From: Bacteroidota bacterium
GTDB taxonomy: Bacteria > Bacteroidota > Bacteroidia > Chitinophagales > Chitinophagaceae
Assembly (NCBI GenBank): GCA_018267875.1
Contig: JAFDXP010000078.1
Span: 1 to 64,000, forward strand
DNA: 64,000 bases
Direction: 5' to 3'
This document shows, in pieces, positions 1 through 64,000 of this stretch. The position numbers and the translations under genes were made by a program. The notes beneath the pieces were generated by a model. The model searched no databases. It was not told the DNA's origin and saw nothing but the letters and a program-made list of their open reading frames with translations. Each line of letters opens with the position of its first letter. The first letter of the stretch is position 1.

Positions 1-9
1 AAATGAAGC

Positions 10-34
10 AGGAGGCTTCGTCCTCCTCTCTTTT
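10..34 (+). terminator. Probable intrinsic terminator of an upstream gene
   Basis: A 6-bp perfect stem (AGGAGG at 10-15 with CCTCCT at 22-27, loop CTTCGT) is followed by a short T run (31-34). It probably ends a gene lying before the window. It sits immediately before the first reading frame, which argues against that frame being the 3' part of a longer gene that starts outside the window. Confidence 0.5.
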
Positions 35-48
35 GTGAAATTCATTTT

Positions 49-942
49 TTGTGCAAGAAAAAACTTGAAAACCTAAACACAATTTTAATAACAAAAAAGA
101 GTCAACCTATAGCAGGACAAGACAGTAATAAATGGTTTGCAACTTGGGGTAGCGGCATAAGCAAATTTGACGGTACTAATTGGACTACTTTTAACACGAG
201 CAACAGCGGGTTGGTAAATGATACTGTTTTATCCATAACCATAGATGCGCAGGGCAATAAATGGTTTGGGACAGCTGCTGGCATAAGTAAATTTAACGGT
301 ACTACCTGGACTACCTATAAAACGGGCAACAGTGGGTTGACTAATAATTACGTCATATCTATTTCCATAGACACACTGGGAAATAAATGGTTTGGCACTT
401 GGGGGGGCGGTGTAAGCAAATTTAACGGTACTACTTGGACTACCTATAAAATGAACAACAGCGGATTACCTAATGATACTATCTTAGCAATAGCCATAGA
501 CAAAAAGGGTAATAAATGGTTTGCTACTTTTGGTGGTGGCATAAGTAAATTTAACGGCAATACCTGGATTACCTATAATACAAGCAACAGTGGGTTGGTT
601 GATGATAACACCTATTCTATTCTCATAGATGCGCAGAACAGTAAATGGTTTGGCACTTTTGGTGGCGGCGTAAGCAAATTCGATGATGATCCCCTTACCA
701 TTAAGTCCGTATCATTTCTGGATAAACCAACTCTTGTGATTTCACCCAATCCTGCAAAGTCTATATTGAATATAACAACAACCACAACGGGTAAGGATCT
801 GGTTGTCTATGACATAACAGGCAAACATATACTACATCAACTTTTAACAAAGGAAAAAACAACGATTGATATTTCAACCCTTTCGGCTGGTGTTTACATA
901 TATGAGTATAGCGGTGAAAAAGGCAAATTGATAAAGGAATAG
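49..942 (+). CDS. T9SS-sorted beta-propeller protein without signal peptide, probably 5'-damaged
   Basis: The body is made of repeats with the pattern NKWFGT-GGG-SKFNGTTWTTY-NSGL, with KWF at residues 28, 71, 113, 156 and 199. This resembles the two-component-regulator type propeller repeat. Residues about 225-297 form a T9SS type A sorting domain (ISPNPAKS, then a terminal GVYIYEYSGEKGKLIKE-like end). T9SS cargo must first cross the inner membrane with a signal peptide, but none is present: the only usable start is a TTG at 49, the frame is closed by TGA at 4-6, and the N terminus is Lys/Asn-rich. Four to five repeats are also fewer than such proteins usually carry. I infer an N-terminal deletion or a decaying gene copy. 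The sorting domain is convincing; the functional state is not. Confidence 0.55.
   Translation: MCKKKLENLNTILITKKSQPIAGQDSNKWFATWGSGISKFDGTNWTTFNTSNSGLVNDTVLSITIDAQGNKWFGTAAGISKFNGTTWTTYKTGNSGLTNNYVISISIDTLGNKWFGTWGGGVSKFNGTTWTTYKMNNSGLPNDTILAIAIDKKGNKWFATFGGGISKFNGNTWITYNTSNSGLVDDNTYSILIDAQNSKWFGTFGGGVSKFDDDPLTIKSVSFLDKPTLVISPNPAKSILNITTTTTGKDLVVYDITGKHILHQLLTKEKTTIDISTLSAGVYIYEYSGEKGKLIKE
130..642 (+). repeat. Tandem coding repeats of 126-129 bp
   Basis: Four consecutive units start at the KWF codons at 130, 259, 385 and 514 (lengths 129, 126, 129, 129 bp), with a partial fifth from 643. They are similar at both DNA and protein level (for example AAATGGTTTG recurs at each unit start). Such repeats can expand or contract by recombination, which fits the short, apparently truncated propeller they encode. 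Confidence 0.75.
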
Positions 943-1215
943 TTGCGGTGGAAGTACTTTCGTGCACAAATCCGAACAAGAATACTTGCTGGAAATAAAA
1001 ATTTTGAACTGCGAAGGTATAGAACTGATAGTTTTATTTTTTACAAATGTATAGTTAATAAAACTTTCTATTATTATATTTTTACCCAAAAATAATAAGA
1101 TATACATTTTTTTGCACCATTGTATAAGCATATATATAAACGGAATTTAGCAAATTGATTATGTAATATCTTTTTGATTGCAAAGAAATATTTAATATCA
1201 ATAAATATACAACAC

Positions 1216-3114
1216 ATGTATCGTTACCATATTTTCATTATTTTAAATATATTTTGCAATGCCTTTACGCTTGCTAATGCTCAAACGAATATTGTGGTTA
1301 ATACAGCTACGGCACATCAAAAAAGCATATCTCCATACATATATGGCATAAACCCTTATCACTGGGATCCTGCTATAACTGGAATGAATATTCATGTGCC
1401 CGGCATCAATGTAACATCTTTGCGTTTTGGAGGGGATGCTGTGAGTACTTACAACTGGGAAAACAACACGAATATTTCTTGGAATATTTCTTGTAATTCT
1501 ACTTATGCAACGAATGAAAATAATCAGTATTTGGCTTATGCAAGTGGTCAGTCAAATACCAATTTTGGTAACAAAGCAGGCGCAATATTAAAGATGTATG
1601 CTGATGCTGCTAACATAAACGCCTATTCATTAGTGCAACTTACAGCCATGCGCTATGCCAGTAAGGATGCAAGTGGTTGCCTTGGGACTGCATGTGGACA
1701 AGGTACAGCATCAGGTAGGATGGTAGAAGTATTTACAACTAAACCTGGTGGAGCATTATCCCTTACTCCAAATACTATTGACAATGCAGCTTATACAGAT
1801 GAGGAGTTATTTTATCTTAAAGCTCAATCAGGATTTCCAACTGGTTTGCATGGATTCTGCTTAGAAAATGAACCGGGAATTTGGCATGAAACACACCCTT
1901 GTGCACACCCCAATCGTGCTACCTGTAATGAAGTTCTCTATAAAAACATTGACTTGGCTAAAAGAATTAAGGCCATAGACCCTGGAGCAGAAATTTTTGG
2001 TCCAGGCATGTGGGGATTTACAGAATATACCCAACTAAACTACACTACGAGTCAACCTGTTCCAACAGACTGGAGCAGCTATAACATGAGCGATGTTCCA
2101 TTTAATCCAAATTTATACAATTCAATGACATGGATGTGCTCATATTTAAGAAAAATGTCTGAAGCCAGCATCAGTTATGGAAGTAGGCTTTTGGATGTGC
2201 TTGATCTGCATTTCTATAATGAAGGGAATAATCTATCTCAAGATTCTCGTTCCTTTTGGGATTCCACCTATGTAGAGAACAGTTGGATTACTAATAATGT
2301 CATAAATGGTGCATCAATTAAGCTGATTCACTGTATCAAAAAAGCAATTTCAGATTGGTATCCTTCTACAAAAATAGGGATAACAGAATGGGGATCATTA
2401 GACTATAACAATGTACAATCCGGTACATATATAGCAGATATGCTCGGTGCTTTTGGTAAAAATGATGTGTATTTAGCCAACTACTTTGGCGTTTTACAAG
2501 GCTTTGCCGCAGGTGCTTTCAAGATTTTTAGGAACTATGATAATTTAATGGGGGTGTTTCCTGAAATATCTGTACTAGCTAAGTCCAGCGACAACAGTAA
2601 GATAAGTGCATATGCTGCAATTCGCCATAACAACGACTCTATTCTGCATATCATTATAATTAATATAACAAACTCACAACAGTTGGTTTCGATAGGTATT
2701 AATGCTAGTATTAACTATGGTACATTGCAAGGCTATGCAATGAAAAGTATCAATGCCGGCGCAATAACTCCACTAACAAGCATTATAAATATTACATCCA
2801 ATACTTTACAAATCAGCATCGATGAGAATAGTGTTTATCACTTAATAATGCGAAGTGGCTCAGTGGAGGTTTCCAAAATTGATCGTTCTAAATTTCAAAT
2901 TTATCCAAATCCGGCAAAGGATTTTCTTTATGTAGATATACCAAGCGAACCTCATTCAAAAATTAGAATTGTAAACATGCTTGGTCAATGTGTTATGCAA
3001 CAAAATTGGAGTGAATTACCAAAAAATAAATCAATTTCCATCAAAGATTTGGCAGCTGGTTTCTATTATTTGCAAATTGAAAATTCAACAAGATTATTTA
3101 TAAAACAAGACTAA
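1216..3114 (+). CDS. Secreted glycoside hydrolase family 44 (endoglucanase/xyloglucanase type) with T9SS sorting domain
   Basis: Start set at ATG 1216 (632 residues), not the TTG at 1174, because ATG gives a proper signal peptide (MYRYHIFIILNIFCNAFTLANA, cleaved before QTN). The catalytic domain carries the GH44 signature around NEP (ENEPGIWHETHPCAHP) with the acid/base Glu near residue 219, followed by an EIFGPGMWGF segment. The likely nucleophile Glu near residue 391 lies in ITEWGS. GH44 enzymes cleave beta-1,4-glucans such as CMC or xyloglucan; the exact substrate is not visible. The C-terminal 75 residues (YPNPAKDF ... GFYYLQIEN) are a T9SS type A sorting domain, so the enzyme is probably exported to the surface or medium. 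No other polysaccharide genes adjoin it. Its stop codon interlocks with that of the convergent DUF2520 gene. Confidence 0.85.
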   Translation: MYRYHIFIILNIFCNAFTLANAQTNIVVNTATAHQKSISPYIYGINPYHWDPAITGMNIHVPGINVTSLRFGGDAVSTYNWENNTNISWNISCNSTYATNENNQYLAYASGQSNTNFGNKAGAILKMYADAANINAYSLVQLTAMRYASKDASGCLGTACGQGTASGRMVEVFTTKPGGALSLTPNTIDNAAYTDEELFYLKAQSGFPTGLHGFCLENEPGIWHETHPCAHPNRATCNEVLYKNIDLAKRIKAIDPGAEIFGPGMWGFTEYTQLNYTTSQPVPTDWSSYNMSDVPFNPNLYNSMTWMCSYLRKMSEASISYGSRLLDVLDLHFYNEGNNLSQDSRSFWDSTYVENSWITNNVINGASIKLIHCIKKAISDWYPSTKIGITEWGSLDYNNVQSGTYIADMLGAFGKNDVYLANYFGVLQGFAAGAFKIFRNYDNLMGVFPEISVLAKSSDNSKISAYAAIRHNNDSILHIIIINITNSQQLVSIGINASINYGTLQGYAMKSINAGAITPLTSIINITSNTLQISIDENSVYHLIMRSGSVEVSKIDRSKFQIYPNPAKDFLYVDIPSEPHSKIRIVNMLGQCVMQQNWSELPKNKSISIKDLAAGFYYLQIENSTRLFIKQD

Positions 3115-3893
3115 ATAATGCTATTCCCCATACCTTGGTCATTTTTATACATTTCAAGAATTGACTTTGTGCATGATAAATAAAGATCACGCCAGGTAGG
3201 TTGTTCAGAAAGCAGGCTCAGATGTCTTTCTAATGTCAAATGATCTTTTCTTCGTGCCGGACCAGTTTGAATCTGTTTAGGGTCTTCTCCTTTATTTATT
3301 TTTTCAATTGTTTGCTGAAGGATGGGTAAAAAAAGTTGAAAAGGCAAACCATTTTCAGTACACAGTTGTTTGCTGATAGCATTTAAATGATTGCCGAAGT
3401 TATTGATTAAGACGGCGCAAAGATGAAGCCATTGTCGTTCTAAAGCCCTTACTGCTACAATTTGATTGGTTAGTGAAGCTGCAATTTGATTTGCAATGAG
3501 GTTAGCCTGTTCATTATTACATTCAATAACAACCGGAATTTGTTTGTCATGAAGTTCGGGAGAAATGGAGTAAATAGGCCAAACTACTCCTTTGTTTTGT
3601 TGAAAAATTTGTGAGATTGTAGCAGAGCCTGCAAAATGAATAGCAGTTGTTTGCCCTTTAGGTAATTGCTTTGAAACAGACTCAATTGCTTGGTCTGAAA
3701 CTGCAATTAAACAAACATCAGATAGGGGCAATTCACTTATTTTTTCAACTGATTGGGTTTGTAGTAATGAAGCCAAATTATTTGCTTTTTCCGAATTGCG
3801 TCCATACAATCCTACACATTGAAAATCACTACTTGACAAATGGTTTGCCAAATATTTTGCCATATTCCCTGTTCCTATTAGTGTATAGGTCAT
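3111..3893 (-). CDS. Rossmann-fold plus DUF2520 protein
   Basis: 260 residues. The N terminus has a dinucleotide-binding start (IGTGNMAKYL, residues 6-15) and an overall layout like F420-/NADP-dependent reductases. The C-terminal half is the helical DUF2520 domain (ERQWLHLCAVLINNFGNHL, conserved PARRKDHLTLERHL). Members are widespread in Bacteroidota, but I know of no assigned reaction; a dehydrogenase/reductase role is inferred from the fold. Its ATG overlaps the stop of plsC by four bases (ATGA), making it the third gene of ung-plsC-DUF2520. The 3' end overlaps the GH44 stop by four bases. Confidence 0.75.
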   Translation of the reverse strand: MTYTLIGTGNMAKYLANHLSSSDFQCVGLYGRNSEKANNLASLLQTQSVEKISELPLSDVCLIAVSDQAIESVSKQLPKGQTTAIHFAGSATISQIFQQNKGVVWPIYSISPELHDKQIPVVIECNNEQANLIANQIAASLTNQIVAVRALERQWLHLCAVLINNFGNHLNAISKQLCTENGLPFQLFLPILQQTIEKINKGEDPKQIQTGPARRKDHLTLERHLSLLSEQPTWRDLYLSCTKSILEMYKNDQGMGNSII

Positions 3894-4645
3894 AGTTTAT
3901 CTCTGTGATCTACAAAATATTTTTCCATCGTTTGATGCACCGAATCTTTTAAAGTAGCAATGTCTTTATGCGACAAACCTATTGTTTCTATTGGCTCTAA
4001 AAAATGAATATGAATAGGAAGAGGACGTGCCCACACTTTACTTGTTAAGGCGGGATATATTTTTTTGGTGTTAAAAATAATAGCCGGAATAATGGGTTTT
4101 TGAGATTTTATAGCAGCGATGAATGCGCCATCGTAAAACGGCTGCAAGGGCTGATTGGTTTTATTTCTTGTACCTTCGGGATACAAGCATAAGTGAAGTC
4201 CTAAGTCTAGCATTTCTTGCATTTTAGTAAAGCTCTCTCTCCTACTGTTTTCATTTTTTCTATTAACTAAAATTGAACCTGCTTTATATACCAATCCAAA
4301 AATGGGAATTTTAGCCATTTCGGACTTTGCCAGTGTTTTATTGGCACCAGGAATCCACGGAGAAGATACAGGAATATCTGCTAAGGAGTTATGGTTTATC
4401 ACCACGATATAGTTGCTTCCCTTTCTAAAATATTTTTTCCCTTTTCTAATGACCGGGCAACCTACTAAGGGTAAATAAATGCTCATCCAAAGTTTAAAAA
4501 CAGGGTGTAAAACTTTTGATCGACGTGGTTCTGAGAAAAGAGTAGATATCCATACCGGAATGGCAACTATTAGCATGGTTACGACAAACAAAAGAATGGC
4601 GTAAATGAAAAATAGGTATCCCAAAAAGTGAAAGATGCGTTTCAT
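3890..4645 (-). CDS. plsC: 1-acyl-sn-glycerol-3-phosphate acyltransferase (PlsC family)
   Basis: Transfers an acyl chain to lysophosphatidic acid in phospholipid synthesis at the inner membrane. Visible: an N-terminal hydrophobic segment (about residues 8-34), catalytic NHNSLAD (84-90, the NHx4D box) and the glycerophosphate-binding PEGTR motif (156-160). 251 residues is normal. I chose ATG at 4645 rather than the TTG at 4657, since ATG gives a four-base ATGA overlap with the ung stop, matching the tight coupling at the other end of the gene. Exact acyl-acceptor specificity cannot be read from sequence. Confidence 0.85.
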   Translation of the reverse strand: MKRIFHFLGYLFFIYAILLFVVTMLIVAIPVWISTLFSEPRRSKVLHPVFKLWMSIYLPLVGCPVIRKGKKYFRKGSNYIVVINHNSLADIPVSSPWIPGANKTLAKSEMAKIPIFGLVYKAGSILVNRKNENSRRESFTKMQEMLDLGLHLCLYPEGTRNKTNQPLQPFYDGAFIAAIKSQKPIIPAIIFNTKKIYPALTSKVWARPLPIHIHFLEPIETIGLSHKDIATLKDSVHQTMEKYFVDHRDKL

Positions 4646-5316
4646 GCTAATGTCCAATCTATCGTATTAAGTCCATTTTTTAATAGCCATTCATTGGCTT
4701 TGCTAAAGTGTCGACATCCCCAAAAACCATTATGCGCAGACAAAGGCGAAGGATGCGCAGCGGTCAAAATTAGGTGTTTAGCACTATTTATTAGATGTTG
4801 CTTACTTCGGGCGAAAGCTCCCCAAAGTATAAAGACAACATGCGGACGACGATCGCTAATCAGTTGAATCACGCCATTAGTAAATTCATGCCATCCTATA
4901 GCACTATGCGACATGGGTTTTCCGGCTTCTACGGTTAGCGATGCATTGAGTAACAAAACGCCTTGTTTTGCCCATTTTTCTAAATTACCATGAGGAGGGA
5001 TAGTGCATCCAATATCTGCTAGCATTTCTTTATAAATATTGGACAATGAGGGAGGGACAGAAATCCCTTGTTGCACAGAAAAGGCTAATCCATGTGCTTG
5101 GTTTAGACCATGATAAGGGTCTTGGCCTAAGATCACAACTTTCACTTCATCAAATGGGGTTAATGAAAAAGCTTTAAAAATGTCCTGTCCTTGGGGATAA
5201 ATGACTTTACCATTTTGTTTTTCTGCTTTGAGCCATTGAGCAAGGTTGGTAAAATAGGGCTGATCAAATTGATGTTGTAGCAAGAATTTCCAGCTTGGCT
5301 CCATTTGTACATCCAT
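4642..5316 (-). CDS. ung: Uracil-DNA glycosylase
   Basis: Family 1 UDG, which removes uracil from DNA as the first step of base excision repair. Diagnostic motifs: the water-activating GQDPYHG (residues 64-70, Asp66) and the DNA-intercalation loop HPSPLSAHNGFWG near the C terminus. 224 residues is full length, and the start MDVQMEPSWK is typical of Bacteroidota Ung. First gene of an overlapping trio with plsC and DUF2520. A TACCTTTG -7 element ends only five bases before the ATG, so the mRNA may be leaderless. Confidence 0.95.
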   Translation of the reverse strand: MDVQMEPSWKFLLQHQFDQPYFTNLAQWLKAEKQNGKVIYPQGQDIFKAFSLTPFDEVKVVILGQDPYHGLNQAHGLAFSVQQGISVPPSLSNIYKEMLADIGCTIPPHGNLEKWAKQGVLLLNASLTVEAGKPMSHSAIGWHEFTNGVIQLISDRRPHVVFILWGAFARSKQHLINSAKHLILTAAHPSPLSAHNGFWGCRHFSKANEWLLKNGLNTIDWTLA

Positions 5317-5321
5317 ACCAG

Positions 5322-5329
5322 CAAAGGTA
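5322..5329 (-). promoter_or_regulatory. Candidate -7 promoter element for ung operon
   Basis: TACCTTTG on the minus strand matches the Bacteroidota TAnnTTTG -7 consensus exactly and ends five bases before the ung ATG. No clear TTTG -33 box is visible. The predicted start of transcription lies at or next to the start codon. Confidence 0.5.
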
Positions 5330-5351
5330 ATAAAGCTACTATGTTTTAAAA

Positions 5352-5388
5352 CATTTTCGAGGTAAAGCCTTTGTTTACCTCGAAAATG
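5352..5388 (-). terminator. Strong intrinsic terminator after the 5396-6064 gene
   Basis: A 15-bp perfect inverted repeat (5352-5366 with 5374-5388, loop GCCTTTG) lies eight bases beyond the stop of the minus-strand gene at 5396. Read on the minus strand it is followed by TTTTAAAAC. It sits just upstream of the ung promoter and insulates it. Confidence 0.75.
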
Positions 5389-5395
5389 AATTGAT

Positions 5396-6064
5396 CTATT
5401 TTAATTGCCCTTTTTGTTGTTGTGCTTCACGAGTTGCACGTGTACGATTGGGGTTTGGGCGTTGGTTATCAGGGTAATTATTAGCAGGCTGTGTTGCTTG
5501 AGGAGTGCTTTTTATAGCTGCCGGCGTTGCTTTTGTTGGAGTAGTTTTATGAGGGACTACTTTTGTTTGAGCTGGTGGAGTTGTTACTTTTTTGATTGGT
5601 GTAGCAACAGCCGGTACAGGTCCTTTAGCCATAACACCAAAGTAGCCGCAGAAATTTTTCAACCCTTTCTTTTGATAGAGCATCACCAAATAAACATCTG
5701 TTTTTGTTGGCGTAAATGGATAAATAATATTGCTGGTTGCTCGTTCTATTTTTTCATCTAATTTTTTATCCTTGCCATCATAGATTTCCATCGTCATTTT
5801 GTTGGAATTTTCACTCCCTACATAAATTAACTGATAAGATACTCCGGCAATCAGTTTTACGCCAACAGGAATGGGTTCATTTGATTGCATTTTAAACATA
5901 CCTTCTTGAAACAGGTTCAATCCTTGTTTGGCATATTTTTCCTTTAAGCCTTGTGCTTGTGCTTGAATGGCGGCATCTACACAATCGGTTTGGGGTTTTT
6001 GTGCAAATACATTAGGCAGGGCAAATAGGCAAAAAGCTATCGAAGAAAAAATTGACTTTGTCAT
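5396..6064 (-). CDS. Secreted protein of unknown function with Pro/Thr-rich tail
   Basis: 222 residues. A signal peptide is clear (MTKSIFSSIAFCLFALPNVFA before QKPQTDC). Residues about 25-145 look like a compact beta-rich domain (GVKLIAGVSYQLIYVGSEN, then MTMEIYDGKDKKLDEK and YLVMLYQKKGLKNFCGYFGV), somewhat reminiscent of pre-peptidase C-type beta-sandwich domains. From about 150 to the end it is a low-complexity Pro/Thr/Lys/Gln tail. Two conserved-looking Cys lie near residues 28 and 139. I do not recognise the family. It is transcribed alone, with a terminator just after its stop. Confidence 0.6.
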   Translation of the reverse strand: MTKSIFSSIAFCLFALPNVFAQKPQTDCVDAAIQAQAQGLKEKYAKQGLNLFQEGMFKMQSNEPIPVGVKLIAGVSYQLIYVGSENSNKMTMEIYDGKDKKLDEKIERATSNIIYPFTPTKTDVYLVMLYQKKGLKNFCGYFGVMAKGPVPAVATPIKKVTTPPAQTKVVPHKTTPTKATPAAIKSTPQATQPANNYPDNQRPNPNRTRATREAQQQKGQLK

Positions 6065-6148
6065 ATTTAGCGTTTTTAATCAGGGTGCAAAATAAGACTG
6101 AGAATATTTCTTTCTTATTTCTATACACACCAATAACGCTTTATTAAC

Positions 6149-6595
6149 CTAAGCAGGTATTGCTCCTAATTGTATTTCGGTTAAAACATCATCAACAAAC
6201 CAAAAACTCATGCTTGCATCATTTATGTGTAAGAGTGAGTTTCCGGGTTCTTCATTGGCTATTTCTTCATCTTCTTCTACATCTTTCCAACCTTTTTTTT
6301 CTATAAAAAGTAGTGCTTCTTTTTTGCTTTTACCTATTAGAGCAACGCCATCTAAGGTATATTGATCGCTACTTACAGCAATGCTGGTTAAAAGCCAATT
6401 ATTTTCTTCATCAAAGGATAATGAGATGCCTTGCTCATCGTAATGCCAAGCTTCAGTAGCATCTTCTTCTAACTCTGAAAGATTATACTTTTCTTTTTCA
6501 AAAGGCTTTCCCATTAAAGCTTCTACGGTTTCACGCGGGCTGTCTAATTTCAAGTCTCCAAGCCCCATACCAATATTTATTTCTTTTAAGTTCAT
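6149..6595 (-). CDS. Small acidic cytoplasmic protein of unknown function
   Basis: 148 residues, no signal peptide or membrane segment, strongly acidic (SELEEDATEAW, DVEEDEEIANEE). The pattern of short strands and helices with GxGLGDLKLDSPRETV near the start resembles SMI1/immunity-like or SUKH-adjacent small proteins, but I cannot assign it. It lies 18 bases after the IPExxxVDY gene and is probably co-transcribed with it. Confidence 0.6.
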   Translation of the reverse strand: MNLKEINIGMGLGDLKLDSPRETVEALMGKPFEKEKYNLSELEEDATEAWHYDEQGISLSFDEENNWLLTSIAVSSDQYTLDGVALIGKSKKEALLFIEKKGWKDVEEDEEIANEEPGNSLLHINDASMSFWFVDDVLTEIQLGAIPA

Positions 6596-6613
6596 ACTCG
6601 TTTTTTGTGTGTT

Positions 6614-7054
6614 TTACAATACTAGGTTAGCTAAACTTTGTAGCCTGTTCGGTTCTAAGATTTGTGCTAATTGAATGCCGTTTATCTTTTTTAGATGCGA
6701 AACAATCTCTGCTGCATCTGTGTCGCTGGATATGCTGTTTACCAACCATAGATAATCCAATCGTTTTACTTCCGGCATTAAAGACTCATTTTCATCCTTT
6801 AATTTATAGATAGTATGGCTACGATTGGCAAAAGGAAGATCGTACTTATAAACTGGATATACAAAAGATTCGGCTGTTGTAGAAGGAATACAAATTTCAC
6901 TATCCAGATCTCTTGAGAAAAAATAATCAAAATAGCGATTTACTGTCCAACAAAATAAATGCGACTGCAAAGCACTAGCAATACCAATTAGGGCCGTTTC
7001 AGCAAAAAAATTTTGACAAACAATATCTTGATCTAAGGTCAGCTTAAACGACAT
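6614..7054 (-). CDS. IPExxxVDY family protein
   Basis: The family name comes from a conserved IPExxxVDY motif, here LMPEVKRLDY at residues 92-101 of 146. The rest (TALIGIASALQSHLFCWTVNR, SFVYPVYKYD) fits this short Bacteroidota-specific family, whose function is unknown. I start it at ATG 7054, not at the TTG at 7078; an AAGGA lies about 12 bases upstream on the minus strand. It is divergent from the SPFH gene with about 68 bases between starts. Confidence 0.75.
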   Translation of the reverse strand: MSFKLTLDQDIVCQNFFAETALIGIASALQSHLFCWTVNRYFDYFFSRDLDSEICIPSTTAESFVYPVYKYDLPFANRSHTIYKLKDENESLMPEVKRLDYLWLVNSISSDTDAAEIVSHLKKINGIQLAQILEPNRLQSLANLVL

Positions 7055-7122
7055 AACATCTTTTATTCCTTCGCTCAAAAGTCCGGCTTCTTATTCTATT
7101 TTGCAACAAAATTGAAATAGAA

Positions 7123-8046
7123 ATGATTGGCATTATCGTTCTTGTAATTTTAGTCCTAATAGCTTTTTGCATGGTAAGTGTTCAGCAAGGAACGGTTGCT
7201 GTAATTACTGTGTTTGGAAAATTTAAACGAATTCTACGACCCGGGCTTAGTTTTCGCATCCCGTTTATTGAAAAAATATTCAGTAGAATTTCCTATCAAA
7301 ACAGGTCTATTGAATTGAAATTTCAAGCAATTACGCAAGATCAAGCTAATGTCAATTTTTCTGCCATGTTGCTGTATGCTGTTTTAAATCAAGATACTGA
7401 AACCATTAAAAATGTTGCCTTTAAATTCATGGACGATCGAAACTTTATGCAAGCACTCATTCGTTCTGTTGAAGGATCGGTTCGTGCATTTGTAGCTACC
7501 AAAAAACAATCGGAAATTTTGCAATTAAGAACAGAAATTATCCTACATGTAAAAGATCAGTTAGACAAACAATTAGAAGACTGGGGCTATCATCTTTTAG
7601 ATCTACAACTGAATGACATAGCTTTTGATGAAACAATTATGCGAAGCATGGCTCAAGTGGTGGCATCCAACAACCTGAAAGCAGCAGCTGAAAACGAAGG
7701 ACAAGCACTTTTAATCACCAAAACGAAAGCCGCAGAAGCAGAAGGAAATGCTATTAAAATTTCTGCAGAAGCAGAAAGACAAGCCGCACAATTGAGGGGG
7801 CAAGGAGTGGCCTTATTTCGAGAAGAAGTGGCTCGAGGCATGGCACTTGCTGCACAAGAAATGCAACATGCTAACTTAGATGCAAGCTTTATTTTGTTTT
7901 CTATGTGGACCGATGCTATTAAGCACTTTGCAGAAAACGGGAAAGGAAATACCATATTTTTAGATGGGGGAACAGATGGTATGCAACGGACTATGCAACA
8001 AATGATGTCTGTGTTACAAGGAAATCTTGGAAACAATAAAGATTAA
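7123..8046 (+). CDS. SPFH/Band 7 (stomatin/HIR-like) membrane protein
   Basis: 307 residues. A single N-terminal membrane helix (residues 2-20) is followed by a Band 7 domain (VQQGTVAVITVFGKFKRIL, RPGLSFRIPF) and an Ala/Glu-rich coiled region (ENEGQALLITKTKAAEAEG, AEAERQAAQLRG) typical of oligomerising SPFH proteins. The C terminus is Met/Gln-rich. SPFH proteins form membrane scaffolds and often regulate proteases. No nfeD partner is present, so it is not the usual bacterial SPFH-NfeD pair; it looks closer to plant HIR/stomatin-like proteins. Specific role unknown. Confidence 0.85.
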   Translation: MIGIIVLVILVLIAFCMVSVQQGTVAVITVFGKFKRILRPGLSFRIPFIEKIFSRISYQNRSIELKFQAITQDQANVNFSAMLLYAVLNQDTETIKNVAFKFMDDRNFMQALIRSVEGSVRAFVATKKQSEILQLRTEIILHVKDQLDKQLEDWGYHLLDLQLNDIAFDETIMRSMAQVVASNNLKAAAENEGQALLITKTKAAEAEGNAIKISAEAERQAAQLRGQGVALFREEVARGMALAAQEMQHANLDASFILFSMWTDAIKHFAENGKGNTIFLDGGTDGMQRTMQQMMSVLQGNLGNNKD

Positions 8047-8119
8047 TTAACATTTTCAAGAGACTTACAAAAACTAAAATCGCTTTTCATAATTTTACCC
8101 TCTTTTTTAAAACACTTTC

Positions 8120-9409
8120 ATGATTGATGTATTGCTTGGTTTGCAGTGGGGAGACGAAGGGAAAGGAAAAATCGTTGACTTCCTTGCTGCAAAATATGAT
8201 GTCATTGCCCGCTTTCAAGGTGGACCAAATGCCGGACACACCTTGTATGTAAACGGAAACAAAATAGTTCTTCATACCATTCCTTCAGGTGTTTTTCACC
8301 AACATTGCCTAAACCTTATTGGTAATGGCGTTGTGATTGACCCTGTCACTTTAAATAAAGAAATTGAAGCCATTGTTCCTTTACAATCAGACTTATTAAG
8401 TCGCCTCTTTGTTTCTCAACGTGCTCACATAATCATTCCTACTCATCGTGCGCTGGATGCAGCTTCTGAGTCATCAAAAGGTCATGAAAAAATAGGATCT
8501 ACCCTCAAAGGTATTGGGCCTGCTTACATGGATAAAACTGGCAGAAATGGACTGCGAGTAGGTGATATACTCAGCAAAAATTTTCGTCACAAATATGAAG
8601 CACTAAAGACTAAACATCTGGAGATTCTATCGCGATATGAACACGTCATTAATTGGGAAGAATTAGAAGCTCCTTTTTTTGATGCTATTGAAAAAATGCG
8701 CTCACTTCAGATTGTCAATGCAGAATATTGGCTCGATGATCAACTAAAATCTGGCAAAAACATCTTGGCAGAAGGAGCTCAAGGCAGTATGCTTGATATT
8801 GATTTTGGAACCTATCCTTACGTAACTTCCAGCAATACCATTGCAGGTGGCGTATGTAGTGGATTAGGCGTTTCTCCTTCAAAAGTTAGAGATGTTATTG
8901 GTATTACAAAAGCCTATTGCACACGTGTAGGAAGCGGTCCATTCCCTACCGAATTAGTAGGTGAAGAAGGTGATGCTTTACGTAAAGCCGGCGCAGAATT
9001 TGGTGCTACAACCGGCAGACCACGTCGCTGTGGTTGGTTAGACTTAGTTGCATTGAGATATGCCGTGATGTTAAGTGGAGTAACTAAACTCATCATCACG
9101 AAAGCCGATGTAATGGATGGATTTAACCCCATCAAAGCTGCCGTAGCCTATAACATAGAAGGAAAGGTTACTAAAGAATTGCCCTATGACCTTTGCGATG
9201 TTGATGTAGCACCTGTTTACAAGGAATTTTCCGGTTGGGATAACCCAATTGGACTTTGTAAAACTTTTGATGAATTGCCCGAAGTTTTTAAATCTTATTG
9301 TGCTTACGTTGCTCAATATTTAAACACTAACATTGCTTATATCAGTAATGGTACAGGACGAGACCAATTATTAAAAGTAATGTCAGAATTACCGTCTCCA
9401 ACAAGATAA
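8120..9409 (+). CDS. purA: Adenylosuccinate synthetase
   Basis: Condenses IMP and aspartate with GTP hydrolysis to adenylosuccinate, the first step from IMP to AMP. Motifs: GLQWGDEGKGKIVDFLA at residues 7-23 (catalytic Asp, P-loop-like GDEGKGK), GGPNAGHT near 34-41 (catalytic His), the IMP loop GTYPYVTSSNT, and ITKADVMDGF for the guanine. 429 residues is full length. It is followed 122 bases later by the Asp/Glu-rich gene and then pabB on the same strand. Confidence 0.97.
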   Translation: MIDVLLGLQWGDEGKGKIVDFLAAKYDVIARFQGGPNAGHTLYVNGNKIVLHTIPSGVFHQHCLNLIGNGVVIDPVTLNKEIEAIVPLQSDLLSRLFVSQRAHIIIPTHRALDAASESSKGHEKIGSTLKGIGPAYMDKTGRNGLRVGDILSKNFRHKYEALKTKHLEILSRYEHVINWEELEAPFFDAIEKMRSLQIVNAEYWLDDQLKSGKNILAEGAQGSMLDIDFGTYPYVTSSNTIAGGVCSGLGVSPSKVRDVIGITKAYCTRVGSGPFPTELVGEEGDALRKAGAEFGATTGRPRRCGWLDLVALRYAVMLSGVTKLIITKADVMDGFNPIKAAVAYNIEGKVTKELPYDLCDVDVAPVYKEFSGWDNPIGLCKTFDELPEVFKSYCAYVAQYLNTNIAYISNGTGRDQLLKVMSELPSPTR

Positions 9410-9531
9410 GTCATTCAGAATACAACCGTCTTTTTTAAAAATATTTAAGAGAAAAAATTGTTTTTTTTCAGCAAAAAAATTTGGCAAATTCGATAAACAG
9501 TTAAAATTTTACACAGTAATTGTAAGAGAGT

Positions 9532-9978
9532 ATGAGATCTGGTTCCACTAACACAAAGCCCACAAAAAAAACCACTACACCTAATAATGCCGGTGTAAAA
9601 AAGACAACATCAAAATCTGTTAAGAAAACAGAAAAAGAAGATGAAGATGCACTAGAAATGAACGATGAAGAAGAGCAAAAAAGATCTGTAAAAAAGTCTT
9701 CAAAATTTACCACTCGAAACGAGGCAGATGATGATGACTTTGATGATGATGATGATGATGAATTGGATGATTTAGAAAATGAAGAGTTTGAAAACGAAGA
9801 AGATGAAGATTTCGACTTAGACAAGGAATTCGAAGAGTTTGATATGCCAACTTCTAAGAAAGGAAGCGGTGGTAAAAAATCTTCTGGAGAGGATGATTTT
9901 GAAGTAGATGACGAATTTAAAGACTTAGGCTTTTTCAATGAAGAAAGTGGATTTGACGATGATGATGATGACTTCTAA
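9532..9978 (+). CDS. Asp/Glu-rich low-complexity protein
   Basis: 148 residues with a Lys/Thr/Ser-rich N-terminal third (KPTKKTTTPNN, KKTTSKSVKKTEK) and a very acidic remainder with Asp runs (DDDDFDDDDDDELDDLENEE) and an acidic, aromatic C terminus (DLGFFNEESGFDDDDDDF). It is likely disordered, cytoplasmic and able to contact basic partners, superficially like acidic tails of RNA polymerase delta or histone-chaperone-like proteins. I recognise no domain. ATG 9532 follows a purine-rich AAGAGAG. The codon run GATGAT makes a local microsatellite prone to slippage. The pabB start lies 12 bases after its stop. Confidence 0.65.
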   Translation: MRSGSTNTKPTKKTTTPNNAGVKKTTSKSVKKTEKEDEDALEMNDEEEQKRSVKKSSKFTTRNEADDDDFDDDDDDELDDLENEEFENEEDEDFDLDKEFEEFDMPTSKKGSGGKKSSGEDDFEVDDEFKDLGFFNEESGFDDDDDDF

Positions 9979-9990
9979 TAATCAATTCGT

Positions 9991-11292
9991 TTGCAAAGAA
10001 AAAAACTGATAAAACCTCTTGCACCAAATGAATGGCGCAGTTTAAAGAACCGAATGCTGAACTGGTCTAATCAGTTCAGCATTCTTCTTTTTTTAGACAC
10101 AAACAACTATCCACATACTCATTCGCACTACGAATGCTTGTTAGCGGTTGGAGCCTCTACTTTCAGTTCTCAGTCAGAAAATAATGATTGGTTGAAGTCC
10201 CTTGCAGAACAGCATTTTCAAAATTCCGATTGGCTTTTCGGGCATATTTGCTATGAACTGAAAGACCAACTGAATCACAAAACTAAAAGCACTAAGTCTT
10301 ATAGACATAGTTATCCTTTAGCATATCTTTTTAGCCCTCAAACGGTTTGCTATATCAACAATTCAAAGACCCAATTATGTATTGAAAGCTTTGATGATCC
10401 GCAAGATATATTAAAAGAAATTTTGGAATCGAATGAAATGCTAAAACAGCAAAATCAGCAATTACATTTCCAGCAACGTACACATAAAGACAACTATATC
10501 CAAACAGTTTCAAAGCTTAGAGAACACATAGCTGCAGGCGATTGTTACGAAATCAATTATTGTTGTGAAGGTTATGCAGAAAATGTAAACATAGATCCAA
10601 TTAAGGCTTACGCATCATTAGCAGCATTGTCTCCAGCTCCATTTGCATCCTACTATCGGTTGGGAGAACAGTACATGATGAGTGCTAGCCCTGAGAGATA
10701 TTTGACTAAGTCCGGCAGCCAAATAATTGCTCAGCCAATGAAGGGTACGATAAAGCGTGGTAACGATAGCATTGAAGATGAACTTGCTAAGAACGAACTA
10801 CGAAACAGCATTAAAGAGCAGGCTGAAAATGTAATGATCGTTGATCTGATGCGAAATGATCTGGCACGATCATGTAAGGTAGGTACTATAAAGGTTGATG
10901 AACTGTTTGGAATTTATTCATTTCCTCAAGTACACCAAATGGTATCTTCCATTTCCGGGATCCTTAAAGATAATTTCTCCATTTCAGATATTTTGCGCTT
11001 CTCTTTTCCTATGGGAAGCATGACTGGTGCACCAAAAATTAAGGTCATGGAGTTGATAGAAACCTATGAAAACTTTCGCCGTCAGCTCTTTTCTGGTTCC
11101 GTAGGCTATATTTCTCCTGATGGAAATTGTGACTTCAATGTGGTAATTCGAAGTCTTTTCTACAACAGTTCCACGCAATATCTATCTTATGCAACAGGTG
11201 GTGCTATTACTTTTGACAGTGATCCTTATAACGAATGGAAAGAGTTGAGATTGAAAGCAGCTTCCTTAGAACGAGTATTTGCTTTTCATTAA
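9991..11292 (+). CDS. pabB: Aminodeoxychorismate synthase component I / chorismate-binding enzyme
   Basis: Converts chorismate plus ammonia to 4-amino-4-deoxychorismate for folate synthesis. The chorismate-binding domain shows AAGDCYEINY, then PMKGT with the catalytic Lys near residue 251, ENVMIVDLMRNDLAR, FPMGSMTGAPK and the C-terminal YATGGAITFDSDP motif. PabB and anthranilate synthase TrpE share these; PMKGT and the short N terminus favour PabB. 433 residues. The frame opens after a TAA at 9979-9981, and the only plausible starts are TTG 9991 or ATT 9985; the first ATG would cut into the N-terminal domain. Probably translationally coupled to the acidic gene 12 bases upstream. Its stop interlocks with that of the convergent porin gene. 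Confidence 0.88.
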   Translation: MQRKKLIKPLAPNEWRSLKNRMLNWSNQFSILLFLDTNNYPHTHSHYECLLAVGASTFSSQSENNDWLKSLAEQHFQNSDWLFGHICYELKDQLNHKTKSTKSYRHSYPLAYLFSPQTVCYINNSKTQLCIESFDDPQDILKEILESNEMLKQQNQQLHFQQRTHKDNYIQTVSKLREHIAAGDCYEINYCCEGYAENVNIDPIKAYASLAALSPAPFASYYRLGEQYMMSASPERYLTKSGSQIIAQPMKGTIKRGNDSIEDELAKNELRNSIKEQAENVMIVDLMRNDLARSCKVGTIKVDELFGIYSFPQVHQMVSSISGILKDNFSISDILRFSFPMGSMTGAPKIKVMELIETYENFRRQLFSGSVGYISPDGNCDFNVVIRSLFYNSSTQYLSYATGGAITFDSDPYNEWKELRLKAASLERVFAFH

Positions 11293-12626
11293 AGCTGAAC
11301 ATGCAGCCTCAAGGAAAATATATTGACTGGTCCTCGATCTTTATTAAAGCTAGGGTTTTGTACAAACTGATAATCACCGGTAAACCATATAGGAAGACGA
11401 GATGGTTTGTAACTATAATAAAGCTCAGCAACGAATTCCGAACCATAATTTAGCTTACTGTCTCCCAATACGAAACCATATCCGCCGTCAGCTAAATAAT
11501 CTCTATGGTCTTTCGATAATCCACTGGCTATCACGGCAACGCCTGCACCATCTTCTTTTCTGTGCCACCATTCTCCGTTTAACGAAATACCTAACGATGC
11601 CGTTTGGTCTATTTCTGTAAATGCCCAAGTTTCATTCTTACCATCATTCCAACCTAACCTTGCAAAAGCACCAATATAATTAGTTATTTCTTGTTCAGCA
11701 TTAAGCCCCAAACCATATTTTGTACGCATGACACCAAATTGACGGGTAGCTACAATATTAGGCGTGTCAGGTAATTGTGCCATTGCCAAACGATAGTTTC
11801 CGGAATAGGCTGCATTTCTATATCCCAACAGTCGCACCATTCCTTTTCTTTGTCCAATTTTATAGCTATGCGAAACTTCGGCATTGATGGCATTGGCTTC
11901 TTCAAGATTGGTGTTTAATTTAGGTCCATTTGCTTCAAGGGGTTGAGCGGCTAATGAAATCTTATAGTTCATGCTTTTTTGTTGAAGTTCAACTGTAAAA
12001 GCATAGGTATATCCTCGAACATCTGCTGCATAATCCCATGCACCGTTATTCATCAATGCCCAATTCAAAAATTGAGTTCGAGGTGAATTGCTATACGAGT
12101 TGTTGTCAAACATATCACCTAAGGCATATTTCCCAACATAAATTCTAAAGTAGTCTAAAGGAAACATACCTTGAAATTGATTGGCATCGCTTTCATTATA
12201 TTCTTCCCTACTACTAAGTGGAAACTCTTGCATTAAATAGGCGCGTCCTAAAAAAAGTGTCGGCGCAGGATTTCCTACACGAAATGTTTCTCCATTTGAG
12301 GAAGCGCCCATACCGAAAGCTCCACTCAAGGCACTACCACCCGCAAGTTCAGGGTTTATGTAAATGCTTGCCCCCTTCCAAAGTCGAGCGCCTAAATACA
12401 ATGTAGAAGTTAACGAATTTTGGTGTTCTTCTGCTCCTATTAGGCTGTTTGAACTTTCATACGGCGACCGGAATTGAGGCTTGTATTGATAAACGTAGGT
12501 CGTTTGAAAATGCAATGAAAAACGATCATTAGAATCTTTAGGAAGATTGAAATGATTTGCCTTTTCAATCTGAGCATTCAGGATCGAAGGCAAAAAAATA
12601 AATAAAGAGAAAATTAAAAAGCGCAC
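11289..12626 (-). CDS. OprB-type carbohydrate-selective porin family outer-membrane protein
   Basis: 445 residues from a GTG at 12626. That start gives a clean signal peptide (RFLIFSLFIFLPSILNAQ), while the longer TTG start at 12659 lies upstream of the -7 element at 12649-12656 and would not be transcribed. The mature part alternates short amphipathic strands ending in an aromatic-rich C terminus, and contains the OprB-like segment YINPELAGGSALSGAFGMG and FRVGNPAPTLFLGRAYL. The family forms outer-membrane channels for sugars; in Bacteroidota members the substrate is mostly unknown. Monocistronic, convergent with pabB. Confidence 0.75.
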   Translation of the reverse strand: MRFLIFSLFIFLPSILNAQIEKANHFNLPKDSNDRFSLHFQTTYVYQYKPQFRSPYESSNSLIGAEEHQNSLTSTLYLGARLWKGASIYINPELAGGSALSGAFGMGASSNGETFRVGNPAPTLFLGRAYLMQEFPLSSREEYNESDANQFQGMFPLDYFRIYVGKYALGDMFDNNSYSNSPRTQFLNWALMNNGAWDYAADVRGYTYAFTVELQQKSMNYKISLAAQPLEANGPKLNTNLEEANAINAEVSHSYKIGQRKGMVRLLGYRNAAYSGNYRLAMAQLPDTPNIVATRQFGVMRTKYGLGLNAEQEITNYIGAFARLGWNDGKNETWAFTEIDQTASLGISLNGEWWHRKEDGAGVAVIASGLSKDHRDYLADGGYGFVLGDSKLNYGSEFVAELYYSYKPSRLPIWFTGDYQFVQNPSFNKDRGPVNIFSLRLHVQL

Positions 12627-12648
12627 GTGGGATTCGGAAAAATGTGTG

Positions 12649-12656
12649 CAAAGGTA
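12649..12656 (-). promoter_or_regulatory. Candidate -7 element that fixes the porin start
   Basis: TACCTTTG on the minus strand, an exact TAnnTTTG match, 22 bases before the GTG at 12626. Because transcription would begin near 12643, the upstream TTG codon at 12659 cannot be the translation start. No convincing -33 TTTG is visible. Confidence 0.5.
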
Positions 12657-12778
12657 CAAGTTTTATGATTGCTATAAGAACAAGCATTTACAACACAATT
12701 AACTTGCAAACTACAAGAAATAATCAAAAGGTTTTCAACTAAAAATATATAAGTTGAAGACCCAATTAGACATCTACC

Positions 12779-13267
12779 CTATTTTGTCAATACATAACGA
12801 AGGGGCTTCACCATTTGTTTGCGACCATCGGGTAATACAATTTTTATTTGATCAAAGTAAGCAGTATCACCCGCTTTTGTTTTGTAAAAAATATTATTGC
12901 GAACAGCAGGTGTAATAGTATCTCCAATGCAAAATTCAGTAAGAAAATCAGTAAGAATAATTAGTTTTCCTATAGAGTCTTCATAGAGATTCCGTTCCCC
13001 ATAGCTAAATGAAAACCCATCTACTGCATAGGTTTTCCCTGCTGAATCTTTAGCGATAATGCCTTCTTTCAACAAACTATCAAACGAAGTTTTTGAGATT
13101 TTCCCGTCTCTTTGACAACGCTTGCCCAAACATGCAAAAACCATTGGTGCTTTTGTAGTTACGGCGTTTGTTTTTGCCTTAACAGTAACTTTTGTTTTCT
13201 GTGCATTTAACCGCGTTTGTACAGTTGTGAGCATGAAACAGAAAAGGAGAATAATAATTCGTTTCAA
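12779..13267 (-). CDS. Small secreted protein, possibly a stand-alone GldM C-terminal-like domain
   Basis: 162 residues with a signal peptide (KRIIILLFCFMLTTVQTRLNAQ). The start is a TTG; the frame closes with TGA shortly upstream and the next ATG would destroy the signal sequence. The C-terminal 80 residues run VDGFSFSYGE - ILTDFLTEFCIG - YFDQIKIVLPDGRKQ - LRYVLTK. This order (FSFS strand, G-D turn, F-D-I-K strand, PDG, final beta strand) reminds me of the last domain of GldM/PorM, a T9SS motor component, but the match is by eye only. Three Cys are present. Function unassigned. Confidence 0.6.
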   Translation of the reverse strand: MKRIIILLFCFMLTTVQTRLNAQKTKVTVKAKTNAVTTKAPMVFACLGKRCQRDGKISKTSFDSLLKEGIIAKDSAGKTYAVDGFSFSYGERNLYEDSIGKLIILTDFLTEFCIGDTITPAVRNNIFYKTKAGDTAYFDQIKIVLPDGRKQMVKPLRYVLTK

Positions 13268-13344
13268 GGAAAGTATTTCAGTTTTTTTAAAAAATGTTAA
13301 CCATCACATTGAGTTCAGCACCAATAGTAATTATGCCTTTAAAG

Positions 13345-15972
13345 TTAAAGTAAATTCAGACTTTTTTCTATGGCTTCAATTTTTGCTTTTGCATCCGATT
13401 GTTTCTTTCGTTCATTTTCAAGCACTTCAGCCTTTGCGTTTTGCATAAACTTTTCATTGTTTAATTTTTTTTCAACACTTGCCAAAAAACCATTCAAATA
13501 ATCAAGTTCTTTTTTTAACTCGGTTGCTTGTTTTTCTTTATCAACGATTGCAGTCTTAGCTTCTACAAATAGTTTTTCAGTTTGAACAACAAGGGCTATA
13601 CAATCATTTTGAGGTTCGGTAATGAGTTGTACTTTTTCTGCATTTACCTGTCGTGAAATGATGTCCTCTACCCTATTGTAGAATTTGGATCCATTACTTT
13701 CAATCCAAAGTTTTATGGTATCCTTGGGTTTCAGTCCGGTTTTATTTCTACAATCGCGAACAGCCGTAATTATTTGCTGTAAAAGTATTCCTTCATTTAG
13801 TATTGATAAATCTGTTTGGGTACTTGAAAGCGGCATCACCATTAAGTCTTGATTGGGTTCTCTTTTGACTAATTGATGAAATATTTCTTCGGTAACAAAT
13901 GGCATAAATGGATGCAGCAGTTGTAACAATTGCTCGAAAATGCGAAGGGTCCCGGTATAAATTTCAGCAGGTATCGGCTTATCCATAGCGGGTTTCACCC
14001 ATTCCAGATACCAACTACAGAAGTCATTCCAAATTAAAGAATAAATGGTTTTTAAGGCTTCACTCAACCTAAAATCTGCAAACAGGGTATCTAATTGTAG
14101 CGACACTTCATACAATCGCGCCTGCATCCATTTTAATGCAAAGAGTTGCCCGTTTGTAGTTGCAAAATTTGAATTTTGTTTTTGCTCCCAGCCTTTTATT
14201 AAACGGAGTGCATTCCACATTTTATTGCAGAAAAAACGGCCTTGGTCAAGCATGGATTCATCGTACAGCAAATCGTTTCCTGCAGGTGAAGCAATCATAA
14301 CACTAAACCGCACTGAATCAGAACCAAATTCTTCAATCAACTGAAGCAAATCAGGTGAATTACCTAATGATTTACTCATTTTTCTTCCCTGCTTATCGCG
14401 TACAATTCCGGTAAAATAAACTTTATCAAAAGGTTTTTGCCCTTGAAACTCAAATCCGGCCATGATCATACGCGCTACCCAAAAGAATATGATTTCTGGA
14501 GCCGTAACGAGTGTGCTGGTAGGATAGTAATATTTCAAATCAGCGTTGTTAGAATTCTTGTTCCAGTCAAATACTTCCATTGGCCATAACCAAGATGAAA
14601 ACCAAGTATCCAACACATCTACATCTTGTTTCAGTTTTTGATCTTTAGACGAGGGATTTTTTTGAGCAAATTGTAAATAAGCTTGATCTTCTGTTTCAGC
14701 TACATAGATGTTTCCATCAGCATCATACCAAGCCGGAATGCGCTGTCCCCACCAAAGTTGGCGACTTACACACCAATCCTTGATGTTTTCCATCCAATGA
14801 CGATACAAATTTTTAAATTTTGCCGGATAAAATTCAATGCTATCGTTTACAACTGCTTCCAGAGCCGGAGTAGCCATTTGATCCATTTTACACCACCATT
14901 GCATGGATAAGCGCGGCTCAATTACTACATCGGTACGTTCACTATATCCTACTTGGTTTTGATACTCCTCTATTTTTACCAAATTGCCGGCTTGTTCCAA
15001 ATCTTGAACAATTTTTTTCCTTACTGCAAAACGATCTTCACCTACATACAATTGTGCAGCTTCGCTCATCGTTCCATCATCGTTTAGGGTATCTACTATT
15101 TGTAAACGATGTTTCTGACCAAGATTATAGTCGTTGATATCGTGTGCTGGTGTAACTTTTAAGGCACCTGTACCAAATTCACGATCAATATATTCATCGA
15201 AGATGATAGGTACTCGTCTATTGATTAGTGGGACAAAACAGAATTTCCCTTTCAGGTGTGCATAACGAAGATCTTCAGGGTGAACGCACACAGCAGTATC
15301 ACCTAAAATAGTTTCCGGACGAACGGTTGCAATAGTGATATACTCCTCATTTTCAGCGTCTATTTTATATCGAACATGATAAAGCTTACTGTTCGTTTGT
15401 TTATAGTTTACCTCTTCATCGCTAAGTGCTGTTTTAGCTTTGGGATCCCAGTTGATCATCTTTACACCGCGATAAATATTACCCTTGTTGTAAAGTTCAA
15501 CAAATACACGAATGACAGATTGGTAGTAATTATCGTCCATCGTAAAGCTGGTTCGACTCCAATCTAAGGCTAATCCTAATTTTCTAAATTGCTGAAGGAT
15601 AATACCTCCATATTTTTCTTTCCATTCCCAAGCATACTTTAAAAACTCATCGCGGCTCAATTTATTTTTATCAATTCCCCTTTCGCGCAACATAGCCACT
15701 ACTTTGGCTTCTGTAGCAATTGACGCATGATCGGTGCCCGGAACCCAACAAGTGTTAAAGCCCTTCATTTTAGCACGACGCAACAAAACATCTTGCACCG
15801 TATTGTTTAGCGCATGTCCCATGTGTAAGACACCGGTAACGTTTGGAGGGGGGATAACTATACTATAAGCGGGTCTTTCATCAGGAGTGCTTGAAAAATA
15901 TCCTTGTTTTTCCCAATGCTCATACCAATGTTGCTCGGCATCTTGATGCTGAAAATTTTTACTCAGTTCCAT
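13345..15972 (-). CDS. valS: Valyl-tRNA synthetase
   Basis: Class I aminoacyl-tRNA synthetase charging tRNA-Val. HMGH (HIGH signature) at residues 50-53 within PPPNVTGVLHMGHAL, the editing (CP1) domain with WCVSRQLWWGQRIPAW, KMSKS near residue 530, the anticodon-binding domain, and the C-terminal coiled-coil tRNA-binding arm (KEKQATELKKELDYLNGFL). 875 residues is normal. The start is ATG 15972 (MELSKNFQHQDAEQHW); a 48-residue N-terminal extension to 16116 reads through the divergent DUF1697 gene and is not real. TATATTTG at 15991-15998 supports a short leader. Confidence 0.97.
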   Translation of the reverse strand: MELSKNFQHQDAEQHWYEHWEKQGYFSSTPDERPAYSIVIPPPNVTGVLHMGHALNNTVQDVLLRRAKMKGFNTCWVPGTDHASIATEAKVVAMLRERGIDKNKLSRDEFLKYAWEWKEKYGGIILQQFRKLGLALDWSRTSFTMDDNYYQSVIRVFVELYNKGNIYRGVKMINWDPKAKTALSDEEVNYKQTNSKLYHVRYKIDAENEEYITIATVRPETILGDTAVCVHPEDLRYAHLKGKFCFVPLINRRVPIIFDEYIDREFGTGALKVTPAHDINDYNLGQKHRLQIVDTLNDDGTMSEAAQLYVGEDRFAVRKKIVQDLEQAGNLVKIEEYQNQVGYSERTDVVIEPRLSMQWWCKMDQMATPALEAVVNDSIEFYPAKFKNLYRHWMENIKDWCVSRQLWWGQRIPAWYDADGNIYVAETEDQAYLQFAQKNPSSKDQKLKQDVDVLDTWFSSWLWPMEVFDWNKNSNNADLKYYYPTSTLVTAPEIIFFWVARMIMAGFEFQGQKPFDKVYFTGIVRDKQGRKMSKSLGNSPDLLQLIEEFGSDSVRFSVMIASPAGNDLLYDESMLDQGRFFCNKMWNALRLIKGWEQKQNSNFATTNGQLFALKWMQARLYEVSLQLDTLFADFRLSEALKTIYSLIWNDFCSWYLEWVKPAMDKPIPAEIYTGTLRIFEQLLQLLHPFMPFVTEEIFHQLVKREPNQDLMVMPLSSTQTDLSILNEGILLQQIITAVRDCRNKTGLKPKDTIKLWIESNGSKFYNRVEDIISRQVNAEKVQLITEPQNDCIALVVQTEKLFVEAKTAIVDKEKQATELKKELDYLNGFLASVEKKLNNEKFMQNAKAEVLENERKKQSDAKAKIEAIEKSLNLL

Positions 15973-15990
15973 GCTAATAAATGAAGAGTG

Positions 15991-15998
15991 CAAATATA
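15991..15998 (-). promoter_or_regulatory. Candidate -7 element for valS
   Basis: TATATTTG on the minus strand (CAAATATA on plus), followed by CACTC, 18 bases before the valS ATG. It lies back to back with the plus-strand element at 16020-16027, so valS and DUF1697 are transcribed from overlapping divergent promoters. Confidence 0.5.
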
Positions 15999-16019
15999 GT
16001 TGATACTCATTGCTTACTG

Positions 16020-16027
16020 TAATTTTG
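16020..16027 (+). promoter_or_regulatory. Candidate -7 element for the DUF1697 gene
   Basis: TAATTTTG, an exact TAnnTTTG match, ends six bases before ATG 16034. A TTG at 16000-16002 sits at about the right distance for a -33 box. The spacing predicts an essentially leaderless mRNA, and makes the upstream TTG codon at 16010 an impossible start. Confidence 0.5.
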
Positions 16028-16033
16028 TCCAAT

Positions 16034-16579
16034 ATGGAATTATTTATAGCACTTTTAAGAGGTGTAAACGTAAGCGGGAAGAACAAGTTAAACATGAACG
16101 AGCTGCGCCAATCCATAGAACAAGCCGGATATGACGATGTTCAAACTTATATTCAAAGCGGCAACATCCTACTCAAAGCGGCTGAAAAAAGCGTTGATTC
16201 CTTACAAAATGCTATACAGGAATTGATCTTTCAACAGTTTAAATTGTCTGTTGCTGTCGTTGTTTTAACTCTTGATCAGTTAATGAAAATATTGGCTGAT
16301 AACCCCTTTTCATCAGACCCCAAAGTGAATGTAAAGTGTCTATATTATTGTTTGCTTCAACAAGAATCTCAAAATAGTTTACAGCACTTGGTGACTGTTC
16401 CTAAATCTAATGATAGTTTCATTGCCTGCGAAAAAACAATTTACATACTAGTTCAAAATGGATATGGTAATACCAAATTGAACAATAATTTTTTTGAAAA
16501 AAAATTGAATGTAGTTGCTACTACTCGCAACCATCAAACATTACATAGGCTATTTGAAATGAGTCAAAGTTTAAGATAG
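16034..16579 (+). CDS. DUF1697 domain protein
   Basis: 181 residues starting at ATG 16034 (MELFIALLRGVNVSGKNKLNM). The opening LLRGVNVSGKNKLNMNELR and the YIQSGNILLKA segment are the hallmark of DUF1697, a small cytosolic family of unknown function present in many bacteria. The C terminus (TTRNHQTLHRLFEM) also matches the family's TxRNxxTxxKL pattern. It is divergent from valS and appears monocistronic. Confidence 0.85.
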   Translation: MELFIALLRGVNVSGKNKLNMNELRQSIEQAGYDDVQTYIQSGNILLKAAEKSVDSLQNAIQELIFQQFKLSVAVVVLTLDQLMKILADNPFSSDPKVNVKCLYYCLLQQESQNSLQHLVTVPKSNDSFIACEKTIYILVQNGYGNTKLNNNFFEKKLNVVATTRNHQTLHRLFEMSQSLR

Positions 16580-16658
16580 AAACTACGTACTTATCTCTCA
16601 AGTTGTCAAGCGATGGTTAACTCCTAACAAACGTCTCGTTAAGCTCGACTAAAAGTTG

Positions 16659-16688
16659 TTTGATATTTCAATCCTCATTGCATCTTTG
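16659..16688 (+). promoter_or_regulatory. Orphan promoter-like site in a gene-free interval
   Basis: TTTG at 16659-16662 is separated by 18 bases from CATCTTTG at 16681-16688, one mismatch from TAnnTTTG. No open reading frame follows; the only element downstream is a strong hairpin. Weak evidence alone, stronger in combination with the terminator at 16731-16780. Confidence 0.35.
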
Positions 16689-16692
16689 CACT

Positions 16693-16780
16693 ACAATTAA
16701 CAACCGGATCTTCTTTCTGACTATAACAATTAAGGTTTCATAGCGCACAAGTAGTGCAGTCTATGAAACCTTATGTTTTT
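16693..16780 (+). ncRNA. Candidate small RNA of about 85-90 nt
   Basis: Inferred from a promoter-like pair (16659-16688) followed by a 13-bp perfect stem with a nested stem and a trailing T run (to 16780), all within a 291-base interval (16580-16870) between the 3' ends of two convergent genes. No reading frame fits. The 5' end is a guess from the promoter position. I recognise no known RNA family; the hairpin could instead simply be a distal terminator of the DUF1697 transcript. Confidence 0.3.
16731..16780 (+). terminator. Long compound hairpin with T run
   Basis: TAAGGTTTCATAG (16731-16743) pairs perfectly with 16761-16773; inside the loop GCAC (16745-16748) pairs with GTGC (16754-16757). 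ATGTTTTT follows. It is a convincing rho-independent terminator on the plus strand, about 150 bases after the DUF1697 stop. Confidence 0.7.
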
Positions 16781-16827
16781 GGGGCTATACAAGCTGAATT
16801 TAAACAGGTTTTCATATACAACACAAA

Positions 16828-16851
16828 ACCCCGCTTTCACGGGGTCTTTTA
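16828..16851. terminator. Bidirectional terminator between convergent genes
   Basis: ACCCCG (16828-16833) pairs with CGGGGT (16840-16845), loop CTTTCA. CTTTTAAA follows on the plus strand, and on the minus strand the T run TTTTGTGTT follows. It lies 20 bases after the stop of the minus-strand gene at 16871. Confidence 0.75.
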
Positions 16852-16870
16852 AATTTAATGCATATAAATA

Positions 16871-18682
16871 TTATTTAGCTTTGGGTATCTGATTTCGTTG
16901 ATTGAATCGGTAAAAAATTGATAATTGGCTGGATGGTGAATTATATAATTGAGAAGAAACTTCTTCTGTTGCTAACCCAAATCCATTATCCCAGAATTTT
17001 TTAGTTACACGAAAATCTAATTGAATTGCCGGAGTTACTTCCCAACTTATTCCTGCCAAACCACCTACTGCAAATCTCTCTCTAAAGTCATATAATGATA
17101 TAGCAGGGCGATCTTTGATTTTTCCGCTTGTTGTAAGCGGTGTATAATCTGCATCATTAGGTTCAAATTTGCGTTCATCTGCATTTACCTTAAAATGAAA
17201 AGCTAAGTTGGCTCCGCAAAACAAATTCAACCGGCCTGCTGCATAGCGTAAGGCAATAGGCATTTCTATGCTTTGAAGTGAGGTAAATTGGAAAAAGTGA
17301 CGAACGTTTGCTTGGAAATTATTGCCATTTTTTTGAATCACATTCACATAATCATCTTCTACTGTTTTGCCTCCATTAAACCGTTGCATATATTTTAATT
17401 CACCCATCATACTCCAAGTTTCCCCGAATGTAAATAATCCAAAAATGCCTAATTGGAAACCACCAAAATTGCTTCCACTTGAAATATAACTATTACCACC
17501 CGCTGATATTCCAGGATAAAAACGTGTTTGAGCTAAATTGAATTTCACATTTTGAACTGCTTCATTAAAACTTTGAGTATTCCACCTACTTGTTTTTCGT
17601 GATTTAACTTTAAGATGTGCTAATGAAATAAACTGCTCTGATTGAGCATAATCACTAGTACTTGCATTGGGAACAGCCTCTTGTGGAAATACTCTATTTA
17701 AAGCAAGATCATTAGCTATACGAACTGTGGAAATGGTGTCCATAATCAACTGGCGCATTTGTGACCGATGATTGATTACTACTCTTTGCACAACATTCAT
17801 TTTAATAATTGAATCTTTATGTCTGATCTGTTGTTGCACTGGTTTAGGTACTAAAGTTATTCGTGTGTTGTCAGAAGAATTAGGTGTTTCAATGGGAGCT
17901 GCATTTTCTATGGCTGCGGTTGCGTTAGTAATGTTTACCAATTCATCTTTTACTTGAGGTATAGCTTCATTTTCTATGCTGAGTGCCGCTATTGATTGAG
18001 GAGCTGCCATAGAAGCAATTGGAATTTCTATTAAATTGTTTGATATGGGTTTTGAAGCCAAATGCATTTCTTTGGGCTGAATCGGCTTCTGGCTTTGGTT
18101 TTCAGGCAATGATTTTTTTTGCTCATTCTTTTGAACTATTATAGGATGTTGTTGTTCAGTTGTTGAGTGTATATTAGTAATGACCGATTTCAGTTTGACA
18201 GGTTCTTGGAAATTAGAAGATTTTTTTTGATTGTTAGCATTTGTTGAGTTTGCTACAACTTGACTGTTTGAAGCTTTTATATTTTTTGTTTCTTTCTTGT
18301 TTACTGAAGAGGCGTTTTGAACTTTTGTAGATTTATTAGTTTGATCGTCATTAGTTGCGCGATTTTGGATGTTCGACCCTTTGATTGCTTCCTTCATGTG
18401 GTTTTCAGAAGTTAGTTTTGTTCCACTATTCTTCATGAAAGAAGAAGATGAAGTAAAAAAGGTACGATATCCGCCAACGCCAACAGCAGACAGTAAAGCC
18501 AAAGCTATAACAGTGCTAAGCGTTTTTTGCCAAGGGAAGAAACCGATACGGCGGCGTTTTTTAGGCATTTCTTTATCTAACAAATCATGCATACGCTGCC
18601 ATGCACCGGGCATTTGTGGTTCTTCTCCACCGGCAAGCCGTTGCTTCACTAAGTCATCTATGTGGATCATATTTTTATCCAT
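16871..18682 (-). CDS. Inner-membrane-anchored protein with C-terminal outer-membrane beta-barrel; likely dual-membrane anti-sigma factor
   Basis: 603 residues in four parts: a short cytoplasmic N terminus (1-52, with PGAWQRMHDLLDKEMPKKRRR); one membrane helix (about 53-72, TLSTVIALALLSAVGVGGY); a roughly 300-residue low-complexity Ser/Asn/Lys/Gln linker; and from about 380 a beta-rich domain (YPGISAGGNSYISSGSNFGG ... SSQLSIFYRF) ending in aromatic strands like OMP beta-barrels. It lies 14 bases after an ECF sigma gene and shares this layout with 48237-49334, the partner of a second sigma gene. From memory, dual-membrane-spanning anti-sigma factors (Dma) of this design were described in Bacteroides thetaiotaomicron; binding to the adjacent sigma is inferred. 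No typical zinc anti-sigma motif is seen. Confidence 0.7.
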   Translation of the reverse strand: MDKNMIHIDDLVKQRLAGGEEPQMPGAWQRMHDLLDKEMPKKRRRIGFFPWQKTLSTVIALALLSAVGVGGYRTFFTSSSSFMKNSGTKLTSENHMKEAIKGSNIQNRATNDDQTNKSTKVQNASSVNKKETKNIKASNSQVVANSTNANNQKKSSNFQEPVKLKSVITNIHSTTEQQHPIIVQKNEQKKSLPENQSQKPIQPKEMHLASKPISNNLIEIPIASMAAPQSIAALSIENEAIPQVKDELVNITNATAAIENAAPIETPNSSDNTRITLVPKPVQQQIRHKDSIIKMNVVQRVVINHRSQMRQLIMDTISTVRIANDLALNRVFPQEAVPNASTSDYAQSEQFISLAHLKVKSRKTSRWNTQSFNEAVQNVKFNLAQTRFYPGISAGGNSYISSGSNFGGFQLGIFGLFTFGETWSMMGELKYMQRFNGGKTVEDDYVNVIQKNGNNFQANVRHFFQFTSLQSIEMPIALRYAAGRLNLFCGANLAFHFKVNADERKFEPNDADYTPLTTSGKIKDRPAISLYDFRERFAVGGLAGISWEVTPAIQLDFRVTKKFWDNGFGLATEEVSSQLYNSPSSQLSIFYRFNQRNQIPKAK

Positions 18683-18696
18683 ACGGATAAATTTTT

Positions 18697-19272
18697 TTAT
18701 TTTTTTAAATGCAAATTCAGTCGTTCAATTTTTTCTTTCAGTATTCTCCGTCCTTCAGACAGGTGCCACTTTGAAGTTCCCTCACTAATTCCAAGTGCTT
18801 TCCCTATTTCTTTATGAGAAAAACCGTCCATCACATATAAGTTAAAGACGGCACGAGTAGAAGCAGGAAGAGTTTGAACTAACTCCAATAATTCTTTATA
18901 GTAAAGGTTATCTGCATGGTCTTTATGAATGAGTTGATCTTTTTCTACTAGCACAACTTTTTCATTGTACTTGATATTTTGCTTTACATAATCACTCACA
19001 GCATGAAAAACAATCTTCCTTAACCAACCTTCAAATGAGCCTTGAAAAGTGAACTGTCCTACTTTTTGAAAAGCTCTTAGAAATCCATTGTTTAACACTT
19101 CCTCTGCCTGCATATCTTGATCAATATAACGACGAACTACCGCCATCATGCGGGGGTAAAACAATTTGTAAATCCTTTCCTGAGCATGACGCTCATTGCG
19201 AACACATCCACGGATGAGCTCCTCTAACTCACTAATTTGTTCTGTTGCGGTATATACCAAAGCTATCGGCAA
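18697..19272 (-). CDS. ECF RNA polymerase sigma factor (sigma-70 family)
   Basis: 191 residues. Region 2 is seen in RIYKLFYPRMMAVVRRYI and NNGFLRAFQKVGQFTF; region 4 in LPASTRAVFNLYVMDGFSHK and the helix-turn-helix IGKALGISEGTSKWHLSEGR. The start is TTG 19272, since the frame is closed by TAA a few codons upstream and no ATG lies near the N terminus. It is transcribed with the membrane-spanning partner 14 bases downstream and is paralogous to the sigma at 47674 (GSFEGWLRKIV versus GSFEGWMKRIV). Target genes are unknown. Confidence 0.92.
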   Translation of the reverse strand: MPIALVYTATEQISELEELIRGCVRNERHAQERIYKLFYPRMMAVVRRYIDQDMQAEEVLNNGFLRAFQKVGQFTFQGSFEGWLRKIVFHAVSDYVKQNIKYNEKVVLVEKDQLIHKDHADNLYYKELLELVQTLPASTRAVFNLYVMDGFSHKEIGKALGISEGTSKWHLSEGRRILKEKIERLNLHLKK

Positions 19273-19360
19273 GAATGATGGGTATTAACAATTTTCCGTT
19301 CTAATAGACTGAACTTTAGCATTTATGGTTGGGTTGGTTTTATGATCATTTGCAAAGTTC

Positions 19361-19381
19361 ACAGAATTCCACCAATTCTGT
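19361..19381. repeat. Inverted repeat between divergent sigma and DUF2249 genes
   Basis: ACAGAATT (19361-19368) and AATTCTGT (19374-19381) form an 8-bp perfect palindrome with a 5-base spacer CCACC. No T run follows, so it is more operator-like than terminator-like. It sits about 90 bases before the sigma start on one side and 167 bases before the DUF2249 start on the other. The rest of the 275-base interval 19273-19547 shows no convincing gene. Confidence 0.35.
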
Positions 19382-19497
19382 ATCTACTCTTACTATCAAA
19401 ATGGAAGTTTTTGTTGAGCTACTCTTTCGTGTTCCTATTTCTTCCCACAGTCGAAATCATTTTTCCGACTTTCAAAAAGATGGCTTCAAGAGTGTCC

Positions 19498-19505
19498 TAA
19501 TTTTG
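19498..19505 (+). promoter_or_regulatory. Candidate -7 element for the DUF2249 gene
   Basis: TAATTTTG followed by CATTTC, an exact TAnnTTTG match, 42 bases before ATG 19548. No clear TTTG at the -33 position. Confidence 0.45.
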
Positions 19506-19547
19506 CATTTCAATTTTTTAAACAAACAATAAAATACACGATAGACA

Positions 19548-20306
19548 ATGAGTTATCAAATTCCGACAGAAGAATTAGACGTAAGAGTATTGATTCCAAT
19601 CCAACGACATGAAAAATTAATTCAACTGTTTAAAGAACTTCCGGTTCATGAGAGTTTTATTTTTATTAATGATCACGATCCCCTACCCTTGTTTTATGAG
19701 TTCCGTTCCATTTATGGTGATGTTGTGGGTTGGGAATATCTGAATCGTGGTGGTAGAGAATGGAAAGTAAAAGTTACTCGAACGGAAGAATCACAAGGTA
19801 GAGAGTTTACTGATATTTCAACCTTGCTTGATTTACGTAAAGTAGAAGCCAAAGATTGGAAGCAGGTTGTGTTTCATCGTTATGGCATGATGGAAGAAGA
19901 CACTACAATGGAATTGATTGCCAGCGAAGATCCGAAAGAAATTCATGGAATATTTGTGATGAAATTTGATGGAAAGCACAGTTGGATTTATAAAAAGAAA
20001 GAACCCAACGAAGTAGTTGTGCACATCACTAAAAAAGACAATAGCGGATTAGGAGATACGGGTTTTTCGGTGGTAAATGAATTTGACATTCGCCCTTTTC
20101 CACCCACCGAGCGACATGAAATGTTCTATAAAGCATTTGCAGACATCAAGCCCGGCGAAGCTTTCGAGTTTATCAATGACCATGATCCCAAACCTTTGTA
20201 TTATCAAATGGAAGCAGAAAGTAAGGAGCCATTTCGTTGGGAATACATTGAAAAAGGACCTGAGGTTTGGAAGGTTCGGGTAGTAAAAGTGAAAGCAGAG
20301 AAATAG
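19548..20306 (+). CDS. DUF2249 protein with tandem domains
   Basis: 252 residues. The family core (LDVR ... HEKLIQLFKELPVHESFIFI NDHDP-PL-Y-F; a WEY ... W-V terminal strand) occurs at residues about 9-76 and again at about 180-250 (FDIRPFPPTERHEMFYKAFA, FINDHDPKPLYYQM, WEYIEKGPEVWKVRVVK). The middle (about 85-165) looks like a degenerate or different small domain. DUF2249 proteins often accompany nitrogen-oxide or hemerythrin-type redox genes, but none is nearby here. The paired NDHDP motifs could bind metal (inference). Cytosolic; monocistronic, followed by 158 bases without a gene. Confidence 0.85.
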   Translation: MSYQIPTEELDVRVLIPIQRHEKLIQLFKELPVHESFIFINDHDPLPLFYEFRSIYGDVVGWEYLNRGGREWKVKVTRTEESQGREFTDISTLLDLRKVEAKDWKQVVFHRYGMMEEDTTMELIASEDPKEIHGIFVMKFDGKHSWIYKKKEPNEVVVHITKKDNSGLGDTGFSVVNEFDIRPFPPTERHEMFYKAFADIKPGEAFEFINDHDPKPLYYQMEAESKEPFRWEYIEKGPEVWKVRVVKVKAEK

Positions 20307-20464
20307 AGTTGCTAAATTTGGGGTATAACTTTAATAATGCCCCTTCGAATTTCGGAAGATGAACGGTGCTATCGCCCCAAAAGCTCTATCGAAGAATATT
20401 TTCCGACTACCTAAAAAAATAATAGCAAACTTTTGATCAGCATAAAATATATTTTTTTAGAACG

Positions 20465-21307
20465 ATGAAAAACCAATTTAAATCCGCTGAACATCTTGAA
20501 AAATTTCGACTTTTTCATTCGTTACATCATACAGGAAAAACATTGATCTTGCCTAATGCTTGGGATTGTATTTCAGCTCGAATGCTTACTGAGTGTGGTT
20601 TTCCGGCTATTGCTACTACCAGTGCAGGTGTTGCATGGTCATTAGGTTATCAAGATGGGGAACATTTGCCGGTTCAACTATTGATAGAAACCACTGCTCG
20701 TATTTGCAAAAGTGTGCCAGTACCAGTGTCAGCAGATATTGAAGCAGGATATTTTGGTGTTGATTTAGATGGTTTTGCCTTATTTATTAAGCAATTAATA
20801 GAAGTTGGTGTAGTAGGTGTGAACATTGAAGACGTGGATGAAAAGAATCGAAAGCTTATTGCTCTTGAGCATCAACTGGAGAAAATCAAAGCGGCAAAAT
20901 CTATGGCAAAACAAATGGGAACTAATTTATTTGTCAATGCTCGAACAGATGCTATGGAAAAGCAGGAAGGAGGATTAGCTGAAAAAATTGAAGTATGTAA
21001 AGCACGGATAAATGCTTTTGTTAAAGCGGGTGCAGATGGAATTTTTGTACCATTCATTCCAGATATAAAAACTGTTGAGTCCATTCAAGCCGCCACTGCT
21101 TTGCCACTCAATATCATGATGGCTCCTTCACTTTCCATTGCATCTTTAAGGCAATTAAAAATTTCTCGTGTTAGCTTAGGAGTGAAACCTATTTTGGCAA
21201 CCATGCACACACTAAAGCAACTTGGTCAAATGTTGCAACATAGAGAAGATTGGCAAGATTTATATCCAAATGACCCCATTTATCCTACTGTCAATTCATG
21301 GTTTTGA
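20465..21307 (+). CDS. Isocitrate lyase / PEP mutase superfamily protein
   Basis: 280 residues forming a TIM barrel of the ICL/PEPM family. Signature residues: PNAWDCISARML (30-41), SADIEAGY (89-96, Asp91 and Glu93 in the Mg site), GVNIEDV (118-124) and VNARTDA. The KKCGH loop Cys of true isocitrate lyase is missing, and the family's C-C or P-C lyase substrate cannot be read from the sequence; carboxyphosphonoenolpyruvate mutase-like or oxaloacetate-acting members look similar. It is 21 bases upstream of dsdA, so the two are probably co-transcribed. Confidence 0.85.
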   Translation: MKNQFKSAEHLEKFRLFHSLHHTGKTLILPNAWDCISARMLTECGFPAIATTSAGVAWSLGYQDGEHLPVQLLIETTARICKSVPVPVSADIEAGYFGVDLDGFALFIKQLIEVGVVGVNIEDVDEKNRKLIALEHQLEKIKAAKSMAKQMGTNLFVNARTDAMEKQEGGLAEKIEVCKARINAFVKAGADGIFVPFIPDIKTVESIQAATALPLNIMMAPSLSIASLRQLKISRVSLGVKPILATMHTLKQLGQMLQHREDWQDLYPNDPIYPTVNSWF

Positions 21308-21328
21308 GTGAAATAAAATCAACCCAAT

Positions 21329-22657
21329 ATGGTAGAACAATCAAAAATTGAAGCTTATATAAAACGAGAACCGTTGCTGACCGATGTCATGTTGAAAAAA
21401 CCGGTCATTTGGCTAAATACCGATAGAAAAACAATGGCTAAAATGCCTGATTGTGGGTTGAACATACAAAATATTGAAGCTGTAGAATCTCTATGGACAA
21501 GGTTTTCAACTTTTTTAAAAGATACTTTTACCGAATTGGCATCTGTAGAAGGGAAAATTACTTCTCCTTTAAAAAGGATAGACAGAATGAAAACTTGGCT
21601 TGGCAATCAGGGTAAAAAAATAGAAGGGCAACTTTTTATAAAATGTGATAGTGATTTAGCAGTTGCTGGATCTATCAAGGCTCGAGGCGGATTTTATGAA
21701 GTGTTACATTATGCTGAAAAATTAGCATTGAAGGCAGGAATATTGCATGAGGGGGATGATTATAGGAAATTTTCCAGTGAGGCTTTCAAAAACTTTTTCA
21801 GTAAATACAGAATTGGTGTTGGTTCAACGGGAAATTTAGGTATGAGTATTGGCATTATGAGTACTCGTTTGGGGTTTGAAGCTCATGTTTATGTTTCGAG
21901 CGATGCTAAACAATGGAAAAAAGATTTGCTAAGGAAAGAAGGTGCAATTGTAAAAGAATATGCAGGTGATTTTAGTGAAGCTATAATAGCTGGACGACAA
22001 GAAACACTTGCCGATCCAAATGGTTATTTTGTTGATGATGAAAACTCAAAAGAGCTTTTTGTAGGATATAGCCTGGGAGCTAAAGAATTGCAAAAAAACT
22101 TACAAGAGCAAGGTGTAATAGTGGATGAAGATCATCCGCTTTTTGTCTATTCACCTTGTGGTGTAGGGGGGTCGTCCGGTGGAATTGCTTTTGGCTTGAG
22201 AGAAATATTTGGTGATGCCGTTCACTGTTTTTTTGTGGAACCGACTCATGCACCGGCAGTATTAGTAGGATTAACCACCGGCGAGATGAGCCATATTTGT
22301 GTACAAGATCTTGGAATTGATAACCATACAGAAGCAGATGGTTTGGCAGTAGGTCGTGCATCAAATTTTGCAACTCAAATCAGTGCACATACAATCAGTG
22401 GAATTTATACTATTGAAGATAACGAACTGTTTGAATTACTTTCTGCCTTATGGGATAGTGAAAAGATATTTTTAGAGCCATCTGCAACAGCCGGATTGAT
22501 TGGTGCTCAAATGGTAGAAAAATCGGGGTATCCACAAAAGTATGGATTGAATATGCAGCAAGCAACACATGTAGCTTGGGCTACGGGAGGATCATTAGTG
22601 CCACAAACAGATCGAAATCAATTTTACAATAAAGGTAAGAAACTATTAGTCGGATGA
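21329..22657 (+). CDS. dsdA: D-serine ammonia-lyase
   Basis: PLP enzyme converting D-serine to pyruvate and ammonia. The Schiff-base Lys117 lies in GSIKARGGFYE, and the PLP phosphate loop is SPCGVGGSSGG. 442 residues and overall sequence (YRIGVGSTGNLGMSIGIMS) match the family closely. No dsdC regulator or D-serine transporter adjoins; the partner gene is the PEPM-family protein 21 bases upstream. The 3' end overlaps the end of the convergent MMPL fusion gene by 12 bases. Confidence 0.95.
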   Translation: MVEQSKIEAYIKREPLLTDVMLKKPVIWLNTDRKTMAKMPDCGLNIQNIEAVESLWTRFSTFLKDTFTELASVEGKITSPLKRIDRMKTWLGNQGKKIEGQLFIKCDSDLAVAGSIKARGGFYEVLHYAEKLALKAGILHEGDDYRKFSSEAFKNFFSKYRIGVGSTGNLGMSIGIMSTRLGFEAHVYVSSDAKQWKKDLLRKEGAIVKEYAGDFSEAIIAGRQETLADPNGYFVDDENSKELFVGYSLGAKELQKNLQEQGVIVDEDHPLFVYSPCGVGGSSGGIAFGLREIFGDAVHCFFVEPTHAPAVLVGLTTGEMSHICVQDLGIDNHTEADGLAVGRASNFATQISAHTISGIYTIEDNELFELLSALWDSEKIFLEPSATAGLIGAQMVEKSGYPQKYGLNMQQATHVAWATGGSLVPQTDRNQFYNKGKKLLVG

Positions 22658-25600
22658 TTCTAAAGAGGATTCTTTCTTCTTCAGAATAAAAGTCAAATTG
22701 GCTGTATAGCTTGCAAAATCTTTTATTTCAATGCTCATATTGTGGTTCTGTGCAAAATCTTCAACAAAAGCACGGCTCATAAAATGAAGTTCATTTTGTG
22801 TTTTATTAAACTTCATAATTTTCGTACTCCATACTTCAGTTCTTTTTGTCCCTTCAATTCGATCAGACAAATCCGAAACGCCATCACGAATGATTAATAA
22901 CCCGCTGGGTTTTAAAGCCTTAAAACATCGTTCTAACAAGTCTGATTGTTGTGGAGGCAAAAGATAATGCAATACATCGCTGATTATTATTCCATCGCAA
23001 GCAGATAAGTTGTAATTGTTTAAGTCCGCTTGTTCAAAACAGATATTTTCATCGCGCAAAAAATTATGTTGTGCTGTTTCTATTTTTTCATCATCGTAAT
23101 CTACTCCTAAAAATTTACGATTTGGAGCTGCCCAATGTAGCATATAGGTCATAAAACCATAACCGCAACCGAGGTCATAAAAGAAACCATCACGAGGCAA
23201 CATTTGATGAAATGGCTCGTAATTATCTTCAGAAGCGGTTTTTATACGACAATACCATTCCAAAGAAGGACCTTTATACATATAGCAACGGATTAATTGC
23301 TCTCGAAAATATCGAGGAGTTTCATCTCGGAGTTTTATTCGTTCCAATTCTGAACGCATATAACCGCTAATTTTTTTTGCTCTTTCGCTATAACCGGAGC
23401 CAAAAGAAAAATCAGCAGGCGAAATACGAGCGGAATAATTGATAGATATTGATCCGTTTTTCAACAACCAATCTCCTTTTTGCATTGTATAATGAATGCC
23501 ATGTAATACCAAAGGCACAATATCTAAGCCTAATTTTTCTGCAATGTAAAATGCTCCCTTATGAAATCGTTTTATTTTATCATCGTAAGAACGAGTCCCT
23601 TCCGGAAAGACAACAATAGAATATCCACGCTGGATAAGGCTTTCCAATGGCAATATGCTATCTTCTGCTCCATCAGCAACCGGGTAATATTCAGCCATTC
23701 GAACTACGGCTCCAAATACTGGTGAACGCCAAACCCACTTATTGGTCAATAATACTAATCTCGGGTTTAGCATCGTTGTACAAAGAATATCGAGGAAAGA
23801 ACTGTGGTTTGCTACATACACAGCAGGTTTGGTAAAATCAGCATGGTTACGTCCAACAATACGTTTTTTTACGTTGAACATAATATACATCATACTCCAA
23901 GTGTAAGAACTCAAAAAACGATGAAAGAGAAACTTACCCTTTTCTTTTGCAAAAGGAAGATGAGTAAGAATAAAGCCAACAATAGTCAACACCATGGAGC
24001 CGGTGAAGAAATAAGTAAATGCAAATAAGGACTTTAAAAAGCTCCAAAGCGTAAATGGCAGAAACTTTTTATTAGCCCTATTTTGAATAAACCAATTGAA
24101 CAGAAAAGGTTGTAAGGTTTGTGAAATAAAAAGTACGCAAACCAATCCTGTTACGGAAATAAATGCGATAGACTTTAGAGCTGGATGTTTAGCTAACAAC
24201 AACACTCCTAATCCAATTACAACGGTGGCTACGGAAACATAAACTGCGGCACGAACTGAATTAAGTTTATTGCTGCCGGTTTTAAATTTTTCGACTAAAC
24301 CGTCCATAGTAAAAATGGCATAATCATCGCCCAAACCAAAAATGAGTGAAGAGATTATAATGTTGACAATGTTGAATTTAAGCCCCAACATAGACATCAA
24401 CCCCAAAATCCAAATCCATGAAACAATCATAGGAAGAAAAGCCATGACAGCTAATTCAATTCGACCATAGCCAATCAGTAAAGCAAAAAATACAATTAAT
24501 GAAGAATAAAGCGCGATATGATTAAAGTCGTTATCAAGAATATCAACCAACTGAACAGCACCTTGTTGGCGATCCGTTATTGTTACAGACTTATCTGTTT
24601 CAAGTTTTGAAAAAACATGACTTCTAAAAGTTTGAGGTACACGCAAAGCAGCAATAACATAATGTTGGCTGGTATCGTTGGAAAAACCACCTGGAAAAAA
24701 TCCTTTTATGGTATTAGTTGCTGATGAATCTAATGGGTTGTATGTTCGAGAAATATTTTCTTCGAAAGCAGTAAATGCAGCTATGTCAAAACCTAAACTC
24801 GGTGCTACATTTTGAATAGTCCGCCATACTGATTCTTGTTTTTGTTTTGACCAAAATTTCTGCCAGCGTGCTATTCTACGTTTTTGCTCTGCCAAAGAAG
24901 GCAATAGATGAACCGGATTGGAAGAACTTTTTATGTAGCCACTATCAACCAATTGTTGAATAGTAGTATTTTCCTTTTCTAATTTTTGCAAAGCTTCTTC
25001 ACCTGATGTTCCATTTGCTACCACAAATACAGAACTTAATGCCATAGCATTGGCATCACTGACTTCTTTTTGTGCTTGCTGCATATCAGGAGAGAGATAG
25101 TTTAAGTGCATTAAGTCGCTATCAAACTCTACATCCTGAGCAAAATAAATCATCACAGGAGTTAGCAGAAATATCCCCAACACTAACCATTTATTTTTTT
25201 CAGGATGCCAATTTCCCATTTTATCAAAAATGGTTTTAGACTCAACTTCGTGTCGAATACCTAACGGAAAATGAGGCAAAAAAATGAGCGTACATAACGC
25301 TGCACCAGTCAAACTTCCTGCTGCAAACAAACCCAAATCTTGAAGAATAGGCGTATGAACAAAACGTAGTGATAAGAAAGCTGCAATGGTTGTAAAGCTT
25401 CCAATGGTTAATGGATGTGCCAATTCAGCAATGGTAGTAGGTATGTTTTTGGCATGGCGTGCATGAGAAAGAAAGTGAATTGAAAAATCAATAGCAATTC
25501 CGAGAATAATGGCACCTGCTCCCAGCGCAATGACAGACACAGAGCTTTGCACCAAATAAACGATTCCCATTCCCATTGCAGCACCGTAAACCACGGGAAC

Positions 25601-26497
25601 TAAGAGTAGTAAGGGTGTGCGTTTTCGACGAAAGAAGTAGTAAGTAAGTGCCATCAATAAAATGATGGTAGCCGACAAAGTAACAATTGTATCGGTACGA
25701 AGCTGTGAGGCGTTTCCGGCAGCTACTGCGGGTCCGCCAAAATAGACAACATGCATACCTGCATGTTGCAAACGCCATTCATGTAAATCATTATTTAGAG
25801 AAGCAAAAAAAGTACTGTTAGCTCCTGTTTCAGATGCTTTATGCTTGGGTTTTAAGAAAAAGGTAAGACGTCGTTGATTATTGCTCAGTAGATAGCCATC
25901 ATACAATTCATAAGATGGATCAAATTGAAGAGTGCTTAGTTTTTTCCATACTAAGGATGACATCCCAATAGGATCTTGTGCTACAAACTGTTTGAATACA
26001 ACGCTCGCCGGCGACAACAACAACTTTTTGTTTTGTTCTAATGTTTTGGCAATTGCATCTGGTTTTGTTAACGTATCTAATCGCTGAAAGTCTGTTTCTG
26101 TTAGAAATAGCGGTAGATTTTCTCTAAATATTTGGGTTATGGCTTCTTCTTGTCCCCCACCAACTTGAGTAGAGACTGAATCTATCCATTTCGCATTCTT
26201 TTGTAAAACAGACTCGTTTATATCTTGTGCTGCAGCTATTAAGCTATCCGGATTGGTATAAGTTGAGTCATCGAACGATAATAGGAAAATAATTTGTTCA
26301 CCGGCTTGCGTATGACTGATTACCTCGTTCATAGCCTTAATCGCTTTGCTGTCGGGCAACATACTACTAATGTCTTCCTTTAGCTTTATGTTTAGCGATA
26401 GCACTACCCACGCAACAAAAGTTGAGAAAAAGAGAGTCCAACAAAGTGCTTTACGCTTATGTAGAAAACTATAAATTGCTACGAAAAATCCTGCCAT
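22646..26497 (-). CDS. Trifunctional MMPL-type exporter / lysophospholipid acyltransferase / SAM methyltransferase fusion
   Basis: 1283 residues. Residues 1 to about 800 form an RND/MMPL-like exporter with two sets of membrane helices (first at about 17-35; FGLGDDYAIFTMDGL in the second half) separated by large periplasmic loops. From about 880 there is a PlsC-type acyltransferase with NHSSFLDIL and FPEGTRSYDD (near 967). From about 1060 a class I methyltransferase carries YDLGCGYGFMTYM (near 1106) and a YDDEKI acidic loop. From memory this exact architecture is annotated in Bacteroidota and often sits in flexirubin or aryl-polyene clusters; none of those synthesis genes is in view. It follows namZ by 20 bases on the same strand, suggesting an operon. 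Substrate unknown, plausibly a membrane lipid or lipid-linked pigment. Confidence 0.88.
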   Translation of the reverse strand: MAGFFVAIYSFLHKRKALCWTLFFSTFVAWVVLSLNIKLKEDISSMLPDSKAIKAMNEVISHTQAGEQIIFLLSFDDSTYTNPDSLIAAAQDINESVLQKNAKWIDSVSTQVGGGQEEAITQIFRENLPLFLTETDFQRLDTLTKPDAIAKTLEQNKKLLLSPASVVFKQFVAQDPIGMSSLVWKKLSTLQFDPSYELYDGYLLSNNQRRLTFFLKPKHKASETGANSTFFASLNNDLHEWRLQHAGMHVVYFGGPAVAAGNASQLRTDTIVTLSATIILLMALTYYFFRRKRTPLLLLVPVVYGAAMGMGIVYLVQSSVSVIALGAGAIILGIAIDFSIHFLSHARHAKNIPTTIAELAHPLTIGSFTTIAAFLSLRFVHTPILQDLGLFAAGSLTGAALCTLIFLPHFPLGIRHEVESKTIFDKMGNWHPEKNKWLVLGIFLLTPVMIYFAQDVEFDSDLMHLNYLSPDMQQAQKEVSDANAMALSSVFVVANGTSGEEALQKLEKENTTIQQLVDSGYIKSSSNPVHLLPSLAEQKRRIARWQKFWSKQKQESVWRTIQNVAPSLGFDIAAFTAFEENISRTYNPLDSSATNTIKGFFPGGFSNDTSQHYVIAALRVPQTFRSHVFSKLETDKSVTITDRQQGAVQLVDILDNDFNHIALYSSLIVFFALLIGYGRIELAVMAFLPMIVSWIWILGLMSMLGLKFNIVNIIISSLIFGLGDDYAIFTMDGLVEKFKTGSNKLNSVRAAVYVSVATVVIGLGVLLLAKHPALKSIAFISVTGLVCVLFISQTLQPFLFNWFIQNRANKKFLPFTLWSFLKSLFAFTYFFTGSMVLTIVGFILTHLPFAKEKGKFLFHRFLSSYTWSMMYIMFNVKKRIVGRNHADFTKPAVYVANHSSFLDILCTTMLNPRLVLLTNKWVWRSPVFGAVVRMAEYYPVADGAEDSILPLESLIQRGYSIVVFPEGTRSYDDKIKRFHKGAFYIAEKLGLDIVPLVLHGIHYTMQKGDWLLKNGSISINYSARISPADFSFGSGYSERAKKISGYMRSELERIKLRDETPRYFREQLIRCYMYKGPSLEWYCRIKTASEDNYEPFHQMLPRDGFFYDLGCGYGFMTYMLHWAAPNRKFLGVDYDDEKIETAQHNFLRDENICFEQADLNNYNLSACDGIIISDVLHYLLPPQQSDLLERCFKALKPSGLLIIRDGVSDLSDRIEGTKRTEVWSTKIMKFNKTQNELHFMSRAFVEDFAQNHNMSIEIKDFASYTANLTFILKKKESSLESSD

Positions 26498-26517
26498 ATT
26501 TCAAACACAAATCACTA

Positions 26518-27723
26518 CTATTCAAAGTCGCGATACAGTAAATATTTAGTTCTAATTTTTTTAAAAGCATTCACTTCATCTTTCCATGAAGCTCGAATTT
26601 GATCGGTATTCTTACCTGCTCGAATCATTTTTTCAAGGCGGTCAGTTCCTGCTAGTTTAGCAATAAAATTGTTGAAAAATATAGTCTGTTGTGGATACCA
26701 TTGATACGCTTTAATTAATGGTTCAAAGTTTAAACCATTTTTTGTCCATTGAAGCGCATCAACATCATCTTGTGCAACTATTTCTCCAAAACATTTCTTA
26801 CCCTCATACAAAGGATTTGTAGCTCCTACGCCAGTTTTAGGTATAAAATAAAAGTTACTCTTCCCTTCAAAATCAGGATGTCCCCATTGCTGAAAAGGCT
26901 TGTCTGTTCCTCGCCCTACACTGACTACAGTTCCTTCAAAAAAGCAAAGTGAAGGATATAAATAGACTGAAGCAGTAGTACGTAAATTGGGTGAAGGCGC
27001 AACCGGTAAAACGTAGTGAGTTTGATGATCGTAGTTTTTACAAGGAATCACTTTTAGTAATAATTTTTTTGCACCGGCAAACCATTGTTCTCCAACCAAC
27101 ATTCGAGCATACTCGCCAGCAGTCATCCCATAAACCACCGGTACGGGTTGCATTCCTACAAAAGACTGATACTTCGGCTCCAGCACAAATCCATCAACAT
27201 AATGTCCGTTTGGGTTTGGGCGATCCAACAGTATAAAAAGCTTTCCAGCTTCAGAACAAGCTTCCATGGCGTATTGTAAGGTAGAAATATAAGTGTAGAA
27301 CCGCACACCCACATCTTGCAAATCATAAATCAGCACATCAATATTGCTCAATTGCTGTTGTGTAGGTTTCTTGTTGTTTCCATACAATGAAATGATCGGC
27401 ACTCCGGTTTTTTGATCTACGTCATTTTTGATATGTGCGCCGGCATCTGCTGTTCCTCTAAAGCCATGTTCTGGTACAAAAATTTTTTGAATTTGTACTC
27501 CTCTATTCAATAAAGTATCTAATAAGGATTGAGATGATACCTGTGAGGTTTGATTTATCAAAAGTGCAACACGTTTATGTGCTAATTGTGGTAAATATTC
27601 TTCTAACTGCCAGGCTCCTGGAACTATTTGAGAGTTAATTTTCTTTTTATCTCTTGCTAATGAAAATAGACTGCTCAACATTAGTAAGTAAAACACAGTA
27701 ACAAGACGGTATTTGTATAGCAT
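26518..27723 (-). CDS. namZ: Exo-beta-N-acetylmuramidase NamZ (DUF1343, GH171)
   Basis: 401 residues with an N-terminal hydrophobic signal segment (about 6-23). The DUF1343 hallmarks are present: RVALLINQTSQVS, FVPEHGFRG with the candidate catalytic Glu85, LIYDLQDVGVRFYTY, LLDRPNPN, GMTAGEYARM and SVGRGTDKPFQQWG. NamZ releases N-acetylmuramic acid from the non-reducing ends of peptidoglycan fragments, part of cell-wall recycling or scavenging. The usual neighbours (amiE, nagZ, murQ) are not here; instead the MMPL fusion follows 20 bases downstream. Confidence 0.9.
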   Translation of the reverse strand: MLYKYRLVTVFYLLMLSSLFSLARDKKKINSQIVPGAWQLEEYLPQLAHKRVALLINQTSQVSSQSLLDTLLNRGVQIQKIFVPEHGFRGTADAGAHIKNDVDQKTGVPIISLYGNNKKPTQQQLSNIDVLIYDLQDVGVRFYTYISTLQYAMEACSEAGKLFILLDRPNPNGHYVDGFVLEPKYQSFVGMQPVPVVYGMTAGEYARMLVGEQWFAGAKKLLLKVIPCKNYDHQTHYVLPVAPSPNLRTTASVYLYPSLCFFEGTVVSVGRGTDKPFQQWGHPDFEGKSNFYFIPKTGVGATNPLYEGKKCFGEIVAQDDVDALQWTKNGLNFEPLIKAYQWYPQQTIFFNNFIAKLAGTDRLEKMIRAGKNTDQIRASWKDEVNAFKKIRTKYLLYRDFE

Positions 27724-27836
27724 TTGGGGTACTTTTCAATTTTTCAGTCCTACAGATATCATCAATAAAAGTCTCCGTATAAATTCTTAGAAAATTTTAA
27801 GCGGAAGTACGTTTAAAAAAAATTGCCTTGAGCGTG

Positions 27837-27844
27837 CAAATATA
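27837..27844 (-). promoter_or_regulatory. Possible -7 element for the namZ operon
   Basis: TATATTTG followed by GCACGC on the minus strand, an exact TAnnTTTG match. It lies about 110 bases upstream of the namZ ATG, implying a longer leader than at other genes in the window. No -33 box is obvious. Confidence 0.35.
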
Positions 27845-27907
27845 ACCTTCCATTATAGATATTTCAGCTTAACTTGCCTCCGTTTTATAGAAACCTAAAA
27901 TAGGCTT

Positions 27908-28336
27908 ATGCAACAAGTAAAGAAGGGAGACACCGTGCGTGTACATTATCATGGAACCCTTAACGATGGCTCAACATTTGATAGTTCTGAAGGACGTGAT
28001 CCTTTAGAGTTTACAGTAGGAAATGGTCAAGTAATTAAAGGATTTGACGATGCTCTGATAGACATGGAAACCGGACAAAAGAAAACCGTAAATATTCCGG
28101 TTGACATGGCTTATGGACACAGAAATGATGATATGATTTTGGAATACCCAAAATCTGAATTTCCAGCAGATATGAATCCTGAATTAGGGATGGAATTACA
28201 CATGAGTGATAACACCGGAAATGTATTTCCTGTTGTCATTACTGAAGTAAAAGATAGCTCTGTTCTACTCGATGCAAACCACCCGCTTGCCGGACAAGAT
28301 TTGACTTTCGAAATTGAATTAGTGTCAATAGCATAG
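27908..28336 (+). CDS. SlyD-like FKBP-type peptidyl-prolyl isomerase
   Basis: 142 residues. FKBP core VRVHYHGTLNDGSTFDSS, VIKGFDDALIDMETGQKKTV and AYGHRND, with the inserted IF chaperone domain (about residues 70-125) between FKBP halves as in SlyD, and the closing strand LTFEIELVSIA. The metal-binding His/Cys-rich tail of E. coli SlyD is absent. Cytoplasmic folding helper and prolyl isomerase by family. Monocistronic, with a terminator just downstream. Confidence 0.9.
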   Translation: MQQVKKGDTVRVHYHGTLNDGSTFDSSEGRDPLEFTVGNGQVIKGFDDALIDMETGQKKTVNIPVDMAYGHRNDDMILEYPKSEFPADMNPELGMELHMSDNTGNVFPVVITEVKDSSVLLDANHPLAGQDLTFEIELVSIA

Positions 28337-28356
28337 ACATGAATTTCTTTTTTCTT

Positions 28357-28395
28357 AAAAGGCGAAATGGGATAAAAACTGTTTCGCCTTTTTTA
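28357..28395 (+). terminator. Intrinsic terminator after the FKBP gene
   Basis: AAAAGGCGAAA (28357-28367) pairs with TTTCGCCTTTT (28382-28392), followed by more T. It begins about 20 bases after the FKBP stop. Confidence 0.8.
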
Positions 28396-28538
28396 TGTTA
28401 TCGCCTCAAATTAATTTCAGCCTTTTCCCAAATACACTGCCTAAGTTTAAGGCATTTGCTAAAGTTCCGATAAATTGGTCGTTGTAAAATTGATGGTTCC
28501 TTTGCTTTCTGTATTATTACGCTTTAGTTCCTAACAAA

Positions 28539-29204
28539 ATGAGCTACTTCCCATCGTTATTGTTGCAAGCGGCAGGTTCTGCAGAGCAAAAGATATCTAT
28601 CCTCTATCTGTTAAGAGAAGGTGGTGTGCTGATGATTCCGCTACTATTATGTTCTATTGTTCTTGTGTATGTATTTGTAGAACGCTGGTTGATGCTTACT
28701 CGCTCTTCTCGACTTGATCCAAGATTTATGACCCAAATTCGTGAGTATATTACGGGAAGTAATTTACAGGGAGCCAAAAGCCTTGCTCATAACGCTGATA
28801 GCCCTGTGGGTCGAATCATTGAAAAAGGAATCAGCCGTATTGGCAAACCTATTGACCACATTGAAAAATCAATGGAAAGTGCTGGGAAATTGGAAGTTTA
28901 TCAATTAGAAAAGAATCTGTCTATCCTTTCAACCATAGCCGGAATAGCACCAATGTTTGGTTTTTTAGGAACTATAGCCGGAATGATAATTTTGTTTTTC
29001 AACATTCAGCATCAAGGATTTTCTTTAGAAAATATAGCCGGAGGAATTTACACAAAGATGGTAACATCCGCTGTGGGATTGATTATTGGCTTATTAGCTT
29101 ATGTAGCCTACAATTATTTCAATGCCCAAATCAATAAACAAGTAAACAAAATGGAAGCAGCAGCCGTAGAATTTTTAGATATTCTGCAAGAGCCTGCACG
29201 ATAA
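28539..29204 (+). CDS. exbB: MotA/TolQ/ExbB proton channel family protein
   Basis: 221 residues with three membrane helices: about 29-48 (GGVLMIPLLLCSIVLVYVFV), about 125-150 (LSTIAGIAPMFGFLGTIAGM) and about 168-190 (MVTSAVGLIIGLLAYVAY). With ExbD it forms the proton-driven motor that energises TonB or Tol complexes in the inner membrane. The exbD gene follows after 33 bases. ExbB versus TolQ cannot be separated with certainty by eye. Confidence 0.88.
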   Translation: MSYFPSLLLQAAGSAEQKISILYLLREGGVLMIPLLLCSIVLVYVFVERWLMLTRSSRLDPRFMTQIREYITGSNLQGAKSLAHNADSPVGRIIEKGISRIGKPIDHIEKSMESAGKLEVYQLEKNLSILSTIAGIAPMFGFLGTIAGMIILFFNIQHQGFSLENIAGGIYTKMVTSAVGLIIGLLAYVAYNYFNAQINKQVNKMEAAAVEFLDILQEPAR

Positions 29205-29237
29205 AATTTTTAGAGCAGAAAAAGCCAGTTTTCTTTC

Positions 29238-29639
29238 ATGAATTTACGAAAGCATTTACGCGACAAACCGGAAGCTCATTCCTCTGCACTGAATGATATT
29301 TTATTCATCCTTCTGTTGTTTTTTCTTATTATTTCTACTTTAGCAAATCCTAATGTCATTAAGGTTATGACACCGAAGGGAGAAAGTGACACAAAAGCTA
29401 AACAAACAGTAGTGGTGTCTATTGATTCGAGCCAACATATTTATGTAGGCACACAGCTTACACAAATTGATTCCTTGCAACATGCAATAGAAATATTGGT
29501 TCAAAAATCAGAAGATGCAGAACCAACAGTAGTTATAAATCCCGATAAAAAAGCAAATGCAGAAAGCATTTATCGTGTGATGTATGCTGCTAAAAAGCTA
29601 CAACTTCGCACTGTAATGTCTGTTGACAAAGAACATTAG
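29238..29639 (+). CDS. exbD: ExbD/TolR biopolymer transport protein
   Basis: 133 residues. A short cytoplasmic N terminus is followed by one membrane helix (about 20-37) containing the conserved proton-path Asp in LNDILFILLLFFLII, then a periplasmic domain (VVVSIDSSQHIYVG ... VVINPDKKANAESIYRVM). Partner of the preceding ExbB. In many Bacteroidota a tonB gene follows; here a terminator follows instead, so a TonB protein must be supplied from elsewhere. Confidence 0.9.
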   Translation: MNLRKHLRDKPEAHSSALNDILFILLLFFLIISTLANPNVIKVMTPKGESDTKAKQTVVVSIDSSQHIYVGTQLTQIDSLQHAIEILVQKSEDAEPTVVINPDKKANAESIYRVMYAAKKLQLRTVMSVDKEH

Positions 29640-29666
29640 ATTGATTCAGTAAATCAAAATAACAAT

Positions 29667-29690
29667 GCACCTTTAGAAGGTGCTTTTTTT
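29667..29690 (+). terminator. Intrinsic terminator after exbD
   Basis: GCACCTT (29667-29673) and AAGGTGC (29677-29683) form a 7-bp perfect stem with a TAG loop, followed by seven T. It ends the exbBD transcript. Confidence 0.85.
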
Positions 29691-29789
29691 ATAAAATCCT
29701 ACAGTTCAAAATGAAAAGCTTACTTTAATTAAGGTTTTAACTGCCAAAACAATATTCTTCGTACCTTATCAGCTCAATAAAGATTTGAC

Positions 29790-30611
29790 ATGTTGTTTAA
29801 AGGGAAAACTTTTTTTATAACCGGTGCCAGTAGAGGAATTGGTAAAGCAATAGCATTGAAATTAGCTGCTAATGGTGCTAACATTGTTGTTGCTGCTAAG
29901 TCTATCAAAGAAGATCCGCGATTAGGAGGCACCATTTACTCAGCTGCAGAAGAAATTGAACAAGCTGGAGGGAAAGCTCTTGCTATTCCTTGTGATATTA
30001 GAGTTGAAGACCAAATTCTTCATGCCGTAGATCAAACTATTGCAGTATTTGGTGGTCTTGATGGAGTCATCAATAATGCTTCTGCTATTTCACTTTCAGG
30101 CACTGAGCAAACTGAAACAAAACGATTCGACTTAATGCACGACATCAATGTTCGGGGCACTTTTTTGGTAACCCGCCATTGTATTCCCTTTTTAAAAAAG
30201 AGTACCAACCCACATATTTTAACCTTATCGCCTCCCCTTAATTTAGACCCTCGTTGGTTTGCCTATCATGGAGCCTATACAATCAGCAAATACAACATGA
30301 GCATGTTGACCTTAGGTTGGGCACAAGAATATAAATCCTTTGGTATAGCTGCCAACGCTCTTTGGCCCATAACAACGATAGCTACAGCTGCCATAAAAAA
30401 TATTTTAGGTGGTGAAAAAATGTTCCAACAAAGTAGAAAGCCTGAAATCTTAGCAGATGCAGCTTTTGCCATTCTTTCCAAGACTTCAACTCAAGTAACT
30501 GGTCATTTGTTTACTGACGAAGAAGTACTTCGAGCAGAAGGAATCACCTCTTTTGAAAGCTACGCATTGATTCAGGGCAGCCAACTGCAAAAGGATCTAT
30601 TTTTAGGATAA
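29790..30611 (+). CDS. Short-chain dehydrogenase/reductase, HSDL2-like
   Basis: 273 residues. NAD(P)-binding TGASRGIG (residues 11-18), NNAS (about 92-95) and the catalytic YTISK in the segment SPPLNLDPRWFAYHGAYTISKY, characteristic of hydroxysteroid dehydrogenase-like protein 2. It lacks the SCP2 sterol-carrier domain found at the C terminus of animal HSDL2. Oxidoreductase on an unknown lipid-like alcohol or carbonyl. Appears monocistronic; convergent with the DPP gene. Confidence 0.88.
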   Translation: MLFKGKTFFITGASRGIGKAIALKLAANGANIVVAAKSIKEDPRLGGTIYSAAEEIEQAGGKALAIPCDIRVEDQILHAVDQTIAVFGGLDGVINNASAISLSGTEQTETKRFDLMHDINVRGTFLVTRHCIPFLKKSTNPHILTLSPPLNLDPRWFAYHGAYTISKYNMSMLTLGWAQEYKSFGIAANALWPITTIATAAIKNILGGEKMFQQSRKPEILADAAFAILSKTSTQVTGHLFTDEEVLRAEGITSFESYALIQGSQLQKDLFLG

Positions 30612-30645
30612 TTCAAAGTTATGAAGCAAATTAATTGCAAATCTA

Positions 30646-32805
30646 CTATTTCAAAAAGTCATCGAAATAGTCTGAAATTTTTTGCATCAAGTGAACGCGA
30701 TCTTTTCCACGCACATTATGTTCATAACCTGGATAAACAAAATAGTCAATCTGCACGTTTTGATCTATCGCATTTTTCAAAAACAAAATCGAATGTTGCC
30801 ACACCACTGTTGCATCATCTGTACCATGAATAACCAACAATTTCCCTTTCAGTTCTTTTGTCTTGGTAAGTAAATTTGCCTTAGCATAGCCTTCAGGGTT
30901 GTTTTGAGGAGTTCCCATATATCGCTCAGTGTACATCACTTCATACATACGCCAATCCATTACAGGCCCTCCGGCAACACCAACTTTAAAAACATCCGGA
31001 TGGCGTAACATCAAGGAGGTGGTCATAAAACCACCAAATGACCAACCATGAACGCCCATACGCTTGGAATCTACAAAGGGCAAGGATTTAAGGTAATCCA
31101 CTCCTTTTAGCTGATCTTCCATTTCTACCGTTCCTAATTGATGAAAAGTAGCTTGTTCAAATTTCACGCCTCGATTTGAGCTTCCTCTTCCATCCATTGT
31201 AAACACGACATAGCCTCGTTGTGCCATATATTCATACCAAAGATTTCCACTCTCCGGAAAAACATTGCGTACTAATTGCACGTGCGGACCATTATATAAG
31301 TAAACTATGACCGGATATTTTTTAGTAGCATCAAAATTTGTAGGCAAAATCAATTTACCATATAAAGGTGTACCATCGTTTGCCTTTAATGTAATGTCTT
31401 TGATTGGCGGGCGGTTATACGATGCAAGGGTATTGTTAGCTTTTAACAAGATGGTTGAAAAATCAGTTTGAGTACTTTGAATTTTGCAAACTCGCGGAAC
31501 AGCTTTTCCGGAGTAAGTATCAAAAATATAAGCACCATTTTCATTAGCCAGTAAGGTATGTACGCCGCCTTCATTGTCTAATCGTCGCATGTTTCCGGTC
31601 GAGAGATTAACTGCATATCCATGCTTTTCTAAAGGAGATTCTTTCGCTGATGTGATGATTACTTCATTTGTCGTTTCATTAAAGCCTATGATTTCATTCA
31701 CATCATAATTGCCCTTTGTTAGCTCTATCAACTGTTCACCTTGAGTGCTATATAAAAAGAGGTGTTGATATCCATCTTTGTTACTCCACCAAATAAAGCG
31801 GCTGTTGTCATTTGGTAAAAATTGTAGCGGATGTTGTGGCTCTACATAAGTTTTACTGCTTTCTTCAAAAAGGGTTTTCAGCCTGCTTCCGGTATGTGCA
31901 TCGTATTGATTTAACCAAAGATGATTTTGAGCACGATTCAGTACCGCAACATAAATATAACGTTCATCCGGGCTCCATGTTACGGAGGTAAGATAATGGT
32001 CTTTGGGTGTGCCTGTAGCTAATTCCACCGTTCGACGGCTATTCGGATCAAATACTCGAATGGTTACTTCGTGTGAACTGTCGCCCGCCATAGGATACTT
32101 AATTAAATCGGCTACAGCAGGAACCGGACTCCAATTGATAATGGGATAATCTTTAACCATGCGCTGATTCATGCGATAGTAGGCTATCAGATTACCTTTG
32201 GGTGAAAAGAAAATTCCTCGATCAATCCCGAATTCATTACGGTGTACCGCTTGACCGTTGATGATGTTTTTGTCAGCATCGTTAGTTATTTGAATTGGTG
32301 TTCCATCCTTTAAAGACAAAAACAGATTATTATCTATGGTAAATGCTACTTTTTTACTTCGATCTACTGTAATATTTGTTGCATCTTTTGGCAGTGTAAG
32401 CCATTGATTCCATTTTATATCTCGTTCGCGAAGAATGCCAAGCACAAGGTGATTGCGATTATTAAAATAGACTTGATTAGCATCAATCCAATAGATAGAT
32501 GGCATTCCTTTTAGGCTATCCTTAGCAAACAACCGATTGTTTAAATTAGAAAGCGACTCAACAGTATCTTTTTTGTTATCAGGAAATGCTGTACGAACTA
32601 TCCATTCATTTTTACCTTCCTTATCTACTTGAAAAAAACAAGTTGATCCGGGTTGCCAAGAGGGTTGCTTAATGTTCTTTAAAGCTAATGTAGTGGACAT
32701 GCCATTCGTTGCTTCCGCAATGGTAAAATTCTTCTTTTGTGCGGAAGAAATCGTAGCATGAAAAAGGGTTATTACCAGTATAAAACAACCTCGATTAGGT
32801 ATCAT
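30646..32805 (-). CDS. S9 family peptidase, dipeptidyl peptidase IV type
   Basis: 719 residues with a signal peptide (PNRGCFILVITLFHATISSA). An N-terminal eight-bladed propeller-like region carries DPP-IV motifs including a glutamate-containing segment NEIIGFNETTNEVIITSAKE, followed by an alpha/beta hydrolase domain with GWSFGGF (nucleophile Ser near 587), GTDDATV (Asp near 663) and YEHNV (His near 695). Periplasmic or secreted exopeptidase that removes N-terminal dipeptides, often X-Pro. Close to the usual length. It is transcribed alone, with a TTTG/TATTTTTA promoter-like pair on the minus strand upstream. Confidence 0.92.
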   Translation of the reverse strand: MIPNRGCFILVITLFHATISSAQKKNFTIAEATNGMSTTLALKNIKQPSWQPGSTCFFQVDKEGKNEWIVRTAFPDNKKDTVESLSNLNNRLFAKDSLKGMPSIYWIDANQVYFNNRNHLVLGILRERDIKWNQWLTLPKDATNITVDRSKKVAFTIDNNLFLSLKDGTPIQITNDADKNIINGQAVHRNEFGIDRGIFFSPKGNLIAYYRMNQRMVKDYPIINWSPVPAVADLIKYPMAGDSSHEVTIRVFDPNSRRTVELATGTPKDHYLTSVTWSPDERYIYVAVLNRAQNHLWLNQYDAHTGSRLKTLFEESSKTYVEPQHPLQFLPNDNSRFIWWSNKDGYQHLFLYSTQGEQLIELTKGNYDVNEIIGFNETTNEVIITSAKESPLEKHGYAVNLSTGNMRRLDNEGGVHTLLANENGAYIFDTYSGKAVPRVCKIQSTQTDFSTILLKANNTLASYNRPPIKDITLKANDGTPLYGKLILPTNFDATKKYPVIVYLYNGPHVQLVRNVFPESGNLWYEYMAQRGYVVFTMDGRGSSNRGVKFEQATFHQLGTVEMEDQLKGVDYLKSLPFVDSKRMGVHGWSFGGFMTTSLMLRHPDVFKVGVAGGPVMDWRMYEVMYTERYMGTPQNNPEGYAKANLLTKTKELKGKLLVIHGTDDATVVWQHSILFLKNAIDQNVQIDYFVYPGYEHNVRGKDRVHLMQKISDYFDDFLK

Positions 32806-32912
32806 TTCAAAGATTTTAAGTAGAAAATAACAAGGCTAAAAATAGACATTCCCTTATTTTACACAAAGATTAAACACACCCACTTTACTTTACTGTTTTA
32901 AAATGTAAGGCT

Positions 32913-33986
32913 ATGCGCCAAATTTTCCTATTTATATTGTTCTTTATTTCGGCTATTGCATCTTTTGGTCAGTTTGCATATTTCAATAGTGATGATTTTT
33001 GGCAAAAAGCACCTTTGCTACAACCCAATACTGAAGTGAAAATTCTTCCTTCTGATACGGCAATTATAGTTGCCAGTAATAGAGAAGAAGTCCCTTCTGC
33101 AATTCGATACTTGCCTGAAACACGCTCAGGTAAAGGCATTCATTACTTTGTCGTTTTTTCGAAAAGTGGAAAATGGAATGTTCTCCCAGTATCTTCGTTG
33201 CAAGAAGCTTTACACAAAATGCCTCAACCTGATTTGCCTTGGGTGATTTATACGGAAGGCATGGGGAAATTTTTTACCTCAAATCTTGACAGAGGCATGA
33301 ATCTCTCTGCACAATATGGCGTTAATGTTATGATGCTTGATTATCCGAGCCTTTCATCACATCGAAAAAGGTTAGGTAATTATTTTTTTGCAAAGAAAAA
33401 TGCAACTGTTGCCTACAATGATTTTCTACCTGTGTTGAACGAAATTAAAATACTGAATTCAACTCAACAATTAGGTAAAGGCGGTATCAATCTTTTCTTT
33501 CATAGCATGGGCAATATTGTGATGCAGCAAATAGTCAAGCATCATTTGGTTGATAAGCTAAACGGTTCAAAATGGGTTAACAACCTGATTTTTAACGCAC
33601 CTTGTATTCCTCAAAAAGGACATCAGAAAATGATAGATCAAATACATTTTGCCAAGCACATTTATATCAACTACAATCCAGAGGATTATACCCTTGGCGG
33701 TGCCTATCTTGTCAGTAAACGATTTCAATTGGGCAAGCAAGTTCATCGTCCCTTAGCAAAAGAAGCCATCTATGTTAATTTCAATGACATTTCGGGTGAA
33801 GGTCATAGCAATTTTTTAAACCTTATTGGTAGAAATGAAATACCTCCAGCTGCAGAGAATTTTTACTACACGCTATTTCATGGCGACACGGCATCAATTC
33901 ATAACACGGTTTTATTTGTACCTAGTAAGCACAAGGGTATTGGTTATGATTTGCTACCTACTCATTTAACCACGGCACATCAATAG
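32913..33986 (+). CDS. Secreted alpha/beta hydrolase-like protein
   Basis: 357 residues. Signal peptide MRQIFLFILFFISAIASFGQ. The nucleophile elbow is FHSMGN with Ser198, and the order of strands around VNVMMLDYPSL and SKWVNNLIFNAPC fits an alpha/beta hydrolase of the DUF900-like type. A His near the C terminus in GEGHSNFLNL is a candidate catalytic residue. Esterase or lipase activity is inferred from the fold only. Likely periplasmic. Convergent with kdsB, six bases apart. Confidence 0.7.
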   Translation: MRQIFLFILFFISAIASFGQFAYFNSDDFWQKAPLLQPNTEVKILPSDTAIIVASNREEVPSAIRYLPETRSGKGIHYFVVFSKSGKWNVLPVSSLQEALHKMPQPDLPWVIYTEGMGKFFTSNLDRGMNLSAQYGVNVMMLDYPSLSSHRKRLGNYFFAKKNATVAYNDFLPVLNEIKILNSTQQLGKGGINLFFHSMGNIVMQQIVKHHLVDKLNGSKWVNNLIFNAPCIPQKGHQKMIDQIHFAKHIYINYNPEDYTLGGAYLVSKRFQLGKQVHRPLAKEAIYVNFNDISGEGHSNFLNLIGRNEIPPAAENFYYTLFHGDTASIHNTVLFVPSKHKGIGYDLLPTHLTTAHQ

Positions 33987-33992
33987 CTCCAA

Positions 33993-34736
33993 TTATTGTT
34001 TGTTCATCAGGCGCAAAACTTTTTCAATGTCTTCTGGTGTATCTATACAATGGCTGTCAAATTGTGTAATGGCACACTTGATTTTAAACCCATTTTCAAG
34101 CCATCGTAATTGCTCTAAAGACTCGGCTTTTTCTAAAGATGAAACCGGCAATTGGGTAATTTGTTCCAAGATGTCCGTTCGATAAGCATACATGCCTACG
34201 TGCCTATAATACGAATGATGTTCATGCCAATTTTTAAGGTCAACACCTTTTATATATGGTATAACCGCTCTACTGAAATAAAGAGCCTCCATGCGATGGT
34301 TTAGCGTAACTTTTACTTCGCCAAAATCAAACAACACTTCAGGGTCATTAACTGGAATGATGAGTGTTGCCAATTCAGTGTTTGCATCTTGCAAAACGGT
34401 TGCCAGTGTGTCTATTTGAGAAGGGTCAATATAGGGTTCATCACCTTGAATATTGATCACATATTGAGCGTTGATACTTATTTGTCTTAATGCATCCCAA
34501 CATCTATCCGTACCGCTTGGATGACCTGACTGGGTCATCACAACATTTCCGCCAAAGTGCTGTACATGGTCAAAAATACGGACATCATCTGTTGCAACAA
34601 CTACTTGATTTAATGATTTGCTCAGAGATGCTTGAGTATAAACTCGTTCAATCATAGACTTACCTTCAATTTTGATCAAAGGCTTACCCGGAAAGCGTGT
34701 TGAAGCATATCGGGCAGGGATAATTCCAACAATCAT
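33993..34736 (-). CDS. kdsB: 3-deoxy-manno-octulosonate cytidylyltransferase
   Basis: 247 residues. Activates Kdo with CTP to CMP-Kdo for lipopolysaccharide inner core. Start IIPARYASTRFPGKPL (nucleotide-binding signature), then VVVATDD and NIQGDEPYI, with a C-terminal SLEQLRWLENGF segment, all matching KdsB. Its ATG overlaps the stop of the preceding HAD phosphatase gene by four bases, so the two Kdo enzymes are coupled. Confidence 0.96.
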   Translation of the reverse strand: MIVGIIPARYASTRFPGKPLIKIEGKSMIERVYTQASLSKSLNQVVVATDDVRIFDHVQHFGGNVVMTQSGHPSGTDRCWDALRQISINAQYVINIQGDEPYIDPSQIDTLATVLQDANTELATLIIPVNDPEVLFDFGEVKVTLNHRMEALYFSRAVIPYIKGVDLKNWHEHHSYYRHVGMYAYRTDILEQITQLPVSSLEKAESLEQLRWLENGFKIKCAITQFDSHCIDTPEDIEKVLRLMNKQ

Positions 34737-35416
34737 ATTAGCTGTTTAGATATAGTTGAGTTAATACTGGTAAAAAATTCAGGCTCTGTTAATTGGCGTA
34801 ATTGTAAGTAGCGTTGATAAGTTTCCGTAAAGTTAATTCTATGATGAAGTGTATCGTCAAATTGTCCACCGAGGTGCATCAATAATTCTGCTATTTCTCG
34901 TACAGCATATTGCCCGCCATTTCCGAATGTAAGGTAATCTACCAGCTTATTTCTTATAGCATAGTCTGTCAGTAAAGAACTACCCGATCTATTAACCATA
35001 AAGCGAAGGCTAATTTTGGCTGCTACAGAAAAATCAAGTACATCATCAAAGGCAAATACAATCTCGTTATGTTTAATTCCTTTTGTGTGGCAAATATGAT
35101 CTAAGGCTTCTGTTTTAAACTTGATTCCGCTATATACTGCATCAAATTTTTCACGTCGGGCAAGGGATTGTGCCGCTGTATTATTCTCTCCGGAAATAAT
35201 GAAAACTTTGGGTAATCTTCCAGTTCGTAAATAATGGTTAAAACGTAACAAATTTGTCCCCATAGAATCAATTTCATTAAAAGGACTACTGCCATTTTCA
35301 TTTTTTTCTCCTCTATTAAATACACCATCCCAATCGAAGATATATGCGCTGACTGTCCTTAGTTTTTCTCTTATAATAGTAGGCTCAGTAAGAAATGTAC
35401 CCTTAAAATGTTCCAT
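34733..35416 (-). CDS. HAD phosphatase, KdsC-like (Kdo-8-phosphate phosphatase)
   Basis: 227 residues. HAD motif I is FDWDGVFNRGE (the KdsC-type DxDGV), motif II FIISGENN and motif IV FAFDDVLDF. KdsC removes phosphate from Kdo-8-P just before KdsB acts, and the four-base overlap with kdsB supports that role. The protein is longer than typical KdsC (about 170-190 residues) by a C-terminal extension of unknown role, so specificity is inferred from context. Confidence 0.78.
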   Translation of the reverse strand: MEHFKGTFLTEPTIIREKLRTVSAYIFDWDGVFNRGEKNENGSSPFNEIDSMGTNLLRFNHYLRTGRLPKVFIISGENNTAAQSLARREKFDAVYSGIKFKTEALDHICHTKGIKHNEIVFAFDDVLDFSVAAKISLRFMVNRSGSSLLTDYAIRNKLVDYLTFGNGGQYAVREIAELLMHLGGQFDDTLHHRINFTETYQRYLQLRQLTEPEFFTSINSTISKQLI

Positions 35417-35550
35417 AGTATTGCTTTTTTCTGATCATATTTTTTTAAAGGATAGAAATTGAACAAACTGTAATAGAAAAATAGCTTTCTAAAACATTGT
35501 TGTAATTCTACGCTACGAAATTAACCTTTCAGGCTACGAATAGCGTTCTG

Positions 35551-35586
35551 ATTAACAAAAAAGCGTCTCGAATATTCGGACGCTTT
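35551..35586 (-). terminator. Intrinsic terminator after the transaldolase-CBS gene
   Basis: AAAGCGTC (35560-35567) and GACGCTTT (35579-35586) form a stem extended by an inner CGAA/TTCG pairing. On the minus strand TTTTGTTAAT follows. It begins 25 bases after the stop at 35611, separating this gene from kdsC-kdsB. The remainder of 35417-35610 holds no gene. Confidence 0.7.
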
Positions 35587-35610
35587 CTGTTTTAGAAAAT
35601 AGAATTATTC

Positions 35611-36624
35611 CTAAAGCGCATCTAAATCTTGAATGTCCAACATACCAACCGGTTTACCATTTTCTGTAATCAAAATAGTGTCAACATTTGTCTTTTTAAA
35701 TAGTAAATGTGCATCGTTTAATAAGGCAGATGTTTCAATACTGATGGGGCTTTTATATTCCATATCGCCCATCTTCTTATTTAGAATATTTTCGCCATCT
35801 TGTTGTAACAAACGACGGATATCACCATCGGTAAATACACCTTTTAAGGAGCCGTCCCCGTTCACTACTGTTACTGCACCAAAGCCATATTCAGTCATTT
35901 TGATGATAGCTTCTTTCAAATTAGTATCAGCTTTCACAATGGGATTTACGCCATTAGCTGCTTCACCAACTCGAACAGTCATTAATCTGGTATCTTGAAG
36001 GAATTGTTCCGTTCCAATTGTTGTGAAATTATTTTCTGTCAAGCTTTTCAGCACTTTTAGCGGAACAGTAATTGTGTGCACACCAATATTAATAGCATTG
36101 CGTACATGTTCTGCATGTCTAACTGAAGAAAACATAATTTTCGTATTGTAACCATACTGATAAACAGCATTTACGCATTGTTCAACTAAAGCAAGAGCAT
36201 CATGTCCTTGATCTTGCAAACGCCCAACTAAGGGACATACGTATGTTGCTCCGGCGTGCATAGCCATGTATGCTTGTTGCAGTGTATATACAAGGTGTAC
36301 ATTTACTAATAAGCCTTCTTTTCGCAACAAATAACAAGCACGTGTTCCTTCAAGAGAAACAGGTATTTTAAAAACCGTGCGCTGCGGATCAAGACCCAAA
36401 TCTAATTGGCGTTTTGCTTCTGCTACTACATCTTCTGCCGTTTTGCCTAATGCCTCAATTTGCAATACAGGAACCATTTTCGATAGCTTGACGATCGTAC
36501 CGTCAATATCTGTAATGCCTTCACGTTGCATAAAGGTTGGTGTGGTAGTCAGTCCATTTAAGTAGCCTAGTTTGAAACCTTCTTCAATTTCTTTAAGATT
36601 GGCGGAGTCAAGATATAATTCCAT
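35611..36624 (-). CDS. Transaldolase / fructose-6-phosphate aldolase-like domain fused to two KdsD-type CBS domains
   Basis: 337 residues. Residues 1-215 are a TalC/FSA-type barrel: MELYLDSA (Asp6), FKIP with the Schiff-base Lys86, and FSSVRHAEHV. Two normally conserved active-site positions differ: TTNP reads TTTP (Thr28, codon ACA) and the NVT segment reads NVH. Residues about 225-337 are two CBS repeats (GVFTDGDIRRLLQ; GKPVGMLDIQDLDAL) very like those at the C terminus of arabinose-5-phosphate isomerase KdsD. The Kdo genes kdsC-kdsB lie 200 bases downstream. I infer a sugar-phosphate aldolase, or a non-catalytic derivative, regulated by a nucleotide or CMP-Kdo through CBS. The reaction is not proven. 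Confidence 0.85.
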   Translation of the reverse strand: MELYLDSANLKEIEEGFKLGYLNGLTTTPTFMQREGITDIDGTIVKLSKMVPVLQIEALGKTAEDVVAEAKRQLDLGLDPQRTVFKIPVSLEGTRACYLLRKEGLLVNVHLVYTLQQAYMAMHAGATYVCPLVGRLQDQGHDALALVEQCVNAVYQYGYNTKIMFSSVRHAEHVRNAINIGVHTITVPLKVLKSLTENNFTTIGTEQFLQDTRLMTVRVGEAANGVNPIVKADTNLKEAIIKMTEYGFGAVTVVNGDGSLKGVFTDGDIRRLLQQDGENILNKKMGDMEYKSPISIETSALLNDAHLLFKKTNVDTILITENGKPVGMLDIQDLDAL

Positions 36625-36681
36625 GATAAACTATAAGTGAAAAAGTGAAAATCATTACACCTTTTGGCGCAATTAGGAGTG

Positions 36682-36689
36682 CAAAGGTA
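36682..36689 (-). promoter_or_regulatory. Candidate -7 element for the transaldolase-CBS gene
   Basis: TACCTTTG then CACTCC on the minus strand, the same octamer as upstream of ung and the porin gene. Transcription would start near 36676, giving a leader of about 50 bases. Confidence 0.5.
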
Positions 36690-36826
36690 TAAAGTTGAAA
36701 CATAAATTTTGTGCTTGAAATTCATATGCTTAAAAAAACTCTAAAAGCCTCATTCTGATCAATTGATTAAACTCATCTCTTTCAAACAAATTTTAGTTCA
36801 ATTTTGCAATCGAAAAAAACATCATC

Positions 36827-37417
36827 ATGAATCCATTTAACTCTTGTCAAAATGTACTGACCTATAATCAATATCTATCGCTTACCGAATCACTGTTAGC
36901 AGAAGGCAAAACAACCGGACCCGACCAAAGTGTTGAAATGCTTGAATACACGAGGCTCAATTTGCATCGGATGCGTCGTTGGGACAAAACATTGCAATTG
37001 ATGCCCGAAATTGTTGACATTGCCCATATGCAAGAACATCAAGTATGGTGGGTGATTACCGAACCTTGGTGTGGTGACAGTGCTCAAATTTTGCCATTTA
37101 TCAATGCTATTGCACTTGCCTCTAATGGAAAAATTGTACTCAAAATTATTTTACGAGATGAGCATTTGGATTTAATGGATCAATATTTGACTAATGGTAC
37201 TCGAGGCATTCCTAAATTGATTGCTTTTTCTACTAAGGGCGAACCTTTATTTGTTTGGGGTCCTCGCCCGGGGATAACACAACAAATGGTGATAAAATTA
37301 AAACAGCAACCCGACTATTCCTATGATAAATTAAAAACAGAAATCCACCTTTGGTATAGCAAAAATAAAGGCATTGCTATACAAGATGAGTTCAAAGAAA
37401 TATTGTCAAGAGACTAA
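36827..37417 (+). CDS. Thioredoxin-fold protein with single active-site cysteine
   Basis: 196 residues. A thioredoxin-like core around residues 70-175 has VWWVITEPWCGDSAQILPF, with Cys82 followed by GDS rather than the second Cys of CxxC, plus the cis-Pro turn GTRGIPKLIAF. The monothiol WCGDS motif is seen in a Bacteroidota/Firmicutes thioredoxin-family group of unknown function. No signal peptide, so cytosolic. Monocistronic, convergent with the TMTC-like gene. Confidence 0.85.
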   Translation: MNPFNSCQNVLTYNQYLSLTESLLAEGKTTGPDQSVEMLEYTRLNLHRMRRWDKTLQLMPEIVDIAHMQEHQVWWVITEPWCGDSAQILPFINAIALASNGKIVLKIILRDEHLDLMDQYLTNGTRGIPKLIAFSTKGEPLFVWGPRPGITQQMVIKLKQQPDYSYDKLKTEIHLWYSKNKGIAIQDEFKEILSRD

Positions 37418-37448
37418 TTTTTTTGATGTACCGCTTCCAAAAGAATAA

Positions 37449-39143
37449 TTATGGAAGCTGATTTGCTTGCTGAATTAATTGTTGAGGAACAGAAAAACCT
37501 CTGCGCTTCATAGCTTCAATTTGGTGTAAACTATTTTGCTTTTCGTGCATTTCTAAATAAAGAAGTAACAAATTGTTGTTTGCTGGAGAATTCATGGAGT
37601 CGCGTGTCAGATAACGTTCTAAATGCTTAGTTGCTCCTTTATAGTCTTGCTTTTTATGGCTAACTTGAGCCAAATAAAAATCACATTCATAGTAGTCAGA
37701 AGTCTTTTGCTCTTTTAAGAAATACTTTTCTGACTCTAGGACAGAATCTTGATTTTGAAGCATTACACCATAGTAATAATTTAGGTATTTTTCATTCGGG
37801 TTCAGTTGGTAAGCTCTTCGCATCATGGCGTAACCAGTTGGTTTGTCTTCTACTCTTGCACCATACATCATGACTGCATAAGCAGAATGTGGTGAGGTTT
37901 CTTCGGCTTGAGTCCAAAAGGTAAGAGGGTCTTTAAAAAATTGTTGATGGCGATAGTTTATTATTCCTAAGACAACCACCAAGATACTTACTATCCATAT
38001 CAAGCTTTTATCGTTTTTCGGACGAGTGAATAATGCTGTTTGAGATAGCACCAACAAAATCCCAATAATGGGTAAATATAACCGATGCTCAAATGTTTGT
38101 TGATTGATTTTTTCTGGTAGAATGAGAAGGGGTAATAAAAAAACAAAGAACCATATAAATCCGGCAATGACGGTTCGCTTATCAATATATTTTGACCCGA
38201 GCAAAAGTGCAATAAGCAAAGCAATAGCAAACAAACCATAAATATTTGAAGTGTCTTGCTGGATAGGGAATACGCTGAGATTAAAGGGTAAAAATATTTT
38301 CCCCAGATATTGCCAAATGATGGGAAACTTAGTAAAAAAACTATGGAAAATATTTCCCCAATCTATGGCTTCGTGTTTTATGGATGCAGATGCCCGTGCA
38401 ATCAAGTAAATAGACGCTGCACCTATCCAAATTAAGGCTTGTCCTACTAATCGTTTCGAGTTCCATCGTTCATCAAATAGCAACCATAAAATGACACCTA
38501 AAGCTAAAGGTGCAAAAATGGATGTTTCTTTAGTAAACAATGCCATCAGCAGGGACAATGCGGAAACGATTAACCACTTTATTCCATTGCCTTTTGTAAA
38601 TCTAATACTGGAAATAAAAAATGACAAAACAAAAACAGACATCAAAGTATCATTCCGCCCCGGAATCCAAGCAACAGCTTGAGATAACACAGGATGAATG
38701 GCAAACACCATTGCCATTAAGAATGCAGTTAATTGTTTTAGTTTCAGCTCTTTAAAAAAATAATAAACCAATGCCACATTCATCATGTGAAAAAGGATAT
38801 TAACAACATGATATCCCATGACCTCTTCCCCACTCAGCTGATAATTTAGAATCATCGAGATTAAAAAAATGGGGCGATAATAAGTGTCGTTTTTAGGATC
38901 GAAAACACCGCGTGTAAAAGAATTTAAAACATTTGACCATTGCTCATTAAAAGAACGAAAGTCGCGAACAAAAATGCTGTCATCTAACTCTGTGAATCCA
39001 AAATACAAACTGGTAGAATACACCATAACAACAGCCAGCATGAGCCATAGAACTGGATATTTGATTAAAAAATCTGGTTTGACTACGGCACTTGATTGAG
39101 GCTGCTTAACAGGTATAATTATTTTTTTATTTTGCTTACTCAT
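37449..39143 (-). CDS. Polytopic membrane protein with C-terminal TPRs, TMTC/GT-C glycosyltransferase-like
   Basis: 564 residues with about ten or more membrane helices in the first 400 residues, then TPR-like helices (about 420-555: YAVMMYGARVEDKPTGYAMM, LNPNEKYLNYYYG). The first periplasmic loop has ELDDSIFVRD, an acidic pair as in GT-C transferases, followed by YYRPIFLISMIL and HPVLSQAVAWIPGRNDTL, a segment characteristic of TMTC/O-mannosyltransferase-like proteins. A lipid-linked sugar transferase of the inner membrane is inferred; donor and acceptor unknown. It is 56 bases after mntH on the same strand. Confidence 0.75.
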   Translation of the reverse strand: MSKQNKKIIIPVKQPQSSAVVKPDFLIKYPVLWLMLAVVMVYSTSLYFGFTELDDSIFVRDFRSFNEQWSNVLNSFTRGVFDPKNDTYYRPIFLISMILNYQLSGEEVMGYHVVNILFHMMNVALVYYFFKELKLKQLTAFLMAMVFAIHPVLSQAVAWIPGRNDTLMSVFVLSFFISSIRFTKGNGIKWLIVSALSLLMALFTKETSIFAPLALGVILWLLFDERWNSKRLVGQALIWIGAASIYLIARASASIKHEAIDWGNIFHSFFTKFPIIWQYLGKIFLPFNLSVFPIQQDTSNIYGLFAIALLIALLLGSKYIDKRTVIAGFIWFFVFLLPLLILPEKINQQTFEHRLYLPIIGILLVLSQTALFTRPKNDKSLIWIVSILVVVLGIINYRHQQFFKDPLTFWTQAEETSPHSAYAVMMYGARVEDKPTGYAMMRRAYQLNPNEKYLNYYYGVMLQNQDSVLESEKYFLKEQKTSDYYECDFYLAQVSHKKQDYKGATKHLERYLTRDSMNSPANNNLLLLYLEMHEKQNSLHQIEAMKRRGFSVPQQLIQQANQLP

Positions 39144-39199
39144 GCTATATTGAATGAGATAAATGAATAGTCAGAAAAATTTTGATCCTTACAAAAACA

Positions 39200-41068
39200 T
39201 TACTTAGCGATAAAGATTGGAACGGTTACCAAATGACGAACGCGATTGATAGTTTCGCCCAACACAAAATCCTTAATTGCTTTATGTCCATGACTACCTA
39301 ATATTAGCAAATCAGCCTCGCTTTCTTTTACTAAACGAGCGATTTCTCCGGAGCGATTTCTATACCCAAGTACTGCATCTGCTTTATGCTGATATTGTTC
39401 AAAAAATTGAACATACGCTGCCAACATTTTTCGGTCTTCCCGTGTTTCATAATCTTCACTATTTGCACCAATCAATTTAGCGGACGCGCTTTCCACAACA
39501 TGGATCAACACAAACTCAGTGTCTGGATTGGCAAATTGAAGTGCATACTGAATAACGGTTTTATCCTTGTGGCTAAAGTCTAAAGCAAGCGCAATCTTTC
39601 TAAAGTTTGAAGTATGAATTGTGTTTAGCTCTTCCATAATTACATCATTATGAATTCGACTTTCAGCTTGTTTTCTGCGTAAGAAAAGTGGATAAACGAA
39701 AGTAATAATCAACAAAAGTATTAGCCCTATTTCAGTTCCGATAATTATGAACTTTACCGCAACTGAATTTGTACGATGAAGCCATTCTAAAGCTGTTTCA
39801 TATACCAATTTAAGATTTAGTGAAACTATTACAATTGCAATAAGCCAACCGGCAAGTTTTGTTTTTTTATTGATGGCAAATATGCCCATATTCTTTTTGT
39901 CACTCACAAAATGTATGAGCGGAATAACGGCAAAGGCAAGCTGCATACTGAGCAACACCTGGCTGAACACCAACATCTCATCTACCATACCATCTCCAAA
40001 ATAAAGGATTGTTAACACTGCCGGAACTATAGCTAACAAACGAGTAAGCAACCTTCGTGCCCAAGGGTTCATTCGTAAGCGTAAATAGCCTTCCATCACA
40101 ATTTGACCAGCAAGCGTACCTGTAACAGTAGAACTTTGTCCAGCAGCAATCAAGGCAATAGCAAAAAGATGAGAAGCCCATTTACTACCCATCAGTGGAG
40201 CCAGTAATTGATGAGCATCACCTAATGAGGCAACCGTTGTGTGCCCACTTTTAAAAAAAACTGCTGCCGCTAAAATCAAAATAGCTGCATTGACAAAAAA
40301 AGCTGCGTTTAAGGCTATCACGCTATCCCAAACATTCAGACGTATTGCTCTTCGGATAGACACATCATCCCGATTGATTTTTCGGGTCTGTACTAATGCA
40401 GAATGTAAGTATAAATTGTGTGGCATTACCGTTGCACCTATGATGCCAATGGCAATGTATAGTGCTGTAAAATTGGGTAAAGAAGGAATAAACCCTCGTG
40501 CTATTTCTTGCATGTCGGGTTTTGCCAAAAAAATCTCGACCATAAAACAAACACTAATTATGGCTATCAAAGCAATTATAAAAGCCTCCATTTTTCTCAT
40601 ACCAAGGCGTTGCAGGTAGAGTAGCAAAATAGTATCCAGCAAAGTGATGCAAACACCCCATAAAAGTGGAATGCCAAGCAATAAGTTCAACCCTACTGCC
40701 ATGCCCAACACTTCTGCTAAATCACAAGCGGCAATAGCTATTTCAGCTAAGATATAAAGAATGAAATTGACACCTCGTGGATAAGTTTCTCTGTTACACT
40801 GAGCTAAATCACGCCCTAAAACAATTCCTAAACGAGCACTGAGAGATTGTAGCAAGAGTGCCATCAAATTACTCATCAATAATACCCAAATCAAGGTGTA
40901 GCCAAATTGACTTCCCCCCGCCAAATCAGTTGCCCAATTGCCCGGATCCATATAACCTACGCTAATTAAATAGGCTGGTCCAAAAAAGGCTGCTATTCGT
41001 CGCCAACCTTTATTTGAAGCTGAAGGATCAATACTTTCGTGAACATCATGAAGCGATTTGTGGGTCAT
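39200..41068 (-). CDS. mntH: Nramp divalent metal transporter with C-terminal UspA domain
   Basis: 622 residues from ATG 41068; the longer TTG start at 41116 would add 16 residues overlapping the YfhO gene and is unlikely. The Nramp core (about 25-440, 11-12 helices) has the metal-binding DPGNWATD (41-48) and GATVMPHNLYLHS motifs, as in proton-coupled Mn(II)/Fe(II) importers. Residues about 485-622 form a universal stress protein domain (RKIALALDFSHKDKTVI ... LLILGSHGHKAIKDFVLG) with the GxxGH(x)9G ATP-binding-like pattern. The fusion suggests nucleotide-linked control of metal uptake. Confidence 0.92.
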   Translation of the reverse strand: MTHKSLHDVHESIDPSASNKGWRRIAAFFGPAYLISVGYMDPGNWATDLAGGSQFGYTLIWVLLMSNLMALLLQSLSARLGIVLGRDLAQCNRETYPRGVNFILYILAEIAIAACDLAEVLGMAVGLNLLLGIPLLWGVCITLLDTILLLYLQRLGMRKMEAFIIALIAIISVCFMVEIFLAKPDMQEIARGFIPSLPNFTALYIAIGIIGATVMPHNLYLHSALVQTRKINRDDVSIRRAIRLNVWDSVIALNAAFFVNAAILILAAAVFFKSGHTTVASLGDAHQLLAPLMGSKWASHLFAIALIAAGQSSTVTGTLAGQIVMEGYLRLRMNPWARRLLTRLLAIVPAVLTILYFGDGMVDEMLVFSQVLLSMQLAFAVIPLIHFVSDKKNMGIFAINKKTKLAGWLIAIVIVSLNLKLVYETALEWLHRTNSVAVKFIIIGTEIGLILLLIITFVYPLFLRRKQAESRIHNDVIMEELNTIHTSNFRKIALALDFSHKDKTVIQYALQFANPDTEFVLIHVVESASAKLIGANSEDYETREDRKMLAAYVQFFEQYQHKADAVLGYRNRSGEIARLVKESEADLLILGSHGHKAIKDFVLGETINRVRHLVTVPIFIAK

Positions 41069-41091
41069 ACTGTGGGTGTGGTTAAGAGGAA

Positions 41092-43572
41092 TTACAAATC
41101 GTCGGTAACAGAGCAAGATTCCGGTTCTGTTTGTTTAATTCCGGCATAAATGCCCATACACAAAAGTGCAATCAAAATCAAGCTACTCACCATTGCTACA
41201 TTATTGCCAGTTGTGAAACTTGAAGGGCGGAAATGAAATTCAATTCGCTTACTGTTTGCCGGTACTTTCAATGCCCGAAGAACATAGTTTACTCGTAAGA
41301 TTTCTGCTGGTTTACCATCTATTGTTGCTTCCCAACCATAAGGGTACCAAATATCAGAGAATACAGCCAAGCCATTTTGTGTATTTTGGGATTCAAAGAT
41401 GAGATCATTCAAGCCATATCGCAACAATTTAATTGAAGAGATGCTGTCTTTGCTAAAAGCATAATTATTTAGCTGTGCGTGATAATGGTCGCGAAAAATA
41501 GCTGTACGTTTCGGATCAAATTCATTTGGTACCATTGCTGTATCGCCCAAAGAAGTTGCATGAAGCAAATTCATTTCTTCATCAGCTGTTTTTGCCCATT
41601 TTATATCGTTCACAAACCAAGCATTGCCCAAGGCTGCATTGTTGGGTTGATAAACAGGGCCCTGTTGACCGGCATTAAAGATGATATATTTAGTATTGAG
41701 CATGTTTAGCACTTGTGAATTAAACTTGCCTTGTGTATGTGAACCCCCCATTTGCATGTCAATCAAATCTTGATAGATTTCCATTTTGGCAGGAGAATAT
41801 CCGCCTATACATTTATGGAAGTATGCTTGCACCGCATCATTGTAGGTGTTTTTTGAAAGATCGAGTACCCGATAGTATGGGTCTTTATCTTGCATGATTT
41901 GTTTATCAACAGGACGAGGTTGAAATAATGCTTCGTAATCGGTAGCGTCTTCGTAATTACTTTCTCCTAAAAAATTTTTATCTACCGATATCAAATCAAC
42001 GGCTACTAAAATGCCAATACCGGCAATTAGCATTGTTTTATTTGCTTTAGACTTGATGAATACCCAAATTAATCCTGCGGCAAGTATGATAAACACGGCA
42101 CTGGTTAATCCGCTCTTAGTTGCCAAGCTTGCACGGTCATTTTTTAAAGCACCCATGATTTGTTGTGGTAATTGAGCATCATTTGTTGGGTTGGAGAAAT
42201 CAAAAAATAGACTACCGCCGAAGCCAAGTAAAATACAAATACCGGCAGTGATACCTGCTGCTACTTTCAACTTTTTAAGTACTTCCTCCTCTGAAATTTT
42301 CTTTCTTAAAATTTCAGACAAACCCCAAATTCCTACTAATGGAAAAAGTAATTGTGGCACCACTAAGATCATTGTAGGAGTACGAAACTTATTGTACATC
42401 GGTAAATGATCGAACAGCCAATAGTTAAGCCCTGCAAAGTTTTTACCCCAAGACATCATAATAGTTAAAACGCAAACAGAAAGAATCCACCATTTATGCG
42501 AACTACGAATCACCATCATGCCTAACACAAAGAGAAAACAAACAATAGCACCAAAATATACTGGTCCGGAAACAAAAGGCTGAGGACCCCAATACATCGG
42601 AATTGCTGATGCCTGAGAACCTACCATCGCCTCCGTTTCAGGAGCTTTGTCAATTGGCATACTGGATGAACCTCCATACAGATTAGGTATCAACAAGCAA
42701 AACGTTTCACCAATACCATTGCTCCATTGAAAAGCATAATCTTTATCTAATCCGCCTGCCTTTTTGTTTGCATCGTGATTGATAGTCAGTTCGCTTTCAC
42801 CTCCACGCATGGTTGTCTTAGCATATTCTTTGGTAGTGAGAATGGAAGCCATACTTGTTCCTAAACCAATGCCGGCAATGATACCAGAAAGCAGCGTTGC
42901 GACAATAAATTGTTTGAAATTTCCCTTATTTTGAAGGATTGATATCAATTTACCAATCCAATAAAAACCCAGCATGATGAAGGCGTAGTACAAAACCTGA
43001 TAGTGATTGGTGCCTACTAACAGAGCCATTGAAATACCCAACAAAGCCGCTCCAGTCAACCATTTTCCTCTAAAGACCATGATAACACCGGCAAAAACAG
43101 CAGGCATATAACCAATGGCAAGCATTTTTGTGTCATGTCCGGCACTGATTATTACAACATTGTAGGTTGCAAAGGCATAAGCTACGCTGCCAATCAACGC
43201 TAACCAACGATCAATTTTCATAACAAGCATCAGCACATAAAAACAAAGCATAGCCAGAAAAAGAAAATGTGCCGGCTTTGCTAAAAAGCCCGTCAGCACA
43301 GTTTGCAAGTGTCCTACATAATTTTTGTTTTCAGGAATACCAATGGTGTAGTTAGGCATTCCGCCAAACATGCTATTTGTCCAAAGCGGATTGATACCGG
43401 TACTGTCGTGATAGGCTTCGGTTTCATGATACATGGCCTTCCACGAAATGTTATCATGTTGACTAAGAACCTTTCCTTGAAGGGCGGGATAACAATATAA
43501 AAGTGCTAAAGCTGCAAAACCGATGATGATATAAACATGCGGAAGTAACTTTTTAAAATCGAAAGACTGCAT
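41092..43572 (-). CDS. YfhO family polytopic membrane protein
   Basis: 826 residues with about 12 or more membrane helices in the first 530 residues (starting at about 12-29) followed by a long extracytoplasmic part and a final helix near 790-812. Family-like segments: QHDNISWKAMYHETEAYH, MFGGMPNY, and the C-terminal GWEATIDGKPAEILRVNYVL. YfhO-type proteins are linked to glycosylation of cell-wall or lipoteichoic polymers in Gram-positives; the Bacteroidota role is unclear. It lies 23 bases upstream of mntH. Confidence 0.85.
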   Translation of the reverse strand: MQSFDFKKLLPHVYIIIGFAALALLYCYPALQGKVLSQHDNISWKAMYHETEAYHDSTGINPLWTNSMFGGMPNYTIGIPENKNYVGHLQTVLTGFLAKPAHFLFLAMLCFYVLMLVMKIDRWLALIGSVAYAFATYNVVIISAGHDTKMLAIGYMPAVFAGVIMVFRGKWLTGAALLGISMALLVGTNHYQVLYYAFIMLGFYWIGKLISILQNKGNFKQFIVATLLSGIIAGIGLGTSMASILTTKEYAKTTMRGGESELTINHDANKKAGGLDKDYAFQWSNGIGETFCLLIPNLYGGSSSMPIDKAPETEAMVGSQASAIPMYWGPQPFVSGPVYFGAIVCFLFVLGMMVIRSSHKWWILSVCVLTIMMSWGKNFAGLNYWLFDHLPMYNKFRTPTMILVVPQLLFPLVGIWGLSEILRKKISEEEVLKKLKVAAGITAGICILLGFGGSLFFDFSNPTNDAQLPQQIMGALKNDRASLATKSGLTSAVFIILAAGLIWVFIKSKANKTMLIAGIGILVAVDLISVDKNFLGESNYEDATDYEALFQPRPVDKQIMQDKDPYYRVLDLSKNTYNDAVQAYFHKCIGGYSPAKMEIYQDLIDMQMGGSHTQGKFNSQVLNMLNTKYIIFNAGQQGPVYQPNNAALGNAWFVNDIKWAKTADEEMNLLHATSLGDTAMVPNEFDPKRTAIFRDHYHAQLNNYAFSKDSISSIKLLRYGLNDLIFESQNTQNGLAVFSDIWYPYGWEATIDGKPAEILRVNYVLRALKVPANSKRIEFHFRPSSFTTGNNVAMVSSLILIALLCMGIYAGIKQTEPESCSVTDDL

Positions 43573-43590
43573 AGAATATTATTGAAGAAA

Positions 43591-43598
43591 CAAAAATA
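43591..43598 (-). promoter_or_regulatory. Candidate -7 element for yfhO-like gene
   Basis: TATTTTTG on the minus strand, matching TAnnTTTG, 18 bases before the ATG at 43572. No clear -33 box. It suggests that this gene and mntH are transcribed independently of the large outer-membrane gene upstream. Confidence 0.45.
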
Positions 43599-43659
43599 AC
43601 AGTTCTGTTTACTAAGCGAAATTGAATTTAACTGATTAGCCTCGAATGTAGATGATACG

Positions 43660-46600
43660 TTATAAAATAGCTCTGATGCTCATTCGTCCGGTATGAATTA
43701 CATTTCCCGAACCTGGTTTACGTCCTTCATATTCCAGCGAAAGCTCAATGCCCTTACCCACTCGTCTTTCCCAATTCATAAACCAAAGAAAATTATTTCC
43801 GGGTTGCAGTGCATCTAACATAACAAAGGCAACAGGAGCAGACAACTGTCCCGAAAAATCAATACCAGAATAAGTCCCCCTCAGTTGAATTACGCCTAAG
43901 TTGGGCTTGCTATATCTAAGATCAAGGTTACATGATGTTATTATAGCTTTTTCACCACCATATTGAGTTGCATTATTTCTTTGTTCCCATTTTAGACTTC
44001 CTGTCAGTCTAAAAACAGATTTAAGAATCCATGTTAAAGAAGGCTCACCCGATAGTTGTCGCACGTCATAAGTTCGATTGTCTTGCAAGGCTGAACGATA
44101 GGAGCGCAATCCATTTTTAGCCGTAAGTGTTGCCGTAAGTGGTCTAATGATGTTCCACCGTATCCTAAATAAATGTTGTAGTGAGCGGTTTCCTTCGACA
44201 CCATAAATTAACAGTTGCTTTCCACTATTGCTGATCAAATTATAGTCAATGCCCCAAACAGCACTGCTGCGATTAAAATAGGCACTGCTACTAAGTGAAC
44301 TATTTGTCAAGATTATGGTTGTATCATTTTGAGTGGGCAATAAAGGATTGTAGGCTCTTAATCCTTCTGCTGCCAATAGTTTATTGCTTATTTGTAAGGA
44401 AGTTTGGGATGAAAAACGAGATACAAATTTTTGCAGGCTGTTGAGTTTTTTCCCCTGCCATAAATAGGAGGGTTCTAACGAAACAGTGCCATTAAAATTG
44501 ACGTAATTCACCTTTATATATTCATTAGTTGGTGTAAAAACTTTGATGTATTTTTTTTGATCGGGATAAATAGCGATTTCAAATTCATTAGCTTGTTGCA
44601 CACCATCGTGGTTATAGTCAATCCACATATACAAGCCTTGTCCGGCGGGCACTTCCACAAAAGTATAAGCGCGTTTTTGTTCTTGTCCCGAGCCAAATTC
44701 ATAAAGGCTATTAGCTGATAATGCATGATGAAAAAAGCTTCCGGAATATTCTAATCTGCCTAATAGCGTTTCTTCCGGTTTCAATGTAGAAACATGCGAG
44801 GTATCATCCATTAACAAATGTCGGTAGGAACCCGTAAAATTTATTTGCTGGTTGCGCCATTGATATAAACCGAATTTAAGTTCCACATTGTCGCTATGGC
44901 TTTGTTGTTTCCATGAATGGATGACTGGAATTCGATCGCGACGAGTAAAATAGGTCAGGTTCCATTTGTTTTTGTTTAAGTCTGCATTACGAATAAAGGC
45001 TGAAAAAACATCAAAAGAGAAAGCAGAAAAATTAAGGGTATCACTGTTTATATTTCGAATAGCATTATTTTGTAGCTCATATTTTGCCCCTACAATTGCC
45101 GAAAACCTTGTTGGCAAAGTGTAATTTATAAAAGCATTGGGACGAAAAAAAATAGAATGAAGCGAAGAGTCACTATTGGTCATCAAATTACCGGAAAAGC
45201 CCGTCGATATTGACTTTCGTGTTAATTCATAAGAGAGAATATGCCTAAAACCTTTATAAAAAGAACCCTTTCCATAATATGAGAAATCATACTGACCCTT
45301 TCCCCATTTTAGATTAGACAATTGTGTTCCGGCATGAATTAAATGTTCATCAGGCTTATTGATTGAAGAATATGGCACATTCCAATCGCGAGCAAACTCA
45401 ACATTTCTAAAAGGAGCAATGGCTTGATAACGATCTTGAACAAATTCATAAGACAAACTATTTTGCATAACCCAAGATTGCTTTCTGACGCTATCTTTTT
45501 TGCCGAATTTTCTCTTTTCATCATAAGAAACTTTAGTGGCACCTCCCCAATGCGTATTATCATCTTTCTTTGAAAACAAATTAGGATCCACATTACTTGC
45601 ACTCACTTCAACATTAATGGTTTTCAAGCTATCTAACTGATATTTCCCATTCAACACAAACACTTGTTGTTTTTTAGGGGTAATCAACAATTGTACAGGA
45701 GCATAATTTCCTTGTCGTAAACCATTTACCGGTGCTACCCAATCGTACACTCGTCCATTGGCATTGATTGGTGAAATATTATAATCGCCTTTGCCCTGCC
45801 CCACAAAAGAAAAAGCTAAAGAATAAATAGCACTATCCGGACTTACAGAATATACAAAAACTGAATCATAGTGAATGCCATTGACAAGCGTATCTATACG
45901 TTTATACAAAATTTTTTTGGCGGAAAATGTATCTCGAGCAATGTTGGGATATAAGGCATTTTGAATGGAATCTCCAATGGTAGATAAAAAGTATTTTTGT
46001 TCTGTAGAAAGACTTTGTAAATAAGGTTGGTTTTTGGCATCTTGATTCGAATAGGCATTAACTCGAAGCGTTAACTTATTTCCGACTTGCACTTCATCCC
46101 AAGCATAAATTAAGGAATTGAGATAATTGCGTGCTTGATATTCAAATTCAACCTGAATACGTGAATCTTTTGTAATCATTTTACGAGGCATAAACTTGAT
46201 TTCAGCCGTGTTGTAATTGATGATATAATCTGCATTTTCACCCCTTGACATTGGTATATCGTCAACAAATACACGCTCTGTTCCGGCCAGTACAATAAAA
46301 AACTGCTCACCATTGTTGCCTGAAAGCTTATAGGGACCTTGGTTTCCTTCCAACCCCTGAAATATATTCCTGGCAAATTGTCCCTTTGGCATCGAACCAC
46401 TTAACCCTAATTTATTTTGTACAGTCTTTCCCAAACTAAAACCGGTTTGATAATAAATTCCTTGTACTCGTTTGTAGAATTTTAAAAAATATCCAGGTGG
46501 GCTTTCTAAATTATAGTCGCCTAATTGCAATAAATGCTGCTTCTTAGATAAACGAATATAAACCTGATCAAACTCTTGAAGCCTTTGCGTATTGCCATCA

Positions 46601-47154
46601 GGCTGAACCGGAATGGTATTATCACTTAGAGCAGCTTCTAATTTTATGCTATCTAAAATGTATCCGTTAGCTTGCAAATTAAACTGTGAGTTTAGCACCA
46701 CATCTTGGTTGTTACCCATAGATATACTTCTTCCATAGCTGCCGTTATATTCCAGTTCATTAAAGTTGCCAAAGTTATTAGTACTTCTTTCTTCAAAACG
46801 ATAGATCAGTGAGATTGAAGAGGATGAATCATATTTTCGGCTTTTGTGGCGATAAACTTGATCGAAACGAAGTGGCAAAGTGCGAAAATGAATTCTTACG
46901 GAATCCTGCTTGGGCTTATGTTTCCATACAAGTACGCTATGAGCAGGCAACACCAGAAAATTGCTATCATCTATCCCATCAACATACACTGAAAAAGGAA
47001 CTATAGATAGCGAATCCAATCGAACAGAATCTGCAGTTGCAATAATTTTGACATGAATATTGGAGCCAAAATTTTGACAATAAGCTACTGAAGCACTAAA
47101 TCCTGCAAAGAGAAAAAAAAGCAACCGATACCCCAATAATTGTATGTTATTCAA
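43660..47154 (-). CDS. Large outer-membrane / cell-surface protein of unknown function
   Basis: 1164 residues with a signal peptide (YRLLFFLFAGFSASVAYC then QNFGS). The start is a TTG; no in-frame ATG exists near it. Residues about 130-600 mix beta strands with the segment GERVFVDDIPMSRGENADY-like followed by IINYNTAEIKFMP and ITKDSRIQVEFEYQ, a pattern I recall from large Bacteroidota surface proteins including SprA-like ones. From about 600 to the end there are many alternating amphipathic strands (KWNLTYFTRRDR, RLEYSGSF ... RWNIIRPLTATLTAKNG, GRMSIRAIL), as in a big outer-membrane beta-barrel. Function not assignable. Confidence 0.75.
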   Translation of the reverse strand: MNNIQLLGYRLLFFLFAGFSASVAYCQNFGSNIHVKIIATADSVRLDSLSIVPFSVYVDGIDDSNFLVLPAHSVLVWKHKPKQDSVRIHFRTLPLRFDQVYRHKSRKYDSSSSISLIYRFEERSTNNFGNFNELEYNGSYGRSISMGNNQDVVLNSQFNLQANGYILDSIKLEAALSDNTIPVQPDGNTQRLQEFDQVYIRLSKKQHLLQLGDYNLESPPGYFLKFYKRVQGIYYQTGFSLGKTVQNKLGLSGSMPKGQFARNIFQGLEGNQGPYKLSGNNGEQFFIVLAGTERVFVDDIPMSRGENADYIINYNTAEIKFMPRKMITKDSRIQVEFEYQARNYLNSLIYAWDEVQVGNKLTLRVNAYSNQDAKNQPYLQSLSTEQKYFLSTIGDSIQNALYPNIARDTFSAKKILYKRIDTLVNGIHYDSVFVYSVSPDSAIYSLAFSFVGQGKGDYNISPINANGRVYDWVAPVNGLRQGNYAPVQLLITPKKQQVFVLNGKYQLDSLKTINVEVSASNVDPNLFSKKDDNTHWGGATKVSYDEKRKFGKKDSVRKQSWVMQNSLSYEFVQDRYQAIAPFRNVEFARDWNVPYSSINKPDEHLIHAGTQLSNLKWGKGQYDFSYYGKGSFYKGFRHILSYELTRKSISTGFSGNLMTNSDSSLHSIFFRPNAFINYTLPTRFSAIVGAKYELQNNAIRNINSDTLNFSAFSFDVFSAFIRNADLNKNKWNLTYFTRRDRIPVIHSWKQQSHSDNVELKFGLYQWRNQQINFTGSYRHLLMDDTSHVSTLKPEETLLGRLEYSGSFFHHALSANSLYEFGSGQEQKRAYTFVEVPAGQGLYMWIDYNHDGVQQANEFEIAIYPDQKKYIKVFTPTNEYIKVNYVNFNGTVSLEPSYLWQGKKLNSLQKFVSRFSSQTSLQISNKLLAAEGLRAYNPLLPTQNDTTIILTNSSLSSSAYFNRSSAVWGIDYNLISNSGKQLLIYGVEGNRSLQHLFRIRWNIIRPLTATLTAKNGLRSYRSALQDNRTYDVRQLSGEPSLTWILKSVFRLTGSLKWEQRNNATQYGGEKAIITSCNLDLRYSKPNLGVIQLRGTYSGIDFSGQLSAPVAFVMLDALQPGNNFLWFMNWERRVGKGIELSLEYEGRKPGSGNVIHTGRMSIRAIL

Positions 47155-47481
47155 CTCAACGATAGCTCAAAAATTAGTTCTTATTATACCCTAAAAAAAC
47201 ATAAACCATTTGGACACAACCTTAAGATGCAAAATAGATGCAAAAGGTCAAAAAAGGCACCATGAATGATGGATTTTGAATCATAGAAGCAGATTGAAGC
47301 TGAAAATGATTGTAAGATAAAGGCTTGACCATAAAATTGGTTAAACGTATTTATTGTTCGAAATCGTTTACAAATTGAGTTGAATTGGATTATTTTTTTT
47401 GCACAGCCCAAAGAATTTGTGCCTTACTATCGTCTAATTATTCAAGGTGTGAAATTCACGTCTATTCAATATTCCCAAGTG
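47155..47481. other. AT-rich intergenic stretch without a supported gene
   Basis: 327 bases between the start of the large outer-membrane gene (minus) and a possible small reading frame. Rich in A and T runs (including an eight-T run near 47393-47400). I see no hairpin with a T tract and no full-length promoter match. A plus-strand frame open from TTG 47380 has no coding signature upstream of 47482. Confidence 0.5.
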
Positions 47482-47595
47482 ATGATAACAATAGACAATC
47501 TTAGTAAAACAAATTATGCTGAAGAGGCAGCTATTAAAATAGCATTATATTTAAGTTCTTTGATCATGTTGATAGTAATAGTGGCGATATTTTAA
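47482..47595 (+). CDS. Possible 37-residue single-helix membrane protein
   Basis: ATG 47482 opens MITIDNLSKTNYAEEAA, followed by a hydrophobic helix (IKIALYLSSLIMLIVIVAIF) that runs to the stop. The shape, a short polar head and a C-terminal membrane anchor, resembles genuine small membrane proteins. It sits 78 bases upstream of the second ECF sigma gene. No ribosome-binding site is evident, and the frame could be chance in AT-rich DNA. Confidence 0.3.
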   Translation: MITIDNLSKTNYAEEAAIKIALYLSSLIMLIVIVAIF

Positions 47596-47628
47596 GCAAC
47601 AGCTCATCATTTTACTTTCAAAGAGTAA

Positions 47629-47636
47629 TAACTTTG
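47629..47636 (+). promoter_or_regulatory. Candidate -7 element for the second ECF sigma gene
   Basis: TAACTTTG followed by AGC, an exact TAnnTTTG match, 37 bases before ATG 47674. It gives a leader of about 30 bases. A T-rich stretch sits at the -33 position without a perfect TTTG. Confidence 0.45.
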
Positions 47637-47673
47637 AGCAAATGGCGTTAAGCTGGATATAGATTGCCCAAAA

Positions 47674-48240
47674 ATGCCCCCATATTCTGAGCAAGAAATA
47701 ATTCAAGGATGCTTGCGAAGTGATCGCGTGTATCAACAACATCTTTATGGGTGTTACTTTAATCTATTTCTAAAAATATGCTCTCGTTATGCAAAATGTA
47801 TGGAGGATGCCGAGCAATTATTAAATGACAGCTTTCTTAAAATTTTTGCTTCTATTTCTCAATTTAATTATAATGGATCTTTTGAGGGCTGGATGAAACG
47901 TATCGTTGTCAATGTTTGTTTAGACTATTTAAAAAGCAAACAATTACGCGATAGGATGCAAACAAATTCAATTGGGGATGAACATATTTTTAGCCATCGT
48001 ATAATCAGTGCTGAAGCCATCCATAATCTACAATTTAAAGAACTTTTAAAGACTATTCAAACCCTGCCAACTATGTCAAAAACAGTGTTTAACTTGTATG
48101 TTTTTGAAGGCTTTAGCCACAAAGACATTGCTCAAATGCTTGAAATTAGTGAAAGTACATCGTCTTGGCATTTACATAATGCTCGACACTTACTTCAAAA
48201 GAAATTGATTGCTACAATGACTGAAACAAAAATGAAATGA
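47674..48240 (+). CDS. ECF RNA polymerase sigma factor, second copy
   Basis: 188 residues. Region 2 in CYFNLFLKICSRYAKCMEDA and LLNDSFLKIFASISQF, the linker GSFEGWMKRIVVNVCLDYLK, and region 4 in LPTMSKTVFNLYVFEGFSHK with helix-turn-helix DIAQMLEISESTSSWHLHNA. It is a clear paralogue of the sigma at 18697-19272. Its TGA overlaps the ATG of the next gene by four bases, so sigma and membrane partner are translationally coupled. Confidence 0.92.
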   Translation: MPPYSEQEIIQGCLRSDRVYQQHLYGCYFNLFLKICSRYAKCMEDAEQLLNDSFLKIFASISQFNYNGSFEGWMKRIVVNVCLDYLKSKQLRDRMQTNSIGDEHIFSHRIISAEAIHNLQFKELLKTIQTLPTMSKTVFNLYVFEGFSHKDIAQMLEISESTSSWHLHNARHLLQKKLIATMTETKMK

Positions 48241-49334
48241 CATCGAACGAATTTGACAATCTGATAAAATCCAAATTCGAAGAACATTCGTTCGAATATT
48301 CTGCTGAAAAGTGGGATGTTTTTGCACGTCAATTACCTAAAAAAAAGAAACGCATTCCTATTGGTTGGATAAAAACCGGAGGCATAGCAGCAGGCTTAAT
48401 TTTATTCATGAGTGGAATAGCTTGGTTCATTTCAAATAATAAAGTTCAAAAAGTACATGTAGCTCAACAATACATTACACTTCCCCCTTCTACTTCAATG
48501 AACAATCAATCAGAAGTACAACCAACTACATCACATCAAAACAAGACGAAGCAAATTGTTTCCTTAACCAAACCGACAAAAGCAATAAAAGCTCAACAAT
48601 TATTATATCAAACTCGACAGAATAACATCAATTCACCAACTTTAGTAGTTCAACACAATTCATCAACTGAACACCCTATGGAAGTTTTGCAAGAATCGAA
48701 CGAGCCTTCAAGTTCCGATGTTGTTTTTGCACCCAAACAAAACCAGCTTTCAAAAGAACCTACTTCTGTCTCAAATTTCACAAGCCGACCTAATTTCAAT
48801 CAAAAGCAAAAAAGTACAACAATAAATTTAGCCGGTGGAATGAACTATGGTACACTGAACACTGGTTTTTCTGCCGGCATCAATGCTCGTCAAAAATTAG
48901 GAGGGCATTTCTTTGTAGAAAGTGATCTTGCATTTGTCAATAACCACGCCGGACAAACATTTTCACCCCAAGCACAACAAATTGCTGCCCAAAATAAAAT
49001 GCCGATTGATTATCGCAATACCAATCTAATGTATGTTCAAATCAATCCTGCCGTTGGTTATCAAGTGTTCAAAAATGTATCAATTGGATTGGGGGCAGAC
49101 ATGCAGCAATTAGTGAATGGAGAAAATACATTGGTCAATGTAAACGATGAAATAAGAACTATTCCGGCAACCGACTTCGGACTAACAGGAAAAACAGAAA
49201 TTAGTATTTCGCCAAAAGTCAAAGCAGGCTTACAATATCGAAGCGGTATCAACAATTTGATGAACAGCAGTACCAGTTATTTTGATCGCCGCTATTTTCA
49301 AGTGCAATTAAAATACTCAGTGTTTGGCAGATAA
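48237..49334 (+). CDS. Inner-membrane-anchored beta-barrel protein, likely dual-membrane anti-sigma factor (second copy)
   Basis: 365 residues with the same plan as 16871-18682 but shorter. Cytoplasmic N terminus 1-42 (YSAEKWDVFARQLPKKKKR, compare PGAWQRMHDLLDKEMPKKRR in the other copy), one membrane helix (about 46-63, TGGIAAGLILFMSGIAWFI), a Thr/Gln/Ser-rich linker (about 65-190) and a C-terminal beta-barrel domain (TTINLAGGMNYGTLNTGFSA ... RYFQVQLKYSVFGR). Coupled by ATGA overlap to the sigma gene. I infer that the N terminus holds the sigma and the barrel senses the outer membrane. Convergent with the beta-CASP hydrolase gene. Confidence 0.72.
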   Translation: MTSNEFDNLIKSKFEEHSFEYSAEKWDVFARQLPKKKKRIPIGWIKTGGIAAGLILFMSGIAWFISNNKVQKVHVAQQYITLPPSTSMNNQSEVQPTTSHQNKTKQIVSLTKPTKAIKAQQLLYQTRQNNINSPTLVVQHNSSTEHPMEVLQESNEPSSSDVVFAPKQNQLSKEPTSVSNFTSRPNFNQKQKSTTINLAGGMNYGTLNTGFSAGINARQKLGGHFFVESDLAFVNNHAGQTFSPQAQQIAAQNKMPIDYRNTNLMYVQINPAVGYQVFKNVSIGLGADMQQLVNGENTLVNVNDEIRTIPATDFGLTGKTEISISPKVKAGLQYRSGINNLMNSSTSYFDRRYFQVQLKYSVFGR

Positions 49335-49345
49335 ACATTTGTCCG

Positions 49346-50752
49346 TTAAATACCCAGACCAATCATTTCATGTTGTGCTGGAATGGATACATCGGAGAAC
49401 CCTTTTCTAATCAAGCGATCTTTGAAGTTTAACTGTGTTTCATACTCCCCATGAACCAGAAATAATTTTCGAACTTGTTTCACATCCTGACAGGCAAGCC
49501 ACTGACATAAATCTTCATAATCTCCGTGTGCACTTAATGATTCCAACGCATCAATTTCAGCATTTACATCAAACAATTCGCCGTAAATACGCACTTGCCT
49601 TGCTCCACTTCTTATTCTTCCACCTAAAGAGTGTGGCTCGCAATAGCCTGAAAACAAAATGGTATTACGTGCATTACTTATGGCGTGTTTGATATGGTGT
49701 TTGACTCTTCCGGCTTCTGCCATACCCGATGCTGAAATTATAACACAAGGCTCGGGAGTAGTGTTCAATGAAATAGATTGCTCAGCAGATTTAATTGTTT
49801 TCAATCCTTTAAAATCAAACACATCTTCATCTGCTTCTAATTGCTTACGCACATGCTTATTGAAGCATTGAGGAAATTGCTTGGTGATATCAGTGATTTG
49901 TAAAGACAAAGGACTATCAACATAATAGTGTACCGGAGGTAATCTATTTTCCAATTCAAACCGATTCAGAATATAAAGAAGCTCTTGAGTACGCCCAAGA
50001 CTAAAAGCAGGAATTATAAGCTTACCCTTTTTTTCGATGCAAGTATGTTGAATTTGATGCAAAATTTTATCGTATGCTACTGTGGCTAAATGATGAAGCC
50101 TATCTCCGTAAGTAGATTCCATAATAATGAAATCTGCTTGAGGAAACACTTCGGGTGAATTTAAAATGGTATCACCATAGCGACCCACATCACCACTAAA
50201 ACAAAGCCGCACTGTTTTTCCATCTTCTTCTATTGTTAGATTTACGACTGCACTACCTAAAATATGTCCTGCATCGGTGTATTTAAGGTTGATTCCTTTT
50301 TCTATTTCATAATCAACGTTGTAGTCAATAGGAACCAGCATGGGAAATACTTCCATAGCATCGGCTTCCGTATAAAGCGGACCTTGCGAAGGGTTTGATT
50401 CGGTGGCAACATGACGAGAATGATAACGCACATCGTCTTGTTGAATCTTAGCACTATCTAACAACAATACACGTATTAAAGGTTCGCTGGCAACGGTGCA
50501 AAATATTTTTCCATGATAGCCATCTTTCACCAACTTGGGCAACAAGCCAATATGATCTACATGAGCATGAGAGATAATGACGTATGTAAGTTCAGAAGGC
50601 TCAAAACCCCATTCACTATTTAGCCTAATTGTATCCTTTCCCATGCCTTGAAACATGCCACAGTCAAGCAACAGCTTTTTTTCTGTACCTATGTGAACAA
50701 TATGCTTTGAGCCTGTAACTGTGCGAGCTGCGCCGTGGAATGAAAGTTTCAT
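49346..50752 (-). CDS. MBL-fold, beta-CASP exonuclease-like metallo-hydrolase
   Basis: 468 residues. Metal-binding HAHVDH (62-67), then SGDVGR, ESTYGDR and the beta-CASP region (IPAFSLGRTQELLYILNRF, VIISASGMAEAGRVKHHIKH, LFSGYC) and a late LSAHGDYEDL plus FLVHGE. This is the CPSF-73/RNase J-like group that cleaves RNA; the bacterial members with this layout (YSH1-like) are poorly studied. Likely zinc-dependent and cytosolic. It is 62 bases downstream of sppA on the same strand. Confidence 0.9.
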   Translation of the reverse strand: MKLSFHGAARTVTGSKHIVHIGTEKKLLLDCGMFQGMGKDTIRLNSEWGFEPSELTYVIISHAHVDHIGLLPKLVKDGYHGKIFCTVASEPLIRVLLLDSAKIQQDDVRYHSRHVATESNPSQGPLYTEADAMEVFPMLVPIDYNVDYEIEKGINLKYTDAGHILGSAVVNLTIEEDGKTVRLCFSGDVGRYGDTILNSPEVFPQADFIIMESTYGDRLHHLATVAYDKILHQIQHTCIEKKGKLIIPAFSLGRTQELLYILNRFELENRLPPVHYYVDSPLSLQITDITKQFPQCFNKHVRKQLEADEDVFDFKGLKTIKSAEQSISLNTTPEPCVIISASGMAEAGRVKHHIKHAISNARNTILFSGYCEPHSLGGRIRSGARQVRIYGELFDVNAEIDALESLSAHGDYEDLCQWLACQDVKQVRKLFLVHGEYETQLNFKDRLIRKGFSDVSIPAQHEMIGLGI

Positions 50753-50814
50753 CTAATAGTGTTTTTTTGACTTAGCTAAATGGAAAAAGTTTCTTCTTAC
50801 TTAACCCCACTAAG

Positions 50815-52596
50815 TTACTTCATCTGCATGTCAAATGGAAGAGCCATTTGAGCTTTTCCGTTTAGGTTTTTCAAATTTTTAATTTGCTTTAACCAAGGAT
50901 AGTCAGTCGAAATTTCGTTTTCGATAACAGACTTAAAAACCGCAGAAGCACTTGCATTCGTCATTTTGAACCGACGCATCATACTTTCAAATTTATCTAA
51001 AGGTTGAGGATAAGTAGAAACCTGATATTCTTTTAAACCCGCCTTTTTTGCCGCACTTAAAATCGCTCTGTCAATTCCACCTATTCCATCAATCAAGCCA
51101 ATTCGTAGCGCATCTGTTCCTGTCCACACTCGTCCTTGTGCAATGCTATCAACTACTATATCTGACAATTTTCTTCCGCTGACAACTCGACGTTTAAAAA
51201 CTGCATAAATCGTATCAACAAACGTCTGCATTCGGATAGCTTCTTCAGGTGTAAAAGTGCGTGTAGCTGTTGGGAAATCGGCATAAGGCGCATTTTTTAC
51301 TTCATCAAATGTTACACCCAATTTGTTTTTTAAAAGTTTCTCTGCACTAAACATCATGCTGAATACACCAATACTGCCGGTGATAGTAGTAGGCATAGCA
51401 AAAATGCTATCCGCCTGACAAGAAATATAATATCCGCCCGATGCTGCCAAATCACCCATTGACACAATCAATGGCTTTTTTTGCTTTAATAAATTTAGTT
51501 CTCTCAAAATCACATCTGAAGCTAAGGCACTTCCACCTGGAGAATTAACACGTAAAACGACAGCCTTTACCTTTTCATTTTTAGCAATTTTTCGAATTTG
51601 CTCAATCAAATCTTCCGATGCAATTTGAGGGTCGTCGCTGGTTTTCCCATCCGTTATATTTCCTTCTGCAAATAGAACAGCAATGCGTTGATCATTAGTT
51701 TTTCGTGCTTTTCTGGCAGTAATAGAATAGTCTTCAACGGAAATAAAATCAATTTTTTCGTCTGCCTTTTTACTCAATTTTTTCCTCATTGTTGCTTCTA
51801 CTTCATCAATGTAAGCCAGCCTGTCTGCTAATTTTGCTTTTACTGCATCTTCCGGAAACTGTATCCGGCCTGCCTTTGCCCAGCTATCCACTTCGGCTGC
51901 ATTTACAGAAGCATGTTTTGCTACTGCATTTGTCAATTCATTCCAAATGCCATTTTGCAATGCCGTAATTTGTTCGCGATTAGGCTCGCTTATTTTATCT
52001 GCACGAAAAGGTTCTGTCGCACTTTTGAATTTTCCGGCATAAAAAATTTCAGGTTGAATTTCCAATTTTTCAAGAGTCCCTTTAAAAAAGGCCAACTGAG
52101 TTGCCATGCCTTTAAACTCAGTAAAGCCAACAGGATTGATGAAAATGCTATCTGCAGTACTGGCCAAGAAATAAGACTTTTGCGGAACCATTTCACCATA
52201 GGCATAAATAAATTTTCCTGAATTCTTAAAATCAAGAAGTGACTGACGTAATTGTTGTAAAGTAGCCCAACCGTTAGGGCTTTCAGACAATTTAATATAG
52301 ATACCCTTAATGTTATTGTCGTTTTTTGCGTTTTCAAGAGCCATAGAAATATCATATAGTCCAGGGATTGACCCTGCCCCACCCATGAATGCCGCCATAG
52401 GATTTACTTCTCCGTTTTCATGTATGGCATTGCCCATATCCATTACTAATACGGAATTAGCATTAGCCTCCTTTGTCTCATCTTCTGCATTTTTTGTAAG
52501 CCCGGCTACTAATCCAACGGTTAGTCCGAACACAATAATGCCCACTACAATTAGCGCAAGAAAGGAGGCAAAAAACATTTTTAAAAACTGCTTCAT
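50815..52596 (-). CDS. sppA: Signal peptide peptidase SppA, 67K type
   Basis: 593 residues, the long form with two tandem protease domains. An N-terminal membrane helix (about 8-32) anchors it in the inner membrane. The catalytic Lys lies in IFYAGKFKSATEPFR of the first half and the nucleophile Ser in SMGDLAASGGYYIS of the second, as in E. coli SppA. It degrades cleaved signal peptides. In Bacteroidota it commonly sits next to folK; here folK is divergent 116 bases away. Confidence 0.94.
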   Translation of the reverse strand: MKQFLKMFFASFLALIVVGIIVFGLTVGLVAGLTKNAEDETKEANANSVLVMDMGNAIHENGEVNPMAAFMGGAGSIPGLYDISMALENAKNDNNIKGIYIKLSESPNGWATLQQLRQSLLDFKNSGKFIYAYGEMVPQKSYFLASTADSIFINPVGFTEFKGMATQLAFFKGTLEKLEIQPEIFYAGKFKSATEPFRADKISEPNREQITALQNGIWNELTNAVAKHASVNAAEVDSWAKAGRIQFPEDAVKAKLADRLAYIDEVEATMRKKLSKKADEKIDFISVEDYSITARKARKTNDQRIAVLFAEGNITDGKTSDDPQIASEDLIEQIRKIAKNEKVKAVVLRVNSPGGSALASDVILRELNLLKQKKPLIVSMGDLAASGGYYISCQADSIFAMPTTITGSIGVFSMMFSAEKLLKNKLGVTFDEVKNAPYADFPTATRTFTPEEAIRMQTFVDTIYAVFKRRVVSGRKLSDIVVDSIAQGRVWTGTDALRIGLIDGIGGIDRAILSAAKKAGLKEYQVSTYPQPLDKFESMMRRFKMTNASASAVFKSVIENEISTDYPWLKQIKNLKNLNGKAQMALPFDMQMK

Positions 52597-52676
52597 AAGT
52601 CATGACACGTGCTTATATAAACGTGGGTAAGCAAAAATAAGGAACGCAATCATCAAACGAAATTTATTCTCAGCCG

Positions 52677-52708
52677 TTTGTTAGATGTCGGAAGCCGTTT
52701 TAGTTTCG
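52677..52708 (+). promoter_or_regulatory. Candidate full promoter for folK
   Basis: TTTG (52677-52680), 20-base spacer, TAGTTTCG (52701-52708, one mismatch from TAnnTTTG), then only four bases to ATG 52713. This is the best-spaced -33/-7 pair in the window and predicts a leaderless folK mRNA. Confidence 0.55.
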
Positions 52709-52712
52709 CGGC

Positions 52713-53219
52713 ATGAACCAAGTGTTTTTACTTTTGGGTAGTAATGAAGGCGACCGAATCGATTGGTTAAAACGTGCGATTAAACGGTTGTGTCAATTTG
52801 TGGTTATTGATAAACAATCATCTGTTTATGAAACAGCAGCTTGGGGGCTTGAAAGCCAATCCGATTTTTTAAACATGGTTATTGAGATAAAGACACAACT
52901 TTCCGCAACAGAATTATTGATAGAAATTCAAAAGTTGGAAACTGAATTAGAACGGCAACGAACAATAGTTTGGGGACCACGCACACTTGACATTGACATT
53001 CTGTTTTACAACAACGACATTATACAATCTCCCCATCTTGTGATACCACATCCTTACATTCAAGATCGAAGATTTACGCTGGAGCCACTTTCTGAAATTG
53101 CTCCTAATTTGAAGCATCCCATCTTAAAAGAAACTGTTCAGCAATTATTAAATCATTGTAATGACCGTTTGGAAACCAAAAGTTTGGGGCTAATATCTTC
53201 TATTGTTTCAACAAAATAG
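52713..53219 (+). CDS. folK: 2-amino-4-hydroxy-6-hydroxymethyldihydropteridine pyrophosphokinase
   Basis: 168 residues. HPPK transfers pyrophosphate from ATP to hydroxymethyl-dihydropterin in folate synthesis. Motifs: LLLGSNEGDR, SSVYETAAWG, DFLNMVIEI, WGPRTLDIDILFYN (Mg-binding Asp pair) and VIPHPYIQDRRFTLEPL. Full length. Its last 20 bases overlap the end of the convergent T9SS gene. Together with pabB it supports a complete folate route. Confidence 0.95.
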   Translation: MNQVFLLLGSNEGDRIDWLKRAIKRLCQFVVIDKQSSVYETAAWGLESQSDFLNMVIEIKTQLSATELLIEIQKLETELERQRTIVWGPRTLDIDILFYNNDIIQSPHLVIPHPYIQDRRFTLEPLSEIAPNLKHPILKETVQQLLNHCNDRLETKSLGLISSIVSTK

Positions 53220-56145
53220 TCCGATACTTTTTCCCATTGTTATCCAACATTAGCAAATAAGCACCTTGTGCTAAACTTTCGCCCAAGTAGATTTTCCATT
53301 TTCCAAAACCTCCTTGATGTGATATACTTGATATCCAAACCCGTTGACCAACCGCATCAAACACTTGAACTTGATAGTCGCCTTTCGGTAAAAAATCAGC
53401 TTCTATTGTTACGGTGTTTCCTGCAAGCGGATTAGGATATGCACGAATGCTTCCATCACTCTGGATAGTTTTTAAACTTGAAATCAGAATAGTATCCGAC
53501 ACTCCTTTACATCCATTAGAATCCGTTACCCACACGCTGTAATAGCCATCTACTGCCGGTTGTAGCGAATTGGTAGTGCCACCGGAAATATCATTGTTGT
53601 TATATTTCCACTGATATGAGAGGTAAATATTAGACACACTAAGTATAGTTCCGTTTGAGCTAATTTTTGGTTTAGGATTTGGATAAACTATTATCGTTAT
53701 TGAATCTTGATCGCTTTCGTAAATACCGGACGATTGAGTAACGTAACACTTAAATGTTCCTGCTTTTTGAGTGGAAGGTATCGGTGGGGTTGTTACGCCA
53801 ACCTTTGCCGTATCATAATACCATAGCAGGTTTTGACCCGTTGCTACTAAGGCTAAGGCTGTATCCTTTTGGCAATATTTGATGAAGTGATTGGCAATAG
53901 ATGGTGGCTGTGGCTTAGAAGGTATCTGATAGGACAATGCGTATGTTTTAAAAGCCCCATAAGCTGAAATCAAATTATTGTTTTTATCGCAAGCAAGATC
54001 TATGTTAGCAATGAAAGTACTTGGTGTCCATCCGTCTGATACATTACTTACCTTTTTCCATTTTCCTTGTGAGCGTCCCCAAATGGTCGCTGAATAGAAT
54101 GCAGAACTTAAAGCGTAAGGCTGATTGGAGGTGTCAAATGCAAGCCGAAATCCAAAATTTCTTTGTTGTTGCCCCCAAAATCCGATATAAAAGCTGTCAA
54201 TATGAGAGGATGTCCAAGCTCCGTTAATAAACTTTATGACGGTGCCATAATAATTTGCTGATCCCATAGACCCAACTGGTTTATAATGAATTGCAAGTAA
54301 ACTGGGTGTATCATTTCTGTCAAGAAGAAACGCTCCGGTATCTACTAACCCACCTAATAAATTCCAGGTGTTGTTCTGCCAAACCGCAAGTTGTCCATTG
54401 GAAGTATTAGGCTTATAAAAAGCATATAATTGATTGCTCTTGTTAAAGGCAATTGTGGCCTCGCTTGCAGTTGGTATGGAGCTAAGCGAAACCCAACTAC
54501 CACCTATATATCTTTTAACGGTTACAAGATTAAAGTTAGCAGGATCCGGATAGCATACATAAGGTACACCTGATGTATCAAAAGCAAAATTTGTTTTATC
54601 AAGATATGCACCCGATGGATAAGTATTAGAAAGACCAGAAGGAAAGTTAACAAAGGAATTGCCGTCAAAATGTGCTATTTGCCAATTATATCCCTGCTTA
54701 TAGAAAATATAAACCGTATCTTTTATCCCTTTTATCATACGAACATAGTCTGTTTGAAAGGATGAGAACCCCGGTGTACCAACATATTGCCAAGAAGATC
54801 CATTGTATTTAAGGAGTGAAACCCGTCCATTATATGATGAGTCGGCGATTGCAAGATAAGGAGTGCCTGCATTAGAAACATCAAGTGACATAAAATACCC
54901 TGTAGGATCTGGACCATAAGGAATCACGCTGTTGTAGTAGGGCACTGTGGTGTTAACTATACCATAAGTACCAACCGGGTTTGAATAGCTACCGTTTTGA
55001 AATGTATATACATAGGGTCCTACATTCGACAAGTTTTGAACAAATACAGGAATTGAGTCCTTTAGAAACATGGGGAATGTTCCAGGCAATAATTTCGAAG
55101 GAAAATTAGGCAACATCTGCACCCAACCGGAGCCCGGTATAAATTTGGAAACAATACTATTGTTACCCGAAGGTAAAATCTGCAAACCTAAAAGCGTATC
55201 TTGTTTTGAAAACATTAAGGCACCAATCCTTAACGTAGAAGGTAAAACCGTATTGCTCATCAACGTTGTCCAATTAGTGCCATCATATTTCTTGAGCCAA
55301 GTATTGTTGGGGTATGCTTGATCTATAAATGATACATATAATTGATTGGTGTTTTGATTGCAAGTCATTACTATATTACTTGCAGAAAGATTAGACAACC
55401 CTCCTGCCGGGCTGACAGACACCCAATTACCTGAAGCATATTTCAACACTATTAAGCGATTGAAAAAAACTGGATCAATTGTCGCTATATAAGGAGTTCC
55501 TGTTGTGTCAAAACACCAACTCACGGGGGTAGTTCCTCCATTGGTAAAGCCTCTTTGCCCTACACTATCCCAATTGTTACCATTATATTTCATCATGGTA
55601 AGCCGCCCTGTTGGGTTTGTATAAAGCACATGCAGCGTATCTCCTTTTCCTAACCCCAAATAAGGTTTATTAGGATAGTTTGATGTTGTCGAAGCCATAC
55701 TGTCAAAATTAGGAATCCCAACAGTTGACCATGTACCATTGCTATACTTTACCACTTTAACTTTCGATAAAAGCGTCGTATTCAAATTTGCACCTGATGC
55801 AAAATAAACTTCTTTAGCATGATTCATGACCATACTGGAGGAAAAATAAGGTTTCATGCTTACAAAAGAATCATTAAATTGGGTTGTAGAGCGAACCCAA
55901 CGAGTTCCATCATATTTCTTTACAACTGCACTAATGTAGTTTATATTTGAGCTGCTATTTTTATTACCGCTAATTGAAAATCCAACAAAAATGCTATCCT
56001 TGTTAGTTAATTGAAAAATGCTATTGAAGTAGTCCATACCCCAACCTAACTCATCCTTAGGATCAATACCCATAGGTTGCCAAGTTTGTGAAAACCCATT
56101 CAATTGAAAAAACAAAAAGAGCAGTGAAACAATAAGCGTTTTCAT
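53200..56145 (-). CDS. Large secreted propeller-like protein with T9SS sorting domain
   Basis: 981 residues. Signal peptide MKTLIVSLLFLFFQLNGFSQ. Residues about 25-740 consist of irregular repeats built on phrases such as KYNGNNWDSVG, LLKYNGSSWQYVGTPGFSS and KYDGTNWTTL with PYIA-type strands, consistent with one or two beta-propellers. Residues about 745-890 look like Ig-like/PKD-type strands (CYVTQSSGIYESDQDSITI, GYYSVWVTDSNGC). The end (IRAYPNPLAGNTV ... GAYLLMLDNNGKKYRTILLK) is a T9SS type A sorting domain. A surface or extracellular protein of unknown ligand. It is inserted between folK and the kinase gene, which are usually adjacent. Confidence 0.85.
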   Translation of the reverse strand: MKTLIVSLLFLFFQLNGFSQTWQPMGIDPKDELGWGMDYFNSIFQLTNKDSIFVGFSISGNKNSSSNINYISAVVKKYDGTRWVRSTTQFNDSFVSMKPYFSSSMVMNHAKEVYFASGANLNTTLLSKVKVVKYSNGTWSTVGIPNFDSMASTTSNYPNKPYLGLGKGDTLHVLYTNPTGRLTMMKYNGNNWDSVGQRGFTNGGTTPVSWCFDTTGTPYIATIDPVFFNRLIVLKYASGNWVSVSPAGGLSNLSASNIVMTCNQNTNQLYVSFIDQAYPNNTWLKKYDGTNWTTLMSNTVLPSTLRIGALMFSKQDTLLGLQILPSGNNSIVSKFIPGSGWVQMLPNFPSKLLPGTFPMFLKDSIPVFVQNLSNVGPYVYTFQNGSYSNPVGTYGIVNTTVPYYNSVIPYGPDPTGYFMSLDVSNAGTPYLAIADSSYNGRVSLLKYNGSSWQYVGTPGFSSFQTDYVRMIKGIKDTVYIFYKQGYNWQIAHFDGNSFVNFPSGLSNTYPSGAYLDKTNFAFDTSGVPYVCYPDPANFNLVTVKRYIGGSWVSLSSIPTASEATIAFNKSNQLYAFYKPNTSNGQLAVWQNNTWNLLGGLVDTGAFLLDRNDTPSLLAIHYKPVGSMGSANYYGTVIKFINGAWTSSHIDSFYIGFWGQQQRNFGFRLAFDTSNQPYALSSAFYSATIWGRSQGKWKKVSNVSDGWTPSTFIANIDLACDKNNNLISAYGAFKTYALSYQIPSKPQPPSIANHFIKYCQKDTALALVATGQNLLWYYDTAKVGVTTPPIPSTQKAGTFKCYVTQSSGIYESDQDSITIIVYPNPKPKISSNGTILSVSNIYLSYQWKYNNNDISGGTTNSLQPAVDGYYSVWVTDSNGCKGVSDTILISSLKTIQSDGSIRAYPNPLAGNTVTIEADFLPKGDYQVQVFDAVGQRVWISSISHQGGFGKWKIYLGESLAQGAYLLMLDNNGKKYRTILLKQ

Positions 56146-56320
56146 TTTGAAAAATAATTTTAATCGGGTGAACTGATTAGTAAAATCTTAATAATAATTC
56201 TCAATTTTTTGAATATAGTACAAATATAATTTAATATTCACCAGCTTAGGTTTTTTAATAAAATTTCATTTCCCTTTTTGCAGTTAAAATCGTCCCTTAA
56301 CTTTACCGCTAACGTTTTAC

Positions 56321-56953
56321 ATGAAATACCGCTTTATTGCTATTGAGGGAAACATTGGATCGGGAAAAAGTACCCTTGCCAATCTGCTTGCCAAAAACTA
56401 TGATGCAAAATTGATCTTGGAAGAGTTTGCAGACAATACTTTTTTACCCAAATTTTATGAAGAGCCTGATCGCTATGCATTTCCCTTAGAGCTTTCATTT
56501 TTAGCAGACCGATATAAGCAATTAAAGCATTCACTAACCCACCCTGATCTCTTTCAACAAAAAGTGGTGTCAGACTATCTTTTTACCAAGAGCAAACTAT
56601 TTGCACGCATCAATCTAAGAGAGGAAGAATATGAACTTTTCCAACGGCTTTTTGACATTATTGACCTCCATCTGCCTCCACCCGACTTGCTCTTATACCT
56701 CCATTGCCCACTTCAAAAGCTCAAAAAAAATATTGAAAGTCGAGGACGAAGTTATGAACAACACATTGCAGATGAATATTTAGAACGCGTTCAAGCCGTA
56801 TATCAACAATTCCTTAAAGCTGAGCAACACAAAACGCTTATTCTTGATATGACAAAGGTAAATTTTGTTGAAAATCCGCAGGATTTAGCCAGCTTAATCA
56901 CCTTTTTAGAGAAAGATTATGACTTTCAAACACACTTCCTCTCTCTGCATTAA
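56321..56953 (+). CDS. Deoxynucleoside kinase
   Basis: 210 residues of the dCK/dGK/dNK family that phosphorylates deoxynucleosides for salvage. P-loop GNIGSGKST (10-18), ILEEF with the catalytic Glu, VSDYLFTKSKLFA (the DRS-like segment) and the LID ESRGRSYE. Substrate preference (dA/dG versus dC) cannot be read. A TTTG/TAACTTTA pair upstream is a plausible promoter with a leader of about 15 bases. Confidence 0.9.
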   Translation: MKYRFIAIEGNIGSGKSTLANLLAKNYDAKLILEEFADNTFLPKFYEEPDRYAFPLELSFLADRYKQLKHSLTHPDLFQQKVVSDYLFTKSKLFARINLREEEYELFQRLFDIIDLHLPPPDLLLYLHCPLQKLKKNIESRGRSYEQHIADEYLERVQAVYQQFLKAEQHKTLILDMTKVNFVENPQDLASLITFLEKDYDFQTHFLSLH

Positions 56954-57109
56954 AATATTGACAAAAACTTGTCAAATTGGTTTAGATTATTTACCTTTCA
57001 TACCGTAAATTCGCAGTCCTTTTACCGACTTCTATTTATTGCTCGGAATTATACGCATCGTAGCACAACAAAATGAATTGATATTTACCCAAAGTAAATT
57101 TTTAAAATT

Positions 57110-59335
57110 ATGGATGCAGGTACTATTACCTCAAAATCAAAAGTGGATTTAAAAAAAGCACTACACGAACATTTTGGATTCGAACATTTTAAAGGAGATC
57201 AAGAAAAAATCATTCAAAGTATCCTTCAAGGTCAAGACACCTTTGTGATTATGCCCACCGGCGGCGGAAAGTCTTTGTGCTATCAACTTCCGGCACTGAT
57301 TAGCGAAGGTGTGGCATTGATTGTTTCACCCTTGATAGCTTTGATGAAAAACCAAGTGGACTTAATTCGAAGCTATAGTGACAAAGAAAATGTAGCTCAT
57401 TTTTTGAACTCTACCCTGAGTAAAACGCAACAAAAGAAAGTTAAATCAGATTTGTTGTCGGGCGAAACAAAAATGCTTTATGTTGCTCCTGAAACATTGA
57501 CCAAACAAGAAAATATAGACTTCTTTTCAGACCTAAAAATTTCATTTGTAGCTGTTGATGAAGCACACTGTATTTCAGAATGGGGACACGATTTTCGTCC
57601 GGAATATCGGAAGTTGTATGATATGATCAATCAGATTGATGCCAAAATTCCGATAATCGCACTCACTGCCACAGCCACACCCAAAGTGCAAGATGACATT
57701 GTGAAAAATCTATGCTTAAGGAACCCGTTAGTGTTTATTTCTTCCTTTAATCGCCCCAATCTTTATTATGAAATAGTGCCTAAGGGAAAAAAGGAAAATG
57801 TGCTGAAACACATGGTGAAGTTTATTCACAGTATGAAAGGAAAAAGTGGCATTATCTATACACTAAATCGTAAAACCACCGAAGAATTAGCAAGCACTTT
57901 AAATGCTAATGGCATTTCAGCCGTAGCCTATCATGCCGGTTTGGAAGCAGCTATAAGAGCTGAGCGTCAAGATCAGTTTCTGATGGAAAAAGTAGATGTA
58001 ATTGTAGCAACTATAGCATTCGGAATGGGCATTGACAAGCCGGATGTTCGCTTTGTAATGCACTTCAACATTCCTAAATCTCTTGAAAACTACTATCAAG
58101 AAACCGGACGTGGTGGACGCGATGGATTAGAAGGTAAATGCATTCTTTACTATTCTCATAAAGATGTTCAAAAGCTGGAACACTTGATGCGTGATAAGCC
58201 ACTCAGCGAACGAGAAATGGGCGCACAATTAATTGCCGAAACCGTTGCCTATGCTGAAAGTGGTGTTTGTAGAAGAAAACTGCTACTCCACTATTTCGGA
58301 GAAACTCTCAACCAAGATAATTGTAGTAACTGCGACAACTGTCTTCATCCAAAAGAAAAATTAGAAGTTCGCGACAGCTCAAAAATTGTGTTGGATGCTA
58401 TCAATGAATTGGACGAACGTTTTAATATAGAGTATGTTGTCAACGTCATTCTTGGAAATCCTACACCGCAAATACAAACTTTCCGCCATGATAAACTCAA
58501 AAGTTTTGGTGCAGGATTAGTCATGAAAATGGATTCCAATTTCTGGTATTCACTAATCAGGCAAATGATGCTGGAAGGATTGATACGCAAGGATATTGAA
58601 GAATATGGATTGCTAAAAATAAACGAAAAAGGTCATAAGTTTCTCAAAAAGCCTTTTTCCATTATGGTGGTACTTAACCATAATTATGAAGATGCTGATG
58701 GTGACGATGAAGAAGTAACATCAGGTGGCGGTACAGCTTCCACAGATCCAGTACTTTTTGATCTGCTGAAAGATTTGCGAAAGCAAGTAGCAAAAGAAAA
58801 AAATCTTCCACCTTTTGTCGTTTTCCTTGAAAATTCATTAGAAGACATGGCGGTTAACTACCCCACTTCTATGGAAGAAATGGAACGTATTCAAGGTGTA
58901 AGTAAAGGTAAAGCACTAAAATTTGGGCGAAAATTTATTGACCTGATTACAAAGTATGTTGAAGAAAACGACATCACCAAGCCTGATGATTTTGTGATGA
59001 AAAGCATTGTCAATAAAAGCGGAATGAAGGTATTTATCATTCAAAATATTGACAAGAAAATTCCGCTTGACACCATAGCCAAAAATAAAGGACTGTCATT
59101 GCCCGATTTGCTGAATGAAATGGAAACCATTGTTGCAAGTGGCACAAAACTAAACTTAGACTATTGTTTAGAGCAAGAGTTAGATGAATATGAGCAGGAA
59201 GATATTTTTGATTATTTCCGTAGCAGCCATGATGACAATTTAGAAAATGCTTATAGTGAATTTCGCGACCGTGATGTGAGCATTGAACAACTACAAATGA
59301 TGCGCATCAAATTCCTAAGTGAGTTCGGAAATTAA
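57110..59335 (+). CDS. recQ: ATP-dependent DNA helicase RecQ
   Basis: 741 residues. Superfamily 2 helicase: Walker A MPTGGGKS (48-55), DEAH in VAVDEAHCISEWGHDFRPEY, motif VI QETGRGGRDG. The RecQ zinc-binding Cys cluster is intact (CRRKLL ... NCSNCDNC, about 385-410), followed by the winged-helix region and an HRDC domain (about 546-622, PFVVFLENSLEDMAVNYPTS). It has about 120 extra C-terminal residues compared with E. coli RecQ (610), ending in an acidic helical segment of unknown role. DNA repair and replication-fork processing by family. Monocistronic with a terminator right after the stop. Confidence 0.95.
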   Translation: MDAGTITSKSKVDLKKALHEHFGFEHFKGDQEKIIQSILQGQDTFVIMPTGGGKSLCYQLPALISEGVALIVSPLIALMKNQVDLIRSYSDKENVAHFLNSTLSKTQQKKVKSDLLSGETKMLYVAPETLTKQENIDFFSDLKISFVAVDEAHCISEWGHDFRPEYRKLYDMINQIDAKIPIIALTATATPKVQDDIVKNLCLRNPLVFISSFNRPNLYYEIVPKGKKENVLKHMVKFIHSMKGKSGIIYTLNRKTTEELASTLNANGISAVAYHAGLEAAIRAERQDQFLMEKVDVIVATIAFGMGIDKPDVRFVMHFNIPKSLENYYQETGRGGRDGLEGKCILYYSHKDVQKLEHLMRDKPLSEREMGAQLIAETVAYAESGVCRRKLLLHYFGETLNQDNCSNCDNCLHPKEKLEVRDSSKIVLDAINELDERFNIEYVVNVILGNPTPQIQTFRHDKLKSFGAGLVMKMDSNFWYSLIRQMMLEGLIRKDIEEYGLLKINEKGHKFLKKPFSIMVVLNHNYEDADGDDEEVTSGGGTASTDPVLFDLLKDLRKQVAKEKNLPPFVVFLENSLEDMAVNYPTSMEEMERIQGVSKGKALKFGRKFIDLITKYVEENDITKPDDFVMKSIVNKSGMKVFIIQNIDKKIPLDTIAKNKGLSLPDLLNEMETIVASGTKLNLDYCLEQELDEYEQEDIFDYFRSSHDDNLENAYSEFRDRDVSIEQLQMMRIKFLSEFGN

Positions 59336-59338
59336 ACT

Positions 59339-59370
59339 AATAAGGCTACTCGAAAGGGTAGCCTTATTTA
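59339..59370 (+). terminator. Intrinsic terminator after recQ
   Basis: AATAAGGCTAC (59339-59349) pairs perfectly with GTAGCCTTATT (59358-59368), loop TCGAAAGG, three bases after the recQ stop. The T tract is short (TTTACTTATT), so strength is moderate. Confidence 0.75.
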
Positions 59371-59466
59371 CTTATTCATCTTTTATTACCTCATCGTAAA
59401 ATCATCTATAAACAAATCGCCTTTTTCGAATTCAATTTAGTTAATTTGAAGAAATAATCTAACGAT

Positions 59467-60096
59467 ATGTCTTTTGAAATTCTATTGCAATTTATGCTGG
59501 CTGCACTTTGGGGTGGCGTTATAGGTTTAGAAAGAGAATATCGTAGCAAGGCTGCGGGTTTTCGCACCATGATTATGATTTCAATAGGCTCATGCTTTTT
59601 TACCAAAATGAGTATGTTGTTAGGTGCGCCCAATAGTCCAGACAGAATAGCTTCAAACATAGTTACCGGTATTGGCTTTTTAGGTGCCGGAGTCATTTTC
59701 CGACAAGCAAATCATGCAAGCGGAATCACAACTGCTGCTACCATTTGGGCAGTGGCTGCTGTTGGAATGGGCATTGGTGGAGGTCATTATATCAATTCTG
59801 CTATTGCATCATCTATCATCCTTTTGGTGTTAACCATCCTACCCGCTGTAGAGCAATTTGTGGTTCGGTTTAATCAAATTCGGGAATACACCATTTCCTA
59901 TAATGCAGAAAATTTATTGAAAGGCGATTATGAAACTTTATTTGATCAAAACAAGCTTAAACGGAAAATCATCGGAGAAATGAAAGAAGGTAATCTTCTT
60001 CAAGTAACTTGGGAAGCTATCGGACATGAAAAGGATCATGCTCGTTTTATTTCTTCTTGTTTGTCTGACGCTCGCTTATTACGATTTGAGTATTAA
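59467..60096 (+). CDS. MgtC/SapB family membrane protein
   Basis: 209 residues. An N-terminal MgtC-type membrane domain (about 1-140, four to five helices) carries the family signature GGVIGLEREYRSKAAGFRTM and GIGFLGAGVIFR; a soluble C-terminal part (145-209) follows. MgtC family members act in adaptation to low Mg and in acid or phosphate homeostasis, often through F-type ATPase regulation; function in this lineage is unknown. The stop interlocks with that of the convergent ROK kinase gene. Confidence 0.92.
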   Translation: MSFEILLQFMLAALWGGVIGLEREYRSKAAGFRTMIMISIGSCFFTKMSMLLGAPNSPDRIASNIVTGIGFLGAGVIFRQANHASGITTAATIWAVAAVGMGIGGGHYINSAIASSIILLVLTILPAVEQFVVRFNQIREYTISYNAENLLKGDYETLFDQNKLKRKIIGEMKEGNLLQVTWEAIGHEKDHARFISSCLSDARLLRFEY

Positions 60097-61052
60097 TGAT
60101 TGCTTGCTTGCCAAACTAAAGCACTAGCTCCCAAAATGGCAACATCAGCATCGGGCAAGGCAGAAAGCAAAAATTTTACTTTGTTTTTATAAAGGCTGAG
60201 CAAGTTGGCTTCCATGTGATGTTGGGTTGGTTCCAAAATCCATTTTCCGGCATGTGCTAATCCTCCAAAAAAGATAATGGCTTCCGGCGATGTGATTGCC
60301 ACAACATCAGCCAATGTTTGACCTAAAATTTTTCCGGTGAATTGAAAAATATCTCGCGCAAGCGCGTCCCCCATTTCTGCTGCCTGAAATATAGATTCTG
60401 CTGTAAGTTTATTAGCTAATTGAAGTGAAGAAGAACCTTTGGAATATCTTTCCAACCTTTCTTTTGCTGTACGAACAATACCAGTAGCTGAAGTATATGT
60501 TTCAAGACACCCTTTCCTTCCACAACCACAATCTCGCCCCTCTCGAATTGCAATAATATGCCCCAATTCACCTGCAAAACCATCATGCCCGTAAATAAGT
60601 TGTCCATTTGATACAAATCCGCTCCCAACACCGGTTCCAAGCGTTACCATAATAAAATCTTTCATTCCTTTTGCAACACCATAAATCATTTCTCCTATGG
60701 CAGCAGCATTCGCATCGTTCGTAACCCATACTTTCATACCCAGCATTTCTTTTAAAACGGTAGCTAATGGAATAACGCCTTTCCAAGGAAGATTAGCAGC
60801 GTTTAAAATTTCACCTGTATAAACATTACCATTGGGTGCACCAACTCCTATTCCTTGAATCATCGCTTGAGGATAGTTGCTCATCATGGCTTGCATGTTT
60901 TGAGATAAGGCTTTTAGAAATTCTTGAGCCGTAGCAAACCCCAAAGTAGGAATGTGTCCACGTGCAATAATGTCGCCTTGAGAATTGACCAAGCCAAAAA
61001 CTGTATTGGTTCCACCTATATCTATACCTATTGCAAAATTGTCGAGCTTCAT
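60093..61052 (-). CDS. ROK family sugar kinase (glucokinase-like)
   Basis: 319 residues. ATP-binding GIDIGGTNTVFGLV at the N terminus, catalytic Asp in VTNDANAAAIGEM, sugar-binding Glu/His in AGELGHII, and the zinc-binding ROK motif CGCGRKGCLE. No winged-helix DNA-binding domain, so it is a kinase and not an NagC-type repressor. Probably glucose or N-acetylglucosamine kinase. Divergent from the sugar MFS transporter at 61122 with about 69 bases between starts, suggesting co-regulated sugar uptake and phosphorylation. Confidence 0.9.
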   Translation of the reverse strand: MKLDNFAIGIDIGGTNTVFGLVNSQGDIIARGHIPTLGFATAQEFLKALSQNMQAMMSNYPQAMIQGIGVGAPNGNVYTGEILNAANLPWKGVIPLATVLKEMLGMKVWVTNDANAAAIGEMIYGVAKGMKDFIMVTLGTGVGSGFVSNGQLIYGHDGFAGELGHIIAIREGRDCGCGRKGCLETYTSATGIVRTAKERLERYSKGSSSLQLANKLTAESIFQAAEMGDALARDIFQFTGKILGQTLADVVAITSPEAIIFFGGLAHAGKWILEPTQHHMEANLLSLYKNKVKFLLSALPDADVAILGASALVWQASNH

Positions 61053-61121
61053 CTAGAAAACTTAGAAGAGGAAATGTTGTTTAGAAATGTAAATTAGAGC
61101 TTTCGCAATAATACCACCTGC

Positions 61122-62402
61122 ATGACACAAAACAACAAAAATTACAGTTCCGCCATTTTCTTAATTGGCATTTTATTTTTCATTTTTGGCTTTATCACTT
61201 GGGCAAATAGCCAGCTCATTCCCTATTTAAAAATCGCTTGTGAACTAACCGATACGCAATCTTATTTAGTAGCAACAGCCTTTTTTGCTGCCTATTTTTT
61301 TATGGCAATTCCTTCCTCATTTGTACTGAAAAAGACAGGCTTTAAAAATGGAATGAGCGTTGGATTGATTGTAATGGCATTAGGTGCTTTATTATTTGTG
61401 CCTGCTGCAAAAACAAGAAATTATTCATTGTTTTTAACTGGTTTATTCATTATCGGAACCGGCTTAGCTTTGTTGCAAACAGCCTCAAACCCTTATGTAG
61501 CAGCACTTGGGCCAATTGAAAGTGCCGCAAAGCGAATTAGCATAATGGGCATTTGTAATAAAATAGCAGGCATCCTTTCCGTTTATATTTTAGGAAGCAT
61601 AACGCTGAAAAATGTAGATGAATTAAAAATAAAATTGACCACATTAGGAGTGGAGAAAAAAACAATTGAGTTAAATATGCTTGCCTCAAAAGTCATTATT
61701 CCCTACCTGATCATAACGGCAGTTTTGGTACTCTTGGCAGTCATTTTTTATTTTATGCACTTGCCTGAAATTCAGGAAGAAAATTTAGAAAGTATAGGCA
61801 GCCAAAGAACAAGCGTATTGCAATATCCTCATCTTTTATTTGGAGCACTTGCCATTTTCTTTTACGTAGGAGTAGAGGTGATTAGCTATGATACTTTTGC
61901 CAGTTTTGGAGAGTCTTTAGGTTTCCCTTTGCAACAGTCAAAATCCTTTGCTTCCTATACCGGATACGGTTTATTAGCTGGATATATTTTAAGTATAATA
62001 GCCATTCCGAAATTTATTTCTCAACGAACAGCATTGATTGTTGCCAATATACTCAGTATTTTTTTGGTGATCTTAGCAACAACTACAAACGGCTACTTGG
62101 CTGTGTTTTGTTTTGCTTTATTAGGATTTTCCAATTCAGTGATGTGGCCGGCAATCTGGCCATTGGCATTAGAAGGATTGGGTAAATTTACTAAGATCGG
62201 TAGTGCACTACTCATCATGGGAATTGTAGGCGGGGCAATACTTCCACCATTTTATGGGAAAATTGGCGAGTTGATTCATTCAAAGCAAATGGCTTATTTT
62301 ATCCTGATTCCATGCTACCTCTATATTCTATATTTTGCTGTTTCAGGGCATAAAATTGGTCTTCAAAATAAGCCTAAGAATACACCACCATTTGATGTTT
62401 GA
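61122..62402 (+). CDS. Sugar MFS transporter (FucP/GluP family)
   Basis: 426 residues with 12 membrane helices. The opening ILFFIFGFITWANSQLIPYLK, the SFVLKKTGFKNGMS loop and GLALLQTASNPYVAALGP place it in the fucose/glucose/galactose-proton symporter group. The C-terminal half contains YVGVEVISYDTFASFGESL. It imports hexoses by proton symport in the inner membrane. The divergent ROK kinase could phosphorylate the imported sugar. The unknown gene at 62422 follows after 19 bases. Confidence 0.9.
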   Translation: MTQNNKNYSSAIFLIGILFFIFGFITWANSQLIPYLKIACELTDTQSYLVATAFFAAYFFMAIPSSFVLKKTGFKNGMSVGLIVMALGALLFVPAAKTRNYSLFLTGLFIIGTGLALLQTASNPYVAALGPIESAAKRISIMGICNKIAGILSVYILGSITLKNVDELKIKLTTLGVEKKTIELNMLASKVIIPYLIITAVLVLLAVIFYFMHLPEIQEENLESIGSQRTSVLQYPHLLFGALAIFFYVGVEVISYDTFASFGESLGFPLQQSKSFASYTGYGLLAGYILSIIAIPKFISQRTALIVANILSIFLVILATTTNGYLAVFCFALLGFSNSVMWPAIWPLALEGLGKFTKIGSALLIMGIVGGAILPPFYGKIGELIHSKQMAYFILIPCYLYILYFAVSGHKIGLQNKPKNTPPFDV

Positions 62403-62421
62403 TAATCAATAAGCAGAATTT

Positions 62422-63462
62422 ATGTACGGACCGGAAAGCCCACAAAATCAAGCCATTTCTAAAAAGAAACCATTTTTTCCAATTCATGATACATTGCGAA
62501 GTTATCTCCGTTATTATGGTCGTGACATTGAATTGCCCATAAAATATGCTGATTTAACTCGCTTTTCAACTGCCATTCCAGCTTATGATAATCAAGGAAA
62601 AGATACGCTATGGGAAACAGCTATTTATTCCCCCGAAGAAACGATTCATTTACACAACGGGCTAAAAGAAATTTATTCAATTTTAAAAACAGAAGGGCAA
62701 AGTCGTGTCCATCGCCATCTTCATGTAGAAAAAGTTGACTATTGCACTTTTGGAAATTCTCATCCTTTTCGAATTAAAATAGTTAACAACTTTAATGATA
62801 ACTACGACTATTTCTACATAAAACGAATAGATGCTTCGCGGATTTATGGACTTGAATTGGAGCATATCTTATCTCCTTCGCGGATAAACTATTTTGTCAA
62901 TTCTGCCACTTTAGTTGAAGAGCATATTCCAGGTATTCCGGGCGATCAATTTATCAACACATACTTGAACAATCCTGAGTTTAATAAAGTGCGGATTGCC
63001 AAAGAGCTTGTAAAGTTTAACTACCGTTGTTTTATACGTCTATTAGGTGATATGCGTTCATACAATTACGTTTTCGATATCACTCCTGATTTTGATGAGG
63101 TTCAATTTAGAATACGTGCTATTGATTTTGATCAACAAAGTTTTGAAGGTAGAAAAAGCTTGTATTTGCCTCAGTTTTTTAAAGAAAACTATTCATTAGT
63201 TCAATTAGCCCAACAATATCTTTCTAAAGAAAACATTGAACAATATCAACAAGAAGAAAAAGCCCTATTAATAAGAAGAAGTAAGGCAGCAAGAAAACAA
63301 TTGTATGCCTTACTTGACTGTATGAGCAATGACACTATTTCCACAGTCGAAAAAGTGTTACAATTGGGGGAAGAATTAGCTGATCATTATCAAATAATAG
63401 AGTTCAGAAACTGCCGTTCTATGGGTGAAATTGTCAAACAAAGTTTAGAACAACTTTTGTGA
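62422..63462 (+). CDS. Uncharacterised protein with kinase-fold-like motifs
   Basis: 346 residues, no signal peptide or membrane helix. I know no name for the family. The motif order suggests a protein-kinase/aminoglycoside-phosphotransferase fold: IKRIDASR (Lys134, like the strand-3 Lys), LVEEHIPGIPG (163-173, hinge-like), LGDMRSYNYVF (Asp210 and Asn215, like the catalytic D-x4-N) and AIDFDQQSF (Asp235 and Asp237, like the DFG/DxD metal site). It lies 19 bases after the sugar transporter and is probably co-transcribed, so a small-molecule or sugar kinase role is possible but purely inferred. Confidence 0.75.
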   Translation: MYGPESPQNQAISKKKPFFPIHDTLRSYLRYYGRDIELPIKYADLTRFSTAIPAYDNQGKDTLWETAIYSPEETIHLHNGLKEIYSILKTEGQSRVHRHLHVEKVDYCTFGNSHPFRIKIVNNFNDNYDYFYIKRIDASRIYGLELEHILSPSRINYFVNSATLVEEHIPGIPGDQFINTYLNNPEFNKVRIAKELVKFNYRCFIRLLGDMRSYNYVFDITPDFDEVQFRIRAIDFDQQSFEGRKSLYLPQFFKENYSLVQLAQQYLSKENIEQYQQEEKALLIRRSKAARKQLYALLDCMSNDTISTVEKVLQLGEELADHYQIIEFRNCRSMGEIVKQSLEQLL

Positions 63463-63477
63463 TTTCAAACGACCACC

Positions 63478-64000
63478 CTATTCTCCTAATTCAGTAGGTT
63501 TACCCGAAAGCAAATAAATAACTGCCATTCTTATGGCCACTCCATTTTGCACTTGATCCAGAATAATGGATTGTCCAGAATCCGCAACATCAGAATTGAT
63601 TTCCACACCTCTATTTATGGGTCCTGGGTGCATAATCACGATCTCTTTTTCTAAAGATTTCAACATATCACTATTGATGCCGTAATAAAGTGCATATTCA
63701 CGCAAGGTAGAAAATAAGGGTTTGTGTTGTCGCTCTAATTGAATACGCAATACATTGGCTACATCACACCAAGCTAATGCTTTCTTCACATCAAACTCAG
63801 CCTTTACACCAAGAGATTCAATATGCTTGGGAATCAAAGTGGGCGGTCCAGCAACCATCACTTCTGCACCTAATTTTTGTAAACAAAAAATATTACTCAA
63901 CGCCACTCGAGAGTGCATAATATCGCCAATAATGGCTATTCGCTTACCTTTTAATTCACCCAATTTTTCTCGCATAGAATATGCATCAAGCAATGCTTGT
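63478..64000 (-). CDS. pyrB: Aspartate carbamoyltransferase catalytic chain, C-terminal part (truncated by window edge)
   Basis: The C-terminal about 173 residues of an enzyme that makes carbamoyl-aspartate in pyrimidine synthesis. Visible: QALLDAYSMREKLG (end of the HPTQALLD substrate loop), KRIAIIGDIMHSRVALSN, VMVAGPPTLIP, VLRIQLER and VMHPGPINRGVEI-like IMHPGPINRGVEIN, then GVAIRMAVIYLL. The frame runs off the window at 64000, so the 5' half, including the carbamoyl-phosphate site, is not visible. No stop or start lies upstream within the window. Confidence 0.95.
   Translation of the reverse strand, partial: QALLDAYSMREKLGELKGKRIAIIGDIMHSRVALSNIFCLQKLGAEVMVAGPPTLIPKHIESLGVKAEFDVKKALAWCDVANVLRIQLERQHKPLFSTLREYALYYGINSDMLKSLEKEIVIMHPGPINRGVEINSDVADSGQSIILDQVQNGVAIRMAVIYLLSGKPTELGE

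Follow-up and report, generated by a model that had tools for sequence, protein, structure and literature searches.

Nearly all Gram-negative bacteria make Kdo, an essential sugar of lipopolysaccharide, whose synthesis requires the activities of KdsD, KdsA, KdsC and KdsB; of these, KdsD is regarded as the entry enzyme. In the genome considered here, genes for Kdo synthesis are accompanied by a gene encoding a transaldolase-type barrel joined to a CBS pair of the kind carried by KdsD, which raises the question of what such a protein contributes to the pathway. A search of the open literature yielded no description of a transaldolase-CBS fusion that takes part in Kdo synthesis, or of a transaldolase and CBS domains in connection with D-arabinose 5-phosphate (A5P); a 2010 survey of Kdo2-lipid A genes leaves KdsD unmentioned.

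A transaldolase-type barrel fused to a KdsD-type CBS pair

The window, by which we mean the whole stretch of 64,000 nucleotides that was analysed, is contig 75 of a 2.76-Mb genome that is 99% complete. Positions 35611-36624 of its minus strand encode a protein of 337 amino acids, henceforth referred to as TAL-CBS, which we propose to be an A5P-forming enzyme. Its barrel (residues 1-213; 35986-36624, minus strand) matches the Pfam family TAL_FSA (PF00923) over residues 3-201 with 119.6 bits, and the nearest solved structures by sequence are the small transaldolases 1vpx, 3r8r and 3s0c, which are also the structures matched by an AlphaFold2 model of the protein (mean pLDDT 87). The CBS pair (residues 224-334; 35623-35955, minus strand; PF00571, 59 bits) matches the C-terminal part of the KdsD model TIGR00393 with 56.7 bits; its best NCBIfam CBS matches are kpsF, KdsD and GutQ, its best PDB chain is 4o9k, titled ‘Arabinose 5-phosphate isomerase’ (E 2e-14), and the A5P isomerases 3k2v and 3fna are matched as well. 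The Pfam, NCBIfam and PDB matches thereby agree with the original prediction that a TalC/FSA-type barrel is fused here to CBS domains of KdsD type. The open reading frame is under strong purifying selection: comparison with the nearest homologue gave a dN of 0.013 and a dS of 0.61, and comparison with the other homologues tested gave dN values of 0.09-0.17 with dS saturated.

TAL-CBS lies upstream of two genes on the same strand, which overlap each other by 4 bases. The first, HAD2 (34733-35416), is separated from TAL-CBS by 194 bases, adjoins it in most relatives and encodes a divergent KdsC-like phosphatase, which resembles PDB entries 2p9j and 3n07, has no Pfam match and scores 44.8 bits against a KdsC (TIGR01670) cut-off of 106.95. 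The second (33993-34736) is the CMP-Kdo synthetase gene kdsB, with 218.8 bits against a TIGR00466 cut-off of 155.2. The original prediction had placed the fusion about 200 bases from kdsC-kdsB; the distance and kdsB hold, but the presumed kdsC is this divergent HAD gene. Elsewhere in the window (39200-41116, minus strand) an Nramp-type metal transporter (PF01566) carries a universal stress protein domain (PF00582) fused to its C-terminus.

The donor end of the active site is remodelled

The active site of E. coli FSA (PMC13259622) has Asp6 and Asn28 as donor contacts, Lys85 as the Schiff-base residue, Gln59, Thr109 and Tyr131 to hold the catalytic water, and Ala129 in the wall of the donor pocket. 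The counterparts of these residues in TAL-CBS are Asp6 and Thr28, Lys86, Glu57, His110 and Leu132, and Cys130, respectively. Reading the codons on the minus strand, together with an alignment of homologues, bears out that the Schiff-base lysine of the family is kept (Lys86, AAA, 36367-36369) and that the two substitutions first noticed are real, namely Thr28 (ACA, 36541-36543) for the Asn of TalC/FSA and His110 of the NVH motif (CAC, 36295-36297) for the catalytic-water Thr. The alteration is, however, larger than these two residues: Cys130-Pro131-Leu132 (36229-36237, with TGT for Cys130 and TTA for Leu132) stands where TalC has Ser-Pro-Phe, so that the whole donor end differs. Thr28, His110, Cys130 and Leu132 are invariant in 83 aligned homologues, one of which is only 69% identical, as are Asp6, Glu57, Lys86, Asn108 and the phosphate-site residues Arg135, Ser167 and Arg169. 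This invariance rules out an ordinary transaldolase that has acquired random substitutions. Asn28, Thr110, Ser130 and Phe132 are retained in the ordinary TalC proteins of this bacterial family, among them the product of a second TAL gene in the window genome.

A5P is F6P without the C1 hydroxymethyl group, and its remaining carbons have the same configuration. The residues retained in TAL-CBS are those that handle the phosphate, the hydroxyls in the middle of the sugar and the chemistry of the lysine, and the replaced ones surround the donor C1 and the catalytic water. Since the kept and changed residues split exactly along the line that separates A5P from F6P, the pocket looks as it should if A5P were substrate or product.

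By these features TAL-CBS falls between two families. With the TalC/FSA transaldolases (PF00923, TIGR00875) it shares the barrel, Lys86, Asp6, Glu57 (Glu60 of TAL), Asn108 and the Arg135/Ser167/Arg169 set, and it differs from them in being only 33-36% identical, in scoring 163.8 bits against a curated TIGR00875 cut-off of 245.95, in lacking the donor and catalytic-water residues (Asn28, Thr109/110, Ala/Ser129/130 and Tyr/Phe131/132, here Thr, His, Cys and Leu), and in having a C-terminal CBS pair and a place in a Kdo operon. With KdsD, GutQ and KpsF (TIGR00393) it shares the C-terminal CBS pair and the association with Kdo genes, but it has no SIS isomerase domain (only model positions 162-267 are matched) and its catalytic fold is unrelated. 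TAL-CBS is thus built on TalC yet departs from it in both model score and defining residues, and stands outside the KdsD family although its phylogenetic complementarity to KdsD, described below, suggests the same role.

TAL-CBS belongs to a Kdo operon

When 84,980 species genomes were scanned, 490 stretches proved to encode a relative. Among the best 80 of these (78% identity or more), for which titles were looked at, all are of Bacteroidota type, the nearest being of the Taibaiella, Flavipsychrobacter and Chitinophagaceae kind, except for one titled only ‘bacterium’ and one Azovibrio. The latter, a metagenome-assembled contig titled Azovibrio restrictus, encodes a TAL-CBS 87% identical to that of the window and is probably a mis-binned Bacteroidota contig. 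The complete order kdsA-TALCBS-HAD2-kdsB was found in 33 of the 80 named loci, a further 39 have TAL-CBS with at least one of kdsA, HAD2 and kdsB on the same strand, and TAL-CBS stands alone in 8; the Kdo operon or part of it is therefore present in 72 of 80. As the operon recurs in many genera, a chance neighbourhood can be ruled out. Homologues carrying the ordinary TTNP and NVT motifs without a link to Kdo genes would have spoken against a changed reaction linked to Kdo; instead, the variant residues are invariant and the operon is conserved. In loci L053, L195 and L199 (G026:C29) the kdsA upstream of TAL-CBS is in two reading-frame pieces, due either to a sequencing error or to a broken gene.

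The partner genes are themselves distinctive. In 200 genomes of the bacterial family, the kdsA of TAL-CBS genomes forms a separate clade (clade 2), which is 41-48% identical to the kdsA of most KdsD-bearing relatives (quick tree, full support), retains the A5P-site motif KxSFxKxNRS and was found in exactly the 19 genomes that carry TAL-CBS, which indicates that a whole module was exchanged. The window genome also has its kdsA, although elsewhere, on contig 81 near waaA. The partner HAD scores below the KdsC cut-off, whereas KdsD-bearing sister species mostly have a canonical KdsC at or near it. All 19 genomes contain waaA, and so they need CMP-Kdo. One bacterial family holds two deeply separate kdsA clades, clade 2 going with TAL-CBS there and with KdsD in one genome of another family (G442, see below).

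TAL-CBS and KdsD nearly exclude each other

The 19 family genomes carry full-length TAL-CBS orthologues of 73-98% identity, and the next matches are ordinary TalC proteins of at most 36%. When KdsD was called by TIGR00393 above cut-off, 170 of the 200 family genomes had it, namely 168 of the 181 that lack TAL-CBS but no more than 2 of the 19 that carry it (Fisher p ~1e-14 for all family genomes and ~1e-17 for those at least 90% complete, values that ignore kinship). Thirteen family genomes have neither, only 3 of which are at least 90% complete. Both states occur within each of six genera (g13, g26, g35, g36, g86 and g96), which implies that the exchange probably happened repeatedly. The same pattern was seen in a phylum sample of 346 genomes: five of them, belonging to three families, carry full-length TAL-CBS, and each of these five has kdsA but lacks KdsD; only four others with kdsA over cut-off are without KdsD. 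Two genomes, G130 and G086, have TAL-CBS and KdsD together, which counts against replacement.

Assembly gaps can be ruled out as the reason for the missing KdsD, since one genome with the operon and no KdsD (G172) consists of a single contig of 3,322,193 bases and completeness reaches 95% or more in nearly every TAL-CBS genome. A separate kdsD, which it had been proposed to look for, is absent from the window genome: an SIS search returned GlmS, with two domains, GmhA and a PGI/PMI-like protein and nothing else, and the TIGR00393 matches were the TAL-CBS CBS pair itself, IMPDH, the SIS domain of GmhA and a small CBS protein, so that a hidden KdsD was rejected. Five genomes (G220, G463, G392, G492 and G090) have kdsA and neither TAL-CBS nor KdsD over cut-off, reflecting either a third source of A5P or assembly gaps.

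A comparison within family f10 gives an independent indication. In G382, TAL-CBS is present and KdsD is absent. G442 shows the reverse, and its operon runs kdsA (clade 2)-HAD2-kdsB with a gap of 95 bases at the position that TAL-CBS occupies in relatives. That clade 2 kdsA and HAD2 work with either KdsD or TAL-CBS argues that both supply A5P. In one locus (L200) the gap between kdsA and HAD2 at the TAL-CBS site of relatives (~8728-8821) is filled by an inverted repeat (TGTCGGGTTCTCAAACCCGACA and its partner).

TAL-CBS as a candidate A5P synthase

With KdsA, a KdsC-like HAD and KdsB accounted for in the module, TAL-CBS would by elimination fill the KdsD step. Because kdsA and HAD2 changed together with TAL-CBS, the link to KdsD depends on this elimination and on the one KdsD-bearing operon of G442. 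Several features read from sequence, namely the fusion, the remodelled site, the place in a Kdo operon, the rarity of genomes that combine TAL-CBS with KdsD, and the fact that kdsA, kdsB and waaA are present, point to TAL-CBS making the A5P used by KdsA in these Bacteroidota as a non-orthologous replacement of the missing KdsD, a reading to which we assign a probability of roughly three in four; its product, its reaction and feedback control via the CBS pair are inferred. We hold it likely, with nearly the same confidence, that a class-I aldolase barrel became a dedicated, feedback-regulated A5P synthase, whether it works as an isomerase, a 2-epimerase or an aldolase, and that it took the place of KdsD on repeated occasions across the Bacteroidota. 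The idea of a changed reaction tied to Kdo is strongly supported by the invariant variant residues and the conserved linkage; as the separate kdsD is absent, the best reading goes beyond the suggestion that pentose or hexose phosphates are steered towards Kdo, in that TAL-CBS itself seems to carry out the step of KdsD.

The most likely reaction would be the one that KdsD performs, the isomerisation of Ru5P to A5P, in which Glu57 and His110 could shift the proton while Lys86 polarises the C1 carbonyl. Isomerisation is the most economical route because the module has spread to many hosts without an extra gene and Ru5P is universal, and about half of our confidence in A5P synthesis by TAL-CBS goes to it, the rest being shared by two other routes. 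One is C2-epimerisation of R5P through a Lys86 imine, which would be chemically possible, although we know of no precedent for it. Activity would be adjusted through the CBS pair by a product of the Kdo pathway; feedback by one such as CMP-Kdo is likely, given the resemblance of the CBS pair to that of KdsD.

The other route, itself a form of A5P synthesis by TAL-CBS, is less favoured but a serious rival: a glycolaldehyde enamine on Lys86 would add to glyceraldehyde 3-phosphate to give A5P directly, which would make the protein a natural A5P aldolase. Invariant Lys86 and Asp6 would fit aldolase chemistry better than isomerisation, and the pocket for the C1 hydroxymethyl group is lost. Free glycolaldehyde is, however, scarce in normal metabolism, no gene for making it accompanies the module, and the catalytic-water Thr that FSA retains is His in TAL-CBS. 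E. coli FsaA, of the same fold family, serves as a D-arabinose 5-phosphate aldolase on glycolaldehyde and glyceraldehyde 3-phosphate, but as a side activity exploited in engineered pathways, with a different donor pocket, no CBS domains and no link to Kdo genes (PMC9947464).

It is improbable that TAL-CBS is a transaldolase variant which acts on sugars of the F6P/S7P type and tunes pentose phosphates, in bacteria that could dispense with KdsD since their A5P came from GlmS or some other enzyme. Its TalC-like fold and Schiff-base Lys would suit such a protein, and eukaryotic GFAT, a dual-function SIS-domain enzyme, can isomerise Ru5P and so offers a route to A5P other than KdsD, although it is not a dedicated substitute within a Kdo operon; E. 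coli lacking both KdsD and GutQ nevertheless requires A5P despite having GlmS (PMC11301363), which makes GlmS alone an unlikely source. Moreover, all four of Asn28, Thr110, Ser130 and Phe132 are invariantly substituted, the window genome already has an ordinary TalC, and the exclusion of KdsD would be left unexplained. We consider it equally improbable that the module yields another five-carbon or other sugar phosphate and, in the end, a Kdo analogue: the separate kdsA clade and the divergent HAD gene could be taken that way, but kdsB scores above cut-off, waaA is universal among the 19 genomes, kdsA keeps its A5P-site motif, and the same kdsA, HAD2 and kdsB accompany KdsD in G442. Least credible is a protein without catalytic activity that acts as a sensor for the Kdo operon or regulates it, the purely regulatory role once entertained, for which the four substituted active-site residues might speak, since the 83 homologues invariably keep Lys86, Asp6, Glu57, Asn108 and the Arg/Ser/Arg set that binds phosphate, and the KdsD step would stay empty in the one-contig genome G172.

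Implications for Kdo synthesis in Bacteroidota

Overall, the genomic evidence indicates that many Kdo-making Bacteroidota without KdsD carry TAL-CBS, usually in the Kdo operon and probably with A5P as its product, and that TAL-CBS has most likely replaced the first enzyme of Kdo synthesis without this having been recognised. If so, it would constitute a second natural, dedicated route into Kdo, a natural enzyme for A5P production, and an example of a C-C lyase barrel recruited to another step while the CBS control stayed the same; should the reaction be Ru5P isomerisation, TAL-CBS would possibly be the first aldose-ketose isomerase on a transaldolase fold. A KdsD-free route, if widespread, would close a gap in the pathway as annotated for many species of Bacteroidota.
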